Below, piece by piece: positions 1 through 64,000 of a DNA stretch of 64,000 bases. The notes beneath the pieces were generated by a model. It was not told where the DNA came from, made no database searches, and saw only the letters and a program-made list of their open reading frames with translations. Within the stretch, counting starts at the first letter, position 1. Each line of letters begins with the position of its first letter. Source of the stretch: Deltaproteobacteria bacterium (lineage in GTDB: Bacteria; Desulfobacterota; GWC2-55-46); contig JACOUO010000017.1 of assembly GCA_016177845.1 (NCBI GenBank), positions 1 through 64,000 on the forward strand, in the 5' to 3' direction. The position numbers and the translations under genes were made by a program.

Positions 1-525
<525 letters not shown>

Positions 526-612
526 ATTTACTTATACGATTTGGTTACTGATTCTTATCGTCTAAAATGAACTTTACTCTATTCGAGGAAAACTTAATAC
601 TGAATGAAGTTT

Positions 613-728
613 TCCCGTAGCCATACCGAGGAGGTCACACCCGTTCCCATCCCGAACACGGTAGTTAAGCTCCTCAGGGCCGATGGTACTGCATGGGTGA
701 CTGTGTGGGAGAGTAGGACGCTGCGGGA
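613..728 (+). rRNA. 5S ribosomal RNA
   Basis: A 116-nt gene with the typical internal block CCCATCCCGAACACGG. The ends TCCCG (613-617) and CGGGA (724-728) pair to form helix I. It lies 87 nt after the 23S gene, so the usual 16S-23S-5S order is expected with the 16S gene to the left of the window. The spacer 526-612 holds no tRNA. Confidence 0.97.
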
Positions 729-736
729 TTTAAATT

Positions 737-779
737 AAAAAGCCCCATCACTTAATTGTGATGGGGCTTTTTGTTTTTT
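737..779 (+). terminator. rRNA operon intrinsic terminator
   Basis: An 11-bp perfect stem, AGCCCCATCAC at 741-751 pairing with GTGATGGGGCT at 758-768, with a 6-nt loop. It is followed by TTTTGTTTTTT and sits directly behind the 5S gene, where an rRNA operon should end. Confidence 0.95.
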
Positions 780-840
780 AGCTGTTTTTATGTATTTCAG
801 TTATAATCTCCTTGATACCATTCACGAACAGGGGCATGGA

Positions 841-1335
841 ATGGAGTTCAACATCAGAAAGGCAGAGCGGACTGACAAAAAGCCCGTAATCGATATCCTG
901 AATTACTACATTGAGAGCAGTTTTGCGGCTTACCCTGAGAAAAAGGCAGAGTACAGCTTCTTTGATTCCATGAAAGAGATTGCCCGAGGCAACTCCTTCT
1001 ATGTCATCGAAGCTTCCGGGGGACAGGTTATCGGCTTCGGGCTCCTGAAAAAGGTCTATGCCTTTGATGTGTTTAACCGGGCCGGCGAGGTGGGGTATTT
1101 TATAAAGCCAGAATATACTCATAGAGGTTTGGGTATAATGCTTTTAAGTGTGCTTGAAAATGACGCTATGGCGCTTGGTATAGAGACCCTGCTTGCGAGC
1201 GTCTCTTCCATGAACCCGGAGAGTATAGCTTTTCACTTAAAGAACGGTTTTGTTGAGTGCGGCAGATTTGTAAGAATAGGGCTAAAGCACGGCAAGATTT
1301 TTGATGTTGTCTGGATGCAAAAGGATTTGAAATAG
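841..1335 (+). CDS. GNAT family N-acetyltransferase (phosphinothricin acetyltransferase-like)
   Basis: A 164-residue protein whose single GNAT fold fills the whole length. The acetyl-CoA pyrophosphate loop is visible as EYTHRGLGIMLL in the middle, followed by SSMNPESIAFHLKNGF, a pattern shared with the PAT/Bar and YncA-like branch that acetylates small amines or antibiotics. The substrate cannot be read from the sequence. I chose ATG 841 rather than the in-frame ATG 790 because AGGGG at 830-834 is correctly spaced from 841 and the family motif starts there. It stands alone downstream of the rRNA terminator. Confidence 0.85.
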   Translation: MEFNIRKAERTDKKPVIDILNYYIESSFAAYPEKKAEYSFFDSMKEIARGNSFYVIEASGGQVIGFGLLKKVYAFDVFNRAGEVGYFIKPEYTHRGLGIMLLSVLENDAMALGIETLLASVSSMNPESIAFHLKNGFVECGRFVRIGLKHGKIFDVVWMQKDLK

Positions 1336-1372
1336 ACTGAGCTTGTTAGGATTTCATCAGGTCGGAATAACA

Positions 1373-1688
1373 ATGCGTATTTGGGACATTGAAGTCTCTA
1401 AATTATGCTCAAGGCATTTGCTCGGGGAACATGCGGAGCTCAACGGGCTGTGGAACATTCTAACCTGTGGTAAGAAGGGATACTCAAAGCACGCTGAGAG
1501 ACCTTGCGCTGGAAGGGAAAGCAAAAGGCGCCTTATTTTAGGCACGAGTCATTGATAAAAGAGATTGGGAAGAGGGTTTTAAACACGCAAGCCCTCTGGA
1601 TAAGGCTCAAGCCACAGGGTAGGCCGTTCAGGATGAATTCCTGCAGAGCCTGCAGGAGCAAAAAGAGATATTGAAAAAGGGCTGCTAG
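1373..1688 (+). pseudogene. Broken pyrimidine-dimer DNA glycosylase (T4 endonuclease V-like) gene
   Basis: The N-terminal part MRIWDIEVSKLCSRHLLGEH is intact from ATG 1373 and matches the start of the T4 endonuclease V-like pyrimidine-dimer glycosylase family (PF03013). After GYSKHAE the reading frame breaks. The continuation RWKGKQKAPYFRHESL is in another frame, and HASPLDKAQATG then AVQDEFLQSLQEQ in a third, the last two separated by an in-frame TAG. So at least two frameshifts and one nonsense change are needed to rebuild the family sequence, which ends at TAG 1686-1688. The first frame alone would give a nonsense-tailed 60-residue product. The order of conserved blocks makes decay far more likely than a real short gene. 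Confidence 0.72.
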
Positions 1689-1701
1689 TGCAGCCCTTTT
1701 T
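1674..1701. terminator. Bidirectional intrinsic terminator
   Basis: AAAAAGGGCTGC (1674-1685) pairs with GCAGCCCTTTTT (1690-1701) around a 4-nt loop. It overlaps the last codons of the decayed glycosylase gene and serves the convergent V4R gene on the other strand; both strands end in a T run. Confidence 0.85.
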
Positions 1702-1713
1702 CAGAGAATATAT

Positions 1714-2160
1714 TTATTTGAGATTGTACTTGAGGTAGCATTCTCCGACAGGGCCGGGTTTTTCACTCCCAGTAAGTTCTACATTATGCTTAAGCGCTTT
1801 ACCTATTGCGGATTTTACCATCTGGCTGATCGGGCAGATACCTTTTTTGCCGCTGTTCCTTAAAATCTCATTGCCTTGGCAGATGTCACACCCTTTTACA
1901 TAGAGCGTTGCGGTATGATCATCGTTGCCGAATGTCAGCTCCGCAATATCCGCGAACCTGAACGGCCCTTTCATGAACTCTTCCATTGCCCTTTTGAATT
2001 CAGCTCTGTCAGCGGGCAGACCTTCAAGCCCCTTCAAAAAATTATTCGCGAGGAGCGAGCCGATCTTTGCGTTGTACTTCGACGCGTCTTCTCCGAGCGC
2101 TTCGATTACAGCCGCGTGGTATGCTGCAAAAAACTCCTTGGAAAAATCGCGAGTCATCAT
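1714..2160 (-). CDS. V4R-like hydrocarbon-binding domain protein
   Basis: A 148-residue soluble protein. The C-terminal half has the cysteine pattern GCDICQGN ... ICPISQMV ... VGECYLKYNL, typical of 4-vinyl-reductase (V4R)-type small-molecule or metal-binding domains found in anaerobic bacteria and archaea. A strong AAGGAGAG ribosome site lies just upstream of the start on the reverse strand. No partner gene is adjacent, and the ligand is unknown. The V4R assignment rests on the ExYLKY-like tail and spacing and is moderately sure. Confidence 0.65.
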   Translation of the reverse strand: MMTRDFSKEFFAAYHAAVIEALGEDASKYNAKIGSLLANNFLKGLEGLPADRAEFKRAMEEFMKGPFRFADIAELTFGNDDHTATLYVKGCDICQGNEILRNSGKKGICPISQMVKSAIGKALKHNVELTGSEKPGPVGECYLKYNLK

Positions 2161-2375
2161 CTTTGGACTCTCCTTATAGTTAGATAGTTTCTAAATTCCT
2201 TAACTATGTTATCACAGCCCTTTTCCTATCTCAAGGGGATTTTTTTGGTCTGATTTGATCGAAAAATATAAAAATAGGCGATAATATGCGTCAGACCATC
2301 TTTTCTGTTTATTTTCTCATTCTGCTGTGTTAAAAAAGACAATTCCAGCAAATTCCATAAGAAACCAAAGAAAAA

Positions 2376-2873
2376 ATGCCTGAAGAACTAAACCCCCTTG
2401 CCCCTGAAAAGCAGTACGATAAAATCGGCGGCTGGCTTATCCTCATTGCAATTGGTCTCATCCTTACCCCGATAAAGATCCTTATCGATGTCATTGAATA
2501 TATACTCCCTGCTTTTACCGGCGAGGTCTGGACAGTACTGACTACACCGGGCACAGAGTTGTATCATCCGCTCTGGGCGCCCCTGCTCATATTCTCCCTT
2601 ATCGGAAACCTTTTTCTAATCGGGTTTGCCCTGACCACTTCAGTCTTTTTTTTCAAAAAGAAAAAGATAGTACCAAAGCTCATGATCATCTATCTGGCAG
2701 CAGGGCTGGTTTTTTTCTTTGTGGATTTCTTCGGCTCAAGCCTGATACCCATTATTGAGGAGCAAGAGGACATGAGCCCGACAATGGACCTTGTAAGGAG
2801 CATTGTTGCCTGCCTTATCTGGATACCTTATTTCAGGATGTCAAAAAGGGTAAAGGGAACATTCGTAAATTAG
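2376..2873 (+). CDS. DUF2569-like integral membrane protein
   Basis: A 165-residue protein with four predicted membrane helices. The N-terminal YDKIGGWLILIAIGLILTP is the hallmark of the DUF2569 family, whose role is not known. No good Shine-Dalgarno sequence precedes ATG 2376; the upstream stretch is A-rich. It converges with the DUF1848 gene, the two stops being 1 nt apart, and no terminator separates them. Confidence 0.75.
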   Translation: MPEELNPLAPEKQYDKIGGWLILIAIGLILTPIKILIDVIEYILPAFTGEVWTVLTTPGTELYHPLWAPLLIFSLIGNLFLIGFALTTSVFFFKKKKIVPKLMIIYLAAGLVFFFVDFFGSSLIPIIEEQEDMSPTMDLVRSIVACLIWIPYFRMSKRVKGTFVN

Positions 2874-2874
2874 T

Positions 2875-3798
2875 TTAAAATAGAGAGGTCTGACCGCCTT
2901 TTTCTGCAGTAATCTCATCCACATTGAACCCAAGCCCGTTCCACTCAGGATTATGATTCCTCTGAAATGCCAGGGCTTTTTCCTTATCGGTATTGGCGTA
3001 GCAGTAGACGCATCCGTGAGGGCAGGAGTCATATGAGCCGATGTCAACGGCCTTTGTGCACCCGCACCCGTCCCTTGTGGGCGTTGGTTTCAGATTCACA
3101 TCGAAATCATCAAAAATCTCTGCCAGGACAGCGCCGTTTATGCACTGTCCCTTATTTATCTTTCCGCTTAAAAGTGCGTCATTGCAGCAGGAATAGAGTC
3201 TGAATCCGAACCCCTCCGCCAGTTCTGAGAGCCTTTCTGCGAATAATTTTTTATTTTCAGGCGTGATATCGATGAGGGTTTGGTCTGTATATTTTTTGAA
3301 GTTCTTTATTGTTTTATTATACGGGCTTACAAAGCTCATATAGCACTGGTTTGAATAGCCTTTAAGCTGCCCGGCTGTTTTTATGAAGCTCTCTTCAAAA
3401 TATTCAAAATAGAGCTTGTCAGTTATGGTTATCGGGTCAAAGCGCCAAACGACCTGCCTTGGCGAGTACCTCCTCGAAAGCCATTTAAAATCCTTTACAG
3501 CTTCATTTGTCTCAGGCGTGCTTAATTCGAGATTCCTCGGCATCCCTGTGATCGTAAAATGGAAAAAAAGGTTCCGTGTGACTTTTTCTACATCTTTTAT
3601 TTTGCGAATTAAGGGAAAGTAATTCTTGGAGCAGAAAAGGGTCGAATGGAGGACAGAGGGCTTGAGGGATACATGGCTGACTTTGCCGGAATAGGGGTTT
3701 TTGACATAGACAAAACCGGCCTTAAGCCTATTGGTAAACCAGTCAGCATAGAATGCGGGAATGTCTGTCCTTCTGCTTGCAGAGATGATGTTTTTCAT
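2875..3798 (-). CDS. DUF1848 family protein (putative radical-SAM-like)
   Basis: About 307 residues. It begins NIISASRRTDIPAFYADWF, the conserved start of DUF1848, so I placed the start at ATG 3798; an in-frame ATG at 3837 would add 13 residues. The C-terminal cysteine-rich segment CGCTKAVDIGSYDSCPHG followed by CVYCYAN is typical of the family and is thought to carry an iron-sulfur cluster. Function is not established. No clear ribosome site supports either start. Confidence 0.8.
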   Translation of the reverse strand: MKNIISASRRTDIPAFYADWFTNRLKAGFVYVKNPYSGKVSHVSLKPSVLHSTLFCSKNYFPLIRKIKDVEKVTRNLFFHFTITGMPRNLELSTPETNEAVKDFKWLSRRYSPRQVVWRFDPITITDKLYFEYFEESFIKTAGQLKGYSNQCYMSFVSPYNKTIKNFKKYTDQTLIDITPENKKLFAERLSELAEGFGFRLYSCCNDALLSGKINKGQCINGAVLAEIFDDFDVNLKPTPTRDGCGCTKAVDIGSYDSCPHGCVYCYANTDKEKALAFQRNHNPEWNGLGFNVDEITAEKGGQTSLF

Positions 3799-4029
3799 TT
3801 TTATTTTAATCGGGTCGCTCGGCGGTAATCCCGCCATTTCTGTCGGTAATTTAATAAAATATTTATAAATATTTTAGCAGATCGTCCGATAAAATGAGAT
3901 AGGAATGTTGATGTGTTTTTAATGCAACAGCAAGAGGATGAGAGGGTTTTGAAAACCAGAAAAACCTTGACTTTTCAACAGATTAAGGGTAATTTTTAAA
4001 AGTTAGCTGTGTAAAAAAGGAGGCCTTCA

Positions 4030-5664
4030 ATGGCAAAAAAGATACTTCTGGCAGATGACAGTATTACCATCCAGAAGGTCATTTCGATTACATTCGCTTC
4101 TGAGGATTATGAGCTGATTGTAGTCGGAGACGGTGAAGCGGCTATAAGAAAAATAAAAGAAATTAAACCTGACCTTGTAATGGCTGATGTGGCAATGCCC
4201 GGCAGGACCGGCTATGAGGTCTGTGAAGCAATTAAAAACGACTCAACCCTGAACGACATCCCTGTGCTGCTTTTAGCGGGCACATTCGAACCCCTCAACA
4301 AAGACGAGGCCGCAAGGGTCAAGGCTGATGACAGCATTGTAAAACCCTTCGAGTCCCAGGAACTCATAGATAAGGTAAGCGGCCTGCTTGCAAAGGCGCA
4401 AGCCCCTGCAGCGGAGCAGAAAACTATTTCAGCTTCGCCTGTGGTTGAGGCAGCCCCTGTTCCCAGGCTTGACATATCAGACGATATCTGGGAGGCAGGC
4501 GATTTCCTCGGCTTCAGTGAAGAATTAGATAAAAAACCTGAGACTGAGACGCAGGCCCCTGACCTTGGTTTCCTTGAAAGCGGTCTTTTTGAGGAGCCTG
4601 AGAAGGAATTATCGCTTCCCGACCAGCATGATTTCATGAATATCGAATTCCGCGAGGAAGCCCCGAAAGAGGAAAAAAAGATAAGCGCGGCAAAACCCGA
4701 AGAACCGGCAGCAGATGTGTTCGGCAAATTCGATTCATTCAGTTCAGAACCTTTCGAGATGGAGCATTTCGACAATCCATTCGGCATGGAGGCTTCTAAA
4801 GGAGAGCCTGCAAAGGCAGAGCCTTTTGATCTGGAGCATTTCGACCATCCGTTCAGCGCTGAACTTCCGAAGGAAGAACCCGCAAAGATTGAGCCTTTCG
4901 AGATGGAGCCTTTTGATTTAGAGCCTTTCAAGGCTGAAAAGGCTGAGGTTGATACATTCGATACAAAGGCTTTCTGGGAAGATACCGGGAAGAACGAAAT
5001 GAACGGGGTTGATGAGGCTTTCGATACGGAGATCCTGGAGATGCCGCAGGAAGATGTAATCGAGGTGGCGTCTTCCGAGATAATTGAAGAGGTAAGGGAA
5101 GAGCCGAAGTCCGTTGCCCCTGCCGTCAAAGAGGATCTTTCATTTGATGAAAAGCCTTTCTTTGAGCCTGAGCCGATAAAACCGTTGAGGGAAATAATCG
5201 AGCCGCAGATACAGGCTTCAGCGGCCCCGCAGGCCTCCGAGGCAGAGGTCTCAAAGGCGATAGAGGGCGTGGTTGCAAGGGTTGAGACCCGGTTTACTGA
5301 AGAGATGAATGCCAAGGCCCGAAGGGCTGAGGAGCAGATAGCCGGCATAGTTGAGACCGCTGCGGCAAAGTTTGAGGCCCGCATCAAAGATGACCTTTAT
5401 GTCAAAATGGGCAAGGCTGAGGCGCAGGTCGCTCAGGCAATCGAGAACGCTGCAGGAAGGGTTGAGCAGAAGGTAAAGACCGAACTTGACGCAAAGCTTG
5501 AGAGAAGCCTTGCAATCCCTAAAGAGCAGATAGCGGAAATAGTAAGAAAATCAGCCAGAGAGATAATCGAAGAGGTGGCTTGGGAGGTAATCCCTGAGCT
5601 TGCCGAAGAGCTTATCAAGGCTGAGATTAATAAGGTCAAAGAGGCTCTGATCAGGACAAAATAA
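4030..5664 (+). CDS. Receiver-domain protein with acidic repeat linker and C-terminal helical domain
   Basis: A 544-residue protein. Residues 4-120 are a CheY-like receiver with acidic pocket D9/D10, phospho-acceptor D53 (VMADVAMP) and K105 (IVKPF). Residues ~125-390 are a long acidic, Phe/Pro/Glu-rich, low-complexity linker containing 24-residue repeats. Residues ~395-544 are a charged helical region with coiled-coil character ending REIIEEVAWEVIPELAEEL, an amphipathic helix often seen at the end of such regulators in Desulfobacterota and Nitrospirota. There is no DNA-binding or output enzyme domain, so it probably acts through protein contacts. AGGAGG precedes ATG 4030. The gene stands alone. 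Confidence 0.85.
   Translation: MAKKILLADDSITIQKVISITFASEDYELIVVGDGEAAIRKIKEIKPDLVMADVAMPGRTGYEVCEAIKNDSTLNDIPVLLLAGTFEPLNKDEAARVKADDSIVKPFESQELIDKVSGLLAKAQAPAAEQKTISASPVVEAAPVPRLDISDDIWEAGDFLGFSEELDKKPETETQAPDLGFLESGLFEEPEKELSLPDQHDFMNIEFREEAPKEEKKISAAKPEEPAADVFGKFDSFSSEPFEMEHFDNPFGMEASKGEPAKAEPFDLEHFDHPFSAELPKEEPAKIEPFEMEPFDLEPFKAEKAEVDTFDTKAFWEDTGKNEMNGVDEAFDTEILEMPQEDVIEVASSEIIEEVREEPKSVAPAVKEDLSFDEKPFFEPEPIKPLREIIEPQIQASAAPQASEAEVSKAIEGVVARVETRFTEEMNAKARRAEEQIAGIVETAAAKFEARIKDDLYVKMGKAEAQVAQAIENAAGRVEQKVKTELDAKLERSLAIPKEQIAEIVRKSAREIIEEVAWEVIPELAEELIKAEINKVKEALIRTK
4750..4935 (+). repeat. 72-nt in-frame tandem repeat within the receiver-domain gene
   Basis: Units start at 4750, 4822 and 4894, exactly 72 nt (24 codons) apart. 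Each begins PF(E/D)(M/L)E(H/P)FD and continues to a K/E-rich spacer ending GEPAKAE or EEPAKIE. The third copy is partial and merges into EPFDLEPFKAEKAE. Constant period with diverged codons indicates old in-frame duplication. Confidence 0.85.
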
Positions 5665-5757
5665 ACCTGATCCGTGCATGGATTTTTTGCCTTTCGGATT
5701 TAATCGTTTCTCATTGAAGTCCCTTTTTTAAATTTTTGCAATCCGGTTAAATTAATT

Positions 5758-5790
5758 AATCGGCTGATTTTCAGGCCGATTTTTTAATTT
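5758..5790 (+). terminator. Intrinsic terminator after the receiver gene
   Basis: AATCGGCTGA (5758-5767) pairs with TCAGGCCGATT (5771-5781, one bulged G), followed by TTTTAATTTTT. It separates the receiver gene from the valS operon. Confidence 0.75.
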
Positions 5791-5848
5791 TTCGGGGTTT
5801 TGTGCGTCTACTGCATTGAAAAAAATACCAATCGGCGGTTGTTGAAAA

Positions 5849-8524
5849 ATGAGCGAAAGAACACTTGAAAAGACATACGAACCTCAATCAGTTGAGGAGA
5901 GGTGGTCAAGATTCTGGATAGACGAGAAGATAGGCACGCCTGATCTTGAATCGAAAAAACCGACCTTCTCAATGGTTATCCCCCCTCCGAATATTACCGG
6001 CGCGCTCCATCTCGGCCATGCCCTTAATTCTACTTTGCAGGACATACTTGCAAGGTACAAACGCATGAAAGGCTATAATGTCCTGTGGCTGCCAGGTATA
6101 GACCATGCCGGAATCGCAACGCAGAATGTAGTTGAGAAGCAGATTGCCAAAGAGGGAGTTGACCGCCACCAGATAGGCAGGGAAGAGTTCATAAACCGTG
6201 TATGGAAGTGGAAGGCTGAATCGGGCGGCACAATCATAAACCAGCTTAAAAGGCTTGGCGCCTCATGCGACTGGACAAGGCTTCGTTTTACAATGGATGA
6301 GGGCCTTTCAAAGGCCGTAAGGGAAGTATTCACAGGATTATATGATGAAGGGCTTATATACAGGGGCGATTATATCATCAACTGGTGCCCCAGATGCCAC
6401 ACAGCCCTTTCTGACCTGGAGGTCGAATTCACGGAAACGGACGGAAGCCTCTGGTATATAGATTATCCGCTTGCAGAGCCTTTCGCGGGTTTGAAGACTT
6501 TGACGGTTGCCACAACAAGGCCTGAGACAATGCTTGGGGATACCGCGGTAGCGGTAAACCCTAATGACGAGCGCTACGGCAAATTGATAGGCAAAAAGAT
6601 AATGCTGCCGCTTATGAACCGCGAGATAAGGATCATCGGAGATGATACCGTATCCGTTGAGTTCGGCACAGGCGCGGTAAAGATAACCCCTGCGCATGAC
6701 TTCAACGACTTTGAGGTCGCAAAGAGGCATGACCTGCCGTCCATCAGGATAATGGATATCAACGGCAGGATGAACGAGAATGCCGGAGAGTTTCAGGGGC
6801 TTGACAGGTTTGCGGCAAGAAAGAAAATAGTTGAAGAGCTTACGAACCTCGGGCTTATGCAAAAGATTGACAAGCATAAGCTGATGCTCGGCTCATGCTA
6901 CAGGTGTTCAACTGTAGTAGAGCCTACACTTTCAAAGCAGTGGTTTGTAAAAGTAGGCCCGCTTGCCGAGCCTGCGATAAAGGCCGTTGAGGACGGCAGC
7001 ATAAAGTTCGTGCCCAAAGGCTGGGAGAATACCTATTTTGACTGGATGCGCAATATCCGCGACTGGTGCATATCAAGGCAGATATGGTGGGGCCACAGGA
7101 TACCCGCGTGGCACTGCGGCAACTGCAGCCATGTGACCGTTGCCGCAATCGATCCGGCAAAATGCTCTAAGTGCGGAAGCGACAATATCGAGCAGGACCC
7201 TGATGTGCTTGATACATGGTTCTCATCGGCCCTTTGGCCTTTCTCTACGCTTGGCTGGCCTGATAAGACAAAAGAGCAGGAGCTGTTCTATCCGACATCC
7301 GTTCTCTCGACAAGCTTTGACATCATATTCTTCTGGGTGGCAAGGATGATAATGATGGGGCTTAAGTTCAAGGGAGATGTGCCGTTTAAGGATGTTTACA
7401 TACATGCCCTGATAAGGGACGCGCAGGGCCAGAAGATGAGCAAGAGCAAGGGCAATGTCATTGACCCTCTTGTGATGATGGAGCGCTACGGAACAGACGC
7501 CTTACGGTTTACGCTTGCTGTATTAGCTGCCCAGGGCAGGGACATAAAACTTGCCGAGGACAGGATAGAAGGATACAGGAACTTCTGCAATAAGATTTGG
7601 AACCTCGCAAGATTTACGCTTATGAATATCGGCGAGAACGCCCAGGGCTATCCCGATGACGCAAGCCTCAACATGGCTGATAAATGGATACTGGCCAGAA
7701 GGGACCTGTGCATAAACGAAGTAGCCGAAGCCCTTGACGGGTACAGGTTTGATGATGCCGCAAGGGCTCTTTACAGGTTTGTATGGCATGAGCTGTGCGA
7801 CTGGTATGTAGAGCTTATAAAACTGGACTTAAGGGGCGAGCACGGAGAAGAGAGAAAGCAGGCAAGCGTACAGGTGCTTGTCAATGTGCTTAAGGATACC
7901 CTTAAGATGCTCCATCCGTTCATGCCGTTTATTACTGAAGAGATTTATAATTACCTGCCCGGCGCCGGGAAGACCTTGTCCTTGACCGAATATCCGAAGA
8001 CAGGCAAGGATTACAGGCAGGTGGCAGGCGATATGGAAAATATCATGGATGTGATAAGGGCGATAAGGAATATCCGCACAGAGATGAATGTCGCGCAGGA
8101 TATAAGGACAGAGGCTTTTTTCTATTCTCAGGATATTGATATGAGAGAGGCCCTTACAAAGGGTGAAGAATATATAAAGCAGCTTGCAAAGGTCAAGCAC
8201 CTGACTATCAGGGAATCAGGCGAGAGGCCCAAGGACGCGGTAACAGCCATAGCCGGAGGACAGGAAGGACGCTCTCATGTGGAGATATTCGTTCCCTTGG
8301 CAGAGCTTATCGACATAGAGGCGGAGACAAAGCGGCTCAACAAGGAGCTTGAGAAGCTTAATGCGGAGCTTGAAGGAGTTGAGAAAAAGCTTTCAAACGA
8401 AGCATTTGTTGCCAAGGCTCCCAAAGATGTCGTTGAAAAAGACCGTGCCCGCCTTGCAGGGCTCAAGGAGAAGAGGGCAAAACTTGAGAGCGGGCTTGAG
8501 CAGATAAGGAGCATTAAAAAGTGA
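5849..8524 (+). CDS. valS: Valyl-tRNA synthetase
   Basis: An 891-residue class I aminoacyl-tRNA synthetase that charges tRNA-Val. The HIGH-type motif HLGH is at residues 54-57 within PPPNITGALHLGHALN, and KMSKS is at 529-533. The editing domain occupies roughly 180-350, and the C-terminal ~70 residues form the usual Val-arm coiled coil (LNKELEKLNAELEGVEKKL). Length is normal. It heads a closely packed operon: its TGA overlaps the nadC ATG by one base, so translation is probably coupled. Confidence 0.97.
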   Translation: MSERTLEKTYEPQSVEERWSRFWIDEKIGTPDLESKKPTFSMVIPPPNITGALHLGHALNSTLQDILARYKRMKGYNVLWLPGIDHAGIATQNVVEKQIAKEGVDRHQIGREEFINRVWKWKAESGGTIINQLKRLGASCDWTRLRFTMDEGLSKAVREVFTGLYDEGLIYRGDYIINWCPRCHTALSDLEVEFTETDGSLWYIDYPLAEPFAGLKTLTVATTRPETMLGDTAVAVNPNDERYGKLIGKKIMLPLMNREIRIIGDDTVSVEFGTGAVKITPAHDFNDFEVAKRHDLPSIRIMDINGRMNENAGEFQGLDRFAARKKIVEELTNLGLMQKIDKHKLMLGSCYRCSTVVEPTLSKQWFVKVGPLAEPAIKAVEDGSIKFVPKGWENTYFDWMRNIRDWCISRQIWWGHRIPAWHCGNCSHVTVAAIDPAKCSKCGSDNIEQDPDVLDTWFSSALWPFSTLGWPDKTKEQELFYPTSVLSTSFDIIFFWVARMIMMGLKFKGDVPFKDVYIHALIRDAQGQKMSKSKGNVIDPLVMMERYGTDALRFTLAVLAAQGRDIKLAEDRIEGYRNFCNKIWNLARFTLMNIGENAQGYPDDASLNMADKWILARRDLCINEVAEALDGYRFDDAARALYRFVWHELCDWYVELIKLDLRGEHGEERKQASVQVLVNVLKDTLKMLHPFMPFITEEIYNYLPGAGKTLSLTEYPKTGKDYRQVAGDMENIMDVIRAIRNIRTEMNVAQDIRTEAFFYSQDIDMREALTKGEEYIKQLAKVKHLTIRESGERPKDAVTAIAGGQEGRSHVEIFVPLAELIDIEAETKRLNKELEKLNAELEGVEKKLSNEAFVAKAPKDVVEKDRARLAGLKEKRAKLESGLEQIRSIKK

Positions 8525-9432
8525 TGGCGACCAAGGCGCGGAAACCCGCTGTTGACAGCCTTCCGGGGCTGCACGAGTACTCAGAGCTTCTTATAAAGGC
8601 CGCGCTTGCCGAGGACATCGGCGGAGGCGATATCACAACCTCCGCAATCATAAACCATAAGCAGGCAGGCTCGGCAATAATACTGGCAAAAGAGGATTTT
8701 GTCCTTGCCGGGCTCTTTATCGTTGAGAAGGTCTTTAATTACCTCGACAAAAAAACTGTTTATAAGGCGAACTTCAAGGACGGCGACTTTGTAAAAAAGG
8801 GAGATGTAGTAGCTACTCTTACAGGCAAGCTTGATGTCCTTTTAATCGGCGAGAGGGTGGCGCTTAACTTCCTCCAGAGGCTCTCAGGCATTGCCACGCA
8901 TACAAGGGAGTTCATCAAAAAGACAGATAAGACGAACGCAAGGATACTGGATACAAGAAAGACCACGCCCTGCTTAAGGCTCCTTGAGAAATACGCGGTA
9001 AAGGCAGGCGGCGGATACAATCACAGGTTCGGGCTTTTTGACTGCGTGCTTATTAAAGACAACCACATCGCGGCTGCGGGAAGCATCACAAACGCAGTGA
9101 AGATGGTAAATAAAAAATACAGGGACAGCATCCTTGTGGAAGTCGAGACGACAAATTTCAAGGAAGTAAGGGAAGCGCTTGCGTGCGGAGCTGATATCAT
9201 AATGCTCGACAACATGGATATCCCGAAGATTGAAAAGTCGCTTAAGATAATAAAGAACAGGGCGCTTGTGGAAGTCTCCGGAGGCATAAACCTTGACAAT
9301 GTAGGCAAGGTAGCAAAGACCGGGGTTGATTTCATATCGATCGGGGCTCTGACGCATTCTGCCAGGGCGGTTGACATAAGCATGGAAGTGGTAGGGACAT
9401 GCAGCAAAAAGAAGCCGCAGAGGTCGAAATAA
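8524..9432 (+). CDS. nadC: Nicotinate-nucleotide pyrophosphorylase (carboxylating)
   Basis: About 302 residues; converts quinolinate and PRPP to nicotinate mononucleotide in NAD synthesis. Family motifs include AEDIGGGDITT, LNFLQRLSGIAT, DTRKTTPCLR, KAGGGYNHR, IKDNHI and the C-terminal EVSGGINLDNV. I use ATG 8524 in the TGATG overlap with valS, not GTG 8521. An AAGGAG site lies in the valS tail. The 3' end overlaps birA by 34 nt. Confidence 0.95.
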   Translation: MATKARKPAVDSLPGLHEYSELLIKAALAEDIGGGDITTSAIINHKQAGSAIILAKEDFVLAGLFIVEKVFNYLDKKTVYKANFKDGDFVKKGDVVATLTGKLDVLLIGERVALNFLQRLSGIATHTREFIKKTDKTNARILDTRKTTPCLRLLEKYAVKAGGGYNHRFGLFDCVLIKDNHIAAAGSITNAVKMVNKKYRDSILVEVETTNFKEVREALACGADIIMLDNMDIPKIEKSLKIIKNRALVEVSGGINLDNVGKVAKTGVDFISIGALTHSARAVDISMEVVGTCSKKKPQRSK

Positions 9433-10391
9433 TAAAGCTCCTCAAGGCTGCCCGGTCAGGTTTTATCTCAGGCCAGTCCATAAGCAACGGGCTTGGGATA
9501 TCAAGGACAGCCATCTGGAAGCATATAAAAAATTTAAGGGAGATGGGCTATTCAATTGAGGCAAGCCCGTCAAAGGGCTACAGGCTTGCGGATATAGCAA
9601 AAGCTCATTTTAATGAGATAGAGGTCTCATATAACCTTTCAACCGAATTTGTCGGAAGAAAGATTTATTTTTACCCTGAGATAGATTCCACGAACATAAA
9701 GGCCTTTGAGCTTGGCAGGAGCGCAGCTCCCGAAGGCACCGTAATAATAGCTGATACGCAGGCAAAGGGCAAAGGGCGCATTGGCCGAAAGTGGGAGTCT
9801 CCTGCGGGCGTAAACCTTTATACATCTGTAATACTCAGGCCAGACATACCGCCTCAATCAGCCCATAACCTTACATTCGTCTCAGCCGTGGCAGTGGCGG
9901 AGGCGATATCGCTCTACAGCCCCGTCAGGCCGGTAGTAAAATGGCCGAACGACATACTGCTTGATTCAAAAAAGGTCGCCGGAATCCTCATGGAGATGGA
10001 TTCGGAGATAGACAGGGTCCATTTCGTCATAGCAGGCATCGGTGTTAACCTTAATATGACAGAGGCAATGCTGCCTGATTTCCTAAGGCCTATCGCTACC
10101 TCGGTATGCGAAAAAAAAGGCGGTGCGGTAAACAGGGCAGAGTTCGCGGGCTGTCTTTATGCAAGCATTGAGAAGTGGTATAAGATATACTTGGACCAGG
10201 GTTTTACGCCTGTGCTTGATGAGTGGAAAAGGTATTTCGGCTCTGAAGGAAAACGGGTGAGGGTAGTGAGCTTTACCAATACCTTTGAAGGCATCTGCAT
10301 GGGGGTGGACTCTGACGGGGCGCTTCTCGTGAAAAATTCCAAAGGTGTTGTTGAGAGGGTCATCTCAGGCGATGTAGAGACTTTAAGATAA
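9399..10391 (+). CDS. birA: Biotin-protein ligase / biotin operon repressor
   Basis: 330 residues. Residues ~7-65 are a winged-helix HTH (GLGISRTAIWKHIKNLREMGY), so the protein is the two-function BirA type. The ligase domain has the GKGRIGRKWESPAG biotinyl-AMP loop and KWPNDILL, and the C-terminal SH3-like domain is present. It activates biotin and transfers it to carboxylase carrier proteins, and may repress biotin genes; none are in the window. It starts inside nadC (34-nt overlap). Confidence 0.95.
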   Translation: MQQKEAAEVEIIKLLKAARSGFISGQSISNGLGISRTAIWKHIKNLREMGYSIEASPSKGYRLADIAKAHFNEIEVSYNLSTEFVGRKIYFYPEIDSTNIKAFELGRSAAPEGTVIIADTQAKGKGRIGRKWESPAGVNLYTSVILRPDIPPQSAHNLTFVSAVAVAEAISLYSPVRPVVKWPNDILLDSKKVAGILMEMDSEIDRVHFVIAGIGVNLNMTEAMLPDFLRPIATSVCEKKGGAVNRAEFAGCLYASIEKWYKIYLDQGFTPVLDEWKRYFGSEGKRVRVVSFTNTFEGICMGVDSDGALLVKNSKGVVERVISGDVETLR

Positions 10392-10406
10392 GGGGCTTAA
10401 GACCTG

Positions 10407-11171
10407 ATGCTTGTTGCCGTTGATATCGGAAATACAAATATCGTAGTAGGCGTTTTCAAAGGTGAAGCCCTTGAAAGGCACTGGAGGATAAGCACCGATA
10501 AGAAGCGCACCTCGGATGAGTACGGGGTGATGCTCTTAAACCTGTTTGCCGCTTCACTGCTTGATAAAAAAGAGGTGAATGGCGCAGTCATCTGCTCTGT
10601 CGTGCCAGGTTTAAATAAAGTCTTTCAGGATGCCTTTTCAGATTATTTCAGCATAAAGGCCCCTGTAGTCGGAGAAGATATAAAGGCAGGTATTCCTGTA
10701 CTTACGGATAACCCTTCGGAGGTCGGGGCAGACAGGATTGTAAATGCGGTAGCCGCATACGATACCTATAAAACTGCTTTGATAATAGTTGATTTCGGCA
10801 CTGCCGTGACATTTGATTATGTAACGCCGAAAGGCGAGTACGCCGGCGGAGTGATAGCGCCGGGCATCTCCATCTCATCCGAAGCCCTTTATGAAAAGAC
10901 CGCAAAGCTCCCTATGGTTGAGGCCGCAAGGCCCGATAATGTAGTTGGCAGGAATACGGTTGAGAGCATGCGCTCAGGCATATTCTGGGGCTTTATAGGG
11001 CTTGTGGACGGCATTATCGAGAAGATAAAGTGGGAAGTCAAGACAGAACCAAGGGTAATAGCGACAGGGGGGCTTGCCCCTCTTGTGATAAACGAATCAA
11101 GATATGTGACTGAAAGCGATGAATTCCTTACACTTAAGGGATTGAAGATTATTTACGAAGGGATCAGGTAG
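10407..11171 (+). CDS. coaX: Type III pantothenate kinase
   Basis: 254 residues. The first step of CoA synthesis, using the ASKHA fold: phosphate-1 motif VDIGNTNIVVG at the N-terminus, EVGADRIVNAVAAY and IVVDFGTA-like IIVDFGTAVTFD in the middle, and ATGGLAPL near the end. birA and coaX adjacency is common in Desulfobacterota and Nitrospirota. The start lies 15 nt after birA, and the stop abuts the next ATG. Confidence 0.95.
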   Translation: MLVAVDIGNTNIVVGVFKGEALERHWRISTDKKRTSDEYGVMLLNLFAASLLDKKEVNGAVICSVVPGLNKVFQDAFSDYFSIKAPVVGEDIKAGIPVLTDNPSEVGADRIVNAVAAYDTYKTALIIVDFGTAVTFDYVTPKGEYAGGVIAPGISISSEALYEKTAKLPMVEAARPDNVVGRNTVESMRSGIFWGFIGLVDGIIEKIKWEVKTEPRVIATGGLAPLVINESRYVTESDEFLTLKGLKIIYEGIR

Positions 11172-11639
11172 ATGGCAGAGAGCGCAAACGAACAGTTCCT
11201 TGCAGGTAAACGGTTTTTAAAAGAAGACAATATGGACAAGGCCCTCAAGGCCTTTGAAAAGGCATACAAGGAAGAGAAAGACAATGCTGTTTATATGTCC
11301 TATTACGGCATGGCAAAGGCCTTGCGGGGCGGAGAGATAGGCCTTGGGCTGGAGCTTTGCACACGCGCGATAAAAAAGGAGTTTTTCAAGGCTGAATTTT
11401 ATCTTAACCTTGGAAAGGTCTATCTGGCGGCTGGCAACAAGAAAGGCGCCATAAAGGTATTTTTAAAGGGCTTGAAATACGAACCTCAGCATGAGGAGCT
11501 CAATCAGCTTTTAATCGACCTGGGCTTCAGGAACAAGCCCCTTATTCCGGGTCTTGACCGTTCAAACCCGGTAAATAAAATACTTGGCATACTCTTCAGA
11601 AGGACGCTCCCGAATATGCTGAAAAAGAAAAAATCCTGA
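11172..11639 (+). CDS. Small TPR-repeat protein
   Basis: 155 residues, no signal peptide. Two to three TPR motifs are visible (LKAFEKAYKEEKDNAVYMSYYG; FYLNLGKVYLAAGNKKGAIKVF), followed by a basic tail ending MLKKKKS. The ATG directly follows the coaX stop, so it is the last gene of the valS operon. A protein-interaction role is likely; no partner is evident. Confidence 0.8.
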   Translation: MAESANEQFLAGKRFLKEDNMDKALKAFEKAYKEEKDNAVYMSYYGMAKALRGGEIGLGLELCTRAIKKEFFKAEFYLNLGKVYLAAGNKKGAIKVFLKGLKYEPQHEELNQLLIDLGFRNKPLIPGLDRSNPVNKILGILFRRTLPNMLKKKKS

Positions 11640-11745
11640 TAATCCGTAAAAAAACGCTTAAGAGGGGTGCCGTAAAGCCAAAAGAAGGTATAATATATAA
11701 GAAGTACTTACAATCCGTAAGGGCCTTTAACCAAGGAGGTGTGTC

Positions 11746-13845
11746 GTGGATATTTCTTTGGATAAGAAAAGAAATATGTCGATAATCGCCCACGGCGGCG
11801 CCGGTAAGACGACTTTAGCCGAAGCCATGCTCTTTAACGCGAAAGCAACCGAGAGGCTTGGCAGGGTTGATGACGAGACCTCGAATCTCGATTATGAGCC
11901 TGAAGAACACAAAAGAAAGATAACCATATCCGCAGCCGTCCATCATTATGACTGGGGCGGCCACAGGGTAAATATAATAGATACTCCGGGGTATTCCAAT
12001 TTTCTTACAGAGACGAGGGACGCTTTAAGGATTGCCGGAGGCGCAGTAGTAATACTTTCCGCCATATCAGGCGTAAAGGTGCAGACAGAAAAGATATGGG
12101 AATTTGCAGACGAGTTTGAGGTCTGCAGGATAGCCTTCGTGAACAAGATGGATCGTGAGAGGGCAAGCTTTTTAAGGGCCGTGGACGACATGGAGAAGGT
12201 CCTTAAGGTCAAGGGGGTGCCCATCCAGATACCCATAGGAGAGGCAGAGGGCTTCAAGGGCCTTATCGACCTCCTTGAAATGAAGGCATATTATTACAAA
12301 GATGATTTTTCAGGGCAGTTTGAATTAAAAAGCATTCCCGCCGATTTAGCCGATGACGCCGCGAAGATGCGTGACAGCATGATAGCTGCGATAGCGGAAT
12401 CCGATGAAACACTCACCGAAAAGTACCTTAATGGGGACGAAATCACGACAGATGAGATAAAGACGGCTCTCAGGGAAGGGGTGCTCACAAAGAGGTTCAT
12501 ACCTGTCCTTTTAGGTTCTGCTTATAAGAACATTGGTGTAAATCTCCTGATGGACGCAGTGAACCTGACCCTGCCTTCTCCAATCGATAAAGGCGCTATC
12601 AGGGGCGTAATAAAAGGCACAAACCCCAAAACAGGCGAGGCTGTCACAAGAGAGCCTGATCCAGGCGCGCCTTTTTCAGCCTTTATTTTTAAGACCAACA
12701 TCGACCCTTATACGGGAAAGCTCTCTATTTTCAGGATATATTCAGGCACGATACATCCTGATGCCACTGTCTATAATCCTGCGCGTGACGCAAAGGAGAA
12801 GCTCAGCCATCTCTACCTGCTGGAAGGCAAAAAACTTAAAGAGGTCTCAAAGGCAACAGTAGGCGACATAATCGCCGTGGCAAAGCTTAAAGACACCTTT
12901 ACAGGGGATACGCTCTGCGATGTTGCCGAACCTGTCCAGTTCCCGCCATTTCCGCCTGTGAATGCGGCGTTGTCTTACGCCATACATCCCAAGACTAAGG
13001 GTGATGAGGATAAGGCGCCTTCGGCAATAGCCAGACTGCTTGAGGAAGACCCGAGCCTGGATTTCAGGAGGGATGAGCAGACAAATGAGTTCCTGCTCTC
13101 AGGCGTGGGGCAGGTGCATCTGGAAGTGAGCATTGAAAAGCTTAAGCGAAAGTACGGGTGCGAGGTCGAACTGAAAGCTCCCCGTATCCCGTATAAAGAG
13201 ACAATCCGTTCTCATGTGAAAGTTCAGGGCAAATATAAGAAGCAGTCCGGCGGCAAAGGCCAGTACGGTGACACCTGGCTTGACTTGAGCCCTCTTCCGA
13301 GGGGAAAGGGTTTTGAGTTTGTCGATGCAATAACCGGAGGCGCCATTCCAAGGCAGTTTATCCCGGCAGTTGAGAAGGGCTTAAGGGAAGCCCTGCAGAG
13401 CGGAATCCTTGCGGGTTTTCCCGTAACCGATATAAAGATAACCCTTTATGACGGGACATACCATTCGGTTGACTCATCTGAAATGGCGTTCAAGATAGCT
13501 GCCTCAATGGGCTTTAAAAAAGGCATGGAGCAGGCGCACCCTGTAATCCTTGAGCCAATAGTGAAAATGGAAATAAATGTGCCTGAAGAGAATCTTGGTG
13601 ATATCATAGGGGATATAAACGCAAGGCGGGGCAAGATACTCGGGGCCGAGCCCAAGGCAGGCAGTCAGACAGTTACAGCCCTTGTGCCATTGGCCGAGGT
13701 CATCACATACGCAACTGACCTGAAAGGCATGACAGCCGACAGGGGAATATACACTCTGGAATTTTCGCATTATGAGGAAGTGCCTACATACTTAAGCCAG
13801 AAGATAATCAGCAGCGTCAAGGTCGAGAAGGAGAAAGCCTCTTAG
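11746..13845 (+). CDS. Elongation factor G-like GTPase (EF-G2 type)
   Basis: 699 residues with the full EF-G layout. The G domain has a P-loop AHGGAGKTTL at 15-24 instead of the canonical AHIDAGKTT type, plus DTPGY and NKMD; domains II-V follow. The altered P-loop and divergent domain IV mark the paralogous EF-G-like branch rather than the str-operon fusA. Its substrate step (translocation backup, recycling or stress) is not known here. Start is GTG 11746 behind a perfect AAGGAGGT at 11733-11740. A TATAAT lies at 11689-11694, but I see no convincing -35. It begins a second co-directional gene run. Confidence 0.92.
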   Translation: MDISLDKKRNMSIIAHGGAGKTTLAEAMLFNAKATERLGRVDDETSNLDYEPEEHKRKITISAAVHHYDWGGHRVNIIDTPGYSNFLTETRDALRIAGGAVVILSAISGVKVQTEKIWEFADEFEVCRIAFVNKMDRERASFLRAVDDMEKVLKVKGVPIQIPIGEAEGFKGLIDLLEMKAYYYKDDFSGQFELKSIPADLADDAAKMRDSMIAAIAESDETLTEKYLNGDEITTDEIKTALREGVLTKRFIPVLLGSAYKNIGVNLLMDAVNLTLPSPIDKGAIRGVIKGTNPKTGEAVTREPDPGAPFSAFIFKTNIDPYTGKLSIFRIYSGTIHPDATVYNPARDAKEKLSHLYLLEGKKLKEVSKATVGDIIAVAKLKDTFTGDTLCDVAEPVQFPPFPPVNAALSYAIHPKTKGDEDKAPSAIARLLEEDPSLDFRRDEQTNEFLLSGVGQVHLEVSIEKLKRKYGCEVELKAPRIPYKETIRSHVKVQGKYKKQSGGKGQYGDTWLDLSPLPRGKGFEFVDAITGGAIPRQFIPAVEKGLREALQSGILAGFPVTDIKITLYDGTYHSVDSSEMAFKIAASMGFKKGMEQAHPVILEPIVKMEINVPEENLGDIIGDINARRGKILGAEPKAGSQTVTALVPLAEVITYATDLKGMTADRGIYTLEFSHYEEVPTYLSQKIISSVKVEKEKAS

Positions 13846-13850
13846 GTATT

Positions 13851-14822
13851 ATGAAGGTCAAGCAGGGTTTGATGAAGTACATCGCGCCGCAGGTTCCCGC
13901 GCAAGCGCGGCTAAAGGCGGCAAAAGGCGAATTTGAAGAAACGGAATTTGCTCCCGAAGATAAGGTAACTGCTTTTTTTGTATTGTCTTATGACAAGGAC
14001 AGTGAAGTTGCTGAGGCCGCAAAAAAAAGCCTTGCCGAGTGCTCCATAGAGCTGCACCTTTCAGCCCTCGAAGGCAGGCTTGACCCCCTTGTAATCAAAA
14101 AGATAATAGAGCTCCACAGGGAAGATGACGCTATACTTATAATGGCGGCCCTTAATGACGGTACTGATGACGCTACGCTTAAGTGGCTCGCCGAGTCCGG
14201 CCCTGAGGAGGTCATAACCGTAATTGCCGATGATATCGCAAGGCTTAAGAAAAAGCCGTTCCTCATTGACGCGCTGAAGAAAAACCCCCTCGCCTCAAAA
14301 CTCCTGATAAATGAAGTTGAAGGGCTTATGGCAAAGCCCATTGCCCCAGCGCCTCACACCGAACAGGCACCTACTCCCAAGGCCCTTGTAGATGAAGCCG
14401 CTGCCGATGACCACAACATCTATCAGGCAGTAAAAGGCATGTCAACCGGGCAGAAGATAAAGCTTGCGCTCAGCGGCAATAAGTCGGCAAGGGAATACCT
14501 CATTAAAGACAGCAACAAGATAATAGCCCTTTCAGTGCTTAAGAACCCGAGGATAACCGAAGATGAGGTGCAAAGGCTTATCTCGTCAAAAGGCACTCCC
14601 GAGGACCTCCTAAGGCATGTGGCGAGGAACAAGGAATGGCTTAAGAACTACAGCGTAAAGCTCGGGATGGTGGCAAACGCCAAAACCCCTCTTTCGATAT
14701 CCATAAAGCTGTTAGACCACCTTTACGAAAAAGACCTTGATAAGATAGGAAAAAGCAAGAACATACCAAGCGTCCTTGCCTCTGCGGCCCGCAGGAAAGT
14801 AGAAGCAAAGGCTAAAAAATAA
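13851..14822 (+). CDS. Conserved helical repeat protein, unknown function
   Basis: 323 residues, no membrane segment. The sequence is made of short helical pairs with HEAT-like character (VTAFFVLSYDKDSEVAEAAKKSL; DATLKWLAESGPEEVITVIADD) separated by a Pro/Ala linker near 165-185. I do not recognise a named family. It lies 5 nt after the EF-G-like gene and 4 nt before nfo, so it is co-transcribed. The C-terminus is strongly basic. Confidence 0.7.
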   Translation: MKVKQGLMKYIAPQVPAQARLKAAKGEFEETEFAPEDKVTAFFVLSYDKDSEVAEAAKKSLAECSIELHLSALEGRLDPLVIKKIIELHREDDAILIMAALNDGTDDATLKWLAESGPEEVITVIADDIARLKKKPFLIDALKKNPLASKLLINEVEGLMAKPIAPAPHTEQAPTPKALVDEAAADDHNIYQAVKGMSTGQKIKLALSGNKSAREYLIKDSNKIIALSVLKNPRITEDEVQRLISSKGTPEDLLRHVARNKEWLKNYSVKLGMVANAKTPLSISIKLLDHLYEKDLDKIGKSKNIPSVLASAARRKVEAKAKK

Positions 14823-14826
14823 TCTC

Positions 14827-15675
14827 ATGCCAATAGGGGTACATACATCAATAGCAGGCGGCCTGTACAAGTCTGTTGAGCGCGCCGCAGAGCTCGGCTG
14901 CGAGGCTATGCAGATATTCGGAAGGAATCCAAGGAGCTGGATTTACAAGCCCATATCTGCAATCGAGGCCGACCTTTTCAGGAAAAAAAGGCAGGAGGCA
15001 GGCCTGTGGCCTGTTGTCATCCACGCCACTTATCTCATAAACCTTTGCTCACCTGATGAGGATATCTTAGAGAAATCCGTCTCCCTTTTCAAAAAAGAGG
15101 TCGGGATAGCTGAGGCTATCGGGGCTGATTATGTAGTCACGCATCTTGGAAGCCCTCAGGAGATGGGGAGCGAATTCGCCCTTATGCGCATCCTTGAGGC
15201 GCTTAAGAATACTGCCTCGGGCGGGTTTGGAAAAAAGGCGCAGATACTGCTTGAGAACACATCAGGCGCAGGCTACGGCTTCGGAAGCAACCTTTCAGAT
15301 ATCGGTGATATACTTGACGGGGCTGAGGAGTTCGGCCTTTACGCGGGCCTGTGCCTTGACACCTGCCATGCCTTTACCGCAGGGTACCGCCTTGAGACAA
15401 AAGAAAGCGTCAGCGAGCTTGTAAAGACCATTGACAGGGAGATTGGGCTTAAAAGGCTTAAGGTCATCCATTTAAATGATTCCAAGGGCGTCTTTGAGTC
15501 CAATATCGACCGCCATGAGCATATCGGCGAGGGCAAGATAGGCATTGAGGGCTTTAAAGCCATTGTAAACCATCCTAAACTGGCTTCCGTTCCCATGATA
15601 CTTGAGACCCCGAAGAAAACAGAAGACGATGACCCCCGGAACCTGAGGATTGTAAGGGAATTAAAAGGGAAATAG
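14827..15675 (+). CDS. nfo: Endonuclease IV (AP endonuclease)
   Basis: 282 residues, TIM-barrel Zn enzyme that cuts 5' of abasic sites. The start IGVHTSIAGGLYKSVERA, the segment LCLDTCHAFTAGY and LNDSKG ... NIDRHEHIGEGKIG are family signatures with metal-ligand His, Asp and Glu residues. Length is usual. It sits 4 nt after the hypothetical gene; base-excision repair would be served together with trxB only in a loose stress-response sense. Confidence 0.95.
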   Translation: MPIGVHTSIAGGLYKSVERAAELGCEAMQIFGRNPRSWIYKPISAIEADLFRKKRQEAGLWPVVIHATYLINLCSPDEDILEKSVSLFKKEVGIAEAIGADYVVTHLGSPQEMGSEFALMRILEALKNTASGGFGKKAQILLENTSGAGYGFGSNLSDIGDILDGAEEFGLYAGLCLDTCHAFTAGYRLETKESVSELVKTIDREIGLKRLKVIHLNDSKGVFESNIDRHEHIGEGKIGIEGFKAIVNHPKLASVPMILETPKKTEDDDPRNLRIVRELKGK

Positions 15676-15757
15676 GATTTGGAAAGTTAGCCCTTGAAAT
15701 TTTGTCCTTTTATGGTTTACGATTAATATTTGAAGATAAAATTCAGGAGGCTTTTTG

Positions 15758-16684
15758 ATGTACGACCTTATAATCATCGGCGGAGGCCCCGCAGGGCTCA
15801 CTGCCGGAATCTATGCACAGAGATCGAGGCTTAAGACACTTCTCATAGAAAAGCAGATGCTCGGCGGCCAGATAGCCGTAAGCGATGTGATAGAGAACTA
15901 TCCCGGCTTTCCCTCCATAAGCGGAGCCGGTTTGATGGAGAAGTTTGAGGAGCATGCCAAGGGCCTCGGGCTTGAGGTGAAATACGCCGATGTCTACAAT
16001 ATCGCTGTTGAAGGAAGTACCAAAGTCCTTAAGACCTCTGAAGGCGAGCTGCGCGCCAAGGCCATCATAGTGGCAACAGGCGCAAAGCCAAGAAGGCTCG
16101 GCGCGCCGGGTGAAAAGGAATACACCGGCAAAGGCGTATCCTACTGCGCCACCTGCGACGGGCCGTTTTTCAGGAAACTTCCCGTAATGGTCGTGGGCGG
16201 AGGCGATACAGCCGTAAAAGAGGCGGTATATCTGTCCAAGCTGGCTTCAAAGGTCTATCTCGTGCATAGGAGAGAGAAGTTCAGGGCCGAGAAGATGCAT
16301 CAGGAAAAGGCTGAGTCAGCCGCCAATATCGAGATTATAAAGAGCCATGTGCTCAAGGAAATAAAAGGCGAAGGCGGCCTTGTAAAAAAGGCAGTCATAC
16401 AGAATGTCAATACCTCTGAGATAAGGGAGATAGATGCAGAGGGAGTATTTATCTTTGTAGGCATAAACCCCACGACGGATTTCGTTGATGTTGAAAAAGA
16501 CGAAGGCGGCTTTATCAAGACCAACCAGAAGATGGAGACCAGCGTTCCCGGAATCTTTGCCGCAGGGGATTGCAGGACAACGCCTTTACTTCAGGTAGCA
16601 ACGGCTGTAGGGGACGGAGCAATAGCCGCCTATATGGCAGAGGCCTACATAGAGAACGGCGAGCTTGTCACGGAGTGCCCTTGA
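15758..16684 (+). CDS. trxB: Thioredoxin reductase
   Basis: 308 residues. An FAD-binding GGGPAG motif lies at 8-13, the redox pair is CATC at 130-133, the NADPH-binding VVGGGDTA motif follows, and the C-terminal GIFAAGDC is the FAD motif II. It reduces thioredoxin with NADPH. I chose ATG 15758, spaced 7 nt from AGGAGG (15745-15750), over the adjacent TTG 15755. The 3' end overlaps the next gene by 4 nt. Confidence 0.95.
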   Translation: MYDLIIIGGGPAGLTAGIYAQRSRLKTLLIEKQMLGGQIAVSDVIENYPGFPSISGAGLMEKFEEHAKGLGLEVKYADVYNIAVEGSTKVLKTSEGELRAKAIIVATGAKPRRLGAPGEKEYTGKGVSYCATCDGPFFRKLPVMVVGGGDTAVKEAVYLSKLASKVYLVHRREKFRAEKMHQEKAESAANIEIIKSHVLKEIKGEGGLVKKAVIQNVNTSEIREIDAEGVFIFVGINPTTDFVDVEKDEGGFIKTNQKMETSVPGIFAAGDCRTTPLLQVATAVGDGAIAAYMAEAYIENGELVTECP

Positions 16685-17640
16685 GCCTGGTCTCCTCGAA
16701 AGAGAAGATCATAATCTCCCTCGGAGGAAATGCCATTGTAAGGCGGGGGGAGAAGGGCACAATCGAGGAACAGTTTGAGAACGCAAGGATTGCCTGCGGA
16801 TACATAGCCAACCTTGTAAAAGCAGGCCACAGCATAATCATCACCCACGGCAATGGCCCCATTGTCGGGAATATCGTAATCCAGAACGAGACCGCAAAAA
16901 ACATTACTCCACCTATGCCGCTTTATATCTGCGACGCGGATTCAGAGGGCGGCATAGGCTTTGTAATCCAGCAAAGCCTTTATAACAGGCTCCATAAGAC
17001 CCATAACATAAAAGATGTAATCACCGTAGTAACGCAGGTCGTGGTAGATGCCTCAGATCCTGCGTTTAAACAGCCTGCAAAGCCTGTGGGGCCGTTTTAT
17101 TCCAAAGAAGAGGCAAAGACCCTTATAAGTGAAAAAGGCTGGATAATGGCCGAGGATTCCAACAGGGGATACAGAAGGGTCGTGCCCTCCCCGAAGCCAA
17201 AGAGGGTAGTAGAGGCGGATGCCATAGGCAGGCTTGCCGCTCAGGGCATAATAGTAATAGCCGCGGGCGGCGGGGGAGTTCCCGTAATAGAAATAGACGA
17301 AGAGGGCACTCTTGCCGGAATTGACGCGGTAATAGATAAAGACCTTGCCACAAGCCTGCTTGCGAGGCAGGTCAAGGCTGAGAGGTTTATAAATCTTACG
17401 CAGATAGATAGAGTGTACCTGAATTTTGGAAAGCCTGACCAAACCGGGTTAAGCGAGCTTTCGGTTGAAGATGCCCGTAAGTACATGAACGCGGGGCAGT
17501 TCGCCGCAGGCAGCATGGGGCCCAAGATCGAGGCCGCGATAGAGTTTCTTGAGGGCGGCGGCAAGGAAGTCATCATAACCACCCCTGAGCTGATTGAAGA
17601 GGCCATGCAGGGTAGGGCAGGCACAAGGATATATAAATAA
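16681..17640 (+). CDS. arcC: Carbamate kinase
   Basis: 319 residues from TTG 16681, whose TTGA overlaps the trxB stop; GGAG at 16672-16675 is correctly spaced. Homology begins at KIIISLGGNAI, so the longer frame from ATG 16570, lying entirely inside trxB, is rejected. The amino-acid-kinase motifs THGNGPIVGN, IVIAAGGGGVPV and AGSMGPKIEAA are clear. It makes ATP from carbamoyl phosphate, or the reverse; no arginine deiminase or ornithine transcarbamylase gene is nearby, so its pathway here is open. Confidence 0.93.
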   Translation: MSLVSSKEKIIISLGGNAIVRRGEKGTIEEQFENARIACGYIANLVKAGHSIIITHGNGPIVGNIVIQNETAKNITPPMPLYICDADSEGGIGFVIQQSLYNRLHKTHNIKDVITVVTQVVVDASDPAFKQPAKPVGPFYSKEEAKTLISEKGWIMAEDSNRGYRRVVPSPKPKRVVEADAIGRLAAQGIIVIAAGGGGVPVIEIDEEGTLAGIDAVIDKDLATSLLARQVKAERFINLTQIDRVYLNFGKPDQTGLSELSVEDARKYMNAGQFAAGSMGPKIEAAIEFLEGGGKEVIITTPELIEEAMQGRAGTRIYK

Positions 17641-17722
17641 GTTTTGTCTCTTAAGAGGCTGTCGTGTTATCCTGATTCAAATTTCCTCTTATTATTTTTC
17701 AATTATCAAAGAAGGTGTAAAT

Positions 17723-18970
17723 ATGGCTGACCAGACCATAATCTGCCCCAATTGCAATCATAAGATACCCCTTACTGAAGCGCTCTCGAATCAGATAAAG
17801 GATAACCTTAAAAAAGAGTTTGAGGCGCGGGCAAGGGAAAAAGAGCTTGAAATAAAGAGGCGCGAGGACGAGCTTGGAAAAAGGATGAGAGACCTTGATG
17901 CCTCAAGGCGCGGGATGGAAGATACTATCGCCCGTAAGCTCAATGTTGAAAAGGCCCGCATCCAGCATGAGGCGCAAAAGGCCGCAAAAGACCAGCTTGC
18001 GTTAGAGCTTAAAGACCTTCAGGAGCAGAACTCGGAGAAGGAAAGAAAGCTTGAGGACGCGAGGAGGGCAGAGCTTGAACTGAGGAAAAAGGCAAGGGAG
18101 CTTGAAGAGGAGAAGAAGAACCTTGACCTTGAACTTGCCAGAAAGCTCGATACCGAAAGGGAACGCATCAGGCAGACAACCCTTGAGATGTTCTCCGAGG
18201 AGCACAGGCTCAAGGACCTTGAAAAAGATAAAAAGATGAATGACATGCTCAAGACCATCGAGGAGCTTAAGAGAAAGGCTGAGCAGGGCTCCATGCAGAC
18301 GCAGGGGGAGGTGCTTGAGCTTGACCTTGAGGCTCTCTTGAAGGCGAAATTTCCGGTCGATGTCATAGAGCCTGTTGCTAAAGGAATAAGGGGCGCGGAC
18401 ATACTCCAGAAGGTAAATACCAGGACAGGGATTCCGTGCGGTTCTATAGCGTGGGAGTCCAAGCGCACAAAGGCATGGAATGACGAGTGGATTACGAAGC
18501 TCAAAGACGACCAGAGGGAGATAAAAGCGGAGATTGCCGTCCTTGTCACTGAAACGCTCCCCAAGGGTGTGGTTGCCTTTACTCAGATCGAAGGTGTCTG
18601 GGTCACGAGTGTTGCGCTTGCGGGGTCTTTGGCAGAAGCCCTGAGGGAGGGGCTTACTCAGGTTGCCCAGTCCAGGCTTTCGGCTGTCGGCAAGGGCGAG
18701 AAGATGGAAGCTATCTATAATTACCTTTCAGGCTCTGAGTTCAGGCAGAAGATAGAGGCGATAGTAGAGGCATTCAAATCAATGAAGGAAGACCTTGAGG
18801 CCGAGAAAAGGGCTATGCTGAGGATCTGGGCGAAACGGGAGAAGCAGATAGAAAGGGTAGTTACGAATACCCTCAGGATGTACGGAGATATGCAGGGCAT
18901 AATAACGCTTCCTGAGATAAAGATGCTTGAGCTTGGCTCAGGTGGTGAAGATATGGAAGAGCTGGAGTAA
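17723..18970 (+). CDS. DUF2130 family coiled-coil protein
   Basis: 415 residues. The N-terminal CPNCNHKIPL is a short zinc-ribbon-like start, and residues ~25-200 are a highly charged coiled coil. Residues ~210-400 form the DUF2130 domain (ADILQKVNTRTGIPCGSIAWESKRTK in pieces), which resembles restriction-endonuclease-like folds by its GSIAWESKRTKAW segment. Role unknown. ATG 17723 follows GAAGGTG and fits the domain start; the frame is open further upstream to 17594 without support. Confidence 0.85.
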   Translation: MADQTIICPNCNHKIPLTEALSNQIKDNLKKEFEARAREKELEIKRREDELGKRMRDLDASRRGMEDTIARKLNVEKARIQHEAQKAAKDQLALELKDLQEQNSEKERKLEDARRAELELRKKARELEEEKKNLDLELARKLDTERERIRQTTLEMFSEEHRLKDLEKDKKMNDMLKTIEELKRKAEQGSMQTQGEVLELDLEALLKAKFPVDVIEPVAKGIRGADILQKVNTRTGIPCGSIAWESKRTKAWNDEWITKLKDDQREIKAEIAVLVTETLPKGVVAFTQIEGVWVTSVALAGSLAEALREGLTQVAQSRLSAVGKGEKMEAIYNYLSGSEFRQKIEAIVEAFKSMKEDLEAEKRAMLRIWAKREKQIERVVTNTLRMYGDMQGIITLPEIKMLELGSGGEDMEELE

Positions 18971-18988
18971 AAAACTTAAAGGTGCGGC

Positions 18989-19243
18989 ATGGAAAATTAT
19001 ATCTTTGAAATTATAGCGATAGCAATACTGATAGGGCTCATACCCGCTTACATAGCGAGCCGAAAAGGGCTCAGTTTCATTCAATGGTGGATATACGGGA
19101 CGCTCATTTTCATAGTCGCCCTGCCACATTCCATTTTGACAGGCGGAGGCGGTTCAAAAATCTGTCCGTATTGCAGGTGCTACCTTAAAATAAACGCTAC
19201 TCGCTGCCGCCACTGCGGCTACGACTTCACGGAAGCCCTTTAG
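18989..19243 (+). CDS. Small membrane protein with C-terminal zinc ribbon
   Basis: 84 residues: two hydrophobic helices (roughly 5-22 and 32-50), then a four-cysteine ribbon CPYC ... CRHCG with a YDF tail. AAAGGTG precedes the ATG. This helix-helix-ribbon layout is common in small proteins of unknown role. It follows the DUF2130 gene by 18 nt and may share its transcript. Confidence 0.75.
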   Translation: MENYIFEIIAIAILIGLIPAYIASRKGLSFIQWWIYGTLIFIVALPHSILTGGGGSKICPYCRCYLKINATRCRHCGYDFTEAL

Positions 19244-19380
19244 GGTTTCATCATAACCATTCCGCAATATCCGCGCCTCTCTAAATCCCAAGTGCAATCG
19301 CATAACCGGATATATAATTGAATTAGATGAGTACCGTTGTTTCACATGCGTACAAGTCTATCAATAAGAGAGGTGCTATC

Positions 19381-19767
19381 ATGGCAGACAGAACTTCAAC
19401 AACCTATGAGACAATCAGCGGAGAAAGGCTCGATTACGCCAGAAAGCTTACATTGACCGTGTATGTGCTTCAGGCTATAGGGCTTTTCATAGGCATAACC
19501 TATATTGCCGCGGCTGTAGTCAACTATGTCAAATGGAACGATGTAAGAGGCACTTGGCTCGATTCCCACTTCAGATGGCAGATAAGGACATTCTGGTACA
19601 GCCTGCTTTTCGGGGTCATAGGGGCAATCACTTACTTCATACTTATCGGCTACTTTATACTCTTTGCCACAGGCATCTGGGTCATATACAGGATAGTAAA
19701 GGGGCTCTTGTACCTGAGAGACGGTAAAGAGATGTATCCTGTAACAGGGCCTTCGGTCAGCCCGTAA
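19381..19767 (+). CDS. DUF4870-like small membrane protein
   Basis: 128 residues with three membrane helices: TLTVYVLQAIGLFIGITYI, then FWYSLLFGVIGAITYFILIG, then LFATGIWVIYRIVKGLLYL. The Y(V/I)LQ opening and the W(I/V)YRI(V/I)KGL ending resemble DUF4870-type proteins. ATG 19381 has GAGAGGTG upstream and is preferred over the in-frame ATG 19327. No functional link is evident; it ends 18 nt before the convergent PhnP-like gene. Confidence 0.7.
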   Translation: MADRTSTTYETISGERLDYARKLTLTVYVLQAIGLFIGITYIAAAVVNYVKWNDVRGTWLDSHFRWQIRTFWYSLLFGVIGAITYFILIGYFILFATGIWVIYRIVKGLLYLRDGKEMYPVTGPSVSP

Positions 19768-19785
19768 AATCTGTGGGCTGCCTGA

Positions 19786-20547
19786 TTAAAGTTCTACGGT
19801 AAGCCCGTCATAGGCAAGCTCTACATTCGGCGGCAGCAGTTCGTTGTCCCTGTTATAGGCAAGGCTGTGGCTCAGATGTGTCAGGATGGTGCGTTTGGGC
19901 TTTATGATGTTTGAAGTGTCAATTGCCTGCTGGATGGAGAAATGGGTGGGATGGGGCTTATACCTGAGCGCCCCGAGTATCAGTATCTCAGTCCCTTCAA
20001 GGAGCTTGAAAGATTCTTCGGGGATTGAGCTGCAATCGGTTATGTAAGCAACGCTGCCTATGCGGTAGCCGAAGATTGAAGCGGTCCCGTGAAATATGCG
20101 TATCGGGATTATCTCGATGCCGAAGATGGTGAAAGGGGAATCTATTACCGTCGTCTTAAGGTTGGGTTTCCACCCGTCTTTGCCGTCTTCCCTGAAAATA
20201 TAGTCGAACATCACTTTTATCCGTTCGATTGTATTTTCTTCTCCATAGCACGGGATCGCCGCCCCTCCCTGGGCCAGGTTAAATGCTCTCAGGTCATCAA
20301 TCCCATGAATATGGTCTGCATGGGGGTGCGTAAAAAGCACCGCGTCAATCCGCTCTATTTTATTTGCAAGCGATTGTGTCCTTAAGTCGGTGGATGTGTC
20401 GATAAGGATGTTTTTATCGGATGTCCGGATGAGAACGGAGGACCTTGTGCGCTTGTCCCTTGGGTCAGTTGATGAGCACACTTCGCAGTGGCAGCCTATG
20501 ACAGGGACGCCTGTTGATGTGCCGCAGCCGAAAAAGATAAGTTTCAT
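19786..20547 (-). CDS. MBL-fold metallohydrolase, PhnP-like
   Basis: 253 residues. The start FFGCGTSTGVPVIGC with CHCEVCSS is characteristic of the PhnP branch of metallo-beta-lactamase-fold phosphodiesterases, and HPHADH supplies metal ligands. PhnP cleaves cyclic ribosyl phosphates in phosphonate use, but no phn genes are here, so the actual substrate is uncertain. It is the last gene of a reverse-strand group with the b5-like and M50 genes. Confidence 0.88.
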   Translation of the reverse strand: MKLIFFGCGTSTGVPVIGCHCEVCSSTDPRDKRTRSSVLIRTSDKNILIDTSTDLRTQSLANKIERIDAVLFTHPHADHIHGIDDLRAFNLAQGGAAIPCYGEENTIERIKVMFDYIFREDGKDGWKPNLKTTVIDSPFTIFGIEIIPIRIFHGTASIFGYRIGSVAYITDCSSIPEESFKLLEGTEILILGALRYKPHPTHFSIQQAIDTSNIIKPKRTILTHLSHSLAYNRDNELLPPNVELAYDGLTVEL

Positions 20548-20667
20548 TGGATAGTGGCGCAGTCCGTTTTGGCGGAATTGAAAAGGCGCAGGCCTACACG
20601 CAGTTCAACCCGATGTATTCCCTTGACCCTTAAAATCATAGCCGAAAGCCCATGAGGGCTTGAGGCG

Positions 20668-20901
20668 CTATTTCTTATATTCTCCGATTACGGTCAGGTG
20701 CTCAAGCACCTCATCCCCGTGAGGGGCGTCTGCCATGTAATCGGTAAGGTCGGTTCCCGCAAAATGCTCAAAGTGCATGCCGTCTATGAAAAGAGGGCTC
20801 TCAGTGCATTCATAGACCTTCCCGTTGTAGGCGAAGTAAATCGGAATTCCGGGTGCGCTTCCGTCGAATTTTTTGAGTTCAGCTTCGTCGAATACCTTCA
20901 T
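20668..20901 (-). CDS. Cytochrome b5-like heme/steroid-binding domain protein
   Basis: 77 residues, a stand-alone b5-like fold: FDEAELKKFDG at the N-terminus, YFAYNGKVYECTESPLF, then HFEHFAGTDLTDYMADAPHG with His residues at 43, 46 and 61 that could ligate heme. The family occurs as soluble one-domain proteins in anaerobes. The start is 3 nt after the M50 protease stop, so they are co-transcribed. Confidence 0.82.
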   Translation of the reverse strand: MKVFDEAELKKFDGSAPGIPIYFAYNGKVYECTESPLFIDGMHFEHFAGTDLTDYMADAPHGDEVLEHLTVIGEYKK

Positions 20902-20904
20902 AAT

Positions 20905-21786
20905 TTACACAATATAAAACGGCTCAGGGATGAAAGTCAATATAAATACCAGTATTGTAACAGCTGAAATCAGCCTTGTTCTGGCATCCATCGGGATATG
21001 CTGGTCTTCGATGGGAGGGTGCCACATCCCTATGAAAGATATGAGCGCTGCCCAGATAAACCAGCCGGACCAGGTAAAAAATCCGAGCACCACAAGGGTT
21101 GCTACCATTGCTATTGAGAACACTCTGTGCCTTGTGCCTATGAGGGCATAGACCAGATGGCCTCCGTCCAGCTGCCCTATTGGAAGCAGGTTCATGGCTG
21201 TCACGAACATCCCTATCCAGCCTGCAAATGCCATTGGGTGCAGTACTACATCGTAAGAGTCGGGTATTGGGCCGAAGACCATATATGACAGGAGCTTGAA
21301 GATAAGGGAAGAGCCAAGCCCAAGTGAGCCTGCGGAGACGAGCTTGGGGGCTAAGATTGAGAGCTTCAGGCCCCAAGCCGTAATGAAGAGGGCTATCACA
21401 AAGCCTGAAAGCGGGCCTGCGGAGCCTATCTCGACAAGGGCGCTTTTGGTGGTTATCTGCGATTTTATCCGTATCACTGCGCCGAAGGTGCCTATCATCG
21501 GCGGAATGGGAGGCCCCGGTATGAACATGGGAAGAGTTGTAGAGACCCCGTGCCTTCTGGAGGCGAAGAAGTGCCCTAATTCATGCGTGCCGAGTATAAG
21601 CAGCAGCGATGCTGAAAAAGGAACACCGACGGCAAGCTCCGAGGGGTTTGAAAAGATGTTCGCCCCCTGATAGAGAGCTCCTGCCGCAACGGTCGTAATG
21701 ACGGTTACGATAAAAAGTATGAACGGCAGGATGACTTTAGGTTTTTCAATCTCTGGTCTTGGAAAGTTATATTCGTTCATGGTCAA
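20905..21786 (-). CDS. Site-2-protease-family zinc metalloprotease (M50)
   Basis: 293 residues with about six to seven membrane helices. The zinc site HELGH lies in an early helix, and LDGGH further on supplies the third ligand, both within membrane segments as in intramembrane proteases. A PDZ domain is absent, placing it in the short S2P group. Its substrate is unknown. It lies between the permease-like gene (12 nt upstream) and the b5-like gene. Confidence 0.92.
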   Translation of the reverse strand: MTMNEYNFPRPEIEKPKVILPFILFIVTVITTVAAGALYQGANIFSNPSELAVGVPFSASLLLILGTHELGHFFASRRHGVSTTLPMFIPGPPIPPMIGTFGAVIRIKSQITTKSALVEIGSAGPLSGFVIALFITAWGLKLSILAPKLVSAGSLGLGSSLIFKLLSYMVFGPIPDSYDVVLHPMAFAGWIGMFVTAMNLLPIGQLDGGHLVYALIGTRHRVFSIAMVATLVVLGFFTWSGWFIWAALISFIGMWHPPIEDQHIPMDARTRLISAVTILVFILTFIPEPFYIV

Positions 21787-21798
21787 CCAGTGAAAATG

Positions 21799-22857
21799 TT
21801 ATCCGGCCCATGTGTTCTTGTTCTTGATATAGTCGTGATACAGCTCGATCGTGGCCTGTCCGATGCTTAATATGAGGGGGCCTGCGATAATGCCTATGAA
21901 GCCGAACGCGTTTACCGCGCCAAGGATGCTGAAGAAAGTCAGGAGAGGATGCAGGTCGGTCTTTCCGCTTACGATGTAAGGGCGAAGGATATTATCAACA
22001 AGCCCTATTACAAAGGTGCCCCATAATACGAGGGAGACGCCTCCTACGATATTGCCTTTAATAAGAAGATAGACCGCCGCAGGCGCCCATATCATCCCTG
22101 AGCCTACCGAGGGGAGGAATGAGAAGAGGAACATTACGCAAGCCCATAAGAGGGGAGCAGGCAACTCAAGGTACCAGAACGCCAGCCCGCCAAGCGCGCC
22201 CTGCACAATGCCTACAAGCACCCCTCCGTAAATTGTTGAGAATACTACCGCCCTGTTCTTTGTAATTATATCCTGCTTATTCCTCTCTGAAAGCGGGATA
22301 AGGTCTTTGATAAGGTTAAAGAGCTTGTCCCCGTCCTTAAATAAAAAATACATCGAGAAGAACGCGAGTATAAGATGGAAGAAAAAGGTGAAGGAACTCG
22401 TAATGACTCCCTTCATCCCTTCCCCTGCAAAAGAGGCGATATCCCTTATGCTGCTGACAAAAATGCTCCGTATGTTGAATGTCGAGATATCTATGTACTG
22501 CTCCAGAAATCTTTCAAGGCTGGGGAAAAGGAACAGGGGCGACCTGTGGGCGCGCGTAGAGATCTCCGCCATATAATTCTCTGCCCACTGATAGACATTT
22601 ACAAGCTCTGCGGCAAGCGCGGTCCCTAAAATAGCCATTGGAACTATTATAAATAAGGCTATGGAAAGACACGCCAGAATGGAGGCCAGCGCCTTGCGGT
22701 TCCTGACTTTTTTCAGAAGCCAGTCATAGTAAGGGTGAAAAAGTATTACCAGGACTATTGCCCAGAATATCGGGATAAGGAAAGGCACCATGACGACATA
22801 CATCAGGTACCCTATGAGTACGGAAAGAAGGATGGATAAGAGATATTCTGATTTCAT
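21799..22857 (-). CDS. AI-2E family transporter (YdiK/PerM-like permease)
   Basis: 352 residues with about eight membrane helices and the family's long soluble segment in the middle. The C-terminal GFIGIIAGPLILSIG and the DNILRPYIV segment are typical. Members export or exchange small molecules or ions; the label AI-2 transport should not be taken as shown. It is first in the reverse-strand group ending at 19786. Confidence 0.9.
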   Translation of the reverse strand: MKSEYLLSILLSVLIGYLMYVVMVPFLIPIFWAIVLVILFHPYYDWLLKKVRNRKALASILACLSIALFIIVPMAILGTALAAELVNVYQWAENYMAEISTRAHRSPLFLFPSLERFLEQYIDISTFNIRSIFVSSIRDIASFAGEGMKGVITSSFTFFFHLILAFFSMYFLFKDGDKLFNLIKDLIPLSERNKQDIITKNRAVVFSTIYGGVLVGIVQGALGGLAFWYLELPAPLLWACVMFLFSFLPSVGSGMIWAPAAVYLLIKGNIVGGVSLVLWGTFVIGLVDNILRPYIVSGKTDLHPLLTFFSILGAVNAFGFIGIIAGPLILSIGQATIELYHDYIKNKNTWAG

Positions 22858-23032
22858 ATTAAATAGCGGAAAACCGCTTCCCTCAATAGGGCGACTGAAT
22901 TTTTTTGATTTTCACGCTCCTAATCAGTATAATAATATTTTCTTAAATTACAAGGGGTTTTAATAAAGGGTTTAAATGCCGCCTTGATTAAGAAGTCACT
23001 TTCAAGCTATTAAGGAGAAGAGGTTTACCATT

Positions 23033-24043
23033 ATGACTAAGGCTGTTGCACTACTTTCAGGGGGGCTTGACAGCACCCTGGCAGTTAAAATGATGATCGA
23101 ACAGGGGATAGAGGTGCATGCCCTTAATTTCACATCCTCATTCTGCACATGTAACTCAGGAGGGGCAAAGGAAGGCGGCTGCAGGAGCGAGTCCAAAAGG
23201 GTTGCCGATGAGTTCGGCATACCGATCAAGGTTGTGGTAAAGGGGCTTGATTATATCGAGATAGTCAGAAACCCGAAACACGGGTATGGCAAGGGTATAA
23301 ACCCTTGTGTGGACTGCCGTATCTTCATGTTCAGGCAGGCAAAAGAGTACATGAAGGAGATTGGCGCCTCTTTTATCATTACAGGAGAGGTCCTCGGACA
23401 GAGGCCTATGAGCCAGAGGAAAGAGGCTTTCCGCGTCATTGAACGGGAGTCCGGGCTTGAGGGGTTGATACTGCGCCCGTTGAGCGCGAAACAGCTTGAG
23501 CCGACAATCCCTGAGAAGGAAGGGCTTGTAGACCGTGAAAAGCTCCTTGATGTGCTTGGAAGGAGCAGGAAGCCCCAGATGGAACTGGCGGATGAGCTTG
23601 ATATAAACGACTACCCCTGCCCGTCAGGCGGATGCCTCCTTACCGATAAGATATTTTCAAAAAAGGTCAGGGATCTGCTCGTCAATAAGCAGGATGTCAC
23701 GAAAAAAGACCTTGTGCTGCTTAAGGCAGGCAGGCATTTCAGGTTCGAAGGCCTAAAGATAATCATCGGCAGGAATGAGTCGGACAATATAAAAGTCAAA
23801 AACCTCATCCAGCCGGGAGACACTTTGATAGAGGCTGTGGACTTCCCCGGCCCCGTTGCCCTTATTTGCGGCAATGCCACGGAAAAGGCGCGTGAGTTCG
23901 CAGGAAGCCTTGTAGTTAAGTACGCGCTTGAAAAAGCAGGTGAACACAGAAAATTCAGGGCAACGCATGATAATAACACCGAGGAGTTCGAGGTAGCAGA
24001 GCCTGCCTCCGAGGCAATGATAGAGGAGAGCAGGGTATGTTAA
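23033..24043 (+). CDS. PP-loop ATPase, ThiI/MnmA-like thiolation enzyme
   Basis: 336 residues. The ATP-pyrophosphatase loop SGGLDS is at 9-14. Cysteines fall in pairs or clusters: C38/C40, C50, C92/C95 (NPCVDCR) and C196/C201 (PCPSGGC), suggesting a persulfide or iron-sulfur site. The middle ITGEVLGQRPMSQ is shared with a family often annotated as tRNA thiouridylase or ThiI-like. AAGGAG precedes ATG 23033. It overlaps larE by 7 nt, which argues for a shared sulfur-transfer task, but the RNA or small-molecule target is not known. Confidence 0.82.
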   Translation: MTKAVALLSGGLDSTLAVKMMIEQGIEVHALNFTSSFCTCNSGGAKEGGCRSESKRVADEFGIPIKVVVKGLDYIEIVRNPKHGYGKGINPCVDCRIFMFRQAKEYMKEIGASFIITGEVLGQRPMSQRKEAFRVIERESGLEGLILRPLSAKQLEPTIPEKEGLVDREKLLDVLGRSRKPQMELADELDINDYPCPSGGCLLTDKIFSKKVRDLLVNKQDVTKKDLVLLKAGRHFRFEGLKIIIGRNESDNIKVKNLIQPGDTLIEAVDFPGPVALICGNATEKAREFAGSLVVKYALEKAGEHRKFRATHDNNTEEFEVAEPASEAMIEESRVC

Positions 24044-24939
24044 GCGGTTCAGGAAATATTCAGCCGGAGGCGGGCAGGAAGCCTGCCCTTGAATTCGACC
24101 TTGGAGGGGAGGCCGAAAGGTCTTGCGCTTTTTCCAAACTTGAGAAGTTGAGAGCCAATCTCAGGGAGATGGGCTCTTTGCTTGTAGCCTTCTCAGGCGG
24201 GGTGGATTCCACATTCCTGCTTAAGGTGGCGGTTGATACCCTTGGCGATAAGGCCGCCGCCCTTACTGCAACTTCACCGACATATCCTGAAAGGGAATTT
24301 AAAGAGGCGTGCAGGCTTGCCAGTGAGATAGGCGTAAAGCACATAATAGTAGAGTCAAACGAGCTGGAGATACCCAACTTCTCGGAAAATGACGAGAACA
24401 GGTGTTATTACTGCAAGAGCGAGCTGTTCCAGATTTCAATTAACCATGCCGCATTCATGGGTGTTACCAATGTGGCGGACGGTTCCAATGCCGACGACCT
24501 TAAAGACTACAGGCCCGGCAAAACAGCGGCATCTGAGCTTGGGGTAAGAAGCCCTTTGCAGGAAGCAGGGCTCACCAAGCAGGAGATAAGGATACTCAGC
24601 AAAGAGATGGGGCTTCCCACATGGAATAAACCGAGCTTTGCCTGTCTCTCATCAAGGTTTCCATACGGTACGAGCATCACCGAGGAAAGGCTTGATAAGG
24701 TAGCCAAGGGAGAAGACCTGCTCCATGAGCTTGGGGTCTCTCAGTTCAGGGTAAGATACCATGACGATATCGTAAGGATAGAGGTAGCTCCAATGCTGCT
24801 GCCTGTTTTCCTTGATAATGAGATGAGGGAGAAGGTGGTTGAAGGGTTTAAAAAAATAGGATTTACTTATGTGACGCTTGACCTTCAGGGCTACAGGACA
24901 GGCAGCATGAACGAGGCCTTGGATAAGAATAAAAAATAA
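24037..24939 (+). CDS. larE: ATP-dependent sulfur transferase LarE
   Basis: 300 residues. The PP-loop SGGVDS is at 53-58, and the family segment KPSFACLSSRFPYG is at 198-211. LarE installs sulfur on the pyridinium dicarboxylate precursor of the nickel-pincer cofactor. Three cysteines, C123 and C126 (CYYC) and C203 (ACLSSR), match the pattern of the iron-sulfur-using LarE type rather than the single sacrificial cysteine type; this is an inference from positions. No larB, larC or larA is in the window. The first ~30 residues are a weakly conserved extension. Confidence 0.9.
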   Translation: MLSGSGNIQPEAGRKPALEFDLGGEAERSCAFSKLEKLRANLREMGSLLVAFSGGVDSTFLLKVAVDTLGDKAAALTATSPTYPEREFKEACRLASEIGVKHIIVESNELEIPNFSENDENRCYYCKSELFQISINHAAFMGVTNVADGSNADDLKDYRPGKTAASELGVRSPLQEAGLTKQEIRILSKEMGLPTWNKPSFACLSSRFPYGTSITEERLDKVAKGEDLLHELGVSQFRVRYHDDIVRIEVAPMLLPVFLDNEMREKVVEGFKKIGFTYVTLDLQGYRTGSMNEALDKNKK

Positions 24940-24952
24940 AGATTGATTGCTG

Positions 24953-24994
24953 AAATTTAAAAAGGGAGCGAACATCCGCTCCCTTTTTAAATTT
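24953..24994. terminator. Strong bidirectional terminator
   Basis: A perfect 18-bp palindromic stem, AAATTTAAAAAGGGAGCG against CGCTCCCTTTTTAAATTT, with a 6-nt loop. It ends both the larE transcript and the convergent 917-residue protein gene. Confidence 0.95.
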
Positions 24995-25009
24995 ATTGTT
25001 GCAAGAGAT

Positions 25010-27763
25010 TCAGAACGCTTCTCCTGATTCCAGTTTTTTTGCCTCGGTTATCCAATCCTGCATATGGTGCTTCAAAAGGAGCTTGAAAAATTCCCCTTCA
25101 GGGCTGAGCATCTCATAGACTATCATCGGGGTGGCAGCCTCAAAGCCCTTGAATATAACTTCACCGCTCTTGCAGAACGCCTCGATGTACTCGATGTTCT
25201 TAACCACCTCCACCCCGAAGTAAAACTCAAGCCGGGGCTGCGGGAAGAAAAATAATTCCTGAATCGACCGGTCAAGTTCTGCCACATCCACTGCCTTCTC
25301 GAAAAACCACTTCGTGCCTTTGTTCTCTTTTATGTAGGCGGCAAGGGCGTTGATGCTAAGGGCCTGCCCCTTGTTGTAGATATCCGTTGTAGAAGAGATG
25401 ACCCTTAAAGCGGAGAAGGCCTCTCCTGAGATTATCTTTTTAAGGTCATTGTAATATTCGTTTGCCATGAGCTGGGCCATTGCCTTGGCATTTGAAGGCT
25501 TTCTGTTGGATATCAATTTCTCGAAAGCGCTGTCAAGCTCAGGGGGGATTTTAATGGAGTATATCCTGTCTATATAGATATCAAACGGGTATGTTATCTT
25601 CTGTTTCTTTTTCTGCCTTTCATTCTCAAGAAGCACTTCAAGCTTTGCCCTGACCATGGAATTCCTGAATGTGCCTCTTGCGGCCTCGTTTATCTTCTCT
25701 CCTATGGAAACTTTTGCCAGCCCTGAAAATTCTCCCCTTGATTCGATGACCATTGTCTCGGCCTTTGAGCCGTAGGAGATGTATAGGCCTGCCTCAAGCT
25801 CGCCTTTGATAGCGGCCTCAAGCTCGTCCCTGTAGGTATTCTCAAGCCTGTGCTCTTCCTCGCCAAGGGCGACAAGTTTGCTTTCAACCCCGTGCTCATT
25901 GCGCTCGAGCATTTTATTGAGTGCTGCCCTTTTCTTTTTGAGGTCCTCTTTCCTTTCCTCAAAGCGTTTATGGACTTCCTCAAGGAACATCTCATTGTTC
26001 TGAGGGGGCAGTTTCATGAGGAGCTGTTCGCGGTAGCGCTGTATTATCTGCTGAATGTTTTTGGCAAGCATTACAAGGTAAGTGACACCGCCGGAAAATA
26101 TTGCGGCATCCCCGGGCAGGTTTGTAAGCCTAATGCCGCGCTCATCCGCGCCGACCCCTGTGCCTGCGCTGTACTGGCTTGCGGCCCTTAATATGGGCTT
26201 ATAGAAGTACTCCCTCATGAACTCGGCCATGGCTATTTCCTTGACCTTGAGGGTCTTTCTCGTGAAGTCTTTCATGTCGATGAAGAGCTGGCCCTCTTCC
26301 TCTATCTCAAGGGTCTTAAGCACCGGCCTGTCATCGGTCGAGAAGCGGTAGAGCCTGCCTCTGTTGTATTCCTCGATGAGCATATTCTGGTTGAACTCAT
26401 CGCGCCTGTCTATGAGGTAGCCCCTCATCAGGCTCTCGTATCTTTCCGCAAGGTCATCGAGCCTACAGGCGTAATACCCGTCGACAATGGGCACAAGCGC
26501 CTCAAAAGCCTCGCGCCTTGAGCTTTTGAATATGCCGTCGAGCATCGATTTTTTGAATGAAGAGAGGAAACGCTGGAAAGATGAGATTATCTCGACCCTT
26601 CTTGAGTCCTTCGCGAACTTCTCTTTTATGTCCTCAAGCCCTACGATGAGTTTTCCGGTCATCTTCTGGTCAATGAGGAAGTTCCTTATGAGACGGTCCT
26701 CATTGTATATCTCGTAGATTATCTCCTGAGATTCATTGCCGGGAAAATCAAATTCCGCGAGATAATTTATGGCCTCTTCCCTGAACCTTATTATCTCGTA
26801 TTGCTGCCTGATGGACTCAAGTGCCTCGGAAGTGCCTTTTATGTTATCGATGGTCTCTTTTGCAAGCTCGCCTATATCAGAGAGATTGTCGTGAAAATCA
26901 GGCGAATATTTTGAGATCACTTCAAGTATCTCATTGTTGATGCCGTAAGGGTTTAGCGCAACCGAAAGCAGGTTGGACTGGATGGAGATAAAGGATTTGG
27001 GAACGACAGATGATAAGAGCAGTGTTTCGGTTGAAGGATTATAGCAGGAGGCCTTTGCGTCCCTAAGCCTCTCAAGAGTGTCCTTGAGCGCGCCTTTGAA
27101 CGCGAAGAACAAAACCATGCCCACGACAAGGTCGACCTTTTCGTAAGAGAGCCCCCTGACCCGGTAGCCTTTGATGAGCTCTTTCTTTTTGCAAATGGTA
27201 TTTATGACAGCAAGGAGGGCGAGGTAAGAGGTTCTTTCATCTCCGCCGTGCTTTGCCTCATCCCGGATAGTTTTTTCGACCAGCTCGCTCACCCATCTGA
27301 TAAAGGCCTTGCCCTTGCCCTCCGTAAACCAGCTGAATATGATAGAGCTGTCCACATAAGGGGTTGAGGAAAGTATCTCAGAGGCTAACTTTTTTTCGAG
27401 AGTTTCCGATATGAATATATCTGTCCTGAAGGTCTTTTCTTTCAGGGATTTAATCGGTACGGGAAGGGGCTGGGCATCTTTACGGCCTTCAGCGTTGGAC
27501 GGCTCGTATCTTCTTATCAGGATGGAAAGAAGGCCTAAAATGGCTTTTTCTATGCAGGCCTCATCCTCTGCCCCCATATGGAAAGGCACTTTAAGCTCGG
27601 CAATGGATTCGCCATGCTTAAACCTGAGGCTCTTGGGCTCAAGGGTCCAAACCTTACCGTTGAAGATGTCCAGACGTTTTTTGAGGAGTGAATTGAAAAG
27701 ATCAATCCGCCCTCTTGAGTAGCCCTCTAACATAGAATCCCAGAATTTGCGAGATACAGCCAT
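25010..27763 (-). CDS. Large protein with a split class III nucleotide cyclase-like domain
   Basis: 917 residues, mostly helical, no membrane helix. I read a class III cyclase homology domain at ~490-715. LFIDMKDFT (metal D496) matches the first metal-binding strand, LPGDAAIFSG (D552) the second. After ~100 residues, including a charged coiled coil at ~590-655, come AGLYISYGSKAE and IGEKINEAARG (N692 and R696, spaced four as in catalytic Asn/Arg of cyclases). The base-selecting positions (Lys and Asp in adenylate cyclases) are N548 and V685 here, so substrate or activity is uncertain. Flanking regions 1-485 and 720-917 match nothing I know. It is monocistronic between a strong terminator and a promoter-bearing gap. 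Confidence 0.7.
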   Translation of the reverse strand: MAVSRKFWDSMLEGYSRGRIDLFNSLLKKRLDIFNGKVWTLEPKSLRFKHGESIAELKVPFHMGAEDEACIEKAILGLLSILIRRYEPSNAEGRKDAQPLPVPIKSLKEKTFRTDIFISETLEKKLASEILSSTPYVDSSIIFSWFTEGKGKAFIRWVSELVEKTIRDEAKHGGDERTSYLALLAVINTICKKKELIKGYRVRGLSYEKVDLVVGMVLFFAFKGALKDTLERLRDAKASCYNPSTETLLLSSVVPKSFISIQSNLLSVALNPYGINNEILEVISKYSPDFHDNLSDIGELAKETIDNIKGTSEALESIRQQYEIIRFREEAINYLAEFDFPGNESQEIIYEIYNEDRLIRNFLIDQKMTGKLIVGLEDIKEKFAKDSRRVEIISSFQRFLSSFKKSMLDGIFKSSRREAFEALVPIVDGYYACRLDDLAERYESLMRGYLIDRRDEFNQNMLIEEYNRGRLYRFSTDDRPVLKTLEIEEEGQLFIDMKDFTRKTLKVKEIAMAEFMREYFYKPILRAASQYSAGTGVGADERGIRLTNLPGDAAIFSGGVTYLVMLAKNIQQIIQRYREQLLMKLPPQNNEMFLEEVHKRFEERKEDLKKKRAALNKMLERNEHGVESKLVALGEEEHRLENTYRDELEAAIKGELEAGLYISYGSKAETMVIESRGEFSGLAKVSIGEKINEAARGTFRNSMVRAKLEVLLENERQKKKQKITYPFDIYIDRIYSIKIPPELDSAFEKLISNRKPSNAKAMAQLMANEYYNDLKKIISGEAFSALRVISSTTDIYNKGQALSINALAAYIKENKGTKWFFEKAVDVAELDRSIQELFFFPQPRLEFYFGVEVVKNIEYIEAFCKSGEVIFKGFEAATPMIVYEMLSPEGEFFKLLLKHHMQDWITEAKKLESGEAF

Positions 27764-27866
27764 TGTCTTTAACTATTCCATTCAGCTTATAATAAACAGG
27801 TTTTTAAATCAAGCGCATCAAGGATAAACCTTGTAAGACGCGTTCTAAATAAGTTAAAATACCGTG

Positions 27867-28030
27867 TATTCTGTAGGGAAACCCCTTCGAAAAGGGCTGA
27901 GACAGAAAATATGAAGGGGCTGCCCGGCTTTGGGACTGGTAAGGTCATTCGCAACCATTTTGCCACCCGGATTTACATTAACGCTCTTTGCTGATTTTCC
28001 GCTGTGAGTTCGGTCACAGAGCTTTTGGTC
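27867..28030 (+). ncRNA. Candidate structured RNA or 5' leader of the GT2 gene
   Basis: The 323-bp gap 27764-28086 holds no gene. A promoter-like pair TTGTAA (27831-27836) and TAAAAT (27855-27860), 18 nt apart, would start RNA near 27867. From there TTCTGT (27869-27874) pairs with ACAGAA (27902-27907) around an inner hairpin CCCTT-CGAA-AAGGG (27883-27896). A GC-rich stretch follows, and CTGTGA/TCACAG (28002-28019) with a trailing CTTTT could end it. This could be a small RNA or a leader regulating the glycosyltransferase at 28087. It matches no RNA family I can name. Confidence 0.35.
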
Positions 28031-28086
28031 CTTGCAGGGTTTTATGATAGTGCGGGGCGCAATCAGATAAAACTATTCGGTAAGAG

Positions 28087-28842
28087 ATGGAAGATGATAT
28101 GAAATCCCGCAGGGTCTCAGTGATAATGCCGGCCTTTAATGAAGGTGAGCATATCCATGACAACATCATGGAGACCAACAGCGTGCTGGGGAAAGACTTT
28201 GACCTTGACCTTGTCATAGTAAATGACGGAAGCTCTGATAACACTTACAGCGAGGCTTTGAGGGCTGCTGAAAAACTTAAAAATGCCGTTGCCGTAAACC
28301 TTCCGGTAAATGTCGGAAAAGGCAACGCCATAAAAGAGGGCTTTAAGTATGTCAAAGGGGATTATGTGGTCTTCCTCGACGCAGACCTTGACCTTCATCC
28401 CTCTCAGGTGCCTAAGCTCCTTAAGGTAATGGACGGGCACAAGGCCAATGTCGTGATAGGCTCAAAGTACCACCCGTCATCAGAGCTTAATTATCCCTGG
28501 ATAAGAAAGCTCATAAGCAGGGTCTATGCCCTTGTCCTTAAGATACTCTTTAATCTGCCCCTGAGGGACACGCAGACAGGGCTTAAGATATATGAATACG
28601 AAGTCCTGAAAAGGGTGTTCCCGAAGATACTTTGCAAGAGGTACGCTTATGACCTGGAGCTGCTTGTAAACGCGCACAGGCTTGGCTACAGCATCCTTGA
28701 GGCCCCTGTTGTGCTTAACTTCAGAAGGCCAAAGAAGATGGGCAGGATGCGGCCAAACGACCTCTACAGGACAGGACTCGACACTCTGGCAATATTTTAC
28801 AGGACATACATTTTAAAATATTACGACAGCATCAAAACTTAG
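28087..28842 (+). CDS. GT2 family glycosyltransferase, dolichol-phosphate mannose synthase-like
   Basis: 251 residues. A GT-A fold with VSVIMPAFNEGEHI, VNDGSSDNT, NVGKGNAI and the DxD motif FLDADLD. GSKYHPSSE and the DTQTGLK segment are typical of polyprenyl-phosphate mannose or glucose synthases. No C-terminal membrane helix is present. It lies 4 nt before the first TMTC-like gene, so it probably supplies that enzyme's lipid-linked sugar donor; the sugar is unknown. Confidence 0.9.
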   Translation: MEDDMKSRRVSVIMPAFNEGEHIHDNIMETNSVLGKDFDLDLVIVNDGSSDNTYSEALRAAEKLKNAVAVNLPVNVGKGNAIKEGFKYVKGDYVVFLDADLDLHPSQVPKLLKVMDGHKANVVIGSKYHPSSELNYPWIRKLISRVYALVLKILFNLPLRDTQTGLKIYEYEVLKRVFPKILCKRYAYDLELLVNAHRLGYSILEAPVVLNFRRPKKMGRMRPNDLYRTGLDTLAIFYRTYILKYYDSIKT

Positions 28843-28846
28843 GAAA

Positions 28847-30619
28847 ATGGACTCTGGGAAAAAGGGCTTAGGCAGTACGGCTGTTTATTTGATTCTGATA
28901 ATCCTCGTATCTTTCGGGGTATATTCAAATACCCTTGGGAACGGCTTTGTCTATGACGACCATTTCCAGATAGAGAATAACCCCTGGATAAAAGACCTTA
29001 GCCATTTCCGTGACATATTCACCTCTCATGTTTACGGCTTTAAGAAAGAGCTCAACACCACCAATTCGTACCGTCCTCTGCTGTTAGTCTATTATGCGTT
29101 TGAATACGCCATGTTTGGCCTCAAGCCCTGGGGCTGGCACTTCGTAAACATAATATTGCATACGCTGAACAGCCTCCTTGTATTCTTTATCGCCTCCCGC
29201 ATCATAAGTAAAAACGGAGGGGAGGGGAGGGTGTATAATTTTGCGCCATTCTTTGCCGCTGTTATCTTTGCTGCGCACCCGGTGCACAGCGAGGCAATCG
29301 CATGGGTAGGCTGCGTGACGGAGCTTTCATATACATTCTTTTATTTATCCGCTTTCTATCTTTTCATAAGCTGTAATGGAATTGGCGTTCTGGCAGCAGC
29401 CGCATTTTTCTTCCTGCTTGCGCTCTTGAGCAAGGAGACGGCGATTACTTTGCCTCTTGTGCTGTTAGCCTATGATTTATTCTCAGGCGAGCGCAGGTTC
29501 AGGATTGGTGAGCTTATCAAAAGGTATGCGCCTTTTACGGTGAGCCTATTCGTCTATATCGCCTTGCGGCTGACCGCGCTCAAAGGGGTGCTGCCGAATC
29601 AGGGCCTCCACACTTACCTTGATCAGACAAAGGTTTTAATCAACTCTGCCGTATTTTTGGCAGAGTACATAAAGGCAATAGTTCTGCCGATAAAATTCTA
29701 TCCGTTCAATCTTTTCAATCCTGTTTATTCCATCGCGGAACCAAAGGCAATCCTTTCCGTTGTTTTTCTCATATTGGTTGCAATCGGCATCGCTGCCCTT
29801 TGGCTCTATAGAAAGAGGGTCAACCCGTTCTATCTGGTTTTTGCAGTACTTTTTTTAATAACAATGCTTCCGGCTCTCTACATACCGGGTTTAAGCCGCC
29901 ATGCCTTTGCTGACAGGCAGGCCTACCTGCCTTCGGTGTGGCTTATACTGATTGTCTCGCTTCTTGTAGATAAGGCAGGGAAAGGCAGGAATGCGGTCAA
30001 GGCTGTCTCAGCCGTTCTTATCTTAATAACAGCTCTGTATTCTTTCGAGACCATAAGGCGTAACTCAGCATGGAAGAACGACCTTACGATATGGCAGGCC
30101 TCGGCAGAAGCGGCTGAGGCAAACTATCTTGCCTATCTCAATATCGGCATTGAATATTCGATTGTAGGCAGGCCGGACGATGCTATTGCTTTTTACAAAA
30201 AATCTCTTGATGCGAATTTAAAGCGGCGCGACCCTGATAAGCCTAAGGTAGTGGTAACGCATATGAATATCGCCAAGGCATACCGCAGTAAGAATGACCT
30301 TGAAGGGGCGAGAATTGAGTTTAAGGAGGCTCTTAAAGCAGAGCCTGCCAATCTTGGCGCGCTGCTTGGGCTGGCTTCCGTCTCTGAGGAGATGGGGCTT
30401 TTTGATGAAGCCGTCTCTATCTACAGGCAAGGGCTTAACTTCGCACAGGACCCGCAGGCGATAAAGGATATCAATAACGCAATAGGGAACTCCTATGCGA
30501 ACAGAGGCATGTTCAGTGAAGCCCTGGCCAGTTATGCGGATGCCCTTAAAATATCTCCGAACGATGAAGTGATACTTTCAAATATGGCTCAGGTCAGAAG
30601 CCTCGTAGGCAAGAGGTGA
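28847..30619 (+). CDS. TMTC-like GT-C membrane protein with C-terminal TPRs (copy 1)
   Basis: 590 residues. Residues ~10-410 have about ten to eleven membrane helices. The first periplasmic loop has VYDD (D37, D38), matching the acidic catalytic pair of GT-C enzymes, and LSKETAITLP matches the conserved KE segment of TMTC proteins; residues ~430-590 are TPR repeats. Eukaryotic TMTC1-4 with this layout are protein O-mannosyltransferases. With the GT2 gene just upstream, a protein O-glycosylation role is likely but inferred. Confidence 0.85.
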   Translation: MDSGKKGLGSTAVYLILIILVSFGVYSNTLGNGFVYDDHFQIENNPWIKDLSHFRDIFTSHVYGFKKELNTTNSYRPLLLVYYAFEYAMFGLKPWGWHFVNIILHTLNSLLVFFIASRIISKNGGEGRVYNFAPFFAAVIFAAHPVHSEAIAWVGCVTELSYTFFYLSAFYLFISCNGIGVLAAAAFFFLLALLSKETAITLPLVLLAYDLFSGERRFRIGELIKRYAPFTVSLFVYIALRLTALKGVLPNQGLHTYLDQTKVLINSAVFLAEYIKAIVLPIKFYPFNLFNPVYSIAEPKAILSVVFLILVAIGIAALWLYRKRVNPFYLVFAVLFLITMLPALYIPGLSRHAFADRQAYLPSVWLILIVSLLVDKAGKGRNAVKAVSAVLILITALYSFETIRRNSAWKNDLTIWQASAEAAEANYLAYLNIGIEYSIVGRPDDAIAFYKKSLDANLKRRDPDKPKVVVTHMNIAKAYRSKNDLEGARIEFKEALKAEPANLGALLGLASVSEEMGLFDEAVSIYRQGLNFAQDPQAIKDINNAIGNSYANRGMFSEALASYADALKISPNDEVILSNMAQVRSLVGKR

Positions 30620-30662
30620 TTTCTTTTGTTTTTCTGCCCCGATATATGCTAAAAAGTCCGAT

Positions 30663-32438
30663 ATGAACAGAAGAGCATTAAATGTCTATACGATCATCTC
30701 AATAGCCGCACTTGTCGCCCTTTCCTTTATCATCTATCATAAGGCGCTTTCATTCGGCTTCGTATATGACGACAATGAACAGGTATTGAGGAACAGGTGG
30801 ATAACTTCGGCCTCGTTCCTGCCTGATATTTTCAGGTCGCATACCTTCGGGTTCTCTGAGGACAGTTATCAGGCTTTGACATACAGGCCTGTCTTCATTG
30901 CCATATATCTTTTCGAATACGCCATCTTCGGCCTGAATGCCTGGGGGTGGCATCTGGTCAATATCCTTCTCCATGCGGCAAATTCCATTGCCGTATTTTT
31001 TACTGTCGCATTCCTGCTTGAAAGGCATGAGCCCGCTTCAAAAGAAACACCCGTGACCCTGTATCTGCCGGCATTTGCCGCAGCTGCCCTGTTTGCCTCA
31101 TTCCCTGTAAATACCGAGGTCGTTTCATGGGTGGGCTGTATCCCTGAGCTGATGTACACGCTCCTTTGCCTGAGCGCATTTTATATGTATATGGCCTCAA
31201 GAGAGAACGGTAAATTGCTCTATATCTTAAGGCTGGCCTCGGTTGTTTTGTATTTTGTAGCAATGCTTGTCAAGGAAACGGCGATTATACTGCCTGCTTT
31301 GCTTTTTATCTATGATTGCATCAAGTACAGAGGCGAGAGGATTATCAGCCTTGCAAAGATTAAAAGGTACATTCCTTATGCAGTAACCGCCGCAGCATAT
31401 ATGGCAATAAGGATAGCGGTGCTCGGCAATATGGCGCCCCCCGAAAAGCTCCATACAAACCTTACAGGCTTTCAGTATCTCATAAACGCGTTCCCCATGA
31501 TACTCAGGTATCTGAGGGAACTTGTGCTGCCCATTGAATATCCTCTCCAGCGTTTCAGCCCCTATTTTTCAATGGCTGAGCCTGTTGTGGTCATCTCTGT
31601 TCTGGTTGTGCTTTCAATCCCCGTGCTTGTCTTTCTGTTCAGGAAGAGGATAAAGCCTGTGTATCTTCTGGCTCTATTTTTCTTTATACCGCTTCTCCCT
31701 GCTTTGTATTCGCCGGGCGTAAGCCGCACCCCTTTTGCCGACAGGTATCTCTATTCGCCATCTATTGGGCTTGCCCTTTTCGTGGCGATTATATTAAAGA
31801 TTGCCATAAGCAGGAAGACTGCGCTGAAAGCGGCTGTTGCGGCATTTGCGGTAATCCTTGCGGCCAATTCCGCATGGGCCTGCAAAAAGAGCCTTATCTG
31901 GAAAGACGACCTTACGCTCTGGAATTATGCGGCCAAGGGCGCGCCTGATAATTACATAGCCCTTTATTCCATCGGGTACGCTCATTATAAAGAGGGCAGG
32001 GTAGACGAAGCGATCCCGATGTTTGAGAAGGCGCTCAACTTAAATCTTGCGAGCGAGCAACCTGACCCAACTATGCTTTTGATTATGCATCGGGCGCTTG
32101 CCGGGACTTACCTTAAAAAGGGTTTGCTTGAAAACGCGGCCCGGGAGTATAATGAACTGCTCAGGCTTGCCCCTGAGGATTTTGTGGCATCTTATAATCT
32201 GGCAACCATCTACAGGCAGAAGGGGCTCTTAAATGAGGCAGTAGAGCTTTACAGGACAGCGCTTCTTTTCGCCAAAGAGCCTTTTATGCTCAGAGACATC
32301 CATTACAATATGGGGCAGTCCTATATGGGCCTTGGGAGGAGGGCTGAAGCAGCTGCAAGTTTCGAGAAAGCCCTTGAACTTTCTCCTGATGACCCCATGA
32401 TCTTAAACAGCCTTAGAGAGGCAAACCCCGCACAGTAG
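30663..32438 (+). CDS. TMTC-like GT-C membrane protein with C-terminal TPRs (copy 2)
   Basis: 591 residues, a paralogue of the preceding gene in tandem. It has the same order: VYDD in the first loop (D36, D37), WGWHLVNILLHAANS, MLVKETAIILP, PGVSRTPFADRYLYSPS, then TPRs from ~430. The two differ widely in sequence, so duplication is old and acceptor targets may differ. It begins 43 nt after copy 1. Confidence 0.85.
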   Translation: MNRRALNVYTIISIAALVALSFIIYHKALSFGFVYDDNEQVLRNRWITSASFLPDIFRSHTFGFSEDSYQALTYRPVFIAIYLFEYAIFGLNAWGWHLVNILLHAANSIAVFFTVAFLLERHEPASKETPVTLYLPAFAAAALFASFPVNTEVVSWVGCIPELMYTLLCLSAFYMYMASRENGKLLYILRLASVVLYFVAMLVKETAIILPALLFIYDCIKYRGERIISLAKIKRYIPYAVTAAAYMAIRIAVLGNMAPPEKLHTNLTGFQYLINAFPMILRYLRELVLPIEYPLQRFSPYFSMAEPVVVISVLVVLSIPVLVFLFRKRIKPVYLLALFFFIPLLPALYSPGVSRTPFADRYLYSPSIGLALFVAIILKIAISRKTALKAAVAAFAVILAANSAWACKKSLIWKDDLTLWNYAAKGAPDNYIALYSIGYAHYKEGRVDEAIPMFEKALNLNLASEQPDPTMLLIMHRALAGTYLKKGLLENAAREYNELLRLAPEDFVASYNLATIYRQKGLLNEAVELYRTALLFAKEPFMLRDIHYNMGQSYMGLGRRAEAAASFEKALELSPDDPMILNSLREANPAQ

Positions 32439-32613
32439 CAGCCTGCGGGCATGCTTGAATTAGCTTTTAATTTACTTGAAAAGGGACTAAGATAGGTTTT
32501 AGATGGCTGGTTTGCCGAGTTCAGCCATGTTTATTTATGGATTGTAATTAAAATCACTTTTTTTAAAAAAGTTTTTTGTATAGAATGCTGAAAGGTACCG
32601 GAAAAGAAGGTTT

Positions 32614-33405
32614 ATGAGCACTGTCAGGGAAAAACTTATAAATATGTTCTCCAAAGTCATGGCAGGCACTGTGACACGGGAAGAAGGCACAATGCTTATA
32701 AATGCTCTTGCCAAGGAGGACCTTGCCGAGACCATGAAGGAATTGTCCTATCTGATTGATAATCCGCCCCCCGGCGTTTTTCCCAAGACGATTCTGCACA
32801 CAATAGCCCTTTCGAGGAATAAGGGTTTTTATAACATCATGATAGCGAGCCTTGAGCACAAGAATGAGGAGGTCTCCATTCTTGCCGCGCAGGAACTTGC
32901 CAGGCTTAAAACATCTGACGCAAAGGTTGTTCTGGTTGAGCATACCAACAGCGAGGCATACCATGTCAGGAAGGCTTCGGCTATAGCGCTGGCGCAAGGC
33001 TTCGGTGACGGCGTGGCCCTTTTGAAAAAGCACATCCTTGAGAACCCCGAGCCGTTCTACCGGTCAACCTCGGCGCAGGGCCTTCTTAGCGCGGGCAGCA
33101 AAGGCCTGGAGGCGCTCCTTTCAATCCTCAGCTCAGGCAATACAGGCGCGATGGTCTCAGCGGCTGAGGTGTTGTCTGCCGCGTGCCGCCACCTTGATGA
33201 CAAGGAGATACCAAAGATATTTGACGCGCTTATGGTAGCGGGCGATAAAAAGGACAGCCAGTCGCTTATAGAGCTTTTAAGGCTGGCCGGGAAATTGGGG
33301 AGCAGGGCAAAGGGCTTCGAGGGTTTTGTGCTCGCGTTCTCTGATTATCAGTCCGAGCCTGTACGCAAAGAAGCTCAGAACGCGCTTAAGCTCATAAGAA
33401 GCTGA
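32614..33405 (+). CDS. HEAT-repeat protein
   Basis: 263 residues, soluble. Several HEAT-like units are visible, for example NEEVSILAAQELARLKTSDAK in parts, YHVRKASAIALAQGFGDG and PFYRSTSAQGLLSAGSKG. The length and repeat type suggest a scaffold or adaptor. The 175-bp gap upstream has no recognisable feature beyond A/T-rich sequence. Its stop abuts the stop of the convergent TPR gene. Confidence 0.75.
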   Translation: MSTVREKLINMFSKVMAGTVTREEGTMLINALAKEDLAETMKELSYLIDNPPPGVFPKTILHTIALSRNKGFYNIMIASLEHKNEEVSILAAQELARLKTSDAKVVLVEHTNSEAYHVRKASAIALAQGFGDGVALLKKHILENPEPFYRSTSAQGLLSAGSKGLEALLSILSSGNTGAMVSAAEVLSAACRHLDDKEIPKIFDALMVAGDKKDSQSLIELLRLAGKLGSRAKGFEGFVLAFSDYQSEPVRKEAQNALKLIRS

Positions 33406-34236
33406 TCATCCTCCCATTATACGGGATAATCTTTCATTTGCCTCATTCAGGTCCGGCCTTAGTTTAAGGGCAGTCCTGTATTGTTCTGCAGCATCATTAA
33501 GCCTGCCCTGCTGTTCAAATACCTTTCCAAGCCCAAGATATGCCTCTGCTGTGGCAGGATTTATGCTAAGCGCTTTGGAGTATTCCCCTATCGCCTCATC
33601 CGTCATGCCCTGCATCATTTTTACATCGCCTATATAGGCATAGGCCTGCGCAAAATCCGGTCTGGTCTTTAATATCGAGTTGTATGCCGATATCGACTCT
33701 TCAAACCTCCCCATGTCCCTGTATGCAAGCCCAAGGTTCAGATAGGTCTTTGCGTGATTGGGGCGCACGGCAAGGGAAAGCCTGTACTCCTCTACCGCCT
33801 TTTCAAACTGAGCGCCGGAATAATAAATGAAACCGAGATTGTTATGCGCTTCGGCGAGGTCAGGCTTAAGCTCAAGCGCAATTTTGTATTTTTCCAATGC
33901 TTCATCGATGCGCCCCCATTTGTGATAGATGGCGCCAACATTGAAATGGGCCTTGGCGTAATACGGATAAAGCTCTATTGCCTTGTTGTTCTCAGCGAGG
34001 GCCTCTTCAAGCCTGTTCTCTCCGGCAAGCACCGTAGCGTAATTATAGTGCGCCCTTGCCTTCATGGGTGACTTTTCGACATTATCACTCCAGAGGGAAG
34101 TGGGCCTTGACCAGACAGAGTTCCTGTTGTATGTAGAGATAGCCAGCCCTAATGTGATTATAAGAAGAAATATTGCTGAGGCGTAAGAGAAGTTATGATT
34201 GGCTTTTGAGGGTGAATCCGTAACAGCGCTGTCCAT
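33406..34236 (-). CDS. Membrane-anchored TPR protein (TMTC-tail-like)
   Basis: 276 residues: one membrane helix at ~16-34, then WSRPTSLWSDNVEKSPMKARAH in short form, then about six TPR units (for example AEAHNNLGFIYYSGAQFEKAVEEY). This equals the last helix plus TPR tail of TMTC-like proteins without the catalytic part, so it may be a truncated relative. It starts 3 nt after the outer-membrane barrel gene and ends the reverse-strand cytochrome cluster. Confidence 0.8.
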   Translation of the reverse strand: MDSAVTDSPSKANHNFSYASAIFLLIITLGLAISTYNRNSVWSRPTSLWSDNVEKSPMKARAHYNYATVLAGENRLEEALAENNKAIELYPYYAKAHFNVGAIYHKWGRIDEALEKYKIALELKPDLAEAHNNLGFIYYSGAQFEKAVEEYRLSLAVRPNHAKTYLNLGLAYRDMGRFEESISAYNSILKTRPDFAQAYAYIGDVKMMQGMTDEAIGEYSKALSINPATAEAYLGLGKVFEQQGRLNDAAEQYRTALKLRPDLNEANERLSRIMGG

Positions 34237-34239
34237 AAC

Positions 34240-36219
34240 CTACCAGATCCTTACGAATTGTCTTGTAGCCCTGAACAGGATCCTGCTTTCGGTATATTCC
34301 AGATTATTGTCTTTGTTGATTGTGTAGCGGTGCTCCAGTGAAAGCAGCCAACTCCTGATGGGGTTGAGCAGGGAGTTTTCAAAATATGTGACATTTGAAA
34401 ATGAGTTGGAGGTCTTCGTATCATTCCTCTGTGCTAAAAATTGCCAGGCCGTATTCTTCAGAAGTGTCTTGGTGTATCTTCCGGTATAGCTGGCTGTGAC
34501 AGACCTGTCTGTGCCCCCGGTAAATTTGCTGTACAGCAGTTCATAGCTTGCGGACATGTCAAGTGATCCGCCAAGAAGGGGCGTGGACCGCGAAGCCGAT
34601 ACACCGGTGCTATCGCTTGTAGAGAACCCGTTTGCCTCGTAAAATGAATTATTCCGTTCGGCGAATAATTGTAATTTTGTATTTTTGAAATAACTGGTGT
34701 TGGCATCAAACCTGTATAATTCAGTTTTCTGGTCCAATGCTTCAAGATAAGAGGATTGGTCGCTTTTTGAATATCTTGCAGTCATCGCCACATATTTCTT
34801 CCATACCTTGTTGAATGCGTCGAGAGTGTATGCGATGGTCCTTCCGCCGATATCTCCGGAGAAACTGTCAATAAACGAATAGCTGGCTGATGTGCTGAAG
34901 CCTACATACGGGTTTACATTGATATCATTAAGAGCAAGGTTGAAATTATACTCGATGCCTTTACCGGCCTGCTGGTTCGTGCTCTTTTCCTCGGTATAGC
35001 CGGCCCCTACCGTGGATTGTAAAATTGCCCATGTAAGAGGTTTTGTATAATTGACATTCGTCGTTACCTTAAGCACCTTTCTGTCACCGACATTGATAGA
35101 GGCATCCGATGAGTTGGTCTTGACTTCAGAATAGCTTATGACTTCCGTCAAATAGAGATTTCTGGTCAGTATATAGCTTGTGTTTAGGAGTGAAGAGAGG
35201 TTTTCTGATTCGTATGTGGATGTGGAAGACTCATTATTTGTGGTACCTGCGGACAGGCTCAAGCCGGAACTGAGGCGGTCGGTGAACTTGTATTGCATAT
35301 CACCTGAATAGTTGCTTCCTTCCATTGAGCCGTCTGATTCAGACTTGTACCAGCTGAAATTATGGGTTTGGCTGAAGTCAATACTTGGCTTTGAGTTGAG
35401 GTTGAAACTCATGCCTTTAACTTTTGTGTCCGTAGTATCGCTACTGTTTACGCTTCTGGAGGCGCCAAGGAAAAAGTATGTTCTTTTTGAGATGTTGGTC
35501 CTGTTAGTGAAATTCAGGCCCATATCGCTTGAATCACCGGTATCGTTGACCTTGTCATTGTTCCTGGTGAGGTCGAATTGCAGTTCGTTAACAGTCGGGC
35601 CGAGCTCTTTTTTCATGGCAGTTCTGTAGAGGGTGGTCTCAAGTTCACTGCCCTCGCTTACAGAGCTGCTCTTCTCAACATTGATAGTGGTTACGGGAAG
35701 GGTCCTTAATTTCAGGAACCAGCGCAGGCCGTATGTGGTTTTTTTTGTGTCAGTATCCCCTGCCTGTGTGGAATTGGTATCATCGGTCCTGTTCCCGTAA
35801 AGAGTAAACGGGATTGAAGACTTGGGCAGGAGAGTGGTCGTGAAATAGTAATTAACCGATCTTGTGCCGTTCTCAGTCCCGTTGGTATCGGTATCCGTAT
35901 CGGTTAAAGACACCCCTGCGTCATAAATCAAAAGCCTTCTTGAACCTATATTGCCTTTCAGGTCAAGGCTGTATATCTGCGTGAATTTATCTGTTTTGGT
36001 CTCGGTTGTCTTTTCGTTCCTGTCGAGATTTTCAAGCTCAAAATACACCCTGCCGACCATGGATTTGAATACATAAGGGTCCTCATCCTCAACGCAGTAG
36101 CCTGCAGTAGGCACAAAACACGCGAGCAAAAGCAGGATCAAGGCAAGCCGGTCCCTTATGGACAGAGGAGTCCGTGCCTTTTCCTGCGGTAATCGTTTGG
36201 TAGAGGGAGAAAGCTGCAT
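34240..36219 (-). CDS. Predicted outer-membrane beta-barrel protein
   Basis: 659 residues. A signal-like segment LALILLLLACFVPTAGYC follows an unusually long charged N-region (26 residues). The rest is a run of alternating-hydrophobicity strands rich in Ser, Thr, Tyr and Asn, ending in an aromatic residue (ATRQFVRIW), the BAM recognition signature. No CxxCH is present. Barrels of this sort next to multiheme cytochromes often serve as electron conduits or secretion pores; that role is inferred from position. Family not recognised. Confidence 0.72.
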   Translation of the reverse strand: MQLSPSTKRLPQEKARTPLSIRDRLALILLLLACFVPTAGYCVEDEDPYVFKSMVGRVYFELENLDRNEKTTETKTDKFTQIYSLDLKGNIGSRRLLIYDAGVSLTDTDTDTNGTENGTRSVNYYFTTTLLPKSSIPFTLYGNRTDDTNSTQAGDTDTKKTTYGLRWFLKLRTLPVTTINVEKSSSVSEGSELETTLYRTAMKKELGPTVNELQFDLTRNNDKVNDTGDSSDMGLNFTNRTNISKRTYFFLGASRSVNSSDTTDTKVKGMSFNLNSKPSIDFSQTHNFSWYKSESDGSMEGSNYSGDMQYKFTDRLSSGLSLSAGTTNNESSTSTYESENLSSLLNTSYILTRNLYLTEVISYSEVKTNSSDASINVGDRKVLKVTTNVNYTKPLTWAILQSTVGAGYTEEKSTNQQAGKGIEYNFNLALNDINVNPYVGFSTSASYSFIDSFSGDIGGRTIAYTLDAFNKVWKKYVAMTARYSKSDQSSYLEALDQKTELYRFDANTSYFKNTKLQLFAERNNSFYEANGFSTSDSTGVSASRSTPLLGGSLDMSASYELLYSKFTGGTDRSVTASYTGRYTKTLLKNTAWQFLAQRNDTKTSNSFSNVTYFENSLLNPIRSWLLSLEHRYTINKDNNLEYTESRILFRATRQFVRIW

Positions 36220-36295
36220 AAATCAATATCAAAGCGCCGGTTTATTTGGTTGTTGAAAAGGCTTTTTTAGTAACCGCCTTAATTCTGCGATAGTT

Positions 36296-37087
36296 CTATT
36301 CTTTAGGCCATGCGCACCTGAAGCCCACATCGTTATATGCCCCCTCAGGAGGAGCGGCATTTCTGAACGCGGACCTTACATATACCTGGAGCGTGTAGTG
36401 GCCCATTCCTCCCCATCCGCCGCCTCTTACGACCTTGAGCTTCTCGCCGTATTCAGGGTCCTTGAAGTCATTTTCAGGGTATTGCTGATACCAGTCCGCT
36501 GTCCATTCCTGAACATTTCCGGCCATATCAACTGCTCCGTAAGGGCTCTGGCCCTCAGCAAACATGCCTGCGGGAGTAGTGCCGGCGAATTCTCCCATTG
36601 TATTGAGCTTTTTTATGTCAAACTCATTGCCCCATGGGAATCTCCGTCCGTCAGCGCCGCGCGCGGCCTTCTCCCATTCGGCTTCCGTCGGAAGTCTTTT
36701 GCCGGCCCATTCGCAGTATTCCTTGGCATCATTCCATGTTACGAAAACAACAGGGTGGTCGGCCACTTCAGGGGCGTAGTTCCCGTTTATCCAATGTGCA
36801 GGGGCTTTATGCCCTTTATCGACAAATTCCTTATATTTTTTGTTAGTCACTTCGGTCTTATCGATATAGAATTCCTTCAGCTTAACTTTCCTCTCAGGCC
36901 TTTCATTGGCGTACCACGGCCTTTTATCGCCGTACTGGAGGGCTTTGGCTTCTTTATCGACTTCATTGCTGCCCATTGTAAACTCGCCCTTGGAAACCTT
37001 GACCATGTCCTGCGGAGGGGATTTGCAACCCGCCAAGAGGATGACCGTGCTTAAAAGGACTAAATATTTTCCGTTACCAAACTGCAT
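36296..37087 (-). CDS. SUMF1/FGE-domain lipoprotein
   Basis: 263 residues. Lipobox VILLAGC (lipidated Cys 21) then a complete formylglycine-generating-enzyme-like domain: GEFTMGSNE, YIDKTEVTNKKY, HPVVFVTWNDAKEYCEWAGKRLPTE in pieces, VDMAGNVQEW, GGGWGG and VGFRCAW. The copper-binding CxxxxC pair of true FGE is missing (the region reads RGGGWGGMGHYTLQV), so it is probably not an oxidase but a binding or structural homologue. It follows the spermidine-synthase-like gene in the cluster. Confidence 0.87.
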   Translation of the reverse strand: MQFGNGKYLVLLSTVILLAGCKSPPQDMVKVSKGEFTMGSNEVDKEAKALQYGDKRPWYANERPERKVKLKEFYIDKTEVTNKKYKEFVDKGHKAPAHWINGNYAPEVADHPVVFVTWNDAKEYCEWAGKRLPTEAEWEKAARGADGRRFPWGNEFDIKKLNTMGEFAGTTPAGMFAEGQSPYGAVDMAGNVQEWTADWYQQYPENDFKDPEYGEKLKVVRGGGWGGMGHYTLQVYVRSAFRNAAPPEGAYNDVGFRCAWPKE

Positions 37088-37178
37088 AATTCCTCCTGAA
37101 TGCTGCTTTCTGATAAGATAAAAAAGGCGCTCAGAGCAGGCAATATTATATATACTCTGCGTACCAATTCAACTGTTT

Positions 37179-38753
37179 TTAATCGATGACAATTCCCCGG
37201 TCGGAACTGGAGATTATATTGTACCTGAACCTTTCCCTGGCTTTGAGGTCATGGAAATCTATTGGGTTGAAATCGTCCGTAAATACGAGCGGGCCTTTTT
37301 CATAAAAGGCCTTTCTTGTTAAAAGCCCGGAAACATCTTCACGGAAGTCGTTGTAGACCGGGGCCATGGCAGTCTCTCCGGCGGGAGCTACTCCGGCGCC
37401 TCCCGCTACGATGGAAATGTTATATATCCCGGGTTTTGATGTCTGATAATCGCCGGGCAGATAAACATCGACAGATGGGAAGACTTCTTTCAATGTCCGG
37501 TAAAGGGATGAGGGGACTAATTTATCCTCTTCCATATTGCTGCCTACGAAATTTATCAAAAGTATGCCGTCTTGTGCAAGTCTCTTTTTTATGAACTGGA
37601 AAGCCTCCAGGCTTATCAGATGGCTTGGGGGAGTATCTCCTGCGAACGCATCCAGCATAATGATGTCGTATCGCGTATTGACTGATTTCAGGAAGTACCT
37701 GCCGTCTTCCACATAGGTAGGGATTGCGGGGTCGTAATTAAAGTATTTGCGTGCGGCGTCTACAACTCCCTGGTTTATCTCCACTACATCCGTCTGGATG
37801 CCGTATTCATGGAGTAACCTGTTCGGTATTATCCCGCTGCCAAGCCCTATGATAAGAGCCTTTTTAGCGTAAGGCCTGTAGGAAAGTGCAAGTTTCTCCA
37901 TATAATAGGTGTATTTCGATATCGACATGCCTGTATTTACATCTATCGCGCCCTGGATCATGTTCTCAAGCAGGAACTCCCTTAGATGATTGCCGCCATA
38001 TTGATAATCAACCACCTTTATCTGTCCGTAAGCGCTGTCTTGGTTAATCAGCATTTTTACTTCCGTGCCGTCAGGCCTTACAATGGAAGGCAATTCTTTA
38101 GGGACAAGCAGCAACCCGATCGGAAGAAGGGCTATAAGCATGAAATACGGCTTTTTGCTAAAGATAAGCCAGTATCCTGCCGATATGGCGATAAGGATAA
38201 GAGACGAAAGATAAATAATATTGTTTACGCCGAGATTTGGAATAAGCAGAAAGCCTGTTAATACTGTGCCGAGAAAGCTTCCGCAGGTGGAGATGGCATA
38301 AAGCCAGCCAACAGTCTTTCCTACCTTTTCCGTATCTGTCATATACAGCTTGACGGTATACGGGGCCACCATTCCGAGAAAGAACAGGGGAGGGCCGAAA
38401 AGGATTACGGAGCTTGCCAGTGAACCGGCCCTGAGCCCAAGCTTAAGGGTCTGCTCAATGATGGCGCCTTTTATCAGCGGGATGAAAAGAAGGCAGATGC
38501 CTGACGCAAGTATTATGGTAAACAGGGCGGCTGGGCTGTTTTTTATATCAGAGACCCTGCCGCCTATCCAATAACCAAGCGCAAGAGATACAAGGGTTAC
38601 GGTAATGAGAGAGGTCCAGACAAAGAGACTGACCCCGAAAGGAGGGCCAATTACCCTGGAGCCTAAAAGCTCAACTACCATAATGATGGCGCCGCAGATA
38701 AAAGTCGTTAAGACAAGATATCTGTCGCCTGAAGCGGTTTTATTTTCCGGCAT
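37179..38753 (-). CDS. Spermidine synthase-like domain fused to membrane helices
   Basis: 524 residues. Residues ~10-215 contain about seven membrane helices; ~225-500 is a SpeE-like Rossmann domain with GLGSGIIP, VVEINQGVVDAAR and MLDAFAGDTPPSHL. These fused proteins are widespread, and their real substrate is mostly unknown; polyamine aminopropyl transfer is not assured. Its place inside a cytochrome cluster, 20 nt before the diheme-SUMF1 gene, is unusual. Confidence 0.85.
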   Translation of the reverse strand: MPENKTASGDRYLVLTTFICGAIIMVVELLGSRVIGPPFGVSLFVWTSLITVTLVSLALGYWIGGRVSDIKNSPAALFTIILASGICLLFIPLIKGAIIEQTLKLGLRAGSLASSVILFGPPLFFLGMVAPYTVKLYMTDTEKVGKTVGWLYAISTCGSFLGTVLTGFLLIPNLGVNNIIYLSSLILIAISAGYWLIFSKKPYFMLIALLPIGLLLVPKELPSIVRPDGTEVKMLINQDSAYGQIKVVDYQYGGNHLREFLLENMIQGAIDVNTGMSISKYTYYMEKLALSYRPYAKKALIIGLGSGIIPNRLLHEYGIQTDVVEINQGVVDAARKYFNYDPAIPTYVEDGRYFLKSVNTRYDIIMLDAFAGDTPPSHLISLEAFQFIKKRLAQDGILLINFVGSNMEEDKLVPSSLYRTLKEVFPSVDVYLPGDYQTSKPGIYNISIVAGGAGVAPAGETAMAPVYNDFREDVSGLLTRKAFYEKGPLVFTDDFNPIDFHDLKARERFRYNIISSSDRGIVID

Positions 38754-38773
38754 AGGCTTTGCCGGGAATGATA

Positions 38774-39775
38774 TTATTTGGCATCTTTAGCGCACCTGAA
38801 TCCGAAGTTGTTGTTCTTTGTCTTGGGATGGAAGAAAATCCTGTTATATGCAGGCGCGCTTATGCCGCACTTGTAGTATGTGCAGTCATACCATGAACCG
38901 CCTTTTAAAACCTTATACTTCTCTCCGTAATTCTCATCAGGATGCGTATTGCCGGGATATGGTTTAAACCAGTTGTCAGCCCATTCAAAGGCATTTCCAG
39001 CCATATCATAGACGCCGTAAGGGCTCTTGCCGCTCTCAAAGCTTCCTACAGGCATTGTGTCCTCATTGCCGTACTGAGGGGTGTTGCCCTTGTTCTTGTC
39101 AAATTTATCGCCCCACGGGAAAGCCCTCCTGTCAGTGCCGCGGGCTGCCTTTTCCCATTCGTCTTCCCTTGGAAGGCGCTTGCCTTCCCACTTGCAGAAT
39201 GCGTCAGCGTCATACCAGCTTACATACACGACAGGATGGTCGGCCTTGCCCTCGGGTATCTTTCCGCCCACCCAATGGTCGGGTAAAGGCGCGCCTGTTG
39301 CGTCCACATAAGCCTTGTAGCGCTTGTTTGTTACTTCGTACCTGTCAATATAGAATGCCTCGACATTCCTCTTATGCTCGGGCTGGCTTTTGGGCCACCA
39401 GTCATTGGCGCCCATTGTAAACTCTCCTCCGGGCACAAGTATCATGTTTTTGGGAGCAGGCCCTTTTGTTGCTTTTTTCTCGGTGTCTTTCCTGTCGATT
39501 GCCGCTACCATTGCCGCGATTTTTTCTTGTTCAGGGTCGTGCCTGTGGCGGTCATTCATCTCTATGAACTTCGGGCTGAGTCCCGGACCGTGGCACTCAA
39601 CACAGGTCTCGTCCCTCGTGTAGTCTATGGAGTATCTCCTGTCCTGCGTGTGGCATTTCGTGCAGTCAGGCTCTCCTGAGACAGGGTCGTAGTCAGCGGG
39701 GGAGGCATAGGCATAGCTTAAAAGAACTGCATTGCACACAAGCGCGACAAAAAGTTTTAATGATCTTCTTTTCAT
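38774..39775 (-). CDS. Diheme cytochrome c fused to an FGE/SUMF1 domain
   Basis: 333 residues. A signal peptide (1-24) is followed by two heme sites, C38-C41-H42 and C58-C61-H62. A linker at ~80-108 leads to a full SUMF1 domain (PGGEFTMGA to FGFRC). The segment GGSWYDCTYYKC holds C298 and C303 in a CxxxxC spacing at the same place, one residue shifted, as the copper-binding cysteine pair of formylglycine-generating enzyme. So the domain may be a redox enzyme wired to hemes. The reaction and substrate are unknown. No sulfatase gene is in the window. Confidence 0.85.
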   Translation of the reverse strand: MKRRSLKLFVALVCNAVLLSYAYASPADYDPVSGEPDCTKCHTQDRRYSIDYTRDETCVECHGPGLSPKFIEMNDRHRHDPEQEKIAAMVAAIDRKDTEKKATKGPAPKNMILVPGGEFTMGANDWWPKSQPEHKRNVEAFYIDRYEVTNKRYKAYVDATGAPLPDHWVGGKIPEGKADHPVVYVSWYDADAFCKWEGKRLPREDEWEKAARGTDRRAFPWGDKFDKNKGNTPQYGNEDTMPVGSFESGKSPYGVYDMAGNAFEWADNWFKPYPGNTHPDENYGEKYKVLKGGSWYDCTYYKCGISAPAYNRIFFHPKTKNNNFGFRCAKDAK

Positions 39776-39806
39776 TTAATCGGTCCCTTCAGATGGAAAG
39801 TGAGAA

Positions 39807-40289
39807 TTATTTGTTCTGCCCCTGAGCCTTTTTGCCTTCCTGCTCAAGATGCCTGATAAAATAGAGCACATCCCTGCGCTCTTTATCAGACAATATGTCC
39901 TGCCATCTCGGCATTGACATTGCCTCACCGCCTATATCCTTGTGTATGCCCTCTGTAATGGATTTATAGAGTTCCTCATCCGTCTTTGACATCCTTTTTG
40001 AGTCATTGACGAAATCTGCCGGATGAGGGGAGAGCGCGATACCCACAGGGCCGTCTCCTTCTCCTTTTTGTCCATGGCAGAAATGGCAATATCTGAAGTA
40101 GATCTCTTTGCCTACAGCCAGGTCGCCCTGCGTCTTGGTAACTGCGGCAGCGGGGGCCTTTGCGCCGGTGTTTTCAGCAGGCTGTTTCTGGTTGGAGCAA
40201 CCCGAAACAACGGCAATGGATAAGATCACCGCTAACCCCGGTAATCCGGTTTTTAAATATCTTTTTAGTTCAAAAGGTTTTTTAGACAT
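39807..40289 (-). CDS. Monoheme cytochrome c lipoprotein
   Basis: 160 residues. Lipobox AVVSGC (Cys 31), a Pro/Ala-rich linker, then a class I cytochrome c domain with CHFCH at 68-72, the loop GIALSPHPADF and a likely axial Met in EAMSMPRW. Membrane-tethered periplasmic electron carrier, plausibly feeding the neighbouring multiheme cytochromes. It lies 31 nt upstream of the diheme-SUMF1 gene on the same strand. Confidence 0.9.
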   Translation of the reverse strand: MSKKPFELKRYLKTGLPGLAVILSIAVVSGCSNQKQPAENTGAKAPAAAVTKTQGDLAVGKEIYFRYCHFCHGQKGEGDGPVGIALSPHPADFVNDSKRMSKTDEELYKSITEGIHKDIGGEAMSMPRWQDILSDKERRDVLYFIRHLEQEGKKAQGQNK

Positions 40290-40365
40290 GAAATCTGTCC
40301 TTTTCCTCTGTTTTTATCTGTAGAAAGCAAGCTATGGTTTTGTCTGGAAAACGCCGGGTCAGGGT

Positions 40366-41403
40366 TTATTTAAGGTCCGGCTTAAGTATTTCTATCTGCG
40401 CTGAGGCGCGAAGTCCCTTTATCCATTCATCCCAGAGCCTCTTGTATTCCTTCTGCTCCAGTTCTTTTTCAAGGGATTTCTGGTTAAGGTCCTCGAATTT
40501 TTTCTGTACGGTGGGTTTGTTCTCCTCAAACTTGATTATATGATAGCCGTAGATGGTCATAATGGGGTCGCTTACTTCACCCACCTTCATCTTGCCTGCA
40601 GCGGTATCTATTTCAGGGAACAGGCTGCCTTTATGCGCCCAGCCCATGTCTCCGCCTTTTTTCGCGAAGGGATCCTGTGAGTTTGTCTCGGCAAGCTTGG
40701 CAAAGTCCTCACCTGCTTTTGCTTTCTTTGATATTTCCTGAGCCTTTTTCAAAGAATCGTTCCATGCCCTTTGTCCGCCTGACGGGTCGGCCTTTATGAG
40801 GATTGACCTTAAGCGTATCTGTTCAGGCTCTTTGAATTTATTGAGGTTCTTCTGATAGTAATCCTTCATGAAGGCTTCGTTAACGCTTTCCTCGGACTTC
40901 TTTTTAATCTCTTCGCCTTTTACCTTGGCCATTTTTTTAACGACGATATCCTTTTTGAAGTCATCCCTGAGGTCAGCCATTGTCATGCTGCTCCTTTTAA
41001 GGACCTTCTCAAGGGTATCGCCTTTAGGAAGCTGTTTTTTAAGTTTTTTTACCTCGGCATCTATGTCCTTCTGGTTTACATCATCAAGCTTTGCGTCCTT
41101 CGCGGCCTTGTATATAAGCTCGTTATTGATGATGTTCTCTATAGCCTTCTTTTCAATGTCCTTAAGCTTGTCGGTATTGACAGTGTTATGGTAGGTCATT
41201 ATGGGAAGGAGACTGTTGACCGCGATCTCCAGGTGGTCTTTTGTAATGTTCTTGCCGTTTACCTTCGCTACAATCTCGGTCGGTGAGGAGATTGCTACGG
41301 CCTTTTGAGGCTCTTTCGCGGGTGCGGTGGCAGAATAGGCGACAGGCGCAAAAAAGGCAAGGAAAACAGAAGTCAGTATCATTCTTTTGGTAAAGCTGGT
41401 CAT
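40366..41403 (-). CDS. Periplasmic PpiC/SurA-type peptidyl-prolyl isomerase
   Basis: 345 residues. Signal peptide (MTSFTKRMILTSVFLAFFA to AYSA), a helical SurA-like N domain, then a parvulin domain (RLRSILIK ... AKKGGDMGWAHKGSLFPE ... YGYHIIKFEE). Start ATG 41403 is preceded by GGAGG at the right distance; an in-frame ATG at 41445 lacks it. It probably folds exported proteins of this cluster. Prolyl isomerases are found beside extracellular cytochrome genes in Geobacter. Confidence 0.9.
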   Translation of the reverse strand: MTSFTKRMILTSVFLAFFAPVAYSATAPAKEPQKAVAISSPTEIVAKVNGKNITKDHLEIAVNSLLPIMTYHNTVNTDKLKDIEKKAIENIINNELIYKAAKDAKLDDVNQKDIDAEVKKLKKQLPKGDTLEKVLKRSSMTMADLRDDFKKDIVVKKMAKVKGEEIKKKSEESVNEAFMKDYYQKNLNKFKEPEQIRLRSILIKADPSGGQRAWNDSLKKAQEISKKAKAGEDFAKLAETNSQDPFAKKGGDMGWAHKGSLFPEIDTAAGKMKVGEVSDPIMTIYGYHIIKFEENKPTVQKKFEDLNQKSLEKELEQKEYKRLWDEWIKGLRASAQIEILKPDLK

Positions 41404-41855
41404 ATTGATATCCTCCAGTTTTAATAAGTCGGTATTATAATACAAAGCACCTAAATAATAAATCTAAAAACATACGCATGGCAATTGACATAACCTATAT
41501 CTTTTCGGCAGAGTCAGCAAAAACTGAAATGAGTTTTTTCCAATGCAAGACAGCTATGATTGTATGCTTTTTTCCTGAATTCAGCATTAGATATAGATTA
41601 AAAATTTTTAATGGGCGGTGGAGGAAAGTGTCTTACCAACTATCACTGCCATTAATGGCGGGGTAATTGAACTTACTATCTCGGAAAGGCTATATAAAAG
41701 CCCTATGTTCCGGGGGTTCGCGGTATGGAGGAATGCTGAATGGATTATAAGAAAAGTCGAGGGCGCAGTTATTGGCTAATTAAAATAAAAAAAGGGGGCC
41801 GAATAATTCGGCCCCCTTTTGCACCTCGCAGTTTTAACACTGCATCAGGTTTTTA
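41404..41855. other. Gene-free interval with palindromic GGCGGGGTA motif
   Basis: I see no credible gene in these 452 bp. The A/T-rich part next to the isomerase gene probably carries its promoter (no consensus I can fix). At 41648-41659 GCCATTAATGGC is a perfect 12-bp palindrome followed by GGGGTAATTGAACTTA; a related sequence occurs near 54497-54525. A terminator closes the interval at the cytochrome side. Confidence 0.5.
41787..41820. terminator. Terminator downstream of the tetraheme cytochrome
   Basis: AAAAGGGGGCCGAA pairs with TTCGGCCCCCTTTT around a TAA loop, perfect over 14 bp, with A/T runs on both sides. On the reverse strand it ends the tetraheme cytochrome transcript, so that gene can form a transcript of its own. 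Confidence 0.92.
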
Positions 41856-42776
41856 TTACTTGTTGTGGCAGGTTCTGCATACGCCTGAACCTGAGTTACC
41901 GCCGACCCTTCTAAGGAAGAGACCGTTTGACTCAGCTTCGAGGTTGGTGATGCCTGCGCCGGCCCATGCGTTGTCTGTTTCGTTCCATGACTTGTTGTTG
42001 AAGTGGGGATCATGGCATGAGGAGCACTCAACTTTGCTTGACCTGAGGAGGTCAGCGATTGTGGCTGTGTTAGAGATGTAACCTTTTACTGCCCAGAGGT
42101 TTGAAGCAAGGTTGCCGTTATCATATGTTGCTGCTGAAGCGGCGAGCTCTGCTGTAAGATCGATTGCGCTGAGTACTGTTGCTGTCGGCCTGAGTGACGC
42201 AACTGATGAGTTGTATGTTACTGAAACCGGGTGGTCGTTTGAAAGATTGAGGCCTATATTCAACCTGCCGCTTGTCATGAAGTCTGAAACATAGCCCGGG
42301 ACAGCTGCGTCCCAGAATGAGTAGCCACGGTCTGCACCGGCGCCTACTGTGTTGCCGCCGATCTGTGTTGTACCTGCGAAGTTCTTACCAGGGGCGTTGA
42401 CGATGTTGTCAAATGTTGTTACGCCATCATGGCAGCTTAAGCAGGCAAGTGATGTTGAGCCGATGTCTGAGCTGTTGATTGTTGTTCCGCCGATTGTTGT
42501 ACCATAAGCTGTGAAGGCTGAAGGGGCTGATGTGCCTCTGTTCCAAAGGGGCTTAAGGTTGTTTGTTGTGTTTGTGTGATGCGGTGTATGGCAGAAGATA
42601 CAAATTTCTGTGGTCTGTGCGGCTGTGATGTGCTCGCCGAGTGAACCGAGGTTATGCCTTGAAGAACCGATACCATTGGCTGCTTCACCTGCTGTGTATG
42701 TGTCGATGGCTGAAGCTGAACCGGCTGCGAAAAGACCCATTGAAGCTACGAGGGCTGCTGTAAGAAACCTTTTCAT
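41856..42776 (-). CDS. Tetraheme c-type cytochrome, OmcE-like
   Basis: 306 residues. Signal peptide 1-23 ending SASA. Four heme sites: CIFCH (59-63), CLSCH (112-116), CSSCH (251-255), CRTCH (300-304). Extra His at 41, 49, 66, 67, 182 (NDHPVS) and 258 can supply distal ligands. The order ICIFCHTPHH ... LWNR ... LACLSCHDG ... NDHPVS is that of the paired-CXXCH family containing OmcE, the tetraheme cytochrome that polymerises into extracellular filaments in Geobacter. ATG 42776 follows AAAGGAG with proper spacing; the longer frame to 42872 crosses the leader and is rejected. It has its own promoter, leader and terminator. Confidence 0.88.
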   Translation of the reverse strand: MKRFLTAALVASMGLFAAGSASAIDTYTAGEAANGIGSSRHNLGSLGEHITAAQTTEICIFCHTPHHTNTTNNLKPLWNRGTSAPSAFTAYGTTIGGTTINSSDIGSTSLACLSCHDGVTTFDNIVNAPGKNFAGTTQIGGNTVGAGADRGYSFWDAAVPGYVSDFMTSGRLNIGLNLSNDHPVSVTYNSSVASLRPTATVLSAIDLTAELAASAATYDNGNLASNLWAVKGYISNTATIADLLRSSKVECSSCHDPHFNNKSWNETDNAWAGAGITNLEAESNGLFLRRVGGNSGSGVCRTCHNK

Positions 42777-42842
42777 TGTATTGCTCCTTTCATTCTTTAG
42801 GTTGAATGTTTTTAATTTTTTGTCTTCTCTACCGGCATTTTT

Positions 42843-42955
42843 GGAATAAAAAAATGCCGTCAATACTACCACCTGTCATCGGCAGTACCGCGGCATCATC
42901 ACCTGCGAAGTCTTTTGGAGGGCCCTTCATGAACCATCCAGACTTACCGTTTGTT
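42843..42955 (-). promoter_or_regulatory. Attenuator-like structured leader of the tetraheme cytochrome
   Basis: Read on the reverse strand, RNA would begin near 42955. A hairpin closed by AAGTCT/AGACTT (42940-42945 with 42908-42913) comes first. Then two exclusive structures share the same bases: TACTGCC/GGTGGTA (42881-42887 with 42867-42873), or a terminator TGCCG/CGGCA (42880-42884 with 42855-42859) followed by seven U. Such alternatives are typical of riboswitches or attenuators. The 3' part GCGGTACTGCCGATG faintly recalls GEMM-I riboswitches, but I cannot find the GEMM core. Confidence 0.55.
42848..42884 (-). terminator. Leader terminator upstream of the tetraheme cytochrome
   Basis: On the reverse strand TGCCG (42884-42880) pairs with CGGCA (42859-42855), followed directly by UUUUUUU (42854-42848). 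It lies about 70 nt before the start codon, inside the transcribed leader, so it would cut transcription short unless the competing stem forms. Confidence 0.55.
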
Positions 42956-42961
42956 ATCCCT

Positions 42962-42989
42962 ATTATATTACAAAATTAAAATGTGTCAA
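42962..42989 (-). promoter_or_regulatory. Consensus sigma-70 promoter of the tetraheme cytochrome
   Basis: On the reverse strand TTGACA (42989-42984) and TATAAT (42967-42962) are both perfect consensus, 16 nt apart. Transcription should start near 42955. Such a strong promoter fits a protein made in bulk. Confidence 0.8.
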
Positions 42990-43080
42990 GCGGAAAATTA
43001 ATCTTAAATTAATAATTTTATGACCTAAGAAAATCTCAAGTAAAACAACGAGTTGTGTAAAATATGCATTGTTCGGCAAT

Positions 43081-43114
43081 AAAAAAAAGGGCTTTCGTCA
43101 ATCGAAAGCCCTTT
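43081..43114 (-). terminator. Terminator after the NHL lipoprotein gene
   Basis: AAAGGGCTTTCG (43114-43103, reverse strand) pairs with CGAAAGCCCTTT, loop of 5, followed by eight U in the reverse-strand transcript. It ends the triheme-NHL transcript before the tetraheme promoter. Confidence 0.93.
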
Positions 43115-43131
43115 AGATGGATTAATGTAAT

Positions 43132-44172
43132 TTAATTCTTTTTAACGGCGCTCTGCCTTGACTTATGCTTCTCACCGATGTATTCGAAGACCTCAACCCT
43201 GCGGTTCCATGAATCAATGACATAGATAAAATCGTCTTTATCTATTGAGATGCCTGCCGGCAGTATCATCTGGCCCCTGTCGCTTCCGTAACTGGCAAAA
43301 GCAAGGAGGATATTGCCTTCCTCATCGAATATCTGGACATTATTGAAAGCGGCGTCAACGACATATATATGGCCTTCGCTGTCAACGGCAATGCCTTTGG
43401 GCCTTGCGAACATCCCTGGGGAATCCCCGAACTGGCCGAACGCCCTTATGAACTTGCCGTCCATATCAAATATCTCAACCCTTCCGTTCATGGTATCGAC
43501 TACATAGACATTGCCTTTGTTGTCCACCGTGACATTTGAGGGAAAGTTGAACTCGCCGTCCTCTTTGCCCCTTTTACCTATGACCTTGATCTGCTTGAAT
43601 GTCTCTGTATCAAAGACCCTGATATCATGCGTGTGGGTATCTGTTATATAGAGCCTCTTGCGTTCGCTGTCCACGGCAAGCCCTGTAGGCTGTTTGAACG
43701 GGGGGTCAGGGTTAAGCGTTGTGATTATTTTGGCGCTCTGGTCAAGCACAATGACCTTGTCCGTCTGTGAGTCGGATATGAATATTTTTCCTGTTGCGTC
43801 TGAAGCGACTCCAATGGGTTTGTAGAACAGCTTCGCTCCCATCTCACCGAGGGTGGTTGCTTTCTTGTTTGCTGGGTCGAATACAAAGACATCCGCCCCG
43901 GCGGTATCTGTAACGAATATCTTGCCGTTAGTGTCGGTGTGCACGCCTATCGGCTTTTTAAGGGCGCTTGCGGCATCAGCGCCGAGGAGGATGTCGGCAG
44001 CCATATTGCTTTCCTTGAATGAGTTGCCGCTCCTGTAGTCCCTTATATATTTTATCTTCGGCTCGTCCGGCGCTTCAGGCCAGTAGATGTCAGGAAGCGG
44101 CGGGGCCGCGCAACCGTAAATGATTACCGGTAAGGCGAGTGTAAGCAGGATCTTTTTAAGCGTTCTTTTCAT
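43132..44172 (-). CDS. NHL-repeat beta-propeller lipoprotein
   Basis: 346 residues. Lipobox VIIYGC (Cys 21), a short linker, then about six NHL repeats of the form KPIGVHTDTNGKIFVTDT, each ending in a D(x)VxVFD-like strand, enough for one six-bladed propeller. Start ATG 44172 has GAGGAC upstream. NHL propellers sit beside filament cytochrome genes in Geobacter, where they may help assembly; that link is from memory and inferred here. It lies 134 nt after the triheme gene. Confidence 0.88.
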   Translation of the reverse strand: MKRTLKKILLTLALPVIIYGCAAPPLPDIYWPEAPDEPKIKYIRDYRSGNSFKESNMAADILLGADAASALKKPIGVHTDTNGKIFVTDTAGADVFVFDPANKKATTLGEMGAKLFYKPIGVASDATGKIFISDSQTDKVIVLDQSAKIITTLNPDPPFKQPTGLAVDSERKRLYITDTHTHDIRVFDTETFKQIKVIGKRGKEDGEFNFPSNVTVDNKGNVYVVDTMNGRVEIFDMDGKFIRAFGQFGDSPGMFARPKGIAVDSEGHIYVVDAAFNNVQIFDEEGNILLAFASYGSDRGQMILPAGISIDKDDFIYVIDSWNRRVEVFEYIGEKHKSRQSAVKKN

Positions 44173-44306
44173 AATTATTGTCCTCGATTGGATTCTCTCC
44201 CTCTTTGGAGGATAAGGCCCCTTGGAAAAAGGGGGTGAACAAAGATTCCGATTCAAATATTACTATGCCGTATCGCTTAAAGTCAAGTTTCACGAAAGGC
44301 AAACGG

Positions 44307-44936
44307 TTACTTCCATCTTTCTTTTTCGAGCGACTGGCCTTTGAGTACTATGTGGCACCTGACGCAATTTTCCCTTGGCCAGAATGTAAAGGCTACCTTG
44401 CCGTGGCACCTGCCGCACCATTGGCCTTTGAATATCTCATCCATGGAAATGGGGTTGGCTCCGGCCTCCGGTATGAATATCTTCGGATGGCAGTTGTTGC
44501 AACTTAACCAATAAGTGTGTATTGAGTGCGGAAAAAGCACATTGGCCATCAGCGGGACCTTTGCTTCTATGAATACATTGAGGTTCAGCGGAAGCTCATC
44601 TTCTACATTGGGGTCGAGCGAGGGGCGGGGATTGATATAACCTTTTACGACGGCAGCGGTCCAGTTTACATTGCCCGCAGGGTCTTTGGGCAGGGCGTCC
44701 AGCGCAAGTATATCGCTTGAGCCGTGGCTTACCTTGGTACGCATCGTCATTTCTTTATAGAATTTTTCGTAATAATCGTCCTGCTGGCCGAAATCATCAA
44801 CTTTCTGCTTAGGAAGGTCGGAATTAATAACGCTGTCCAGCGATTCGCTTATGCCGCAACCGCTGAGGATTATCAGCGCGGTAAAGGCTATCGGAAGAAA
44901 CCTTGAATTCCAGAGCTGTTTTAAGAACGCCTTCAC
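44307..44936 (-). CDS. Triheme cytochrome c lipoprotein, c7-type
   Basis: About 209 residues from GTG 44936. Lipobox LIILSGC (Cys 27), then heme sites CNNCH, CGRCH and CVRCH in the last 65 residues, with FPHSIHTYWLSC supplying distal His. This layout, including GANPISMDEIF between hemes 1 and 2, matches the triheme c7-type domain family known from Geobacter and Nitrospirota. An in-frame GTG at 44987 would give an overlong signal and falls at the expected transcript start, so I prefer 44936; no clear ribosome site decides. Likely a periplasmic, lipid-anchored electron carrier. Confidence 0.85.
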   Translation of the reverse strand: MKAFLKQLWNSRFLPIAFTALIILSGCGISESLDSVINSDLPKQKVDDFGQQDDYYEKFYKEMTMRTKVSHGSSDILALDALPKDPAGNVNWTAAVVKGYINPRPSLDPNVEDELPLNLNVFIEAKVPLMANVLFPHSIHTYWLSCNNCHPKIFIPEAGANPISMDEIFKGQWCGRCHGKVAFTFWPRENCVRCHIVLKGQSLEKERWK

Positions 44937-44996
44937 TTCATTGCACCGTGTTTGAACTTTCAAGTTATAATTTTGACACTTTACCACTTATGTTAC

Positions 44997-45026
44997 TTTG
45001 TACTATACGGCACCAGATTTTGTCAA
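44997..45026 (-). promoter_or_regulatory. Promoter of the triheme-NHL operon
   Basis: On the reverse strand TTGACA (45026-45021) and TACAAA (45002-44997) are 18 nt apart, with a start expected near 44990. The -10 is weak. Confidence 0.45.
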
Positions 45027-45056
45027 GATTTAAATACCTGAAAAATTTGAATAATG

Positions 45057-45085
45057 TTGACAATTCTCTCATAAAAAGTTAACAA
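45057..45085 (+). promoter_or_regulatory. Promoter immediately upstream of the MinD-like gene
   Basis: TTGACA (45057-45062) and TAACAA (45080-45085) with a 17-nt spacer. The expected start of transcription, 45092-45094, coincides with the ATG at 45094, and no Shine-Dalgarno sequence is present, so the message may be leaderless. It is divergent from the triheme operon. Confidence 0.5.
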
Positions 45086-45093
45086 TATTCCCA

Positions 45094-46299
45094 ATGTCAG
45101 AATATAAAACCATATGGTCTGTCGGCGGAGGCAAGGGCGGAGTAGGTAAAAGTGTCGCTACCGCCAATATCGGCTGTGCCCTCGCGCAGAGAGGCAAAGA
45201 GGTCATTCTTGTAGATGCTGACCTGGGAGGGGCGAACCTACATACCTATTTCGGAATAAAGTACCCCTCGAAAGGGCTTGAGGATTTTCTCAAGGGCCGG
45301 GTTGCCTCGTTAGAGGACGCTGCCATCGAGACCCCCGTTAAAACATTGCGGTTGATAAGCGGGGCGGGCGAATTCCTGGGCATTGCCAACCCTGCATTCA
45401 CCCAGAAGCAGAAGCTTATCTCCCATATAAAGAAACTTAATGCCGAGTATATCATTGTAGACCTTGGGGCAGGGTCATCCTACAATGTGCTTGATTTCTT
45501 TTCAATATCCAATGAAGGCATAGTCGTGCTTGTGCCTGAGCCTGCCGCCATACAGAATGCCTATATATTCCTCAAGAGCTTTGTTTACAGGAGGCTTCAG
45601 AGGGTATTCTCCGAAAATGCGCTTATCACGGATATAATAAAAGAGGCGACAGACTTAAGGAGCCCCAAAAGCGTAAAAACATTCTCTGACCTTTGCGAGA
45701 GGATATCGAGGGAGGACCGCCGTTCAGCGGAAAGGGCCCTTTCAGAGATTAAGAGCTACAGGCCGAAGATACTCCTTAATATGGCATCCTCCCCTGAGGA
45801 CATTAAGGTTGTTGAGGCCTTCAAGGGGGCCGCGAGCACATTCTTAAGCCTTGATACTGATTTTATCGGAACGATATATTCAAGGGGCGCAATAAAGGCC
45901 GCGGCAAGAAAGATGCGCCCTTTCATGCTTGAAGATACAGCTTTTGACGCCAGGCGGGATATGGATGAAGTCATCAATAATCTCATTGGTTCAACCCCTG
46001 AGCCGAGTCCCGAGGCAATTATTGAAGAGCCTGCAGGAGAGCAGGATGTCTTTGGTTTCAATGATAATGTGAGCCATATGGGAACGGTGCTGCATGTCCA
46101 GACAGAGGTGCAGGGCGGCCCCAACCCTTCCATAGAGACCATCATCTATCAGGGCGGGAGGATATTCTTCTCGAAAAAGGTCCTTTGGAGAGAGATTGCA
46201 AAGGATAACGGACAGTTGACGATAAAGGATTTTGCCACAAAGCAGCACCGCACGGCGATAGCGGCGATAAAGATGAACAAAATTACTTTGCAGGGCTGA
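45094..46299 (+). CDS. MinD/FlhG-like ATPase with C-terminal extension
   Basis: 401 residues. Residues ~5-300 are a ParA/MinD-type P-loop ATPase: deviant Walker A GGKGGVGKS at 12-20, VDADLGGANLH and a YIIVDLGAGSS Walker B. After an acidic linker, residues ~325-401 form a small domain with VLHVQTEVQGGPNPSIET and YQGGRIFFSK, a module I have seen appended to regulators in Desulfobacterota and Nitrospirota but cannot name. The role could be flagellar, pilus or polar placement. No ribosome site precedes ATG 45094. The PilZ-like gene follows 3 nt later. Confidence 0.85.
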   Translation: MSEYKTIWSVGGGKGGVGKSVATANIGCALAQRGKEVILVDADLGGANLHTYFGIKYPSKGLEDFLKGRVASLEDAAIETPVKTLRLISGAGEFLGIANPAFTQKQKLISHIKKLNAEYIIVDLGAGSSYNVLDFFSISNEGIVVLVPEPAAIQNAYIFLKSFVYRRLQRVFSENALITDIIKEATDLRSPKSVKTFSDLCERISREDRRSAERALSEIKSYRPKILLNMASSPEDIKVVEAFKGAASTFLSLDTDFIGTIYSRGAIKAAARKMRPFMLEDTAFDARRDMDEVINNLIGSTPEPSPEAIIEEPAGEQDVFGFNDNVSHMGTVLHVQTEVQGGPNPSIETIIYQGGRIFFSKKVLWREIAKDNGQLTIKDFATKQHRTAIAAIKMNKITLQG

Positions 46300-46302
46300 C
46301 AT

Positions 46303-46989
46303 ATGAACAGGGTTATTTTAGCAGGGCCTTTGATTGAAGAGCTTAAGAAAATAATAGAGGACTGCGGCTTTGGGACAGTAATCGACACTCAAAGTCAGAT
46401 TACGCAGGGCCTTGACGACCTTCATCTATATATTATCCCGGAAGCCTCCGGCCTTGCCGGCCTGAACCCCTCTTCATCAGAGCCTTTCATAATCTATTCG
46501 GACATCGAACTGCCCGCAGAAGATATTTCACGCCTGAAAGAAAAAGGGCTGATGGGCGTTATCTCAGGCAGGACTTCCCTTGAAGATGTCGCCTTCCTTT
46601 TAAATAAGGCTATCTTTTATAATAAGATGCTCAAGCGTAACCCCAGAATCCCTGTAAGCATACCTGTTGAGCTTAAGGCAGGCTCAAAGGTCATCAGGAC
46701 CACCTGCTCTCTGCTTTCAAGGGACGGGATGTTTATAGTGACCCTTAATCCTCTGCCAATAAATTATCTTTGCAGGCTTAAATTCGAGCTTGCGGGAGTT
46801 GACGGGGAGATGGAAACTGAAGTGAGGGTGCTCTACAATGTTGCCATCAATAAAGACCTGAACATAATCGCAAACCCGAGAGACCCCTTTAAAAGGCTTG
46901 TATCACATCCGGGCATGGCAGTTGTGTTTGTGGACCTTGCCCAGGAAAAGCGGGACTTGATAGACGAATACATAAAGAAGATGGAATAA
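46303..46989 (+). CDS. PilZ-like domain protein
   Basis: 228 residues. Residues ~1-100 look like a degenerate receiver or Rossmann-like fold without the phospho-acceptor pattern. Residues ~108-228 resemble PilZ: KRNPRIPVSIPVEL recalls the c-di-GMP-binding RxxxR start, but the second motif DxSxxG reads SLLSRDG with the Asp lost, so binding is doubtful. The stop-to-start distance to the MinD-like gene is 3 nt, which argues for a functional pair. Confidence 0.65.
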   Translation: MNRVILAGPLIEELKKIIEDCGFGTVIDTQSQITQGLDDLHLYIIPEASGLAGLNPSSSEPFIIYSDIELPAEDISRLKEKGLMGVISGRTSLEDVAFLLNKAIFYNKMLKRNPRIPVSIPVELKAGSKVIRTTCSLLSRDGMFIVTLNPLPINYLCRLKFELAGVDGEMETEVRVLYNVAINKDLNIIANPRDPFKRLVSHPGMAVVFVDLAQEKRDLIDEYIKKME

Positions 46990-46996
46990 CCGGTTT

Positions 46997-47665
46997 TTAC
47001 AATTTTTTCCTTTTTTCAGATTCCTTCAATATTTCAATCACCTCTTCATCCTCAGTCTGCCTGAAGTCAAGGTATAGCTGGCTGACCGCAAAAAATATAT
47101 CGGGTATAACAGGGCAGACGACCTTGGTGACCTCTTCCATTTTCCTGATGTGTTCGACCGTGTCCAGCGGGCCACCGGGCACTGCTACAATAATCCTCTT
47201 CGCCCCTGAAGCGTGAGCTGCCTGAATGGCCGATATCATGGTAGAGCCTGTGGCAAGCCCGTCATCCACTAATATCACCGTCCTGTTGGTAAGAGGCGCC
47301 TTTTTTTTTACAGTCCTGTATATCTTGAGCCTTTCTGTAATGGCCGCCAGCCTTGCCCTTTTCTCCTTTTGCACATAATCGTTGGAGATGTGCATGCTTT
47401 TGATGGCAAGGGCATTGAGGTAGACAAGCCCTTCTTCTGTTATGGCGCCTATGGCAAGCTCAGGGTTGAATGGGGCTCTCAGTTTTCCGGCTATTATGAC
47501 ATCAAGGTCGCTCTTGAGCCTTTTTGCTATCTCATCAGCTACTACGACCCCGCCTCTCGGCAGTCCTATAATAACAGGATGGGCTCCCATGTATTCAACA
47601 AGCTTCTCGGCAAGGGCTTTCCCAGCCTCTCTCCTGTCTTCGTATGGGGTCGGTGTATAATGCAT
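46997..47665 (-). CDS. Phosphoribosyltransferase family protein
   Basis: 222 residues. The PRPP-binding signature VILVDDGLATGSTM is complete, and the opening FEDRREAGKALA-type segment (YEDRREAGKALAEKL) plus VIIGLPRGGVVVADEIA mark the stand-alone PRTase group often found with dienelactone-hydrolase-like or erythromycin-esterase-like partners. The base or other acceptor is unknown. It converges with the PilZ-like gene. Confidence 0.88.
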   Translation of the reverse strand: MHYTPTPYEDRREAGKALAEKLVEYMGAHPVIIGLPRGGVVVADEIAKRLKSDLDVIIAGKLRAPFNPELAIGAITEEGLVYLNALAIKSMHISNDYVQKEKRARLAAITERLKIYRTVKKKAPLTNRTVILVDDGLATGSTMISAIQAAHASGAKRIIVAVPGGPLDTVEHIRKMEEVTKVVCPVIPDIFFAVSQLYLDFRQTEDEEVIEILKESEKRKKL

Positions 47666-47915
47666 TCATTACCTCAGGTTTTAAATAAATCTTATCTTTT
47701 AAAAGGATTTTGTCAAGGCTGCGGGGGAGCTCTTTCCCAATGGTTTCCAGCGGTTTTCGAAGTGTGATTTTTGGCCCTGCTCCCTTGCCGTAACAGCGTT
47801 TCTAAGCTATAGTTTTAAGAAATTCAGTTAAAGTCGGCACATGGTCTCGATTAACAGATGGAACGGCATGCAAAGCAGATATCCGCATCAACCTTTAAAA
47901 CAAGAAGATAAGGAT

Positions 47916-49304
47916 ATGCCAAAGACAATAGCTGAGAGGCTGGCTGATTACGGAGCAGGGCTTAAGTTCAGTGATTTAAGCTCTGAGGCTGTTCATGAGG
48001 CAAAAAGGAGGGTAATTGATGCCTTTGCCTGCGCCTTGGGGGCCTTCTCAAGTCCGCCCGCAAAGGCCGCAATGGCCTCAGCCCCCCGCGTCATAGACGG
48101 GCTTGAAGCGTACATGATAGGAAGCGGCTCTCCGACAAACCCTGACTACGCGGCATTCGTCAACGGCATCATGGTCAGATACCTCGACTTTAACGACACA
48201 TACCTTTCAAAAGAGCCTGCGCACCCCTCTGATAATATCCCCGCAATGCTTGCCGCGGCTGAGGCAGGCGCAAAGAACGGAGAAGACTTTATTACGGCAA
48301 TCGTTGCCGCTTATGAAGTGCAATGCAGGCTTTGTGATGCGGCTACACTGCGGCTCAAGGGCTGGGATCATGTGGCCTACGGTTCATTCTCAGCTACCCT
48401 CGGGGCTTCGATGCTCATGGGGCTCTCAAGGGATGAGACAGTGCATGCTCTCGGCATATCCGGCACAACTTCACCGGCTCTCAGGCAGACAAGGGCAGGG
48501 GAGCTTTCAATGTGGAAGGGATGCGCGTTCGCGAATACCGCAAGGAACGCCTTGTTTTCCGCTATCTTGGCAAAGAACGGAATGACAGGGCCTGCGCCGA
48601 TTTTTGAAGGCGAGTTCGGTTTTCAGAAGGTCGTGTCAGGCCCCTTTGATATGCCTGAGCTTGCAAATTCAAAAAACTCACATTATAAAATCGTAGATAC
48701 ATACATTAAATATTACCCTGCCGAATACCACTCCCAGAGCGCCATAGGCGCTGCTATCGAGCTTACAAAAGACATAGAAGATATTAATGATATAGAATCC
48801 GTTACCGTAAGCACATTCGCCGCGGCATACGAGATAATAGGCTCAGGCGAGGAGAAGTGGCACCCTAAGACGAGGGAGACGGCTGACCACAGCCTTCCGT
48901 TTTGCGTTGCCGCCGCGCTCATGGACGGCAACATAAAGCTCTCTACTTTTTCGGAAAGGCTTCACGATGAGAAGCTCCTGAAGCTTGTGCAGAAGGTGAG
49001 AATTGTAAAGGACGACGACCTCGATAAGATGTACCCTGTTGCAATGCCCAACAGGGTAGAAGTGAAGCTTAAGTCAGGCGAGTTCCTCACCCGTGAGATA
49101 ATATACCCCAAAGGGCACCCGAAGAACCCTCTTTCAGACCTTGAGGTAGAGGAGAAGTTCAGGAGCCTTGCCGAATGGTATCTTGTTAATACTGAAGTAA
49201 ACTCCGCGCTCAACCTCCTGTGGAGGCTTGAAGAGGTCAAAGATGTGAGGGAGATCCTAAGGCTTTTCAGAAGGAATGAGAGGCTCCATGCCCGCAAGCG
49301 TTAA
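47916..49304 (+). CDS. MmgE/PrpD family dehydratase
   Basis: 462 residues from ATG 47916, where family homology begins (TIAERLADYGAGLKF); upstream in-frame ATGs at 47841 and 47868 add a sequence without family character. Conserved parts include YLDFNDTYLSKEPAHPSDNIPA in pieces, GWDHVAYGSFSA and YPAEYHSQSAI. PrpD turns 2-methylcitrate to 2-methylaconitate in propionate oxidation. The next gene is PrpB, which supports that role, though the family also has other substrates. The gap 47666-47915 shows no feature. Confidence 0.88.
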   Translation: MPKTIAERLADYGAGLKFSDLSSEAVHEAKRRVIDAFACALGAFSSPPAKAAMASAPRVIDGLEAYMIGSGSPTNPDYAAFVNGIMVRYLDFNDTYLSKEPAHPSDNIPAMLAAAEAGAKNGEDFITAIVAAYEVQCRLCDAATLRLKGWDHVAYGSFSATLGASMLMGLSRDETVHALGISGTTSPALRQTRAGELSMWKGCAFANTARNALFSAILAKNGMTGPAPIFEGEFGFQKVVSGPFDMPELANSKNSHYKIVDTYIKYYPAEYHSQSAIGAAIELTKDIEDINDIESVTVSTFAAAYEIIGSGEEKWHPKTRETADHSLPFCVAAALMDGNIKLSTFSERLHDEKLLKLVQKVRIVKDDDLDKMYPVAMPNRVEVKLKSGEFLTREIIYPKGHPKNPLSDLEVEEKFRSLAEWYLVNTEVNSALNLLWRLEEVKDVREILRLFRRNERLHARKR

Positions 49305-50115
49305 GAGCATTATCGAGAAAACTACGATTGCCGCACCGGGCGCATTCAATGCGGCCTCAGCCCTGCTCATTGAAAAGGCGGGGTTTGACTGCGTCTATAT
49401 ATCAGGGGCAGGGCTTTCCAATTCCAGCGGAGTGCCTGACGCAGGGGTGCTTTCATTGGAAGAGGTCTTAAACCTTTCCTCCTATATTATTAAGGCCGTA
49501 AAAATCCCTGCCATAGTCGATGTCGACACAGGCTTTGGCGGCCCTGCTGAGGTAAAAAAAACGGCAGAGGCGTTTGAACGGCTGGGTGCGGGGGCTATCC
49601 AGATAGAAGACCAGGAGTTCCCGAAAAGGTGCGGCCACCTGCCAGGAAAAACCGTTATCCCTGCCGAAGAATTTATCCAAAAGATAAAGACGGCAACAGG
49701 GGCAAGGAAGTCAAAGGACTTTCTCATTATCGCCCGCACTGACGCAAGGGCGGTTGAGGGGCTGGACGGAGCCATAAGGCGCGCCAACATGTATATCGAG
49801 GCCGGCGCGGATATAATCTTTCCTGAGGCCCTTGAATCAAAAGATGAGTTCGCAAGGTTCGCCAGGGAGGTCGAAGCCCCCCTGATGGCAAACATGACTG
49901 AGTTTGGCAAGACCCCTTATATGACTTTATATGACTTCAGAAATATGGGATACTCCATTGTGCTCTTTCCCATGACATGCTTTAGAATAGCCATGAAGTC
50001 CATGGAAGACGCCCTTGTTGAACTGAACAGGAATGGGACGCAAAAGGGCCTGCTTGAAAGGATGCAGAGCAGGCAGGAATTCTACGAGCTTATCAGGTAT
50101 TTCGATTACAGGTAA
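49288..50115 (+). CDS. prpB: Methylisocitrate lyase
   Basis: 275 residues. A PEP-mutase/isocitrate-lyase TIM barrel with the catalytic KRCGH loop at EFPKRCGHLPGK, the metal-binding DVDTGFGGP and the IEDQEFPKRC order typical of 2-methylisocitrate lyase, which gives pyruvate and succinate. Start ATG 49288 follows GAGAGG and lies inside the end of the PrpD gene (17-nt overlap); ATG 49276 is less well placed. No methylcitrate synthase is in the window. Confidence 0.9.
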   Translation: MPASVKSIIEKTTIAAPGAFNAASALLIEKAGFDCVYISGAGLSNSSGVPDAGVLSLEEVLNLSSYIIKAVKIPAIVDVDTGFGGPAEVKKTAEAFERLGAGAIQIEDQEFPKRCGHLPGKTVIPAEEFIQKIKTATGARKSKDFLIIARTDARAVEGLDGAIRRANMYIEAGADIIFPEALESKDEFARFAREVEAPLMANMTEFGKTPYMTLYDFRNMGYSIVLFPMTCFRIAMKSMEDALVELNRNGTQKGLLERMQSRQEFYELIRYFDYR

Positions 50116-50143
50116 TTGCCGAAAGGACTTCTGATTCTCAAAG

Positions 50144-50326
50144 ATGGGCCGCATCGATTGCTTTAAATGCAAGCACTTCTATATAACATTCGACCAATCC
50201 TTTCCAAGGGGATGCAGGGCGTTGAACTTTAAATGCAGGGAGATGCCGTCAGATTTTGTAAGGCGTTCATCAGGGCTTGAATGTCAGGCGTTTGAGGTAA
50301 AGGATTTAAGCAGGAACAAGCCTTGA
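50144..50326 (+). CDS. Small cysteine-rich conserved protein
   Basis: 60 residues with Cys at 6, 9, 24, 31 and 47. The pattern DCFKCKHFYITFD ... FPRGCRALNFK ... SSGLECQAFE belongs to a widespread family of short proteins with a likely zinc site. Some databases carry a uracil-DNA-glycosylase label for it that the sequence does not support. It lies between prpB and tldD on the same strand. Confidence 0.75.
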   Translation: MGRIDCFKCKHFYITFDQSFPRGCRALNFKCREMPSDFVRRSSGLECQAFEVKDLSRNKP

Positions 50327-50382
50327 CCTGCTTATACTCTATTGCTATACTTTCGAAAATTTTATTCTAATAAGGGGAGATT

Positions 50383-51774
50383 ATGGGGCTTGTAGGATTT
50401 GATGCCGCCAAAATAATAAAGGCCGCTCTTAAGAACGGCGGAGAGTTCGCCGACCTCTATGTTGAAGATACATTCAATACATCTATTGTAGCCGAGGAGC
50501 ACAAGATTGAGAAGGTCATAGCAGGAAGGGACAGGGGGTGCGGCATCAGGGTCATCTCCAATTTCAAGACATACTACGCGTATACGAACGACCTTACTGA
50601 AAAAGGTCTGCTTGAGATAGCTGATGTAGTCTCCAAAGGCGTAAAGGAAGGCAAGCCTGCCGGAGACATCGGCATAATAAAGAAAGAAAAGGCCAAGGGC
50701 TTTGACATAAAGATACTGCCGTCACAGGTTGAGTTGTCGGAAAAGGTAAAGCTCGTAAAGAGGGCAGATGAGACCGCATGGGCCTTTGACAAAAGGATAA
50801 GGCAGGTAAGGGTAGTTTACGGCGACGGCTTCAAAAGGGTTGCCATCATAAACTCCCTTGGAGAGCATATCGAAGAGGAGAGGACAGGCCTTGTATTCCT
50901 CTGCAACGCCGTATCAAAAGAGAATGATGTGATACAGACAGGCTATGAGCCTGTTGGCGGCGCCATCGGGCTTGAGGTCTTTGAAGAGAACCCGCCTGAG
51001 AAGGTCGCAGAGATAGCGGCACAACGGGCCATCTCAATGCTTTCAGCCAGAAGAGCCCCGGGCGGCAAGATGGGAGTCATACTCTCAAGCGAAGCCGGAG
51101 GCACGATGATACATGAGGCAGTCGGCCACGGGCTTGAGGCTGACCTTGCATTGCAGAACCTCTCCGTATATTCAGGCAAGATGGGGCAGAAGGTAGCGGC
51201 CTCCATTATCACGGTGCTTGACGATGCCACTATCCCGTACAAAAGAGGGTCTTTCTTCTATGATGACGAAGGTTCTCCCGCTGAAAAGACTGTGCTTGTA
51301 GAAAACGGCGTATTGAAGAGCTACATGTATGACAGGCTGGGCGCAATGAAGGGGAACGCTAAATCAACAGGCAACGGCAGGAGGGAGTCCTATCACCACA
51401 GGCCCATCCCAAGGATGACGAACACATTGATAGCTCCGGGCAAGGACGACCCGCAGACAATCGTAAAATCTCTCGATAAAGGGCTCTTTGTTAAAAAGAT
51501 GGGCGGAGGGCAGGTCAACACCGTAAACGGAGATTTTGTCTTCGAGGTGACAGAGGGCTACATAATAGAGCACGGCAGGATTGGGGAACTGGTAAGGGGC
51601 GCAACCCTTACGGGCAACGGCCCTGAGGTGCTCCAGATAATAGACATGGTAGGAAATGACCTTGGATACAGTATTGGAACCTGCGGCAAGGATAATCAGG
51701 GTGTGCCTGTCTCGGATGCGCAGCCTACATTGAGAATCCCCGAAATAGTCGTCGGAGGCGATGTAAAGGTCTGA
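50383..51774 (+). CDS. tldD: TldD-family metalloprotease
   Basis: 463 residues. The zinc motif HEAVGHGLE (HExxxHxxxE type) lies in MIHEAVGHGLEAD, and NTLIAPG and NGDFVFEV are family landmarks near the C-terminus. In enterobacteria TldD works with TldE (PmbA) on microcin B17 precursor and CcdA; no pmbA is next to it here, so the partner must be elsewhere or absent. GGGGAG precedes ATG 50383. Confidence 0.93.
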   Translation: MGLVGFDAAKIIKAALKNGGEFADLYVEDTFNTSIVAEEHKIEKVIAGRDRGCGIRVISNFKTYYAYTNDLTEKGLLEIADVVSKGVKEGKPAGDIGIIKKEKAKGFDIKILPSQVELSEKVKLVKRADETAWAFDKRIRQVRVVYGDGFKRVAIINSLGEHIEEERTGLVFLCNAVSKENDVIQTGYEPVGGAIGLEVFEENPPEKVAEIAAQRAISMLSARRAPGGKMGVILSSEAGGTMIHEAVGHGLEADLALQNLSVYSGKMGQKVAASIITVLDDATIPYKRGSFFYDDEGSPAEKTVLVENGVLKSYMYDRLGAMKGNAKSTGNGRRESYHHRPIPRMTNTLIAPGKDDPQTIVKSLDKGLFVKKMGGGQVNTVNGDFVFEVTEGYIIEHGRIGELVRGATLTGNGPEVLQIIDMVGNDLGYSIGTCGKDNQGVPVSDAQPTLRIPEIVVGGDVKV

Positions 51775-51776
51775 CC

Positions 51777-51947
51777 ATGGTAAAAGACATTATATGCAAC
51801 ATGATAATTGATGAGAATACCACTCCTTTCAGATACGAGTACAAGGGAACGGCTTACTATTTCTGCGGCATGGGGTGCATGAAGAGGTTTGAAAGAGACC
51901 CTGAAGGCTATCTCTCAGGGAAAAAAGACTGGATAAAGGACGAATGA
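51777..51947 (+). CDS. YHS-domain protein
   Basis: 56 residues, easily missed by its size. Residues C7 (DIICNM), F29-C30 and C34 (YYFCGMGCMKRFERDP) with TTPFRYEYKGTAYYFC between give the complete YHS pattern, a small metal-binding domain found alone or in copper ATPases. AAAGGT at the tldD tail serves as ribosome site, and the ATG is 2 nt after the tldD stop, so it is co-translated with tldD. Confidence 0.85.
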   Translation: MVKDIICNMIIDENTTPFRYEYKGTAYYFCGMGCMKRFERDPEGYLSGKKDWIKDE

Positions 51948-52037
51948 CCTTGCCTGTGTTTTTGGCGAACGAACTCCCTTGTTTATTGACAGCCCGCCTC
52001 CATTTACCTTAAAATATCCCCTCAGGTACTTACTCTT

Positions 52038-53972
52038 ATGAAACTCTCCCATATCGTCCTTGCGATATTATCAATTGTATTCGCTTTTTCATTCGGGGTG
52101 GCGACACGCCTTATAAGCCCGTCTGAGAGCGTCAACGCCCTTTGGCTCGTTGTAGCCTCAGCCTGTTTTTTTGTAATAATATACAGGCTTTACGGCTCAT
52201 TCATGGCGGCGAAGGTGCTTGCGCTTAATGACAGAAAGACCACTCCTGCAATAAGGCTCAATGACGGAAAAGACTACCACCCCACGCATACGCTTGTGCT
52301 GTTCGGACACCATTTCGCGGCTATCGCCGGGGCGGGGCCCCTTATCGGGCCTGTTCTGGCAGCCCAGTTCGGGTATCTGCCGGGCTTTCTCTGGATACTC
52401 ATAGGCGCGGCATTCGGCGGGGCTGTGCATGACATGATAATACTTGCGGCCTCTGTTCGCAGGAACGGCTGTTCCCTTGCCCAAATGGCAAAGAACGAGG
52501 TCGGCCCTGTAGCGGGATTTACCGCGGCCCTTGCAATCCTCTTTATAATCATAGTAGCCCTTGCAGGCTTGGGTGTTGCCGTAGTCAATGCACTTTATAA
52601 AAGCCCGTGGGGCACATTCACCATATTCGCCACAATCCCCATAGCCCTTCTCATGGGCTTTTACCTTTACAGGTTCAGGCCGGGCAAGGTAGCTGAGGTC
52701 AGCGTAATTGGGGTAGGGCTCCTTATCATAGCGGTAATCGGCGGCAGGTATATACCCGATTCAATACTTGAGCCCTTGTTTACCCATGACAGGAATTTTC
52801 TGATATGGGCGCTTGCAATCTATGGTTTCCTTGCCTCGGTTTTGCCTGTATGGATGCTCTTGGCTCCAAGGGATTACCTGTCAACATACATGAAGATAGG
52901 CACAGTGTTGATACTTGCCGCAGGCGTAATATTCCTTGCCCCTGACATACATATGCCTGCGGTTACAAAGTTTATTGAGGGCGGCGGCCCCATTATCCCC
53001 GGCACTGTCTTTCCGTTCATGTTCATAACCATTGCGTGCGGGGCAATCTCAGGCTTCCACTCTCTTATTTCTTCAGGCACTACTCCCAAGATGATAGAAA
53101 GGGAGAGTGACATAAAGATAATCGGCTTCGGAGCAATGCTGTGCGAGGGGTTTGTGGCGGTCATCGCTATAATTGCCGCAACCGTCCTTATACCGGGCGA
53201 TTACTTCGCGATAAATACTACCCTTTCAGCTGACGCGCTTACTGCCCTTGGTTTCCCGCCTTCAAAGATAGCAGAGCTTTCGGAGACTGTTGGCGTAAAT
53301 GTGGCAGGAAGGCCCGGAGGGGCGGTCTCTCTTGCTGTTGGCATGGCCTATATATTCTCGGGCCTGCCCGGAATGAAGGGGCTGATGCCGTACTGGTATA
53401 ACTTCGCCCTTATGTTTGAAGCGCTTTTCATCCTCACCACTGTTGATGCAGGCACAAGGGTGGCAAGGTTCATTTTGCAGGAGTTTGGCGGATACGCCTA
53501 TAAACCGCTCGGGCAGACGAACTGGCTCCCCGGAACAATACTTACAAGCGCGGCGGTAGTAATAGCGTGGGGCTACCTGATAAGTTCGGGAAGCGTTTCA
53601 ACCATATGGCCCATGTTTGGGGTTGCAAACCAGCTTTTGGCAGCGCTTGCCTTGTGCGTAGGCACTACAATTCTTCTTAAAATGGGCAAGCTCAGGTACG
53701 CGTGGGTGACATTCATCCCCATGGTATTTATGTTCGTAATGACGCTTGTCGCCGCGTGGAAGCTTTTCTGGATATTCGGGGCAAAGGCCTCCGCAGCCGT
53801 AAAGCCTGCCGATGTGTTCACCTATCGTCTTGATTCTGCGCTGGTTGCAATTATGGCAACCCTTGCTATAATTGCTGTAGTTGACTCAGTTATCAAGTGG
53901 TATGGGCTTTTTACAACGAACCGTCTCATGCTCACAACCGATGTCGAGGCAGTTGATAACGAGGCAAACTGA
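52038..53972 (+). CDS. cstA: Carbon starvation protein A-type peptide/pyruvate transporter
   Basis: 644 residues with about sixteen membrane helices. The family segments HHFAAIAGAGPLIGPVLAAQ in short form, FGGAVHDM, LPVWMLLAPRDYLSTY and ISGFHSLISSGTTPK are all present. CstA members import peptides or pyruvate under carbon limitation. Length matches the shorter CstA group. No BtsS/BtsR-like regulator is adjacent. The gene is preceded by an AGG-poor region and may start weakly. Confidence 0.93.
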   Translation: MKLSHIVLAILSIVFAFSFGVATRLISPSESVNALWLVVASACFFVIIYRLYGSFMAAKVLALNDRKTTPAIRLNDGKDYHPTHTLVLFGHHFAAIAGAGPLIGPVLAAQFGYLPGFLWILIGAAFGGAVHDMIILAASVRRNGCSLAQMAKNEVGPVAGFTAALAILFIIIVALAGLGVAVVNALYKSPWGTFTIFATIPIALLMGFYLYRFRPGKVAEVSVIGVGLLIIAVIGGRYIPDSILEPLFTHDRNFLIWALAIYGFLASVLPVWMLLAPRDYLSTYMKIGTVLILAAGVIFLAPDIHMPAVTKFIEGGGPIIPGTVFPFMFITIACGAISGFHSLISSGTTPKMIERESDIKIIGFGAMLCEGFVAVIAIIAATVLIPGDYFAINTTLSADALTALGFPPSKIAELSETVGVNVAGRPGGAVSLAVGMAYIFSGLPGMKGLMPYWYNFALMFEALFILTTVDAGTRVARFILQEFGGYAYKPLGQTNWLPGTILTSAAVVIAWGYLISSGSVSTIWPMFGVANQLLAALALCVGTTILLKMGKLRYAWVTFIPMVFMFVMTLVAAWKLFWIFGAKASAAVKPADVFTYRLDSALVAIMATLAIIAVVDSVIKWYGLFTTNRLMLTTDVEAVDNEAN

Positions 53973-54057
53973 TTTTTTATTAAAGCCGCACCTTAGACTC
54001 ATCTCTGTAAATCCGCACCGACTCAATCTGTAAAAAATCAAATAGAAGAGCGCAGGA

Positions 54058-54438
54058 ATGAAAAAAGGCTTTTTTACAGGCTTTCTTTCCGCCATGCTCC
54101 TTTGCGTGCCGTTTGCCGAGGCCGGTCACCTTAAAGCCGAGAAGGTTTATCAGAGGAACTGGTGCGAAAAGGCAGGAGGAGTGGCTGAATTCAGGCTGTC
54201 CGACTCAACGCGCGTTGACTGCGTTACAAAGCAGTACGCCGTAGAGGTGGACTTTGCCCCGAAGTGGGCTGAAGCCGTGGGGCAGGCCCTTTATTATTCG
54301 ACCATGACTGAAAAAAGGCCCGCCGTACTCCTTATACTTGAGAAGGAAGCTGATAAAAGATATCTGGACAGGCTTGAAAGGATATCAGGAAATCTCGGAA
54401 TAACTGTCTGGACGATCACGCCCGAAGACCTGGAATAG
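54058..54438 (+). CDS. Exported protein with PD-(D/E)XK-like motif, unknown function
   Basis: 126 residues. Signal peptide 1-22 ending FAEA. The core STRVDCVTKQYAVEVDFAPK, then WAEAVGQALYY, gives D-x(8)-ExD-x(3)-K followed by an alpha helix, the order of PD-(D/E)XK nuclease-like folds. The family is widespread as short exported proteins and has no proven activity. Cys 36 and the motif Cys could form a disulfide. No neighbour explains it. Confidence 0.65.
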   Translation: MKKGFFTGFLSAMLLCVPFAEAGHLKAEKVYQRNWCEKAGGVAEFRLSDSTRVDCVTKQYAVEVDFAPKWAEAVGQALYYSTMTEKRPAVLLILEKEADKRYLDRLERISGNLGITVWTITPEDLE

Positions 54439-54488
54439 CCCGCCTCGATTCAACCCATTTTCCTATTACTGAGATTATTAAAAAATGC

Positions 54489-54618
54489 GCTGCCTTCCAT
54501 TGATGGCGGGGTATATTAAATTTAAAAATCCCTTTGCTATTCCGATTCCGTCCGGACAGGTCAGTAGGAGTGGGAGGCAGCATAATTCTTAAAATAGCAT
54601 ATAGCAGGTAAAGGGATT
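54489..54618. repeat. Interlocked inverted repeats in the gap before the Hsp20 gene
   Basis: GCTGCCTTCC (54489-54498) pairs with GGGAGGCAGC (54572-54581). AATCCCTTTGCTATT (54527-54541) lies between them and pairs with AATAGCA (54593-54599) plus AAAGGGATT (54610-54618), outside. The two pairings cross, giving a pseudoknot-like arrangement. The segment CATTGATGGCGGGGTA at 54498-54513 resembles one near 41650. No gene is visible in 54439-54686. Confidence 0.45.
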
Positions 54619-54640
54619 AGATGTGGTGCAAAGGTAAAGG

Positions 54641-54672
54641 GGACGCCCGGGCTTTGCAGAGCCGGGGCGTCC
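54641..54672. terminator. GC-rich hairpin between 54058-gene and Hsp20 gene
   Basis: GGACGCCC ... GGGGCGTCC with an inner GGGCT/AGCCG pairing forms a near-perfect 32-nt palindrome. It lies just past the Hsp20 stop on the reverse strand; CCCTTTACCTTT follows there, a poor U tract, so it is a likely but weak terminator. Confidence 0.55.
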
Positions 54673-54686
54673 GTCATGCAGGGAGG

Positions 54687-55157
54687 TTAAGATATCTCTA
54701 CATTGATTTTTCTGGGTTGAGCTTCCTGGACCTTAGGGATATGGATGCTCAAAATTCCGTCCTTAAGGCTTGCCTTTATGTTCTCCCTTTCTATCTTGAA
54801 GGGGATATTTATCGACCTTGCGTAGTAACAGTACTTCCTTTCGGAATATGAATAGCTCTCTTCGCTGACCCCGGGCTCTGCCTTTAATTCGCCTTTTATG
54901 GTAAGCGTATTTTCCTGCAGGGAGATATCAATATTTTCCTTTGTTACCCCCGGCATCTCTGCCTTTACGATGACCTCTCCGTTCTTGTCTATGATATCAA
55001 TGGCAGGCGTTGCAACACCCGGTCCTTTGGGGGCGGCCTCTTTTTTCCAGGGTATATCAACCCTTCTGCCTGAAGGGAAAATATCCTCCCAGATCCTGTC
55101 CATCTCCTTTTTCATAGTCTCCAGCTCCTTCAAAGGGCTCCATTTATCAAGCGCCAT
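54687..55157 (-). CDS. Small heat-shock protein Hsp20
   Basis: 156 residues with an alpha-crystallin domain at ~50-145: VKAEMPGVTKENIDISLQ, NTLTIKGE and the C-terminal LKDGILSIHIPK, followed by an I-x-V tail (KINVEIS). It holds unfolding proteins in an ATP-independent way. AAAGGAGG precedes the start. No CIRCE or sigma-32-like box could be identified. Confidence 0.95.
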   Translation of the reverse strand: MALDKWSPLKELETMKKEMDRIWEDIFPSGRRVDIPWKKEAAPKGPGVATPAIDIIDKNGEVIVKAEMPGVTKENIDISLQENTLTIKGELKAEPGVSEESYSYSERKYCYYARSINIPFKIERENIKASLKDGILSIHIPKVQEAQPRKINVEIS

Positions 55158-55256
55158 TTTAAAAGCCTCCTTTCTGCTCTCATGCTATCAGCTACATTTA
55201 TAGGATAGGTACCAAACAGGTCAATGTCAAGCGGGCGGGATTCATATTTTACATAT

Positions 55257-56153
55257 TTAAAATAAATTAGAGATGACCAGAAGTATGCCTGAAGATAAGT
55301 GCGCAAGAATGATTGATTTTATTGAAGGTATGAGCGATTGCCCTCCCTCGTAATTTTTTATCAGTCCCTTTGCCGAGAGGAGAGCCGGTATCAGGGACAG
55401 CATGACAATGAGGGTCAGAGCATGGAGGAAGCCTGTCATAACTCCTGCTATGATGCCGAGATATGCCCCAGCGATGAATAAGAATATAAGACCTCTGGCC
55501 TTTTTGGGGCCGAGCCTTACGACAAGATTCCTTTTGTTGGCCTGCCTGTCAGCTTCAAAGTCAGGGAACTCATTTATGAACAGGAGCGCGGCTATGAGAA
55601 AAGATATGGGGATGGACAGAAAAACGGCGTCAGTGCCGATGGAGCCTGCTTGGAGGAGATAAGAGCCGAGCACTGTCAGAAGCCCGAAGTTAACCCCGAC
55701 CGTAAGCTCTCCAAGCCCCCTTCCTGCAAGGAATATCGGTGGGGCTGAATAAAAATAGCCTGAAAAAAGACCAACTGCCCCTATGGCCAGAAGCCAGGGG
55801 CTAAAGTATGACAGGAACAGCCCTGCAATTGTTCCGAGCGTTATAAGGCCAAGCCCGAAGGCAAGAGTCTCTTTGGGCGTTATGAGGCCTTTCTGGATGA
55901 AGCGGCTGCCGCCAGTAAACGGGGTAAGTCCTTTTTTATTTATATTGTCCGTGCCGTTCCTGTAATCATAATAATCGTTTATGACATTCATGCCCGCATG
56001 GTAGAAGACGGCTGCGGCAACAGATATCAGGAAAAAAAGAAGGTTGAACCTGCCTGTGGTGTGCCAGGCGGCTGAAGCGCCGAGTGTTACCGGAACAATA
56101 ATGGCCGGCAGGAACTGAGGCCTTGTAGAAAGGAAAAAAAGTTTAATGCGCAT
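55257..56153 (-). CDS. UbiA-family prenyltransferase, MenA-like
   Basis: 298 residues, about eight to nine membrane helices. The first Asp-rich motif NDYYDYRNGTD and the second DFEADRQANKRN are in place; the order FTGGSRFIQKGLI after motif 1 is as in 1,4-dihydroxy-2-naphthoate polyprenyltransferases. A menaquinone role would suit an anaerobic respirer. Other men genes are not in the window, so MenA is likely rather than certain. Confidence 0.88.
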   Translation of the reverse strand: MRIKLFFLSTRPQFLPAIIVPVTLGASAAWHTTGRFNLLFFLISVAAAVFYHAGMNVINDYYDYRNGTDNINKKGLTPFTGGSRFIQKGLITPKETLAFGLGLITLGTIAGLFLSYFSPWLLAIGAVGLFSGYFYSAPPIFLAGRGLGELTVGVNFGLLTVLGSYLLQAGSIGTDAVFLSIPISFLIAALLFINEFPDFEADRQANKRNLVVRLGPKKARGLIFLFIAGAYLGIIAGVMTGFLHALTLIVMLSLIPALLSAKGLIKNYEGGQSLIPSIKSIILAHLSSGILLVISNLF

Positions 56154-56200
56154 TCATACATTATATCTGAAAAGCTGCTTAATCAGGCGGGCACATAAAA

Positions 56201-56232
56201 AAAGGCATTGAAGCGTTTGCTTCAATGCCTTT
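56201..56232 (-). terminator. Terminator of the Ala/Lys-rich peptide gene
   Basis: AAAGGCATTGAAGC (56201-56214) pairs perfectly with GCTTCAATGCCTTT (56219-56232), loop GTTT, with an A run on the left that reads as U on the reverse strand. Confidence 0.93.
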
Positions 56233-56253
56233 AAGATACTGATTTTACTTGGA

Positions 56254-56526
56254 TTATTTCTTTGCTGGTTCAGCGGCCTTCGCGGGCTCGGCTGCCTTTG
56301 TGCCTTCGGCCTTGGCTGCTTCGGCTTTTACTGCAGCTTTTTTCTTGGCTACTTTCTTCTTGGCAGGCTTTGCTTCTTTTGTGGCATCAGCTTTTGCTGC
56401 ATCGGCAGGGGCTGCTGTTGCTGTTGCGGCCTTTGCGGGCTCAGCTGCCTTTTCTGCTGCGATTGTCATGCCGCCAAATGATACTGTTACGAACATTGCT
56501 ACTGCTGCGATTAATGCTCTTTTCAT
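56254..56526 (-). CDS. Exported Ala/Lys-rich low-complexity protein
   Basis: 90 residues. A signal peptide (1-23, ending TIAA) is followed by ~65 residues of almost only Ala, Lys, Pro, Glu and Thr, in AAEPAK, KKKVAKKKAAV and AEPAK steps. AGGA upstream and a strong terminator support a true gene. The composition is like histone-H1-type or periplasmic TonB-like linkers. Function unknown. Confidence 0.7.
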   Translation of the reverse strand: MKRALIAAVAMFVTVSFGGMTIAAEKAAEPAKAATATAAPADAAKADATKEAKPAKKKVAKKKAAVKAEAAKAEGTKAAEPAKAAEPAKK

Positions 56527-56682
56527 TTCGGAAATCCTCCCAAATAGGAAATTTAAAAAACTGAGGATTTATAAAGCATAATCCATGCCACTGCAGGAAG
56601 TGCTTGAAAATGAATGACTTAGTATTTAAAGGTCTTCAAGCCGTAACCCTTTTGGTGTCTTTAATGTATCTTTTGGTATAAG

Positions 56683-57708
56683 CTATGCGCTTAAGCTCAT
56701 GTATATAACTATACTCACGAATGTCAGGTAGAGTATCCCGTTTACTATCATCAGCGGGGCTGTTATCTTTTTCACCCTTAGGGATATGATATAGAGCCAT
56801 ACGCCTGCCAGTATCGTTATTATGCCGCTGGTCATGACGGTTAAGTTTATTGTCCAGGGCGTAAGAAAGATACCTATCGCAGGCAGTAGGCTTCCCTGAA
56901 ATACCATTGCGCCGGTAATGTTGCCTATGGCCATGGTATCCTTGCCTTTTCTTATCCACAGAATGCTGTTGACCTTCTCAGGCAGTTCCGTTGCTATAGG
57001 TATTATCAGGAGCGACAAGGCTATTACAGGCATCTTCAGGATGTCTGCCAAAGCCTCAACGCCGTGGACAAAACCTTTAGCTCCGACGATTATCAGGCCA
57101 AGGGCTATAAGGAGCTGCAGCACCACTATTCCCATGTGCTCCTTGAATATGAGCCCAAGGTAAAGGGAATTCGAGTTCTCGGTGGCGTGTCCGTCCTTGA
57201 CAAGAGCCGCGCTTGCTTTTATCGTCTCCATTACATAGTAGAAATATGTAAGCACAAGGACTGAGGCGACGAACATGCGCACCAGCCTGTACTCGTACGG
57301 TGTGAAAGCCACAAGGAATGACAGGGTGAAGGCGAAGAGGAAGAACTCTATATCCCTCCTGAAGCCAGTGCGTTCAGGCTCAAGCGTGTCTTTTTTCCTC
57401 AGTCCTTTGAACTGCCACATGGCCCAGCCTATAAGGAACATGGCAAGGGTAGAGAGCATGAAAGGGGCTCCGAGGATTGCGCCGACACCTACCTCTTCGG
57501 TTGCCGCAGCGGTATTTCCGCCGAAGATGGCTACAAGCGGGACCATTGTCTCAGGAAGGGCTGTGCCTACCGCGGCAAAGATGCTGCCTGTGACGCCCTC
57601 CGAGAATTTAAGCTTTGCGCCGAGCGCTTCTATGGCATTGGTGAATATTTCGCTCGCGGCTATGATGACTACAAGAAAAAACAGCAGTGAAAGAATTTCG
57701 TAACCCAT
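56683..57708 (-). CDS. CaCA-family Ca2+/cation antiporter
   Basis: 341 residues, about ten membrane helices in two similar halves. The alpha-repeat of the first half reads GSIFAAVGTALPETMVP, of the second IIPIATELPEKVNS, as in sodium/calcium exchangers. A purine-rich GGGGAGGGG site precedes the start. It lies 23 nt after the resB gene on the same strand and may be co-transcribed. The ion cannot be fixed from sequence. Confidence 0.88.
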   Translation of the reverse strand: MGYEILSLLFFLVVIIAASEIFTNAIEALGAKLKFSEGVTGSIFAAVGTALPETMVPLVAIFGGNTAAATEEVGVGAILGAPFMLSTLAMFLIGWAMWQFKGLRKKDTLEPERTGFRRDIEFFLFAFTLSFLVAFTPYEYRLVRMFVASVLVLTYFYYVMETIKASAALVKDGHATENSNSLYLGLIFKEHMGIVVLQLLIALGLIIVGAKGFVHGVEALADILKMPVIALSLLIIPIATELPEKVNSILWIRKGKDTMAIGNITGAMVFQGSLLPAIGIFLTPWTINLTVMTSGIITILAGVWLYIISLRVKKITAPLMIVNGILYLTFVSIVIYMSLSA

Positions 57709-57731
57709 TTCCCCTCCCCCTTACTCCCTTA

Positions 57732-58766
57732 CTATATTTTCTGGCGTACAAGCTCGCCCCTCTCCCCTCTGAAGAACAGGAGAAGCACCATGCCTATTAC
57801 CAGTATTATTGAGCCGGCTATGATCAACCCTATGCCGGGGTCTTTGTTTATTGCAAGTACCACATACGGGCTTATGATGAAATCCTCAAACCTGATTGTT
57901 TTTCCGTTGAGTGTCACAAGCGAGCCCGGCTGCGTAAGGTCCAGATAAGAAGTTATCCCGCTCTCCGAGATTATCTCTATGTGCGGGTTTACAAACTCAG
58001 CTGACCTTGAGCTGGGCCTGCCCTGTTCATCCATCGCAAAATCCGGATAGATGTTTCCGAGCTTGAATATGCTTCCGTCAGAAGAGGTAAATGAGCTGTC
58101 GAAGCTGACTTTTACATTTTCACCGCTTACATCCAGCAATAAACCTGACGGAGTCTCTCCCTGGTCGAAATGGTAAAAGGCTATACCCTTGTATATTACT
58201 GGGCCGTTTATCTCTATGTCATCGGTAAGTATCCCGGTATCTTCCCTAAGGAGTGTTATTCTTGTCTTTAAGGATTCGAGGTCCCCTGAAGGGGAGGGTT
58301 TTGCCTCAAAATCATCGAGCCTGACCATAAGCCCGCTTGTATGCGGCACAGGCTTTGGTTCGCCTTTAAAAAGGACATTGCCGTTTGACTTGAATCCCCA
58401 TGCGCTTCCGGCAAGGTGGCCCAGAAGCGCTATAAGGAATCCGATATGGACTATATGGGGGTAAAGTGATTGAATCGGCCTTTTCTGCCTGAATATGGCG
58501 TAGACCTTGTCAGCCGTGCATACAACAGTGTTGATGGTAAAGATGACCACAAGGAATATGAGCGCGAACATCCAGAAGGTGAGGGGAAGGTACTCTGTCC
58601 CGTTCTTTAGAAGCCACGGCAGAAGTATCTCCTGGTCAAGCGCCCTGTAGAACTCAGGGTGCTTCATTGCGGCAAGCGAGCCCCAGGCGGCATCAACGCA
58701 GATGAGTATGGCAAGTGTTATCGTAAGCCAGAGGGAGGCGAAAAAATTCCAGATCTTTTTCATCAC
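57732..58766 (-). CDS. ResB-like cytochrome c biogenesis protein
   Basis: 344 residues. Three N-terminal membrane helices, a periplasmic domain ~150-305 and a last helix at ~312-335, the layout of ResB (Ccs1). The SLWLTITLAI start and HIVHIGFLIALLGHLAG helix with His are typical. ResB with CcsA (ResC) ligates heme to apocytochromes in System II. That need is plain from the many CxxCH proteins at 38774-44936. No ccsA/resC is next to it. Confidence 0.85.
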   Translation of the reverse strand: MMKKIWNFFASLWLTITLAILICVDAAWGSLAAMKHPEFYRALDQEILLPWLLKNGTEYLPLTFWMFALIFLVVIFTINTVVCTADKVYAIFRQKRPIQSLYPHIVHIGFLIALLGHLAGSAWGFKSNGNVLFKGEPKPVPHTSGLMVRLDDFEAKPSPSGDLESLKTRITLLREDTGILTDDIEINGPVIYKGIAFYHFDQGETPSGLLLDVSGENVKVSFDSSFTSSDGSIFKLGNIYPDFAMDEQGRPSSRSAEFVNPHIEIISESGITSYLDLTQPGSLVTLNGKTIRFEDFIISPYVVLAINKDPGIGLIIAGSIILVIGMVLLLFFRGERGELVRQKI

Positions 58767-58780
58767 TTCTATTAACCCTG

Positions 58781-59608
58781 TTATTCCTTAAACCATTTGA
58801 TGATGTTGCCCGCAAGTTTCCTGTTGTCAGCCTCGCCAAGGAACTGGTTGGCAAACGGCGCGTCATCGGCTACCACAACGACCTTGCCTTTTCCATGCTG
58901 GCTTACCGCGATTATGCCGAAGACCTGTGCAGGCTCATCAGCCTCAAATATCCTGTCGCGGTTAAGGTCTGCCCATGCCTTATCAGAGGTCTGGGCTACT
59001 ACGCTTGCGCCCTGCTCCGTCATCAATCCCCATGTGCCGAATACGGCAATCTTCTCAAGGCCGGCGGTGACAGGATGGTTCGCGAACTTTACGACCTGAA
59101 AATCCTGTGACTGGCCCTTTATCGTGTTGGCCTGCTCAGATATTACGAAGTTCGACACTATTATGCCGAACTCGCCTGTAATGCCTGCCACAGGCTGTGA
59201 GATATGAAGAAGTATGAGGAGATTGCCCCCGTCATTCACAAAGGACTTAAGCGCCTGCCCTTCATCAGCGGTAAAGGGCTTTGCAGGACCTGCTATTATA
59301 TATGTCTTTACCTTCTCTAAAGTCTTTTTGTTTACAGGGCTCCGGTTTAAGGATATATCTTCCCCTGTATTTTTTATTAGCCCTGCAAATTCAGTGTAAT
59401 TAAGAGGGCCGCTTTTGACAGGAGAGAATATCTCTGAATGGGACGCGTCAAAAACAACCTTTGCGGTTGAGTTTTTTTCAGCCTTCACTTCAGATGCCGA
59501 AGGCTTTTTAAAATTTGTCTTTGGTACGGCTGAGAACGCCTGTGCCGAGCTGAAAAGTAGCCCTGCGCAGACTGAAAGAGCAAGCATATATCTGAAACCT
59601 TTTTTCAT
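58781..59608 (-). CDS. DUF4350-like exported protein
   Basis: 275 residues. Signal peptide 1-24. Residues ~45-275 have the flavodoxin-like (ThuA/DUF4350-type) order: FDASHSEIFSP, YIIAGPAKPFTADEGQAL, FVNDGGNLLILLHI and a late VVVVADDAPFANQFLG. ATG 59608 is preferred because AAAGGATG is correctly spaced; ATG 59617 overlaps that site. It precedes resB by 14 nt, so a part in envelope cytochrome maturation is conceivable but unproven. Confidence 0.75.
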   Translation of the reverse strand: MKKGFRYMLALSVCAGLLFSSAQAFSAVPKTNFKKPSASEVKAEKNSTAKVVFDASHSEIFSPVKSGPLNYTEFAGLIKNTGEDISLNRSPVNKKTLEKVKTYIIAGPAKPFTADEGQALKSFVNDGGNLLILLHISQPVAGITGEFGIIVSNFVISEQANTIKGQSQDFQVVKFANHPVTAGLEKIAVFGTWGLMTEQGASVVAQTSDKAWADLNRDRIFEADEPAQVFGIIAVSQHGKGKVVVVADDAPFANQFLGEADNRKLAGNIIKWFKE

Positions 59609-59962
59609 GGCGGCCATCCTTTGATTTTATTGAAAAAACAATCTCGTGGCTGGTGAAAAAATCACTCACCAGAATATCCGTTGAGGCATGCTTATGTCAA
59701 GGATTAAGAAAGGAGCGTCATGGCATCCGGGGGAGCTTTAAAAGAGGGAATTTTTGGGGTGCGGACAGTTTCATTGAGACACTTTATCGTAAAAATATAT
59801 AGCCGTGTTGCGGTCAAGGGCAGATTTTCTTTTTTTAATGCTCTGCAAATCTTTTTTTAACCTTTAGCCGTGTGCGATTTTATGGGAATTTGCATAAAAA
59901 TACCTGTTTTCTCATCTTTTTCTTGATTTTTAGGCAAGGGGATATGATAAACTGAAGATATT
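59609..59962. other. Gene-poor interval between DUF4350-like and queD
   Basis: The 354 bp hold the divergent upstream regions of two transcripts. A 46-codon frame at 59720-59860 on the plus strand has an AAAGGAG at 59709-59715 but no recognisable product, and I do not call it a gene. I looked for a preQ1 riboswitch ahead of queD and found no match. Confidence 0.5.
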
Positions 59963-60331
59963 ATGTATGAACTCACTATAGAATCATCTTTTTCCTCGGC
60001 CCACAACCTGAGGGGCTATGAAGGCGCCTGCGAGAACCTCCACGGGCACAATTGGAAGGTTGAGGTCGCTGTTACCTCTGAAAAGCTGGATAAGCTTGAT
60101 ATGGTAATCGATTTCAAAAGGCTTAAAGCGGAAACAAAACGGATAATGGAGTACCTTGACCATAAATACCTCAATGAAGTGCCTCCATTTGACAAAATCA
60201 ATCCAACGGCGGAGAATATAGCAAGGTTCATCTACAAAGAGCTTGCCCGCGCATTTAATGACGGGAATATAAAAGTTGCTAAAATAAAAGTATGGGAGTC
60301 TGAGAACGCTGCCGCCGCCTATTATGAATAA
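59963..60331 (+). CDS. queD: 6-carboxy-5,6,7,8-tetrahydropterin synthase
   Basis: 122 residues, T-fold enzyme. Zinc ligands H14, H27 and H29 (SSAHNL; NLHGHNW), catalytic C23, and the later LDHKYLN and WESENA are in place; the cysteine with four-residue spacing to HGH is of the QueD kind. It turns dihydroneopterin triphosphate into carboxytetrahydropterin on the way to preQ0 and queuosine. The 3' end overlaps folE2 by 8 nt, the enzyme that makes its substrate. Confidence 0.92.
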   Translation: MYELTIESSFSSAHNLRGYEGACENLHGHNWKVEVAVTSEKLDKLDMVIDFKRLKAETKRIMEYLDHKYLNEVPPFDKINPTAENIARFIYKELARAFNDGNIKVAKIKVWESENAAAAYYE

Positions 60332-61130
60332 AAAGAAGAGCCTTCCAAAAAACGATATACTCAGGGACATTCAGGGAGAGCCTGATTACAGGCACATCAA
60401 CATAGACAAGGTAGGGGTAAAGGACATCCGCTACCCCATAGTCGTGCTTGACAAGAAGAACAAGTTCCAGCATACGATAGCCTCCATCAGCATGTATGTC
60501 GACTTGCCCCATCAGTTCAAGGGCACCCACATGAGCAGGTTCATTGAGATACTCAATGAGCACAGGGGCGAGGTCACGATTAAGAACTTCCCCGACATAC
60601 TCAAGAAGATGAAAAAGAGGTTCAGCGCCTCTACAGCGCACCTTGAGGTCGAATTCCCTTATTTCATGGAAAAGTCAGCCCCTGTCTCCAAATCAAAAAG
60701 CCTGATGGAGTACAAATGCAAATACACGGGCATACTCAGCGATAAGAAGGATTTCCTCCTTGAGCTTATGGTCCCCGTGCTTACGCTTTGCCCGTGCTCA
60801 AAAGAGATAAGCGAAAGGGGAGCGCATAACCAGAGGGGGCTGGTAAAGGTCTCCTTAAGGTTTGAGGGCTTTGTCTGGATAGAGGATATAATAAAAACCA
60901 TAGAAGAGTCTGCCAGCAGCCCGGTCTACTCCCTCCTTAAGAGGGTGGATGAGAAGTTCATCACTGAGCATGCCTACGATAATCCGATGTTTGTCGAGGA
61001 TGTGGTCAGGGAAGTTGCGGTGAACCTCAATAAGATAAAAAAGGTAAAATGGTTCAGGATAGAGGCGGAGAACTGGGAGTCGATTCACAACCACAGCGCT
61101 TACGCATTCCTTGAGAGGAAAAACTCCTAA
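60324..61130 (+). CDS. folE2: GTP cyclohydrolase FolE2 (type IB)
   Basis: 268 residues. The catalytic segment LTLCPCSKEISERGAHNQRG and the start DIQGEPDYRHINIDKVGVK in parts are characteristic. FolE2 yields 7,8-dihydroneopterin triphosphate for folate and queuosine synthesis and can use Mn2+ or other metals when zinc is scarce. The 8-nt overlap with queD shows a joint GTP-to-carboxytetrahydropterin unit. No queE or queC is next to it. Confidence 0.94.
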   Translation: MNKKKSLPKNDILRDIQGEPDYRHINIDKVGVKDIRYPIVVLDKKNKFQHTIASISMYVDLPHQFKGTHMSRFIEILNEHRGEVTIKNFPDILKKMKKRFSASTAHLEVEFPYFMEKSAPVSKSKSLMEYKCKYTGILSDKKDFLLELMVPVLTLCPCSKEISERGAHNQRGLVKVSLRFEGFVWIEDIIKTIEESASSPVYSLLKRVDEKFITEHAYDNPMFVEDVVREVAVNLNKIKKVKWFRIEAENWESIHNHSAYAFLERKNS

Positions 61131-61149
61131 ATATTTATAAGAACAAATT

Positions 61150-61190
61150 AAAAAAGCCCGGGGCTTATCGCCTCCGGGCTTTTTGTTTTT
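61150..61190. terminator. Bidirectional terminator after folE2
   Basis: AAAAAGCCCGG (61151-61161) pairs with CCGGGCTTTTT (61174-61184), with further inner pairing GGC/GCC; TTTTTGTTTTTT follows. It also ends the convergent response-regulator gene. Confidence 0.93.
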
Positions 61191-61202
61191 TATAAAATAA
61201 TG

Positions 61203-61904
61203 TCAGCCTTTGTAGAGCACTTCTTTTATTTTGAGCTTTAATTCTTCTGCCCAGAACGGGTTTCCCTTCTGTATGAAGCCCTTAACATGAAGGTCGAACC
61301 ACTTGGGGTCAAGCACAAGGTCGTCTATGATGTCTTTTCCCGTGGTTATGATGGCAGGGATATTGAGCCCTGAATCAGCTATCCGCTTAAGCATCTCTTC
61401 CCCGTCTATAAGGGATTCCGGGTCAGAGGGGTTTTTAAGGTAGAGGTCTGTTACGATAAGGCTTACATGCTCTTTCCTAAGGAACTTGACAGCCTCGGTT
61501 GCATTTTTCAGTGTCACAAGCCTCATGCCAAGGTCTTTCAAGGTATTTTCAGCCATCTCCCTCGAAAGCCTGTCATCCTCTACGATGATAACCGTGTCGG
61601 CTGACATATGGGCAGGGTTTATAGGCCTTCTTTCAGGCATTGAAGGTATCTCAGGCACAATCTTTTGTGCAGGAGGGGCAACAGGCACCGTTGCCACAGG
61701 TTTTTCATCAAACCTGATTTCTTTTATTAATGAGGACTCAAACCCGCCGGGGCCTTTTTTTATGAAATATTGCGCACCGCACCTGATGCAATTTACCCTT
61801 ACGCCATTCTCCCATTCGGGAAGAACATCATAAGGTATCCAGAGCCTGAAGTCTAAATTGCAATGGGAACAATGCAGTTCTATCGATTCTTTCTTGGCGG
61901 CCAT
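61203..61904 (-). CDS. Zinc-ribbon response regulator
   Basis: 233 residues. Residues 8-48 form a zinc ribbon with C12, C15, C39 and C42. A Pro-rich linker (70-100) leads to a CheY-like receiver at 103-233 with acidic D110/D111 and phospho-acceptor D153 (VTDLYL). There is no output domain after the receiver. The N-terminal ribbon may bind RNA, DNA or a partner. No histidine kinase is adjacent. The stop is 10-20 nt from the shared terminator. Confidence 0.85.
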   Translation of the reverse strand: MAAKKESIELHCSHCNLDFRLWIPYDVLPEWENGVRVNCIRCGAQYFIKKGPGGFESSLIKEIRFDEKPVATVPVAPPAQKIVPEIPSMPERRPINPAHMSADTVIIVEDDRLSREMAENTLKDLGMRLVTLKNATEAVKFLRKEHVSLIVTDLYLKNPSDPESLIDGEEMLKRIADSGLNIPAIITTGKDIIDDLVLDPKWFDLHVKGFIQKGNPFWAEELKLKIKEVLYKG

Positions 61905-62052
61905 TTTTCCTTAAAAAAGCAAAATATGAGTAAATTCAAAAGGTTTAAAGCTTAGTTTAGGGTAAAAAACAGTTTATCTTAATACAACTTAGGTGTCAAT
62001 AACTCAAATCCTTGCTTTTTTTATGAGTTCCTGCAGGAAAGCAGGTTTTGCT

Positions 62053-64000
62053 TTATTTCGGCTCCAGTCTGCCCTGAATTCCGGCGACTTTTCCAAGCCC
62101 TTTGAGGGTGAATGTAATAAATACTATCTTCTCCTCAAGCCTTTCAGTGTATGTCAGTACTGTGCTCCAGCACTGGTGGGTGTACTCCATCCCATAGGTG
62201 GTCTCAAGCGAGCGGGCCTCATCAAAAGAGTATCTGTTCAGGTATGTAAGGTCTATCGATTTAATCGTCTTTGCCCTTGCGGATGCCTCAAGGTAGCGTG
62301 ACCCGTCCCTTACGAACCTGTATGAAAGGTTCAGGTTGTCCCCCCTTTTGTCATTTGCGATCAGGGATGTGTCATAGCTGTTGAACCAGTGTTTGTATAC
62401 ATCGTATTTGCCCTTTGCCGTGGCAGTTACCCAAACAGAGGGCCTGACTATAAGCTCAGCGGAAATCTCGGAGAACGGCCTTCTCTTCTCTTCAGGCGAT
62501 GAAAGCTTTTTCGTAGCTTCGTTTATGTTATAGCTCTGGCTTACATCGAGGTATATGTATTCGAAGTACCTCTTTATGCCGTCCTCGATTATTTTAGCTG
62601 TCAGTGTTGTATTGAGAGAATAGGTGATGCTGTTGGTTGATCCTATGTTATCCACCCCGTCAAAGCTCGGCAGGTCGGTCTGGACTGCCTCTGGCACATA
62701 GGAGTAAGTAACCTTGGGGCGTATCGTATGCTTAAGGGCTTGAAGGCTGTCAAATCCTGTCTCGAGTATTTTTACAAATGTGGTTGTGGCATCTACCTTG
62801 AACTCATAAAGATACCTGTCAGCGAACCTGCCGTTGGGGTCGTCTTTCGCAAGGTAAAAAGTTGCCCTTGGGGCAATTGATGGGACGATATCGAAGTACC
62901 CGCCCGGATTCAAAGGCAGTGAGAGCCTCGGGTGCACATCAAGCCTCAGGCCGTGAACGCCCTCTTCCCTGACAAAATTTATGAGAGATGATTCGAGCGA
63001 AAGGTAGAAAGGGCTGTTCAGTATTTTTTTATCCGAGCCGGTGAAAGTTACTTCAGGCAATCTCTGCAGCGTTGATTTGTCATTTGCTGAGACGAGATTA
63101 TTAAAAAATCTCCACTGCGCTACAAGGCTGTAGGCAGACCAGCTCTTGCTCAGTGAAATATTGCTCTCAAGGGATTCGAGCGAGCGGTCCTGCGTGTTCT
63201 TGCCAAAGTCTATAAAGTATTCGTCATCGCTTACGAGGTCAAGGTTGACCCTTAGATTGATGTCGTTCCATAATATCTCGTGATGCTTGTACTGAAGTCT
63301 CCACCTGTCATCCGTTGCGGTGGCAGGCCGTGAGAGGTTGTTTACATTGCTCCTGAACTCCCTTACCCGGTCTATGTCCTTTTCCTTGAAGTGATAGATA
63401 TTAAGCTCGCCTGAGCTTTTCCTTGTTCTGATATAACGGTACTCTATCCCTTTTCCGATGCCTCTTGTGGTCTCGACATCGAGGTAGAAAGTCGCGTCGG
63501 TATTTCTTGATATGGCCCAGAAAAATGAATTCTGCAGCACAAAGCCCCTTAGCCTTGAGTAGCCGGGACGGGGCTGAAGGAATCCTGTCTGCCTGTCCCT
63601 CTTTATCGGAACGGAGATGTAAGGGGTATAAAAGACAGGCACGCCTTTGATATTGAAAAAGGCATTGCGGCCTGTGAGAAATTCGCCGACAGTTACCTTT
63701 GCCCTTGAGGCATAGAAGCTCCACGCAGGCTCTTTATCAGGCTCAGGGCAGTCGCAGGTAGTATATGTGACCTTTTCGGTGGTGTAGGTCTCAGGCCCTG
63801 TTTTTTTCAGGATGTCGGCAGTGATGTGGATGTTCTCTTCTTTATAAAATATCCTGCCGTTTACAAGCACGGCGGTCTTGTCTCTGGTGTTGAACTGGAA
63901 GCTCTCGCCTGTTACGGTATTGCCGCCTTCATCTACACCCCTTACATCCCCGTACGCGGTAGCGACGCCGGTAGTCATATCGAGCATGGCTGAGTCTGAA
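62053..64000 (-). CDS. lptD: LPS-assembly protein LptD (partial, N-terminus off the window)
   Basis: About 649 residues are visible; the frame stays open through the right edge (SDSA just before MLDMTTGVATAYGD), so the true start is outside. The first ~90 residues are the end of the OstA/LptA-like periplasmic jellyroll. Then comes the barrel with PVFYTPYISVPIKRDRQTGFLQP in pieces, and many amphipathic strands to FTLKGLGKVAGIQGRLEPK. LptD with LptE inserts LPS in the outer membrane, which shows a diderm cell. The gap 61905-62052 holds no clear terminator. Confidence 0.9.
   Translation of the reverse strand, partial: SDSAMLDMTTGVATAYGDVRGVDEGGNTVTGESFQFNTRDKTAVLVNGRIFYKEENIHITADILKKTGPETYTTEKVTYTTCDCPEPDKEPAWSFYASRAKVTVGEFLTGRNAFFNIKGVPVFYTPYISVPIKRDRQTGFLQPRPGYSRLRGFVLQNSFFWAISRNTDATFYLDVETTRGIGKGIEYRYIRTRKSSGELNIYHFKEKDIDRVREFRSNVNNLSRPATATDDRWRLQYKHHEILWNDINLRVNLDLVSDDEYFIDFGKNTQDRSLESLESNISLSKSWSAYSLVAQWRFFNNLVSANDKSTLQRLPEVTFTGSDKKILNSPFYLSLESSLINFVREEGVHGLRLDVHPRLSLPLNPGGYFDIVPSIAPRATFYLAKDDPNGRFADRYLYEFKVDATTTFVKILETGFDSLQALKHTIRPKVTYSYVPEAVQTDLPSFDGVDNIGSTNSITYSLNTTLTAKIIEDGIKRYFEYIYLDVSQSYNINEATKKLSSPEEKRRPFSEISAELIVRPSVWVTATAKGKYDVYKHWFNSYDTSLIANDKRGDNLNLSYRFVRDGSRYLEASARAKTIKSIDLTYLNRYSFDEARSLETTYGMEYTHQCWSTVLTYTERLEEKIVFITFTLKGLGKVAGIQGRLEPK

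Follow-up and report, generated by a model that had tools for sequence, protein, structure and literature searches.

Is the 917-codon open reading frame on the minus strand at 25010..27763 of the stretch analysed here (64,000 nucleotides from a Deltaproteobacteria bacterium, hereafter the window) a class III nucleotide cyclase, and if so, does its product still work as an enzyme? From a structural model and the residues preserved among its relatives, we consider it probable that the protein is an active homodimeric class III nucleotidyl cyclase, belonging to a divergent, unrecognised subfamily with an unusual base pocket.

Gene and transcription unit

The frame, taken from the list of open reading frames, is present as the preliminary description gave it, with one correction at its start. 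The N-termini of the homologues align to Met11, so codon 11 (at 27733) is the probable start and the product would have 907 aa. As far as can be read, the gene is the sole member of its own transcription unit, with a divergent glycosyltransferase gene upstream and a convergent larE downstream. Between the 3' ends of the cyclase gene and larE, a near-perfect inverted repeat with A/T-run flanks was read directly (24953..24994, no strand); judging from its make-up, it is a bidirectional terminator common to both genes. Several short inverted repeats (gggaaacccc, ccccttc/gaagggg) are found at 27850-27960, in the intergenic stretch that separates the cyclase gene from this glycosyltransferase gene, and matched no Rfam family. 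The Rfam search of the whole 64-kb window found rRNA only, with no riboswitch upstream of the cyclase gene. At 1-729 a 23S rRNA gene ends (3' part only) and the 5S rRNA follows.

Fold and extent of the cyclase domain

An AlphaFold2 model of the full chain was built with 39 natural sequences and compared with known structures. Class III cyclases headed the match list of Foldseek, and all the matches listed by a structural aligner (VIA) were class III cyclases, with Z of 14.2-15.9. The best of these was the soluble guanylate cyclase sGC (Z 15.9, 177 residues aligned, rmsd 2.9 A), and the alignment with Rv1900c takes in 162 of its 167 residues. The topology is also class III-like: D496 closes beta1, D552 lies in the turn joining beta2 to beta3, and alpha4 carries N692/R696. 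The preliminary description had proposed a class III fold split by a helical insertion, to be checked by structure prediction; the model and the fold search bear this out, and the ferredoxin-like cyclase core is present.

The domain had been drawn too short, as residues 480-720. In the model the structural alignment runs from 487 to about 889, so the cyclase domain is longer and contains a second insertion. Its core, delimited by model and fold match, is in three parts, all on the minus strand: residues 487-584, from beta1 to alpha3 (26012..26305); residues 659-697, with beta4, beta5 and alpha4 (25673..25789); and residues 787-889 (25097..25405), assigned by fold alignment and conservation. 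In this last part, GQALS/GEAMS corresponds to GDILVS of canonical cyclases and KGFE-x3-P-x3-YE (KG-x5-P-x3-YE) to their VKGK-x2-P-x2-(I/V)Y. The statement that the rest of the protein matches nothing was therefore mistaken for residues 720-889, which are cyclase and carry the class III C-terminal signature; it holds for residues 1-485, which have no known fold here.

The sequence itself is far less eloquent. Pfam, NCBIfam and PDB-sequence searches with the family gave no match, and PF00211 (Guanylate_cyc) matched none of 32 members plus five distant ones; in the window's own genome it hit three other places, all canonical class III cyclases, and the gene at 25010-27763 was not among them. Profile-profile comparison of the excised core with canonical cyclases scored 25.0 (30 column shuffles reached at most 20.1), and with another column set it did not beat its own best shuffle. 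This similarity is weak, yet the register is right at both metal Asp. Sequence similarity is thus below profile detection, and the class III assignment rests on the predicted structure and the invariant residues. The weak profile similarity and the missing database matches count against an active cyclase, and the marginal score and the lack of any family HMM match are what one would expect of a chance resemblance, i.e., a helical protein with motif look-alikes. We regard that explanation as hardly credible and strongly disfavoured: the structural matches (Z about 14-16) span 158-181 residues in nearly all listed rows, against dozens of class III structures, and conservation is centred on the catalytic residues. 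The class III cyclases would thereby gain a family that escapes current profile libraries.

Conservation of the catalytic residues

Residues were counted in a 61-sequence alignment of homologues reaching down to about 27% identity, and the catalytic ones were placed in the model by secondary structure and motif register. The three motifs FIDMKDFT (D496), GDAAIFSG (D552) and IGEKINEAAR (N692, R696) are all at the residues originally named. The first metal-binding Asp, D496 (26276..26278, minus strand), is the last residue of strand 489-496 and is kept in 61/61 sequences, and the second, D552 (26108..26110, minus), in 60/60 with one gap. The transition-state residues on alpha4 (25676..25690, minus), four apart on the predicted helix 689-697, are hardly less constant, with N692 in 60/60 and R696 in 59/60 (one Lys); R700 is likewise kept in 60/60 aligned homologues. 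The claim that the metal Asp and the transition-state Asn/Arg are retained, for which a survey of homologues had been suggested, thus stands, and no loss of D496 or D552 was found.

Over the protein as a whole, conservation is highest at 461-520, 541-560 and 681-700, stretches that coincide with these motifs and with the junction before the cyclase core, EYNRGRLYRFSTDD (residues 465-478, 26330..26371, minus), where G469, Y472, R473 and D477 are each at least 97% conserved. In distant members the first motif becomes FMDLRGFT, near the canonical FADIRGFT of cyclases in related genomes. Toward the C terminus, conservation identifies KGFEAATPMIVYE (25112..25150, minus) as the class III beta7-beta8 signature with K872 as the probable phosphate Lys: by motif register this position is K in 46/59 and R in 8/59, G873 is kept in 58/59 and E884 in 59/59. 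Four members of family f26 (L094-L097), those with the longest hairpin (see below), lack the KGFE motif and the K872 equivalent, with YAGT, YVGT or YTGT instead. These same members have GS in place of KE after the first motif. Judging from these substitutions, they may differ in activity from the others.

Conservation of the motifs is, from the alignment, far beyond chance, and the invariance of the catalytic residues argues for catalysis. The active-cyclase reading draws its support from this invariance across about 27% identity, from the class III fold matches and residue placement and from the near-canonical first motif of the distant members.

The base-selecting pocket and the proposed activity

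Adenylyl cyclases select their base with Lys plus Asp or Thr, and guanylyl cyclases with Glu plus Cys, Ser or others (PMC7384201, PMC4215837). The register of these positions in the family (four residues before D552 and seven before N692) matches that of the canonical cyclases of related genomes (DKFIGD and T/A-x6-N). N548 (26120..26122, minus), at the place of the Lys/Glu, is Asn in 53 and Ser in 7 homologues, and V685 (25709..25711, minus), at the place of the Asp/Thr/Cys, is Val in 60/60, so the preliminary description was right that N548 and V685 stand in place of Lys and Asp. We looked within the family for the adenylyl-type pair (Lys plus Asp/Thr) and for the guanylyl-type pair (Glu plus Cys/Ser/Gly), and both were absent, Asn/Ser plus Val being found instead. 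The protein is therefore filed as class III, and as neither an adenylyl nor a guanylyl cyclase. By prior, ATP is perhaps the most likely nucleotide. A pocket that breaks the Lys/Asp versus Glu/Cys rule makes the family useful for testing how the nucleotide is selected in cyclases.

The absence of the usual base-selecting residues, and of the K872 equivalent in the four f26 members, weighs against an active cyclase. Both would suit a class III domain without catalytic activity, one that switches the helical front half in response to a bound ligand (a nucleotide or cyclic nucleotide); so would the three canonical cyclases already encoded in the genome. Pure nucleotide binders, however, usually lose the metal Asp and the transition-state Asn/Arg, and here these persist in essentially all of some 60 divergent homologues, which makes a dead domain unlikely. 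The non-standard pocket could also indicate another chemistry on the class III metal site, e.g., that of a dinucleotide synthase or a nucleotidyltransferase, given that related palm-type folds (GGDEF, Cas10) share the metal geometry of class III cyclases. We find this very unlikely, because alpha4 has N692/R696, the C-terminal part has the class III beta7-beta8 KG...YE, and all the VIA matches listed are class III cyclases.

Under the preferred reading, that of an active cyclase, the gene product would be a soluble, multidomain class III nucleotidyl cyclase. Its chains would form head-to-tail dimers, the arrangement of other class III cyclases, each active site combining the metal Asp of one chain with the Asn/Arg/Lys of the other, and an NTP would be cyclised to a 3',5'-cyclic nucleotide. 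A helical sensor half would be coupled to the cyclase through the conserved EYxRGRLYRFS junction, a hairpin in the alpha3-beta4 loop would serve as a regulatory or partner-binding arm, and the cyclic nucleotide may be read by CRP-type proteins of the same genome.

Two insertions in the cyclase domain

The first insertion, a helical hairpin in the alpha3-beta4 loop of the AF2 model (residues 594-653, 25805..25984, minus), has helices at 594-620 and 626-653. A coiled coil had been proposed between the second and third motifs; the helices are there in the model, and heptad periodicity is significant for the first (p 0.015) and not for the second (p 0.21). Measured between G558 and G659, the spacing in aligned members falls into classes of 40-48, 67, 79, 90-100 and 200-201 residues. 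It is 98-100 in nearly all members from the window's class, 67-91 in four members, 200-201 in two other families and 40-48 in another four. This last spacing is about canonical and leaves no room for the hairpin, and its bearers keep all catalytic residues, which again supports the active-cyclase reading.

Seven changes are needed to place the four hairpin-length classes on a 56-member tree, and the sisters L040 (spacing 98) and L045 (44) differ by the hairpin. From these sequences, its length has changed at least seven times, as expected of an add-on gained, lost or resized. Since this happened repeatedly and close relatives do without it, the hairpin would not be part of catalysis. Most likely, by analogy, it is a regulatory or partner-binding (docking) arm, since it sits at a known regulatory site: the alpha3-beta4 loop has been termed a regulatory region in mammalian cyclases (PMC6027212). 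Hairpins of about 0, 60 and 160 residues occur naturally among relatives, which provides a way to test the role of this loop.

The second insertion (residues ~702-786, 25406..25660, minus), deduced from spacing and model, lies between alpha4 and the core strand that follows it: R696 and G799 are 103 residues apart, versus about 9 in canonical cyclases. It is found in all full-length aligned homologues, with part missing in L045, the hairpin-free homologue mentioned above.

The N-terminal half

Residues 14-485 (26309..27724, minus) form an all-helical domain, predicted with a pLDDT of 89.7 and a pTM of 0.91 when this half was folded alone with AF2. Among the matches listed against the PDB, the best had a Z of 7.3 over 88 residues and was tied with unrelated helical proteins, and viral structure models gave no assignable match. 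From the model, this 485-residue front half is presumably the sensor or regulatory part, and it may represent a new sensor fold.

Distribution and genomic context

A homologue is present in 50 of 59 related genomes (37/42 of the good-quality ones and 33/37 genera), as a single copy per genome where contigs are whole and with 31-66% identity. Across the phylum, it was found in 29 of 395 evenly sampled genomes, some of them from families that do not belong to the window's class. Scanning species genomes with motifs taken from that class gave 45 loci, all in MAGs and nearly all titled 'Deltaproteobacteria bacterium'; given this choice of motifs, the family may be more widely spread. Viral contigs and plasmids searched for the homologue yielded none. 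The gene is thus near-universal in one class of uncultured bacteria and occurs in several families of one phylum, and its near-universality makes it probably central to the physiology of that class.

The three canonical cyclases and six cNMP-binding-domain matches in the window's genome indicate that cyclic-nucleotide signalling probably exists in this organism, and the six matches favour an active cyclase here. That three canonical enzymes are already present counts against it, since the family's cyclase must then do something that they leave uncovered. A more specific proposal, that of a near-universal, chromosomal, non-defence cyclase making a non-purine or otherwise non-standard cNMP, with a new helical sensor fold and gating by a lineage-specific coiled-coil arm, strikes us as distinctly unlikely in its entirety.

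Genes of nickel-pincer cofactor biosynthesis (Lar) recur as neighbours of the cyclase gene across families of the phylum. About half of the related loci have convergent larE (24037-24939 in the window), as does the distant L098; larE is divergent in L101, and larB is divergent in L099, L104 and L105. No Lar gene shared a transcription unit with the cyclase gene, and other families have purQ, an A-adding tRNA nucleotidyltransferase, MTAP or a radical SAM gene as neighbours. LarB was above the cut-off in 337/395 genomes of the phylum, i.e., almost everywhere, so its co-occurrence with the cyclase gene carries no information. Given separate transcription units, varying neighbours and this near-ubiquity, we rejected a functional link to Lar and retain the recurrence as a lead only.

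Elsewhere in the window, a fusion of a ThiI-like PP-loop protein with an NFACT-R_2 RNA-binding domain (23033-24043) overlaps larE by a few bases and stays beside it in related genomes, and a DUF2130 protein with a long coiled coil is encoded at 17723-18970. Two similar membrane proteins lie in tandem (28847-30619 and 30663-32438), each combining a glycosyltransferase-like hydrophobic half with TPR-like repeats at the C terminus; this family is duplicated in many related loci.

Comparison with known systems

With the class III cyclases of PF00211 (CyaC, Cya2, Rv1900c, CyaB, soluble guanylate cyclase) the family shares the whole-domain fold, the metal Asp, the transition-state Asn/Arg and the beta7-beta8 KG...YE signature. 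It differs from them in being below PF00211 detection, in the Asn/Ser plus Val at the base sites, in its two insertions and in an N-terminal helical domain of about 485 residues without a convincing PDB match.

Non-standard base-selecting residues are also found in the class III cyclases PycC of Pycsar, where they can select pyrimidines (PMC11224242). Unlike the PycC defence gene pairs, our gene has no adjacent effector, its neighbours being larE and a glycosyltransferase, and a PADLOC search found no defence family at the locus. The DUF2652 cyclase-like proteins (PMC4886424) are also divergent, class III-like, outside PF00211 and recognised by fold and catalytic residues, and one family member gave a sub-threshold DUF2652 match (E 0.013). 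Those proteins are single-domain, of about 250 aa, with Lys-Glu or Glu-Lys/Arg as base-selecting residues, and their mycobacterial members lack the transition-state Asn (PMC4886424), whereas the proteins described here are multidomain, have Asn/Ser plus Val and retain the Asn.

The closest parallel to the hairpin is in the trypanosome receptor adenylate cyclases, whose Delta-subdomain, a 36-residue two-helix insertion thought to be allosteric, occupies the same alpha3-beta4 loop (PMC6027212), the two insertions being likened by site alone. The hairpin of the family is longer (about 56 or 156 residues beyond hairpin-free members) and variable among lineages, and it belongs to a soluble bacterial protein that, in contrast to the trypanosome enzymes, has no transmembrane receptor.

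Follow-up and report, generated by a model that had tools for sequence, protein, structure and literature searches.

The window, that is, the whole stretch of 64,000 nucleotides analysed here, carries on its reverse strand a gene of an OmcE-like cytochrome, preceded by a promoter and a structured leader and, further upstream, by an NHL beta-propeller gene with a terminator of its own at positions 43114-43086 (Table 1). The cytochrome is homologous to PDB entry 7tfs, which we take to be the OmcE filament (phmmer 3.4e-17), and this homology, together with the four CXXCH motifs and a Paired_CXXCH_1 domain match, places it within the OmcE type, filament formation being a prediction. Entry 7tfs is cited in papers on OmcE. 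NHL genes also occur upstream of the cytochrome in two relatives (G058 and G053).

Table 1. Features of the cytochrome leader and its surroundings in the window, and further copies of the element in the same genome (G000).
Feature	Position	Strand	Basis
-35 hexamer TTGACA	42984..42989	-	motif match; TTGACA-type promoter also ahead of most homologous leaders
-10 hexamer TATAAT, spacer 16	42962..42967	-	motif match
P1/H1: outer stem AAGUCU/AGACUU (42945-42940 with 42913-42908) around hairpin H1	42908..42945	-	folding and homologues
H1 core GGUUC-AUGAA-GGGCC; loop A-N-G-R-N; U-G wobble	42921..42935	-	leader alignments
H2, predicted antiterminator hairpin, GC-A-GGU-GAUGAU-GCC-GC; second A-N-G loop	42890..42906	-	leader alignments
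H3, upper terminator helix GUACUGCC/GGUAGUAU, covarying	42863..42888	-	leader alignments
Intrinsic terminator: base AUGCCG (42896-42891) with CGGCAU (42859-42854), H3, then seven U (42854-42848)	42848..42896	-	folding and alignments
H4: CGGCAUUUUU/AAAAAUGCCG, sequesters terminator 3' arm and U tract	42833..42859	-	folding
Ribosome-binding site AAAGGAG	42784..42790	-	sequence
OmcE-like cytochrome, controlled gene, 306 aa, 4 CXXCH	41856..42776	-	phmmer and Paired_CXXCH_1
NHL beta-propeller gene, upstream of cytochrome	43132..44256	-	domain search
Element copy ahead of five-haem cytochrome	G000:C5:66513		R2
Element copy ahead of cyclase operon	G000:C14:102971		R2
Weak fourth element copy (L214), before short, broken-looking reading frame	G000:C5:226971-227108		R2

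The TTGACA-16-TATAAT promoter named in the original prediction (42989-42962, reverse strand) is the sole 12/12 sigma-70 match within the surrounding 14 kb. Transcription is expected to start near position 42956 of the reverse strand, and the leader, predicted to be about 110 nt long, measures approximately 108 nt and ends with UUUUUUU at 42854-42848. The folding energy of this RNA (42956-42848) is -40.6 kcal/mol (z = -3.85), a value equalled by none of 200 shuffled sequences. The mutually exclusive stems and the terminator with seven U were likewise confirmed. The conflict between them had, however, been misplaced at 42880-42887, since UACUGCCG (42887-42880) forms the 5' side of H3, the upper helix of the terminator, and stays base-paired whichever state is adopted. 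The competition that is conserved is for the GCC at 42894-42892, whose partner is GGU 42903-42901 in H2 and GGC 42858-42856 at the terminator base; the 3' arm of H2 is, in other words, the 5' base of the terminator, and the GGC is kept in more than 60 of the 65 copies aligned. In the genome of the window and in about one third of the relatives the 3' arm of the terminator and the U tract can alternatively pair downstream, forming H4. We rejected H4 as a part of the core, because a stem of at least 8 pairs is found in only 20 of 65 homologues.

A search of the DNA of relatives revealed the leader, at approximately 70% identity, across genera of the same family and in two further families. The original prediction had staked itself on conserved pairing in the leaders of related cytochromes, and such pairing was indeed found: in a MAFFT alignment of 23 relatives H1, H2 and H3 were jointly supported, with 88% of the cells paired and 10 pairs showing double-sided change, and the double-sided changes numbered 43 against 15.3 ± 3.9 in shuffles, every slid control being far lower. 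H3 and the terminator gave the same picture. With 65 relatives, in an alignment fitted to the covariance model and hence biased towards it, 161 double-sided cells were counted against 52 ± 8 in shuffles. The pairs of H2 and of the terminator base are nearly invariant across the copies, which puts them beyond a test by covariation, while the outer stem of P1/H1 varies freely. Conservation of the element is strongest in the loops and not in the stems. H1 follows the consensus YUC-A-N-G-R-N-GGG, with the U-G wobble in all 65 copies, C at the first loop position in 63, A in 64 and G in 65, and H2 follows GGY-N-A-N-G-...-U-GCC, the A of its loop being present in 65 of 65. Judged by these data, the leader is a real conserved structured element and appears to be a widely conserved RNA on/off switch, and the proposal of a conserved terminator/antiterminator switch ahead of the cytochrome was right.

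With covariance model R2, approximately 98 copies of the element were detected in 37 of the 63 genomes of the same class. A sample of 395 genomes of the phylum contained 9 with a match, all of them inside the class, and gave no sign of spread beyond it; likewise, when the hits of a pattern scan across GTDB were rescored with R2, strong matches were confined to MAGs with the label Deltaproteobacteria or a similar one. The majority of these are recognisably genomes of the same class, and the remaining pattern matches look like chance. The genes downstream of the element are overwhelmingly those of OmcE-like cytochromes with four to five haems, and nearly all genomes devoid of strong elements are devoid of an OmcE-like gene as well (among 30 genomes tested, this gene was found only in G002 and G007, both with elements, and in G053 and G058). 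In 20 genomes, including that of the window, a copy stands ahead of an operon in which a PocR-GAF-GGDEF diguanylate cyclase is recurrently paired with an ATPase containing a HATPase_c_2 domain. In the genome of the window this operon (L066:413-4548, G000:C14) has a STAS protein gene in third place, its domains being confirmed by Pfam, and the four R2 matches comprise the one in the window and three others (Table 1). One RNA-defined regulon would thus tie the production of OmcE-like cytochromes to the synthesis of c-di-GMP.

At the moment when transcription has only just completed the U tract, folding into the terminator is favoured over folding into H2 by 9.7 kcal/mol, and hence something must hold H2; termination by default, relieved by a protein that holds H2, is the natural reading of this difference. 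In the full-length RNA the terminator fold and the H2/H4 fold lie within 1 kcal/mol of each other, as might be expected of a constitutive or kinetic attenuator whose terminator sets a fixed level of read-through, with H4 lending stability to the mRNA at its 5' end. We consider such an attenuator very unlikely, since the H1 loop and H2 are conserved in both cytochrome and cyclase leaders far beyond the needs of a plain terminator and the long H4 is missing from most copies. Attenuation by a leader peptide was rejected, as the AUG of the H1 loop is replaced by ACG or AAG in approximately half of the homologues, and a conserved start codon with a short reading frame is lacking there.

The original prediction also saw a faint likeness to GEMM-I riboswitches, which found no support. 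Neither the window nor 17 homologous loci contained a credible Rfam family, even at relaxed thresholds (E up to 10 on the leader and up to 5 on the homologous loci), and GEMM-I (RF01051) had no match at gathering score in the leader. This negative result is informative because the same model detects a true GEMM-I elsewhere in the genome (G000:C18:113020, 47.9 bits). In logic the two are alike, with cytochromes and cyclase genes placed behind an RNA switch; in fold and consensus they differ. The GEMM-I regulon in Geobacter is of a similar kind, comprising cytochromes. The GEMM-I in the genome of the window (G000:C18:113020-113151, L127) lies upstream of a gene for a fibronectin-like secreted protein, and similar ones occur in several relatives. 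Replacement of the element by GEMM-I was considered as a clue to its ligand; since GEMM-I in genomes of the class precedes other genes, the ligand was not identified in this way. Among other known classes, the ACGR loops of some copies superficially recall guanidine-II (mini-ykkC). This candidate was rejected, as it gave no Rfam match and the loops read AYGRN/AAGRN instead of two ACGR loops, the second loop base being U, C or A, so that the C-G loop-loop contact is not kept. Altogether, an overlooked known riboswitch, whether GEMM-I, guanidine-II or another, is refuted as far as the Rfam models go, and we regard it as hardly credible.

The plan of two tandem hairpins, the second of which overlaps an intrinsic terminator at its 5' base, is that of the antiterminators targeted by ANTAR proteins (PMC3369931). 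Like the ANTAR-target RNAs of eutP in Enterococcus, nasF in Klebsiella and amiE in Pseudomonas (PMC3369931), the leader has two tandem stem-loops of at least 3 bp each, the second being exclusive with the terminator, an A and a G conserved in each loop and a short linker (approximately 7-19 nt between the cores of H1 and H2, within the 2-25 nt of such targets); ANTAR genes occur in the genomes that carry it and lie next to several of its copies. It departs from them in its loops, which read N-A-N-G-R-N, with A2 and G4, in place of hexaloops with A1 and G4. The H1 loop, C-A-N-G-R-N, never has A1, keeps G4 and spaces A and G by two instead of the canonical three; the H2 loop often comprises seven nucleotides and conforms to A1/G4 in a minority of copies, among them several cyclase leaders (AAAGGU, AAAGAU, AAUGAU). 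The invariant U-G pair of H1 and the control of extracellular cytochromes and a diguanylate cyclase further set the leader apart from known ANTAR targets. The difference in the loops is real, because canonical targets exist in the same genome: at L346:5310-5625 (G000:C5), ahead of a porin-amtB-glnB cluster and beside a group-B receiver-ANTAR gene, a dual hairpin likewise overlaps a terminator, whereas its loops, AAGGGA and AAAGGC, obey the A1/G4 rule. A weak R2 match in the element-poor genome G048 (C20:10245-10390) is also a canonical target (loops AGCGCC and AAAGAA), located 1.1 kb from an ANTAR response regulator gene.

ANTAR domains occur in all 63 genomes of the class, two such proteins being encoded in that of the window, and their mere co-occurrence with the element is for this reason uninformative. 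In G058 a response regulator gene with ANTAR is followed by NHL and then by the element, whose loops are GAUGAA and GAUGAU, ahead of the OmcE-like gene, and in G004, G005 and G015 no more than approximately 1.6 kb separates R2 matches from an ANTAR match; by our own arithmetic, about 0.2-0.3 such coincidences would be expected for 98 matches, the loci within genera g5 and g6 being mutually non-independent. In the genome of the window no ANTAR gene adjoins an element. The ANTAR proteins encoded near the cytochromes of G004, G005 and G015 are small and stand-alone, and stand-alone ANTAR genes were also found by Pfam beside OmcE-like genes in G021, G024 and G025.

Another trans-acting partner, such as a CsrA-type or BglG-type protein or a small RNA, could be thought of as binding the antiterminator, the more so as the H1 and H2 loops sometimes read AUGGA or ACGGA and thereby resemble the ANGGA of CsrA. 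However, the GGA is not kept, the purine after G being A in 37 of 65 H1 loops; a CsrA-bound leader was accordingly rejected, and a partner of this broader kind appears quite unlikely. As to the proposal that the switch is controlled by a ligand, it gained some appeal from the copies ahead of the cyclase operon, while the anatomy of the leader and its gene neighbourhood favour an RNA-binding ANTAR protein. In a new riboswitch class, H2 would be stabilised by a small molecule bound across the loops of H1 and H2, the most plausible candidate being c-di-GMP or a cyclic dinucleotide related to it. The OmcE-like cytochromes would in this way come under its control, and so, in a feedback loop, would the diguanylate cyclase. 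The placement of the element before the GGDEF operon in 20 genomes and before cytochromes elsewhere would agree with this, as would the nearly invariant loops and U-G pair and the presence of GEMM-I, which indicates that these cells use riboswitches of the c-di-GMP type. Were it true, the tandem A-N-G loops would be a cyclic-dinucleotide sensor providing feedback on the PocR-GAF-GGDEF cyclase and turning extracellular cytochrome wires on. Considering that the leader alignments reveal only two short conserved hairpins and neither a junction nor a large invariant or ligand-pocket-like core, that the element is restricted to one class, that ANTAR genes adjoin some of the elements and that the overlap is arranged as in ANTAR targets, we find a riboswitch of this kind unlikely.

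We therefore prefer to regard the leader as a variant ANTAR-type antiterminator and assign this reading, in which protein binding is inferred, a probability of approximately 0.7. Since the A1/G4 loop rule fails, the leader is not filed as a standard ANTAR target; it probably works like one. In the default state, RNA started at the strong promoter would fold into H3 and the GCC/GGC base and terminate at the U tract. On a presumed signal, an ANTAR protein would bind H1 and H2 at their tandem A-N-G loops and hold H2, which would keep the GCC arm from the terminator and let transcription run on into the OmcE-like cytochrome gene; the same switch would join further cytochromes and the PocR-GAF-GGDEF operon in one regulon. 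A precedent for the proposed function is NasT, which in Bradyrhizobium is described as regulating the respiratory nap and nos genes by antitermination (PMC6759348); the genes and signals differ. The literature searched contained no report of ANTAR control over nanowire cytochromes. The ANTAR antiterminator offers a concrete mechanism, open to test, that would decide at what times OmcE-like extracellular cytochromes are produced in an uncultured deltaproteobacterial lineage. It also suggests a tolerance of ANTAR recognition for a second loop code.

In the genome of the window, the receiver-ANTAR response regulator at G000:C20:52520 is probably the one that acts. Group B and the stand-alone proteins are set apart in the ANTAR tree, which does not name the regulator; perhaps the leader is read by a group-A protein, because a group-A response regulator is the only ANTAR match in two near-complete genomes with elements (G007 and G040). 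In some relatives this part may possibly be taken by small ANTAR proteins of the stand-alone kind, whose genes adjoin that of the cytochrome. Such proteins (L305, L315, L350, L354 and L289), some of which have GKW or AKW for AKG, lie beside OmcE-like cytochromes in two genera and could be competitors or dedicated regulators. Short tandem repeats were also observed between the leader and the start codon of the cytochrome, in L032 (approximately 1700-1820) and, downstream of the element, in L031, L102 and L103.
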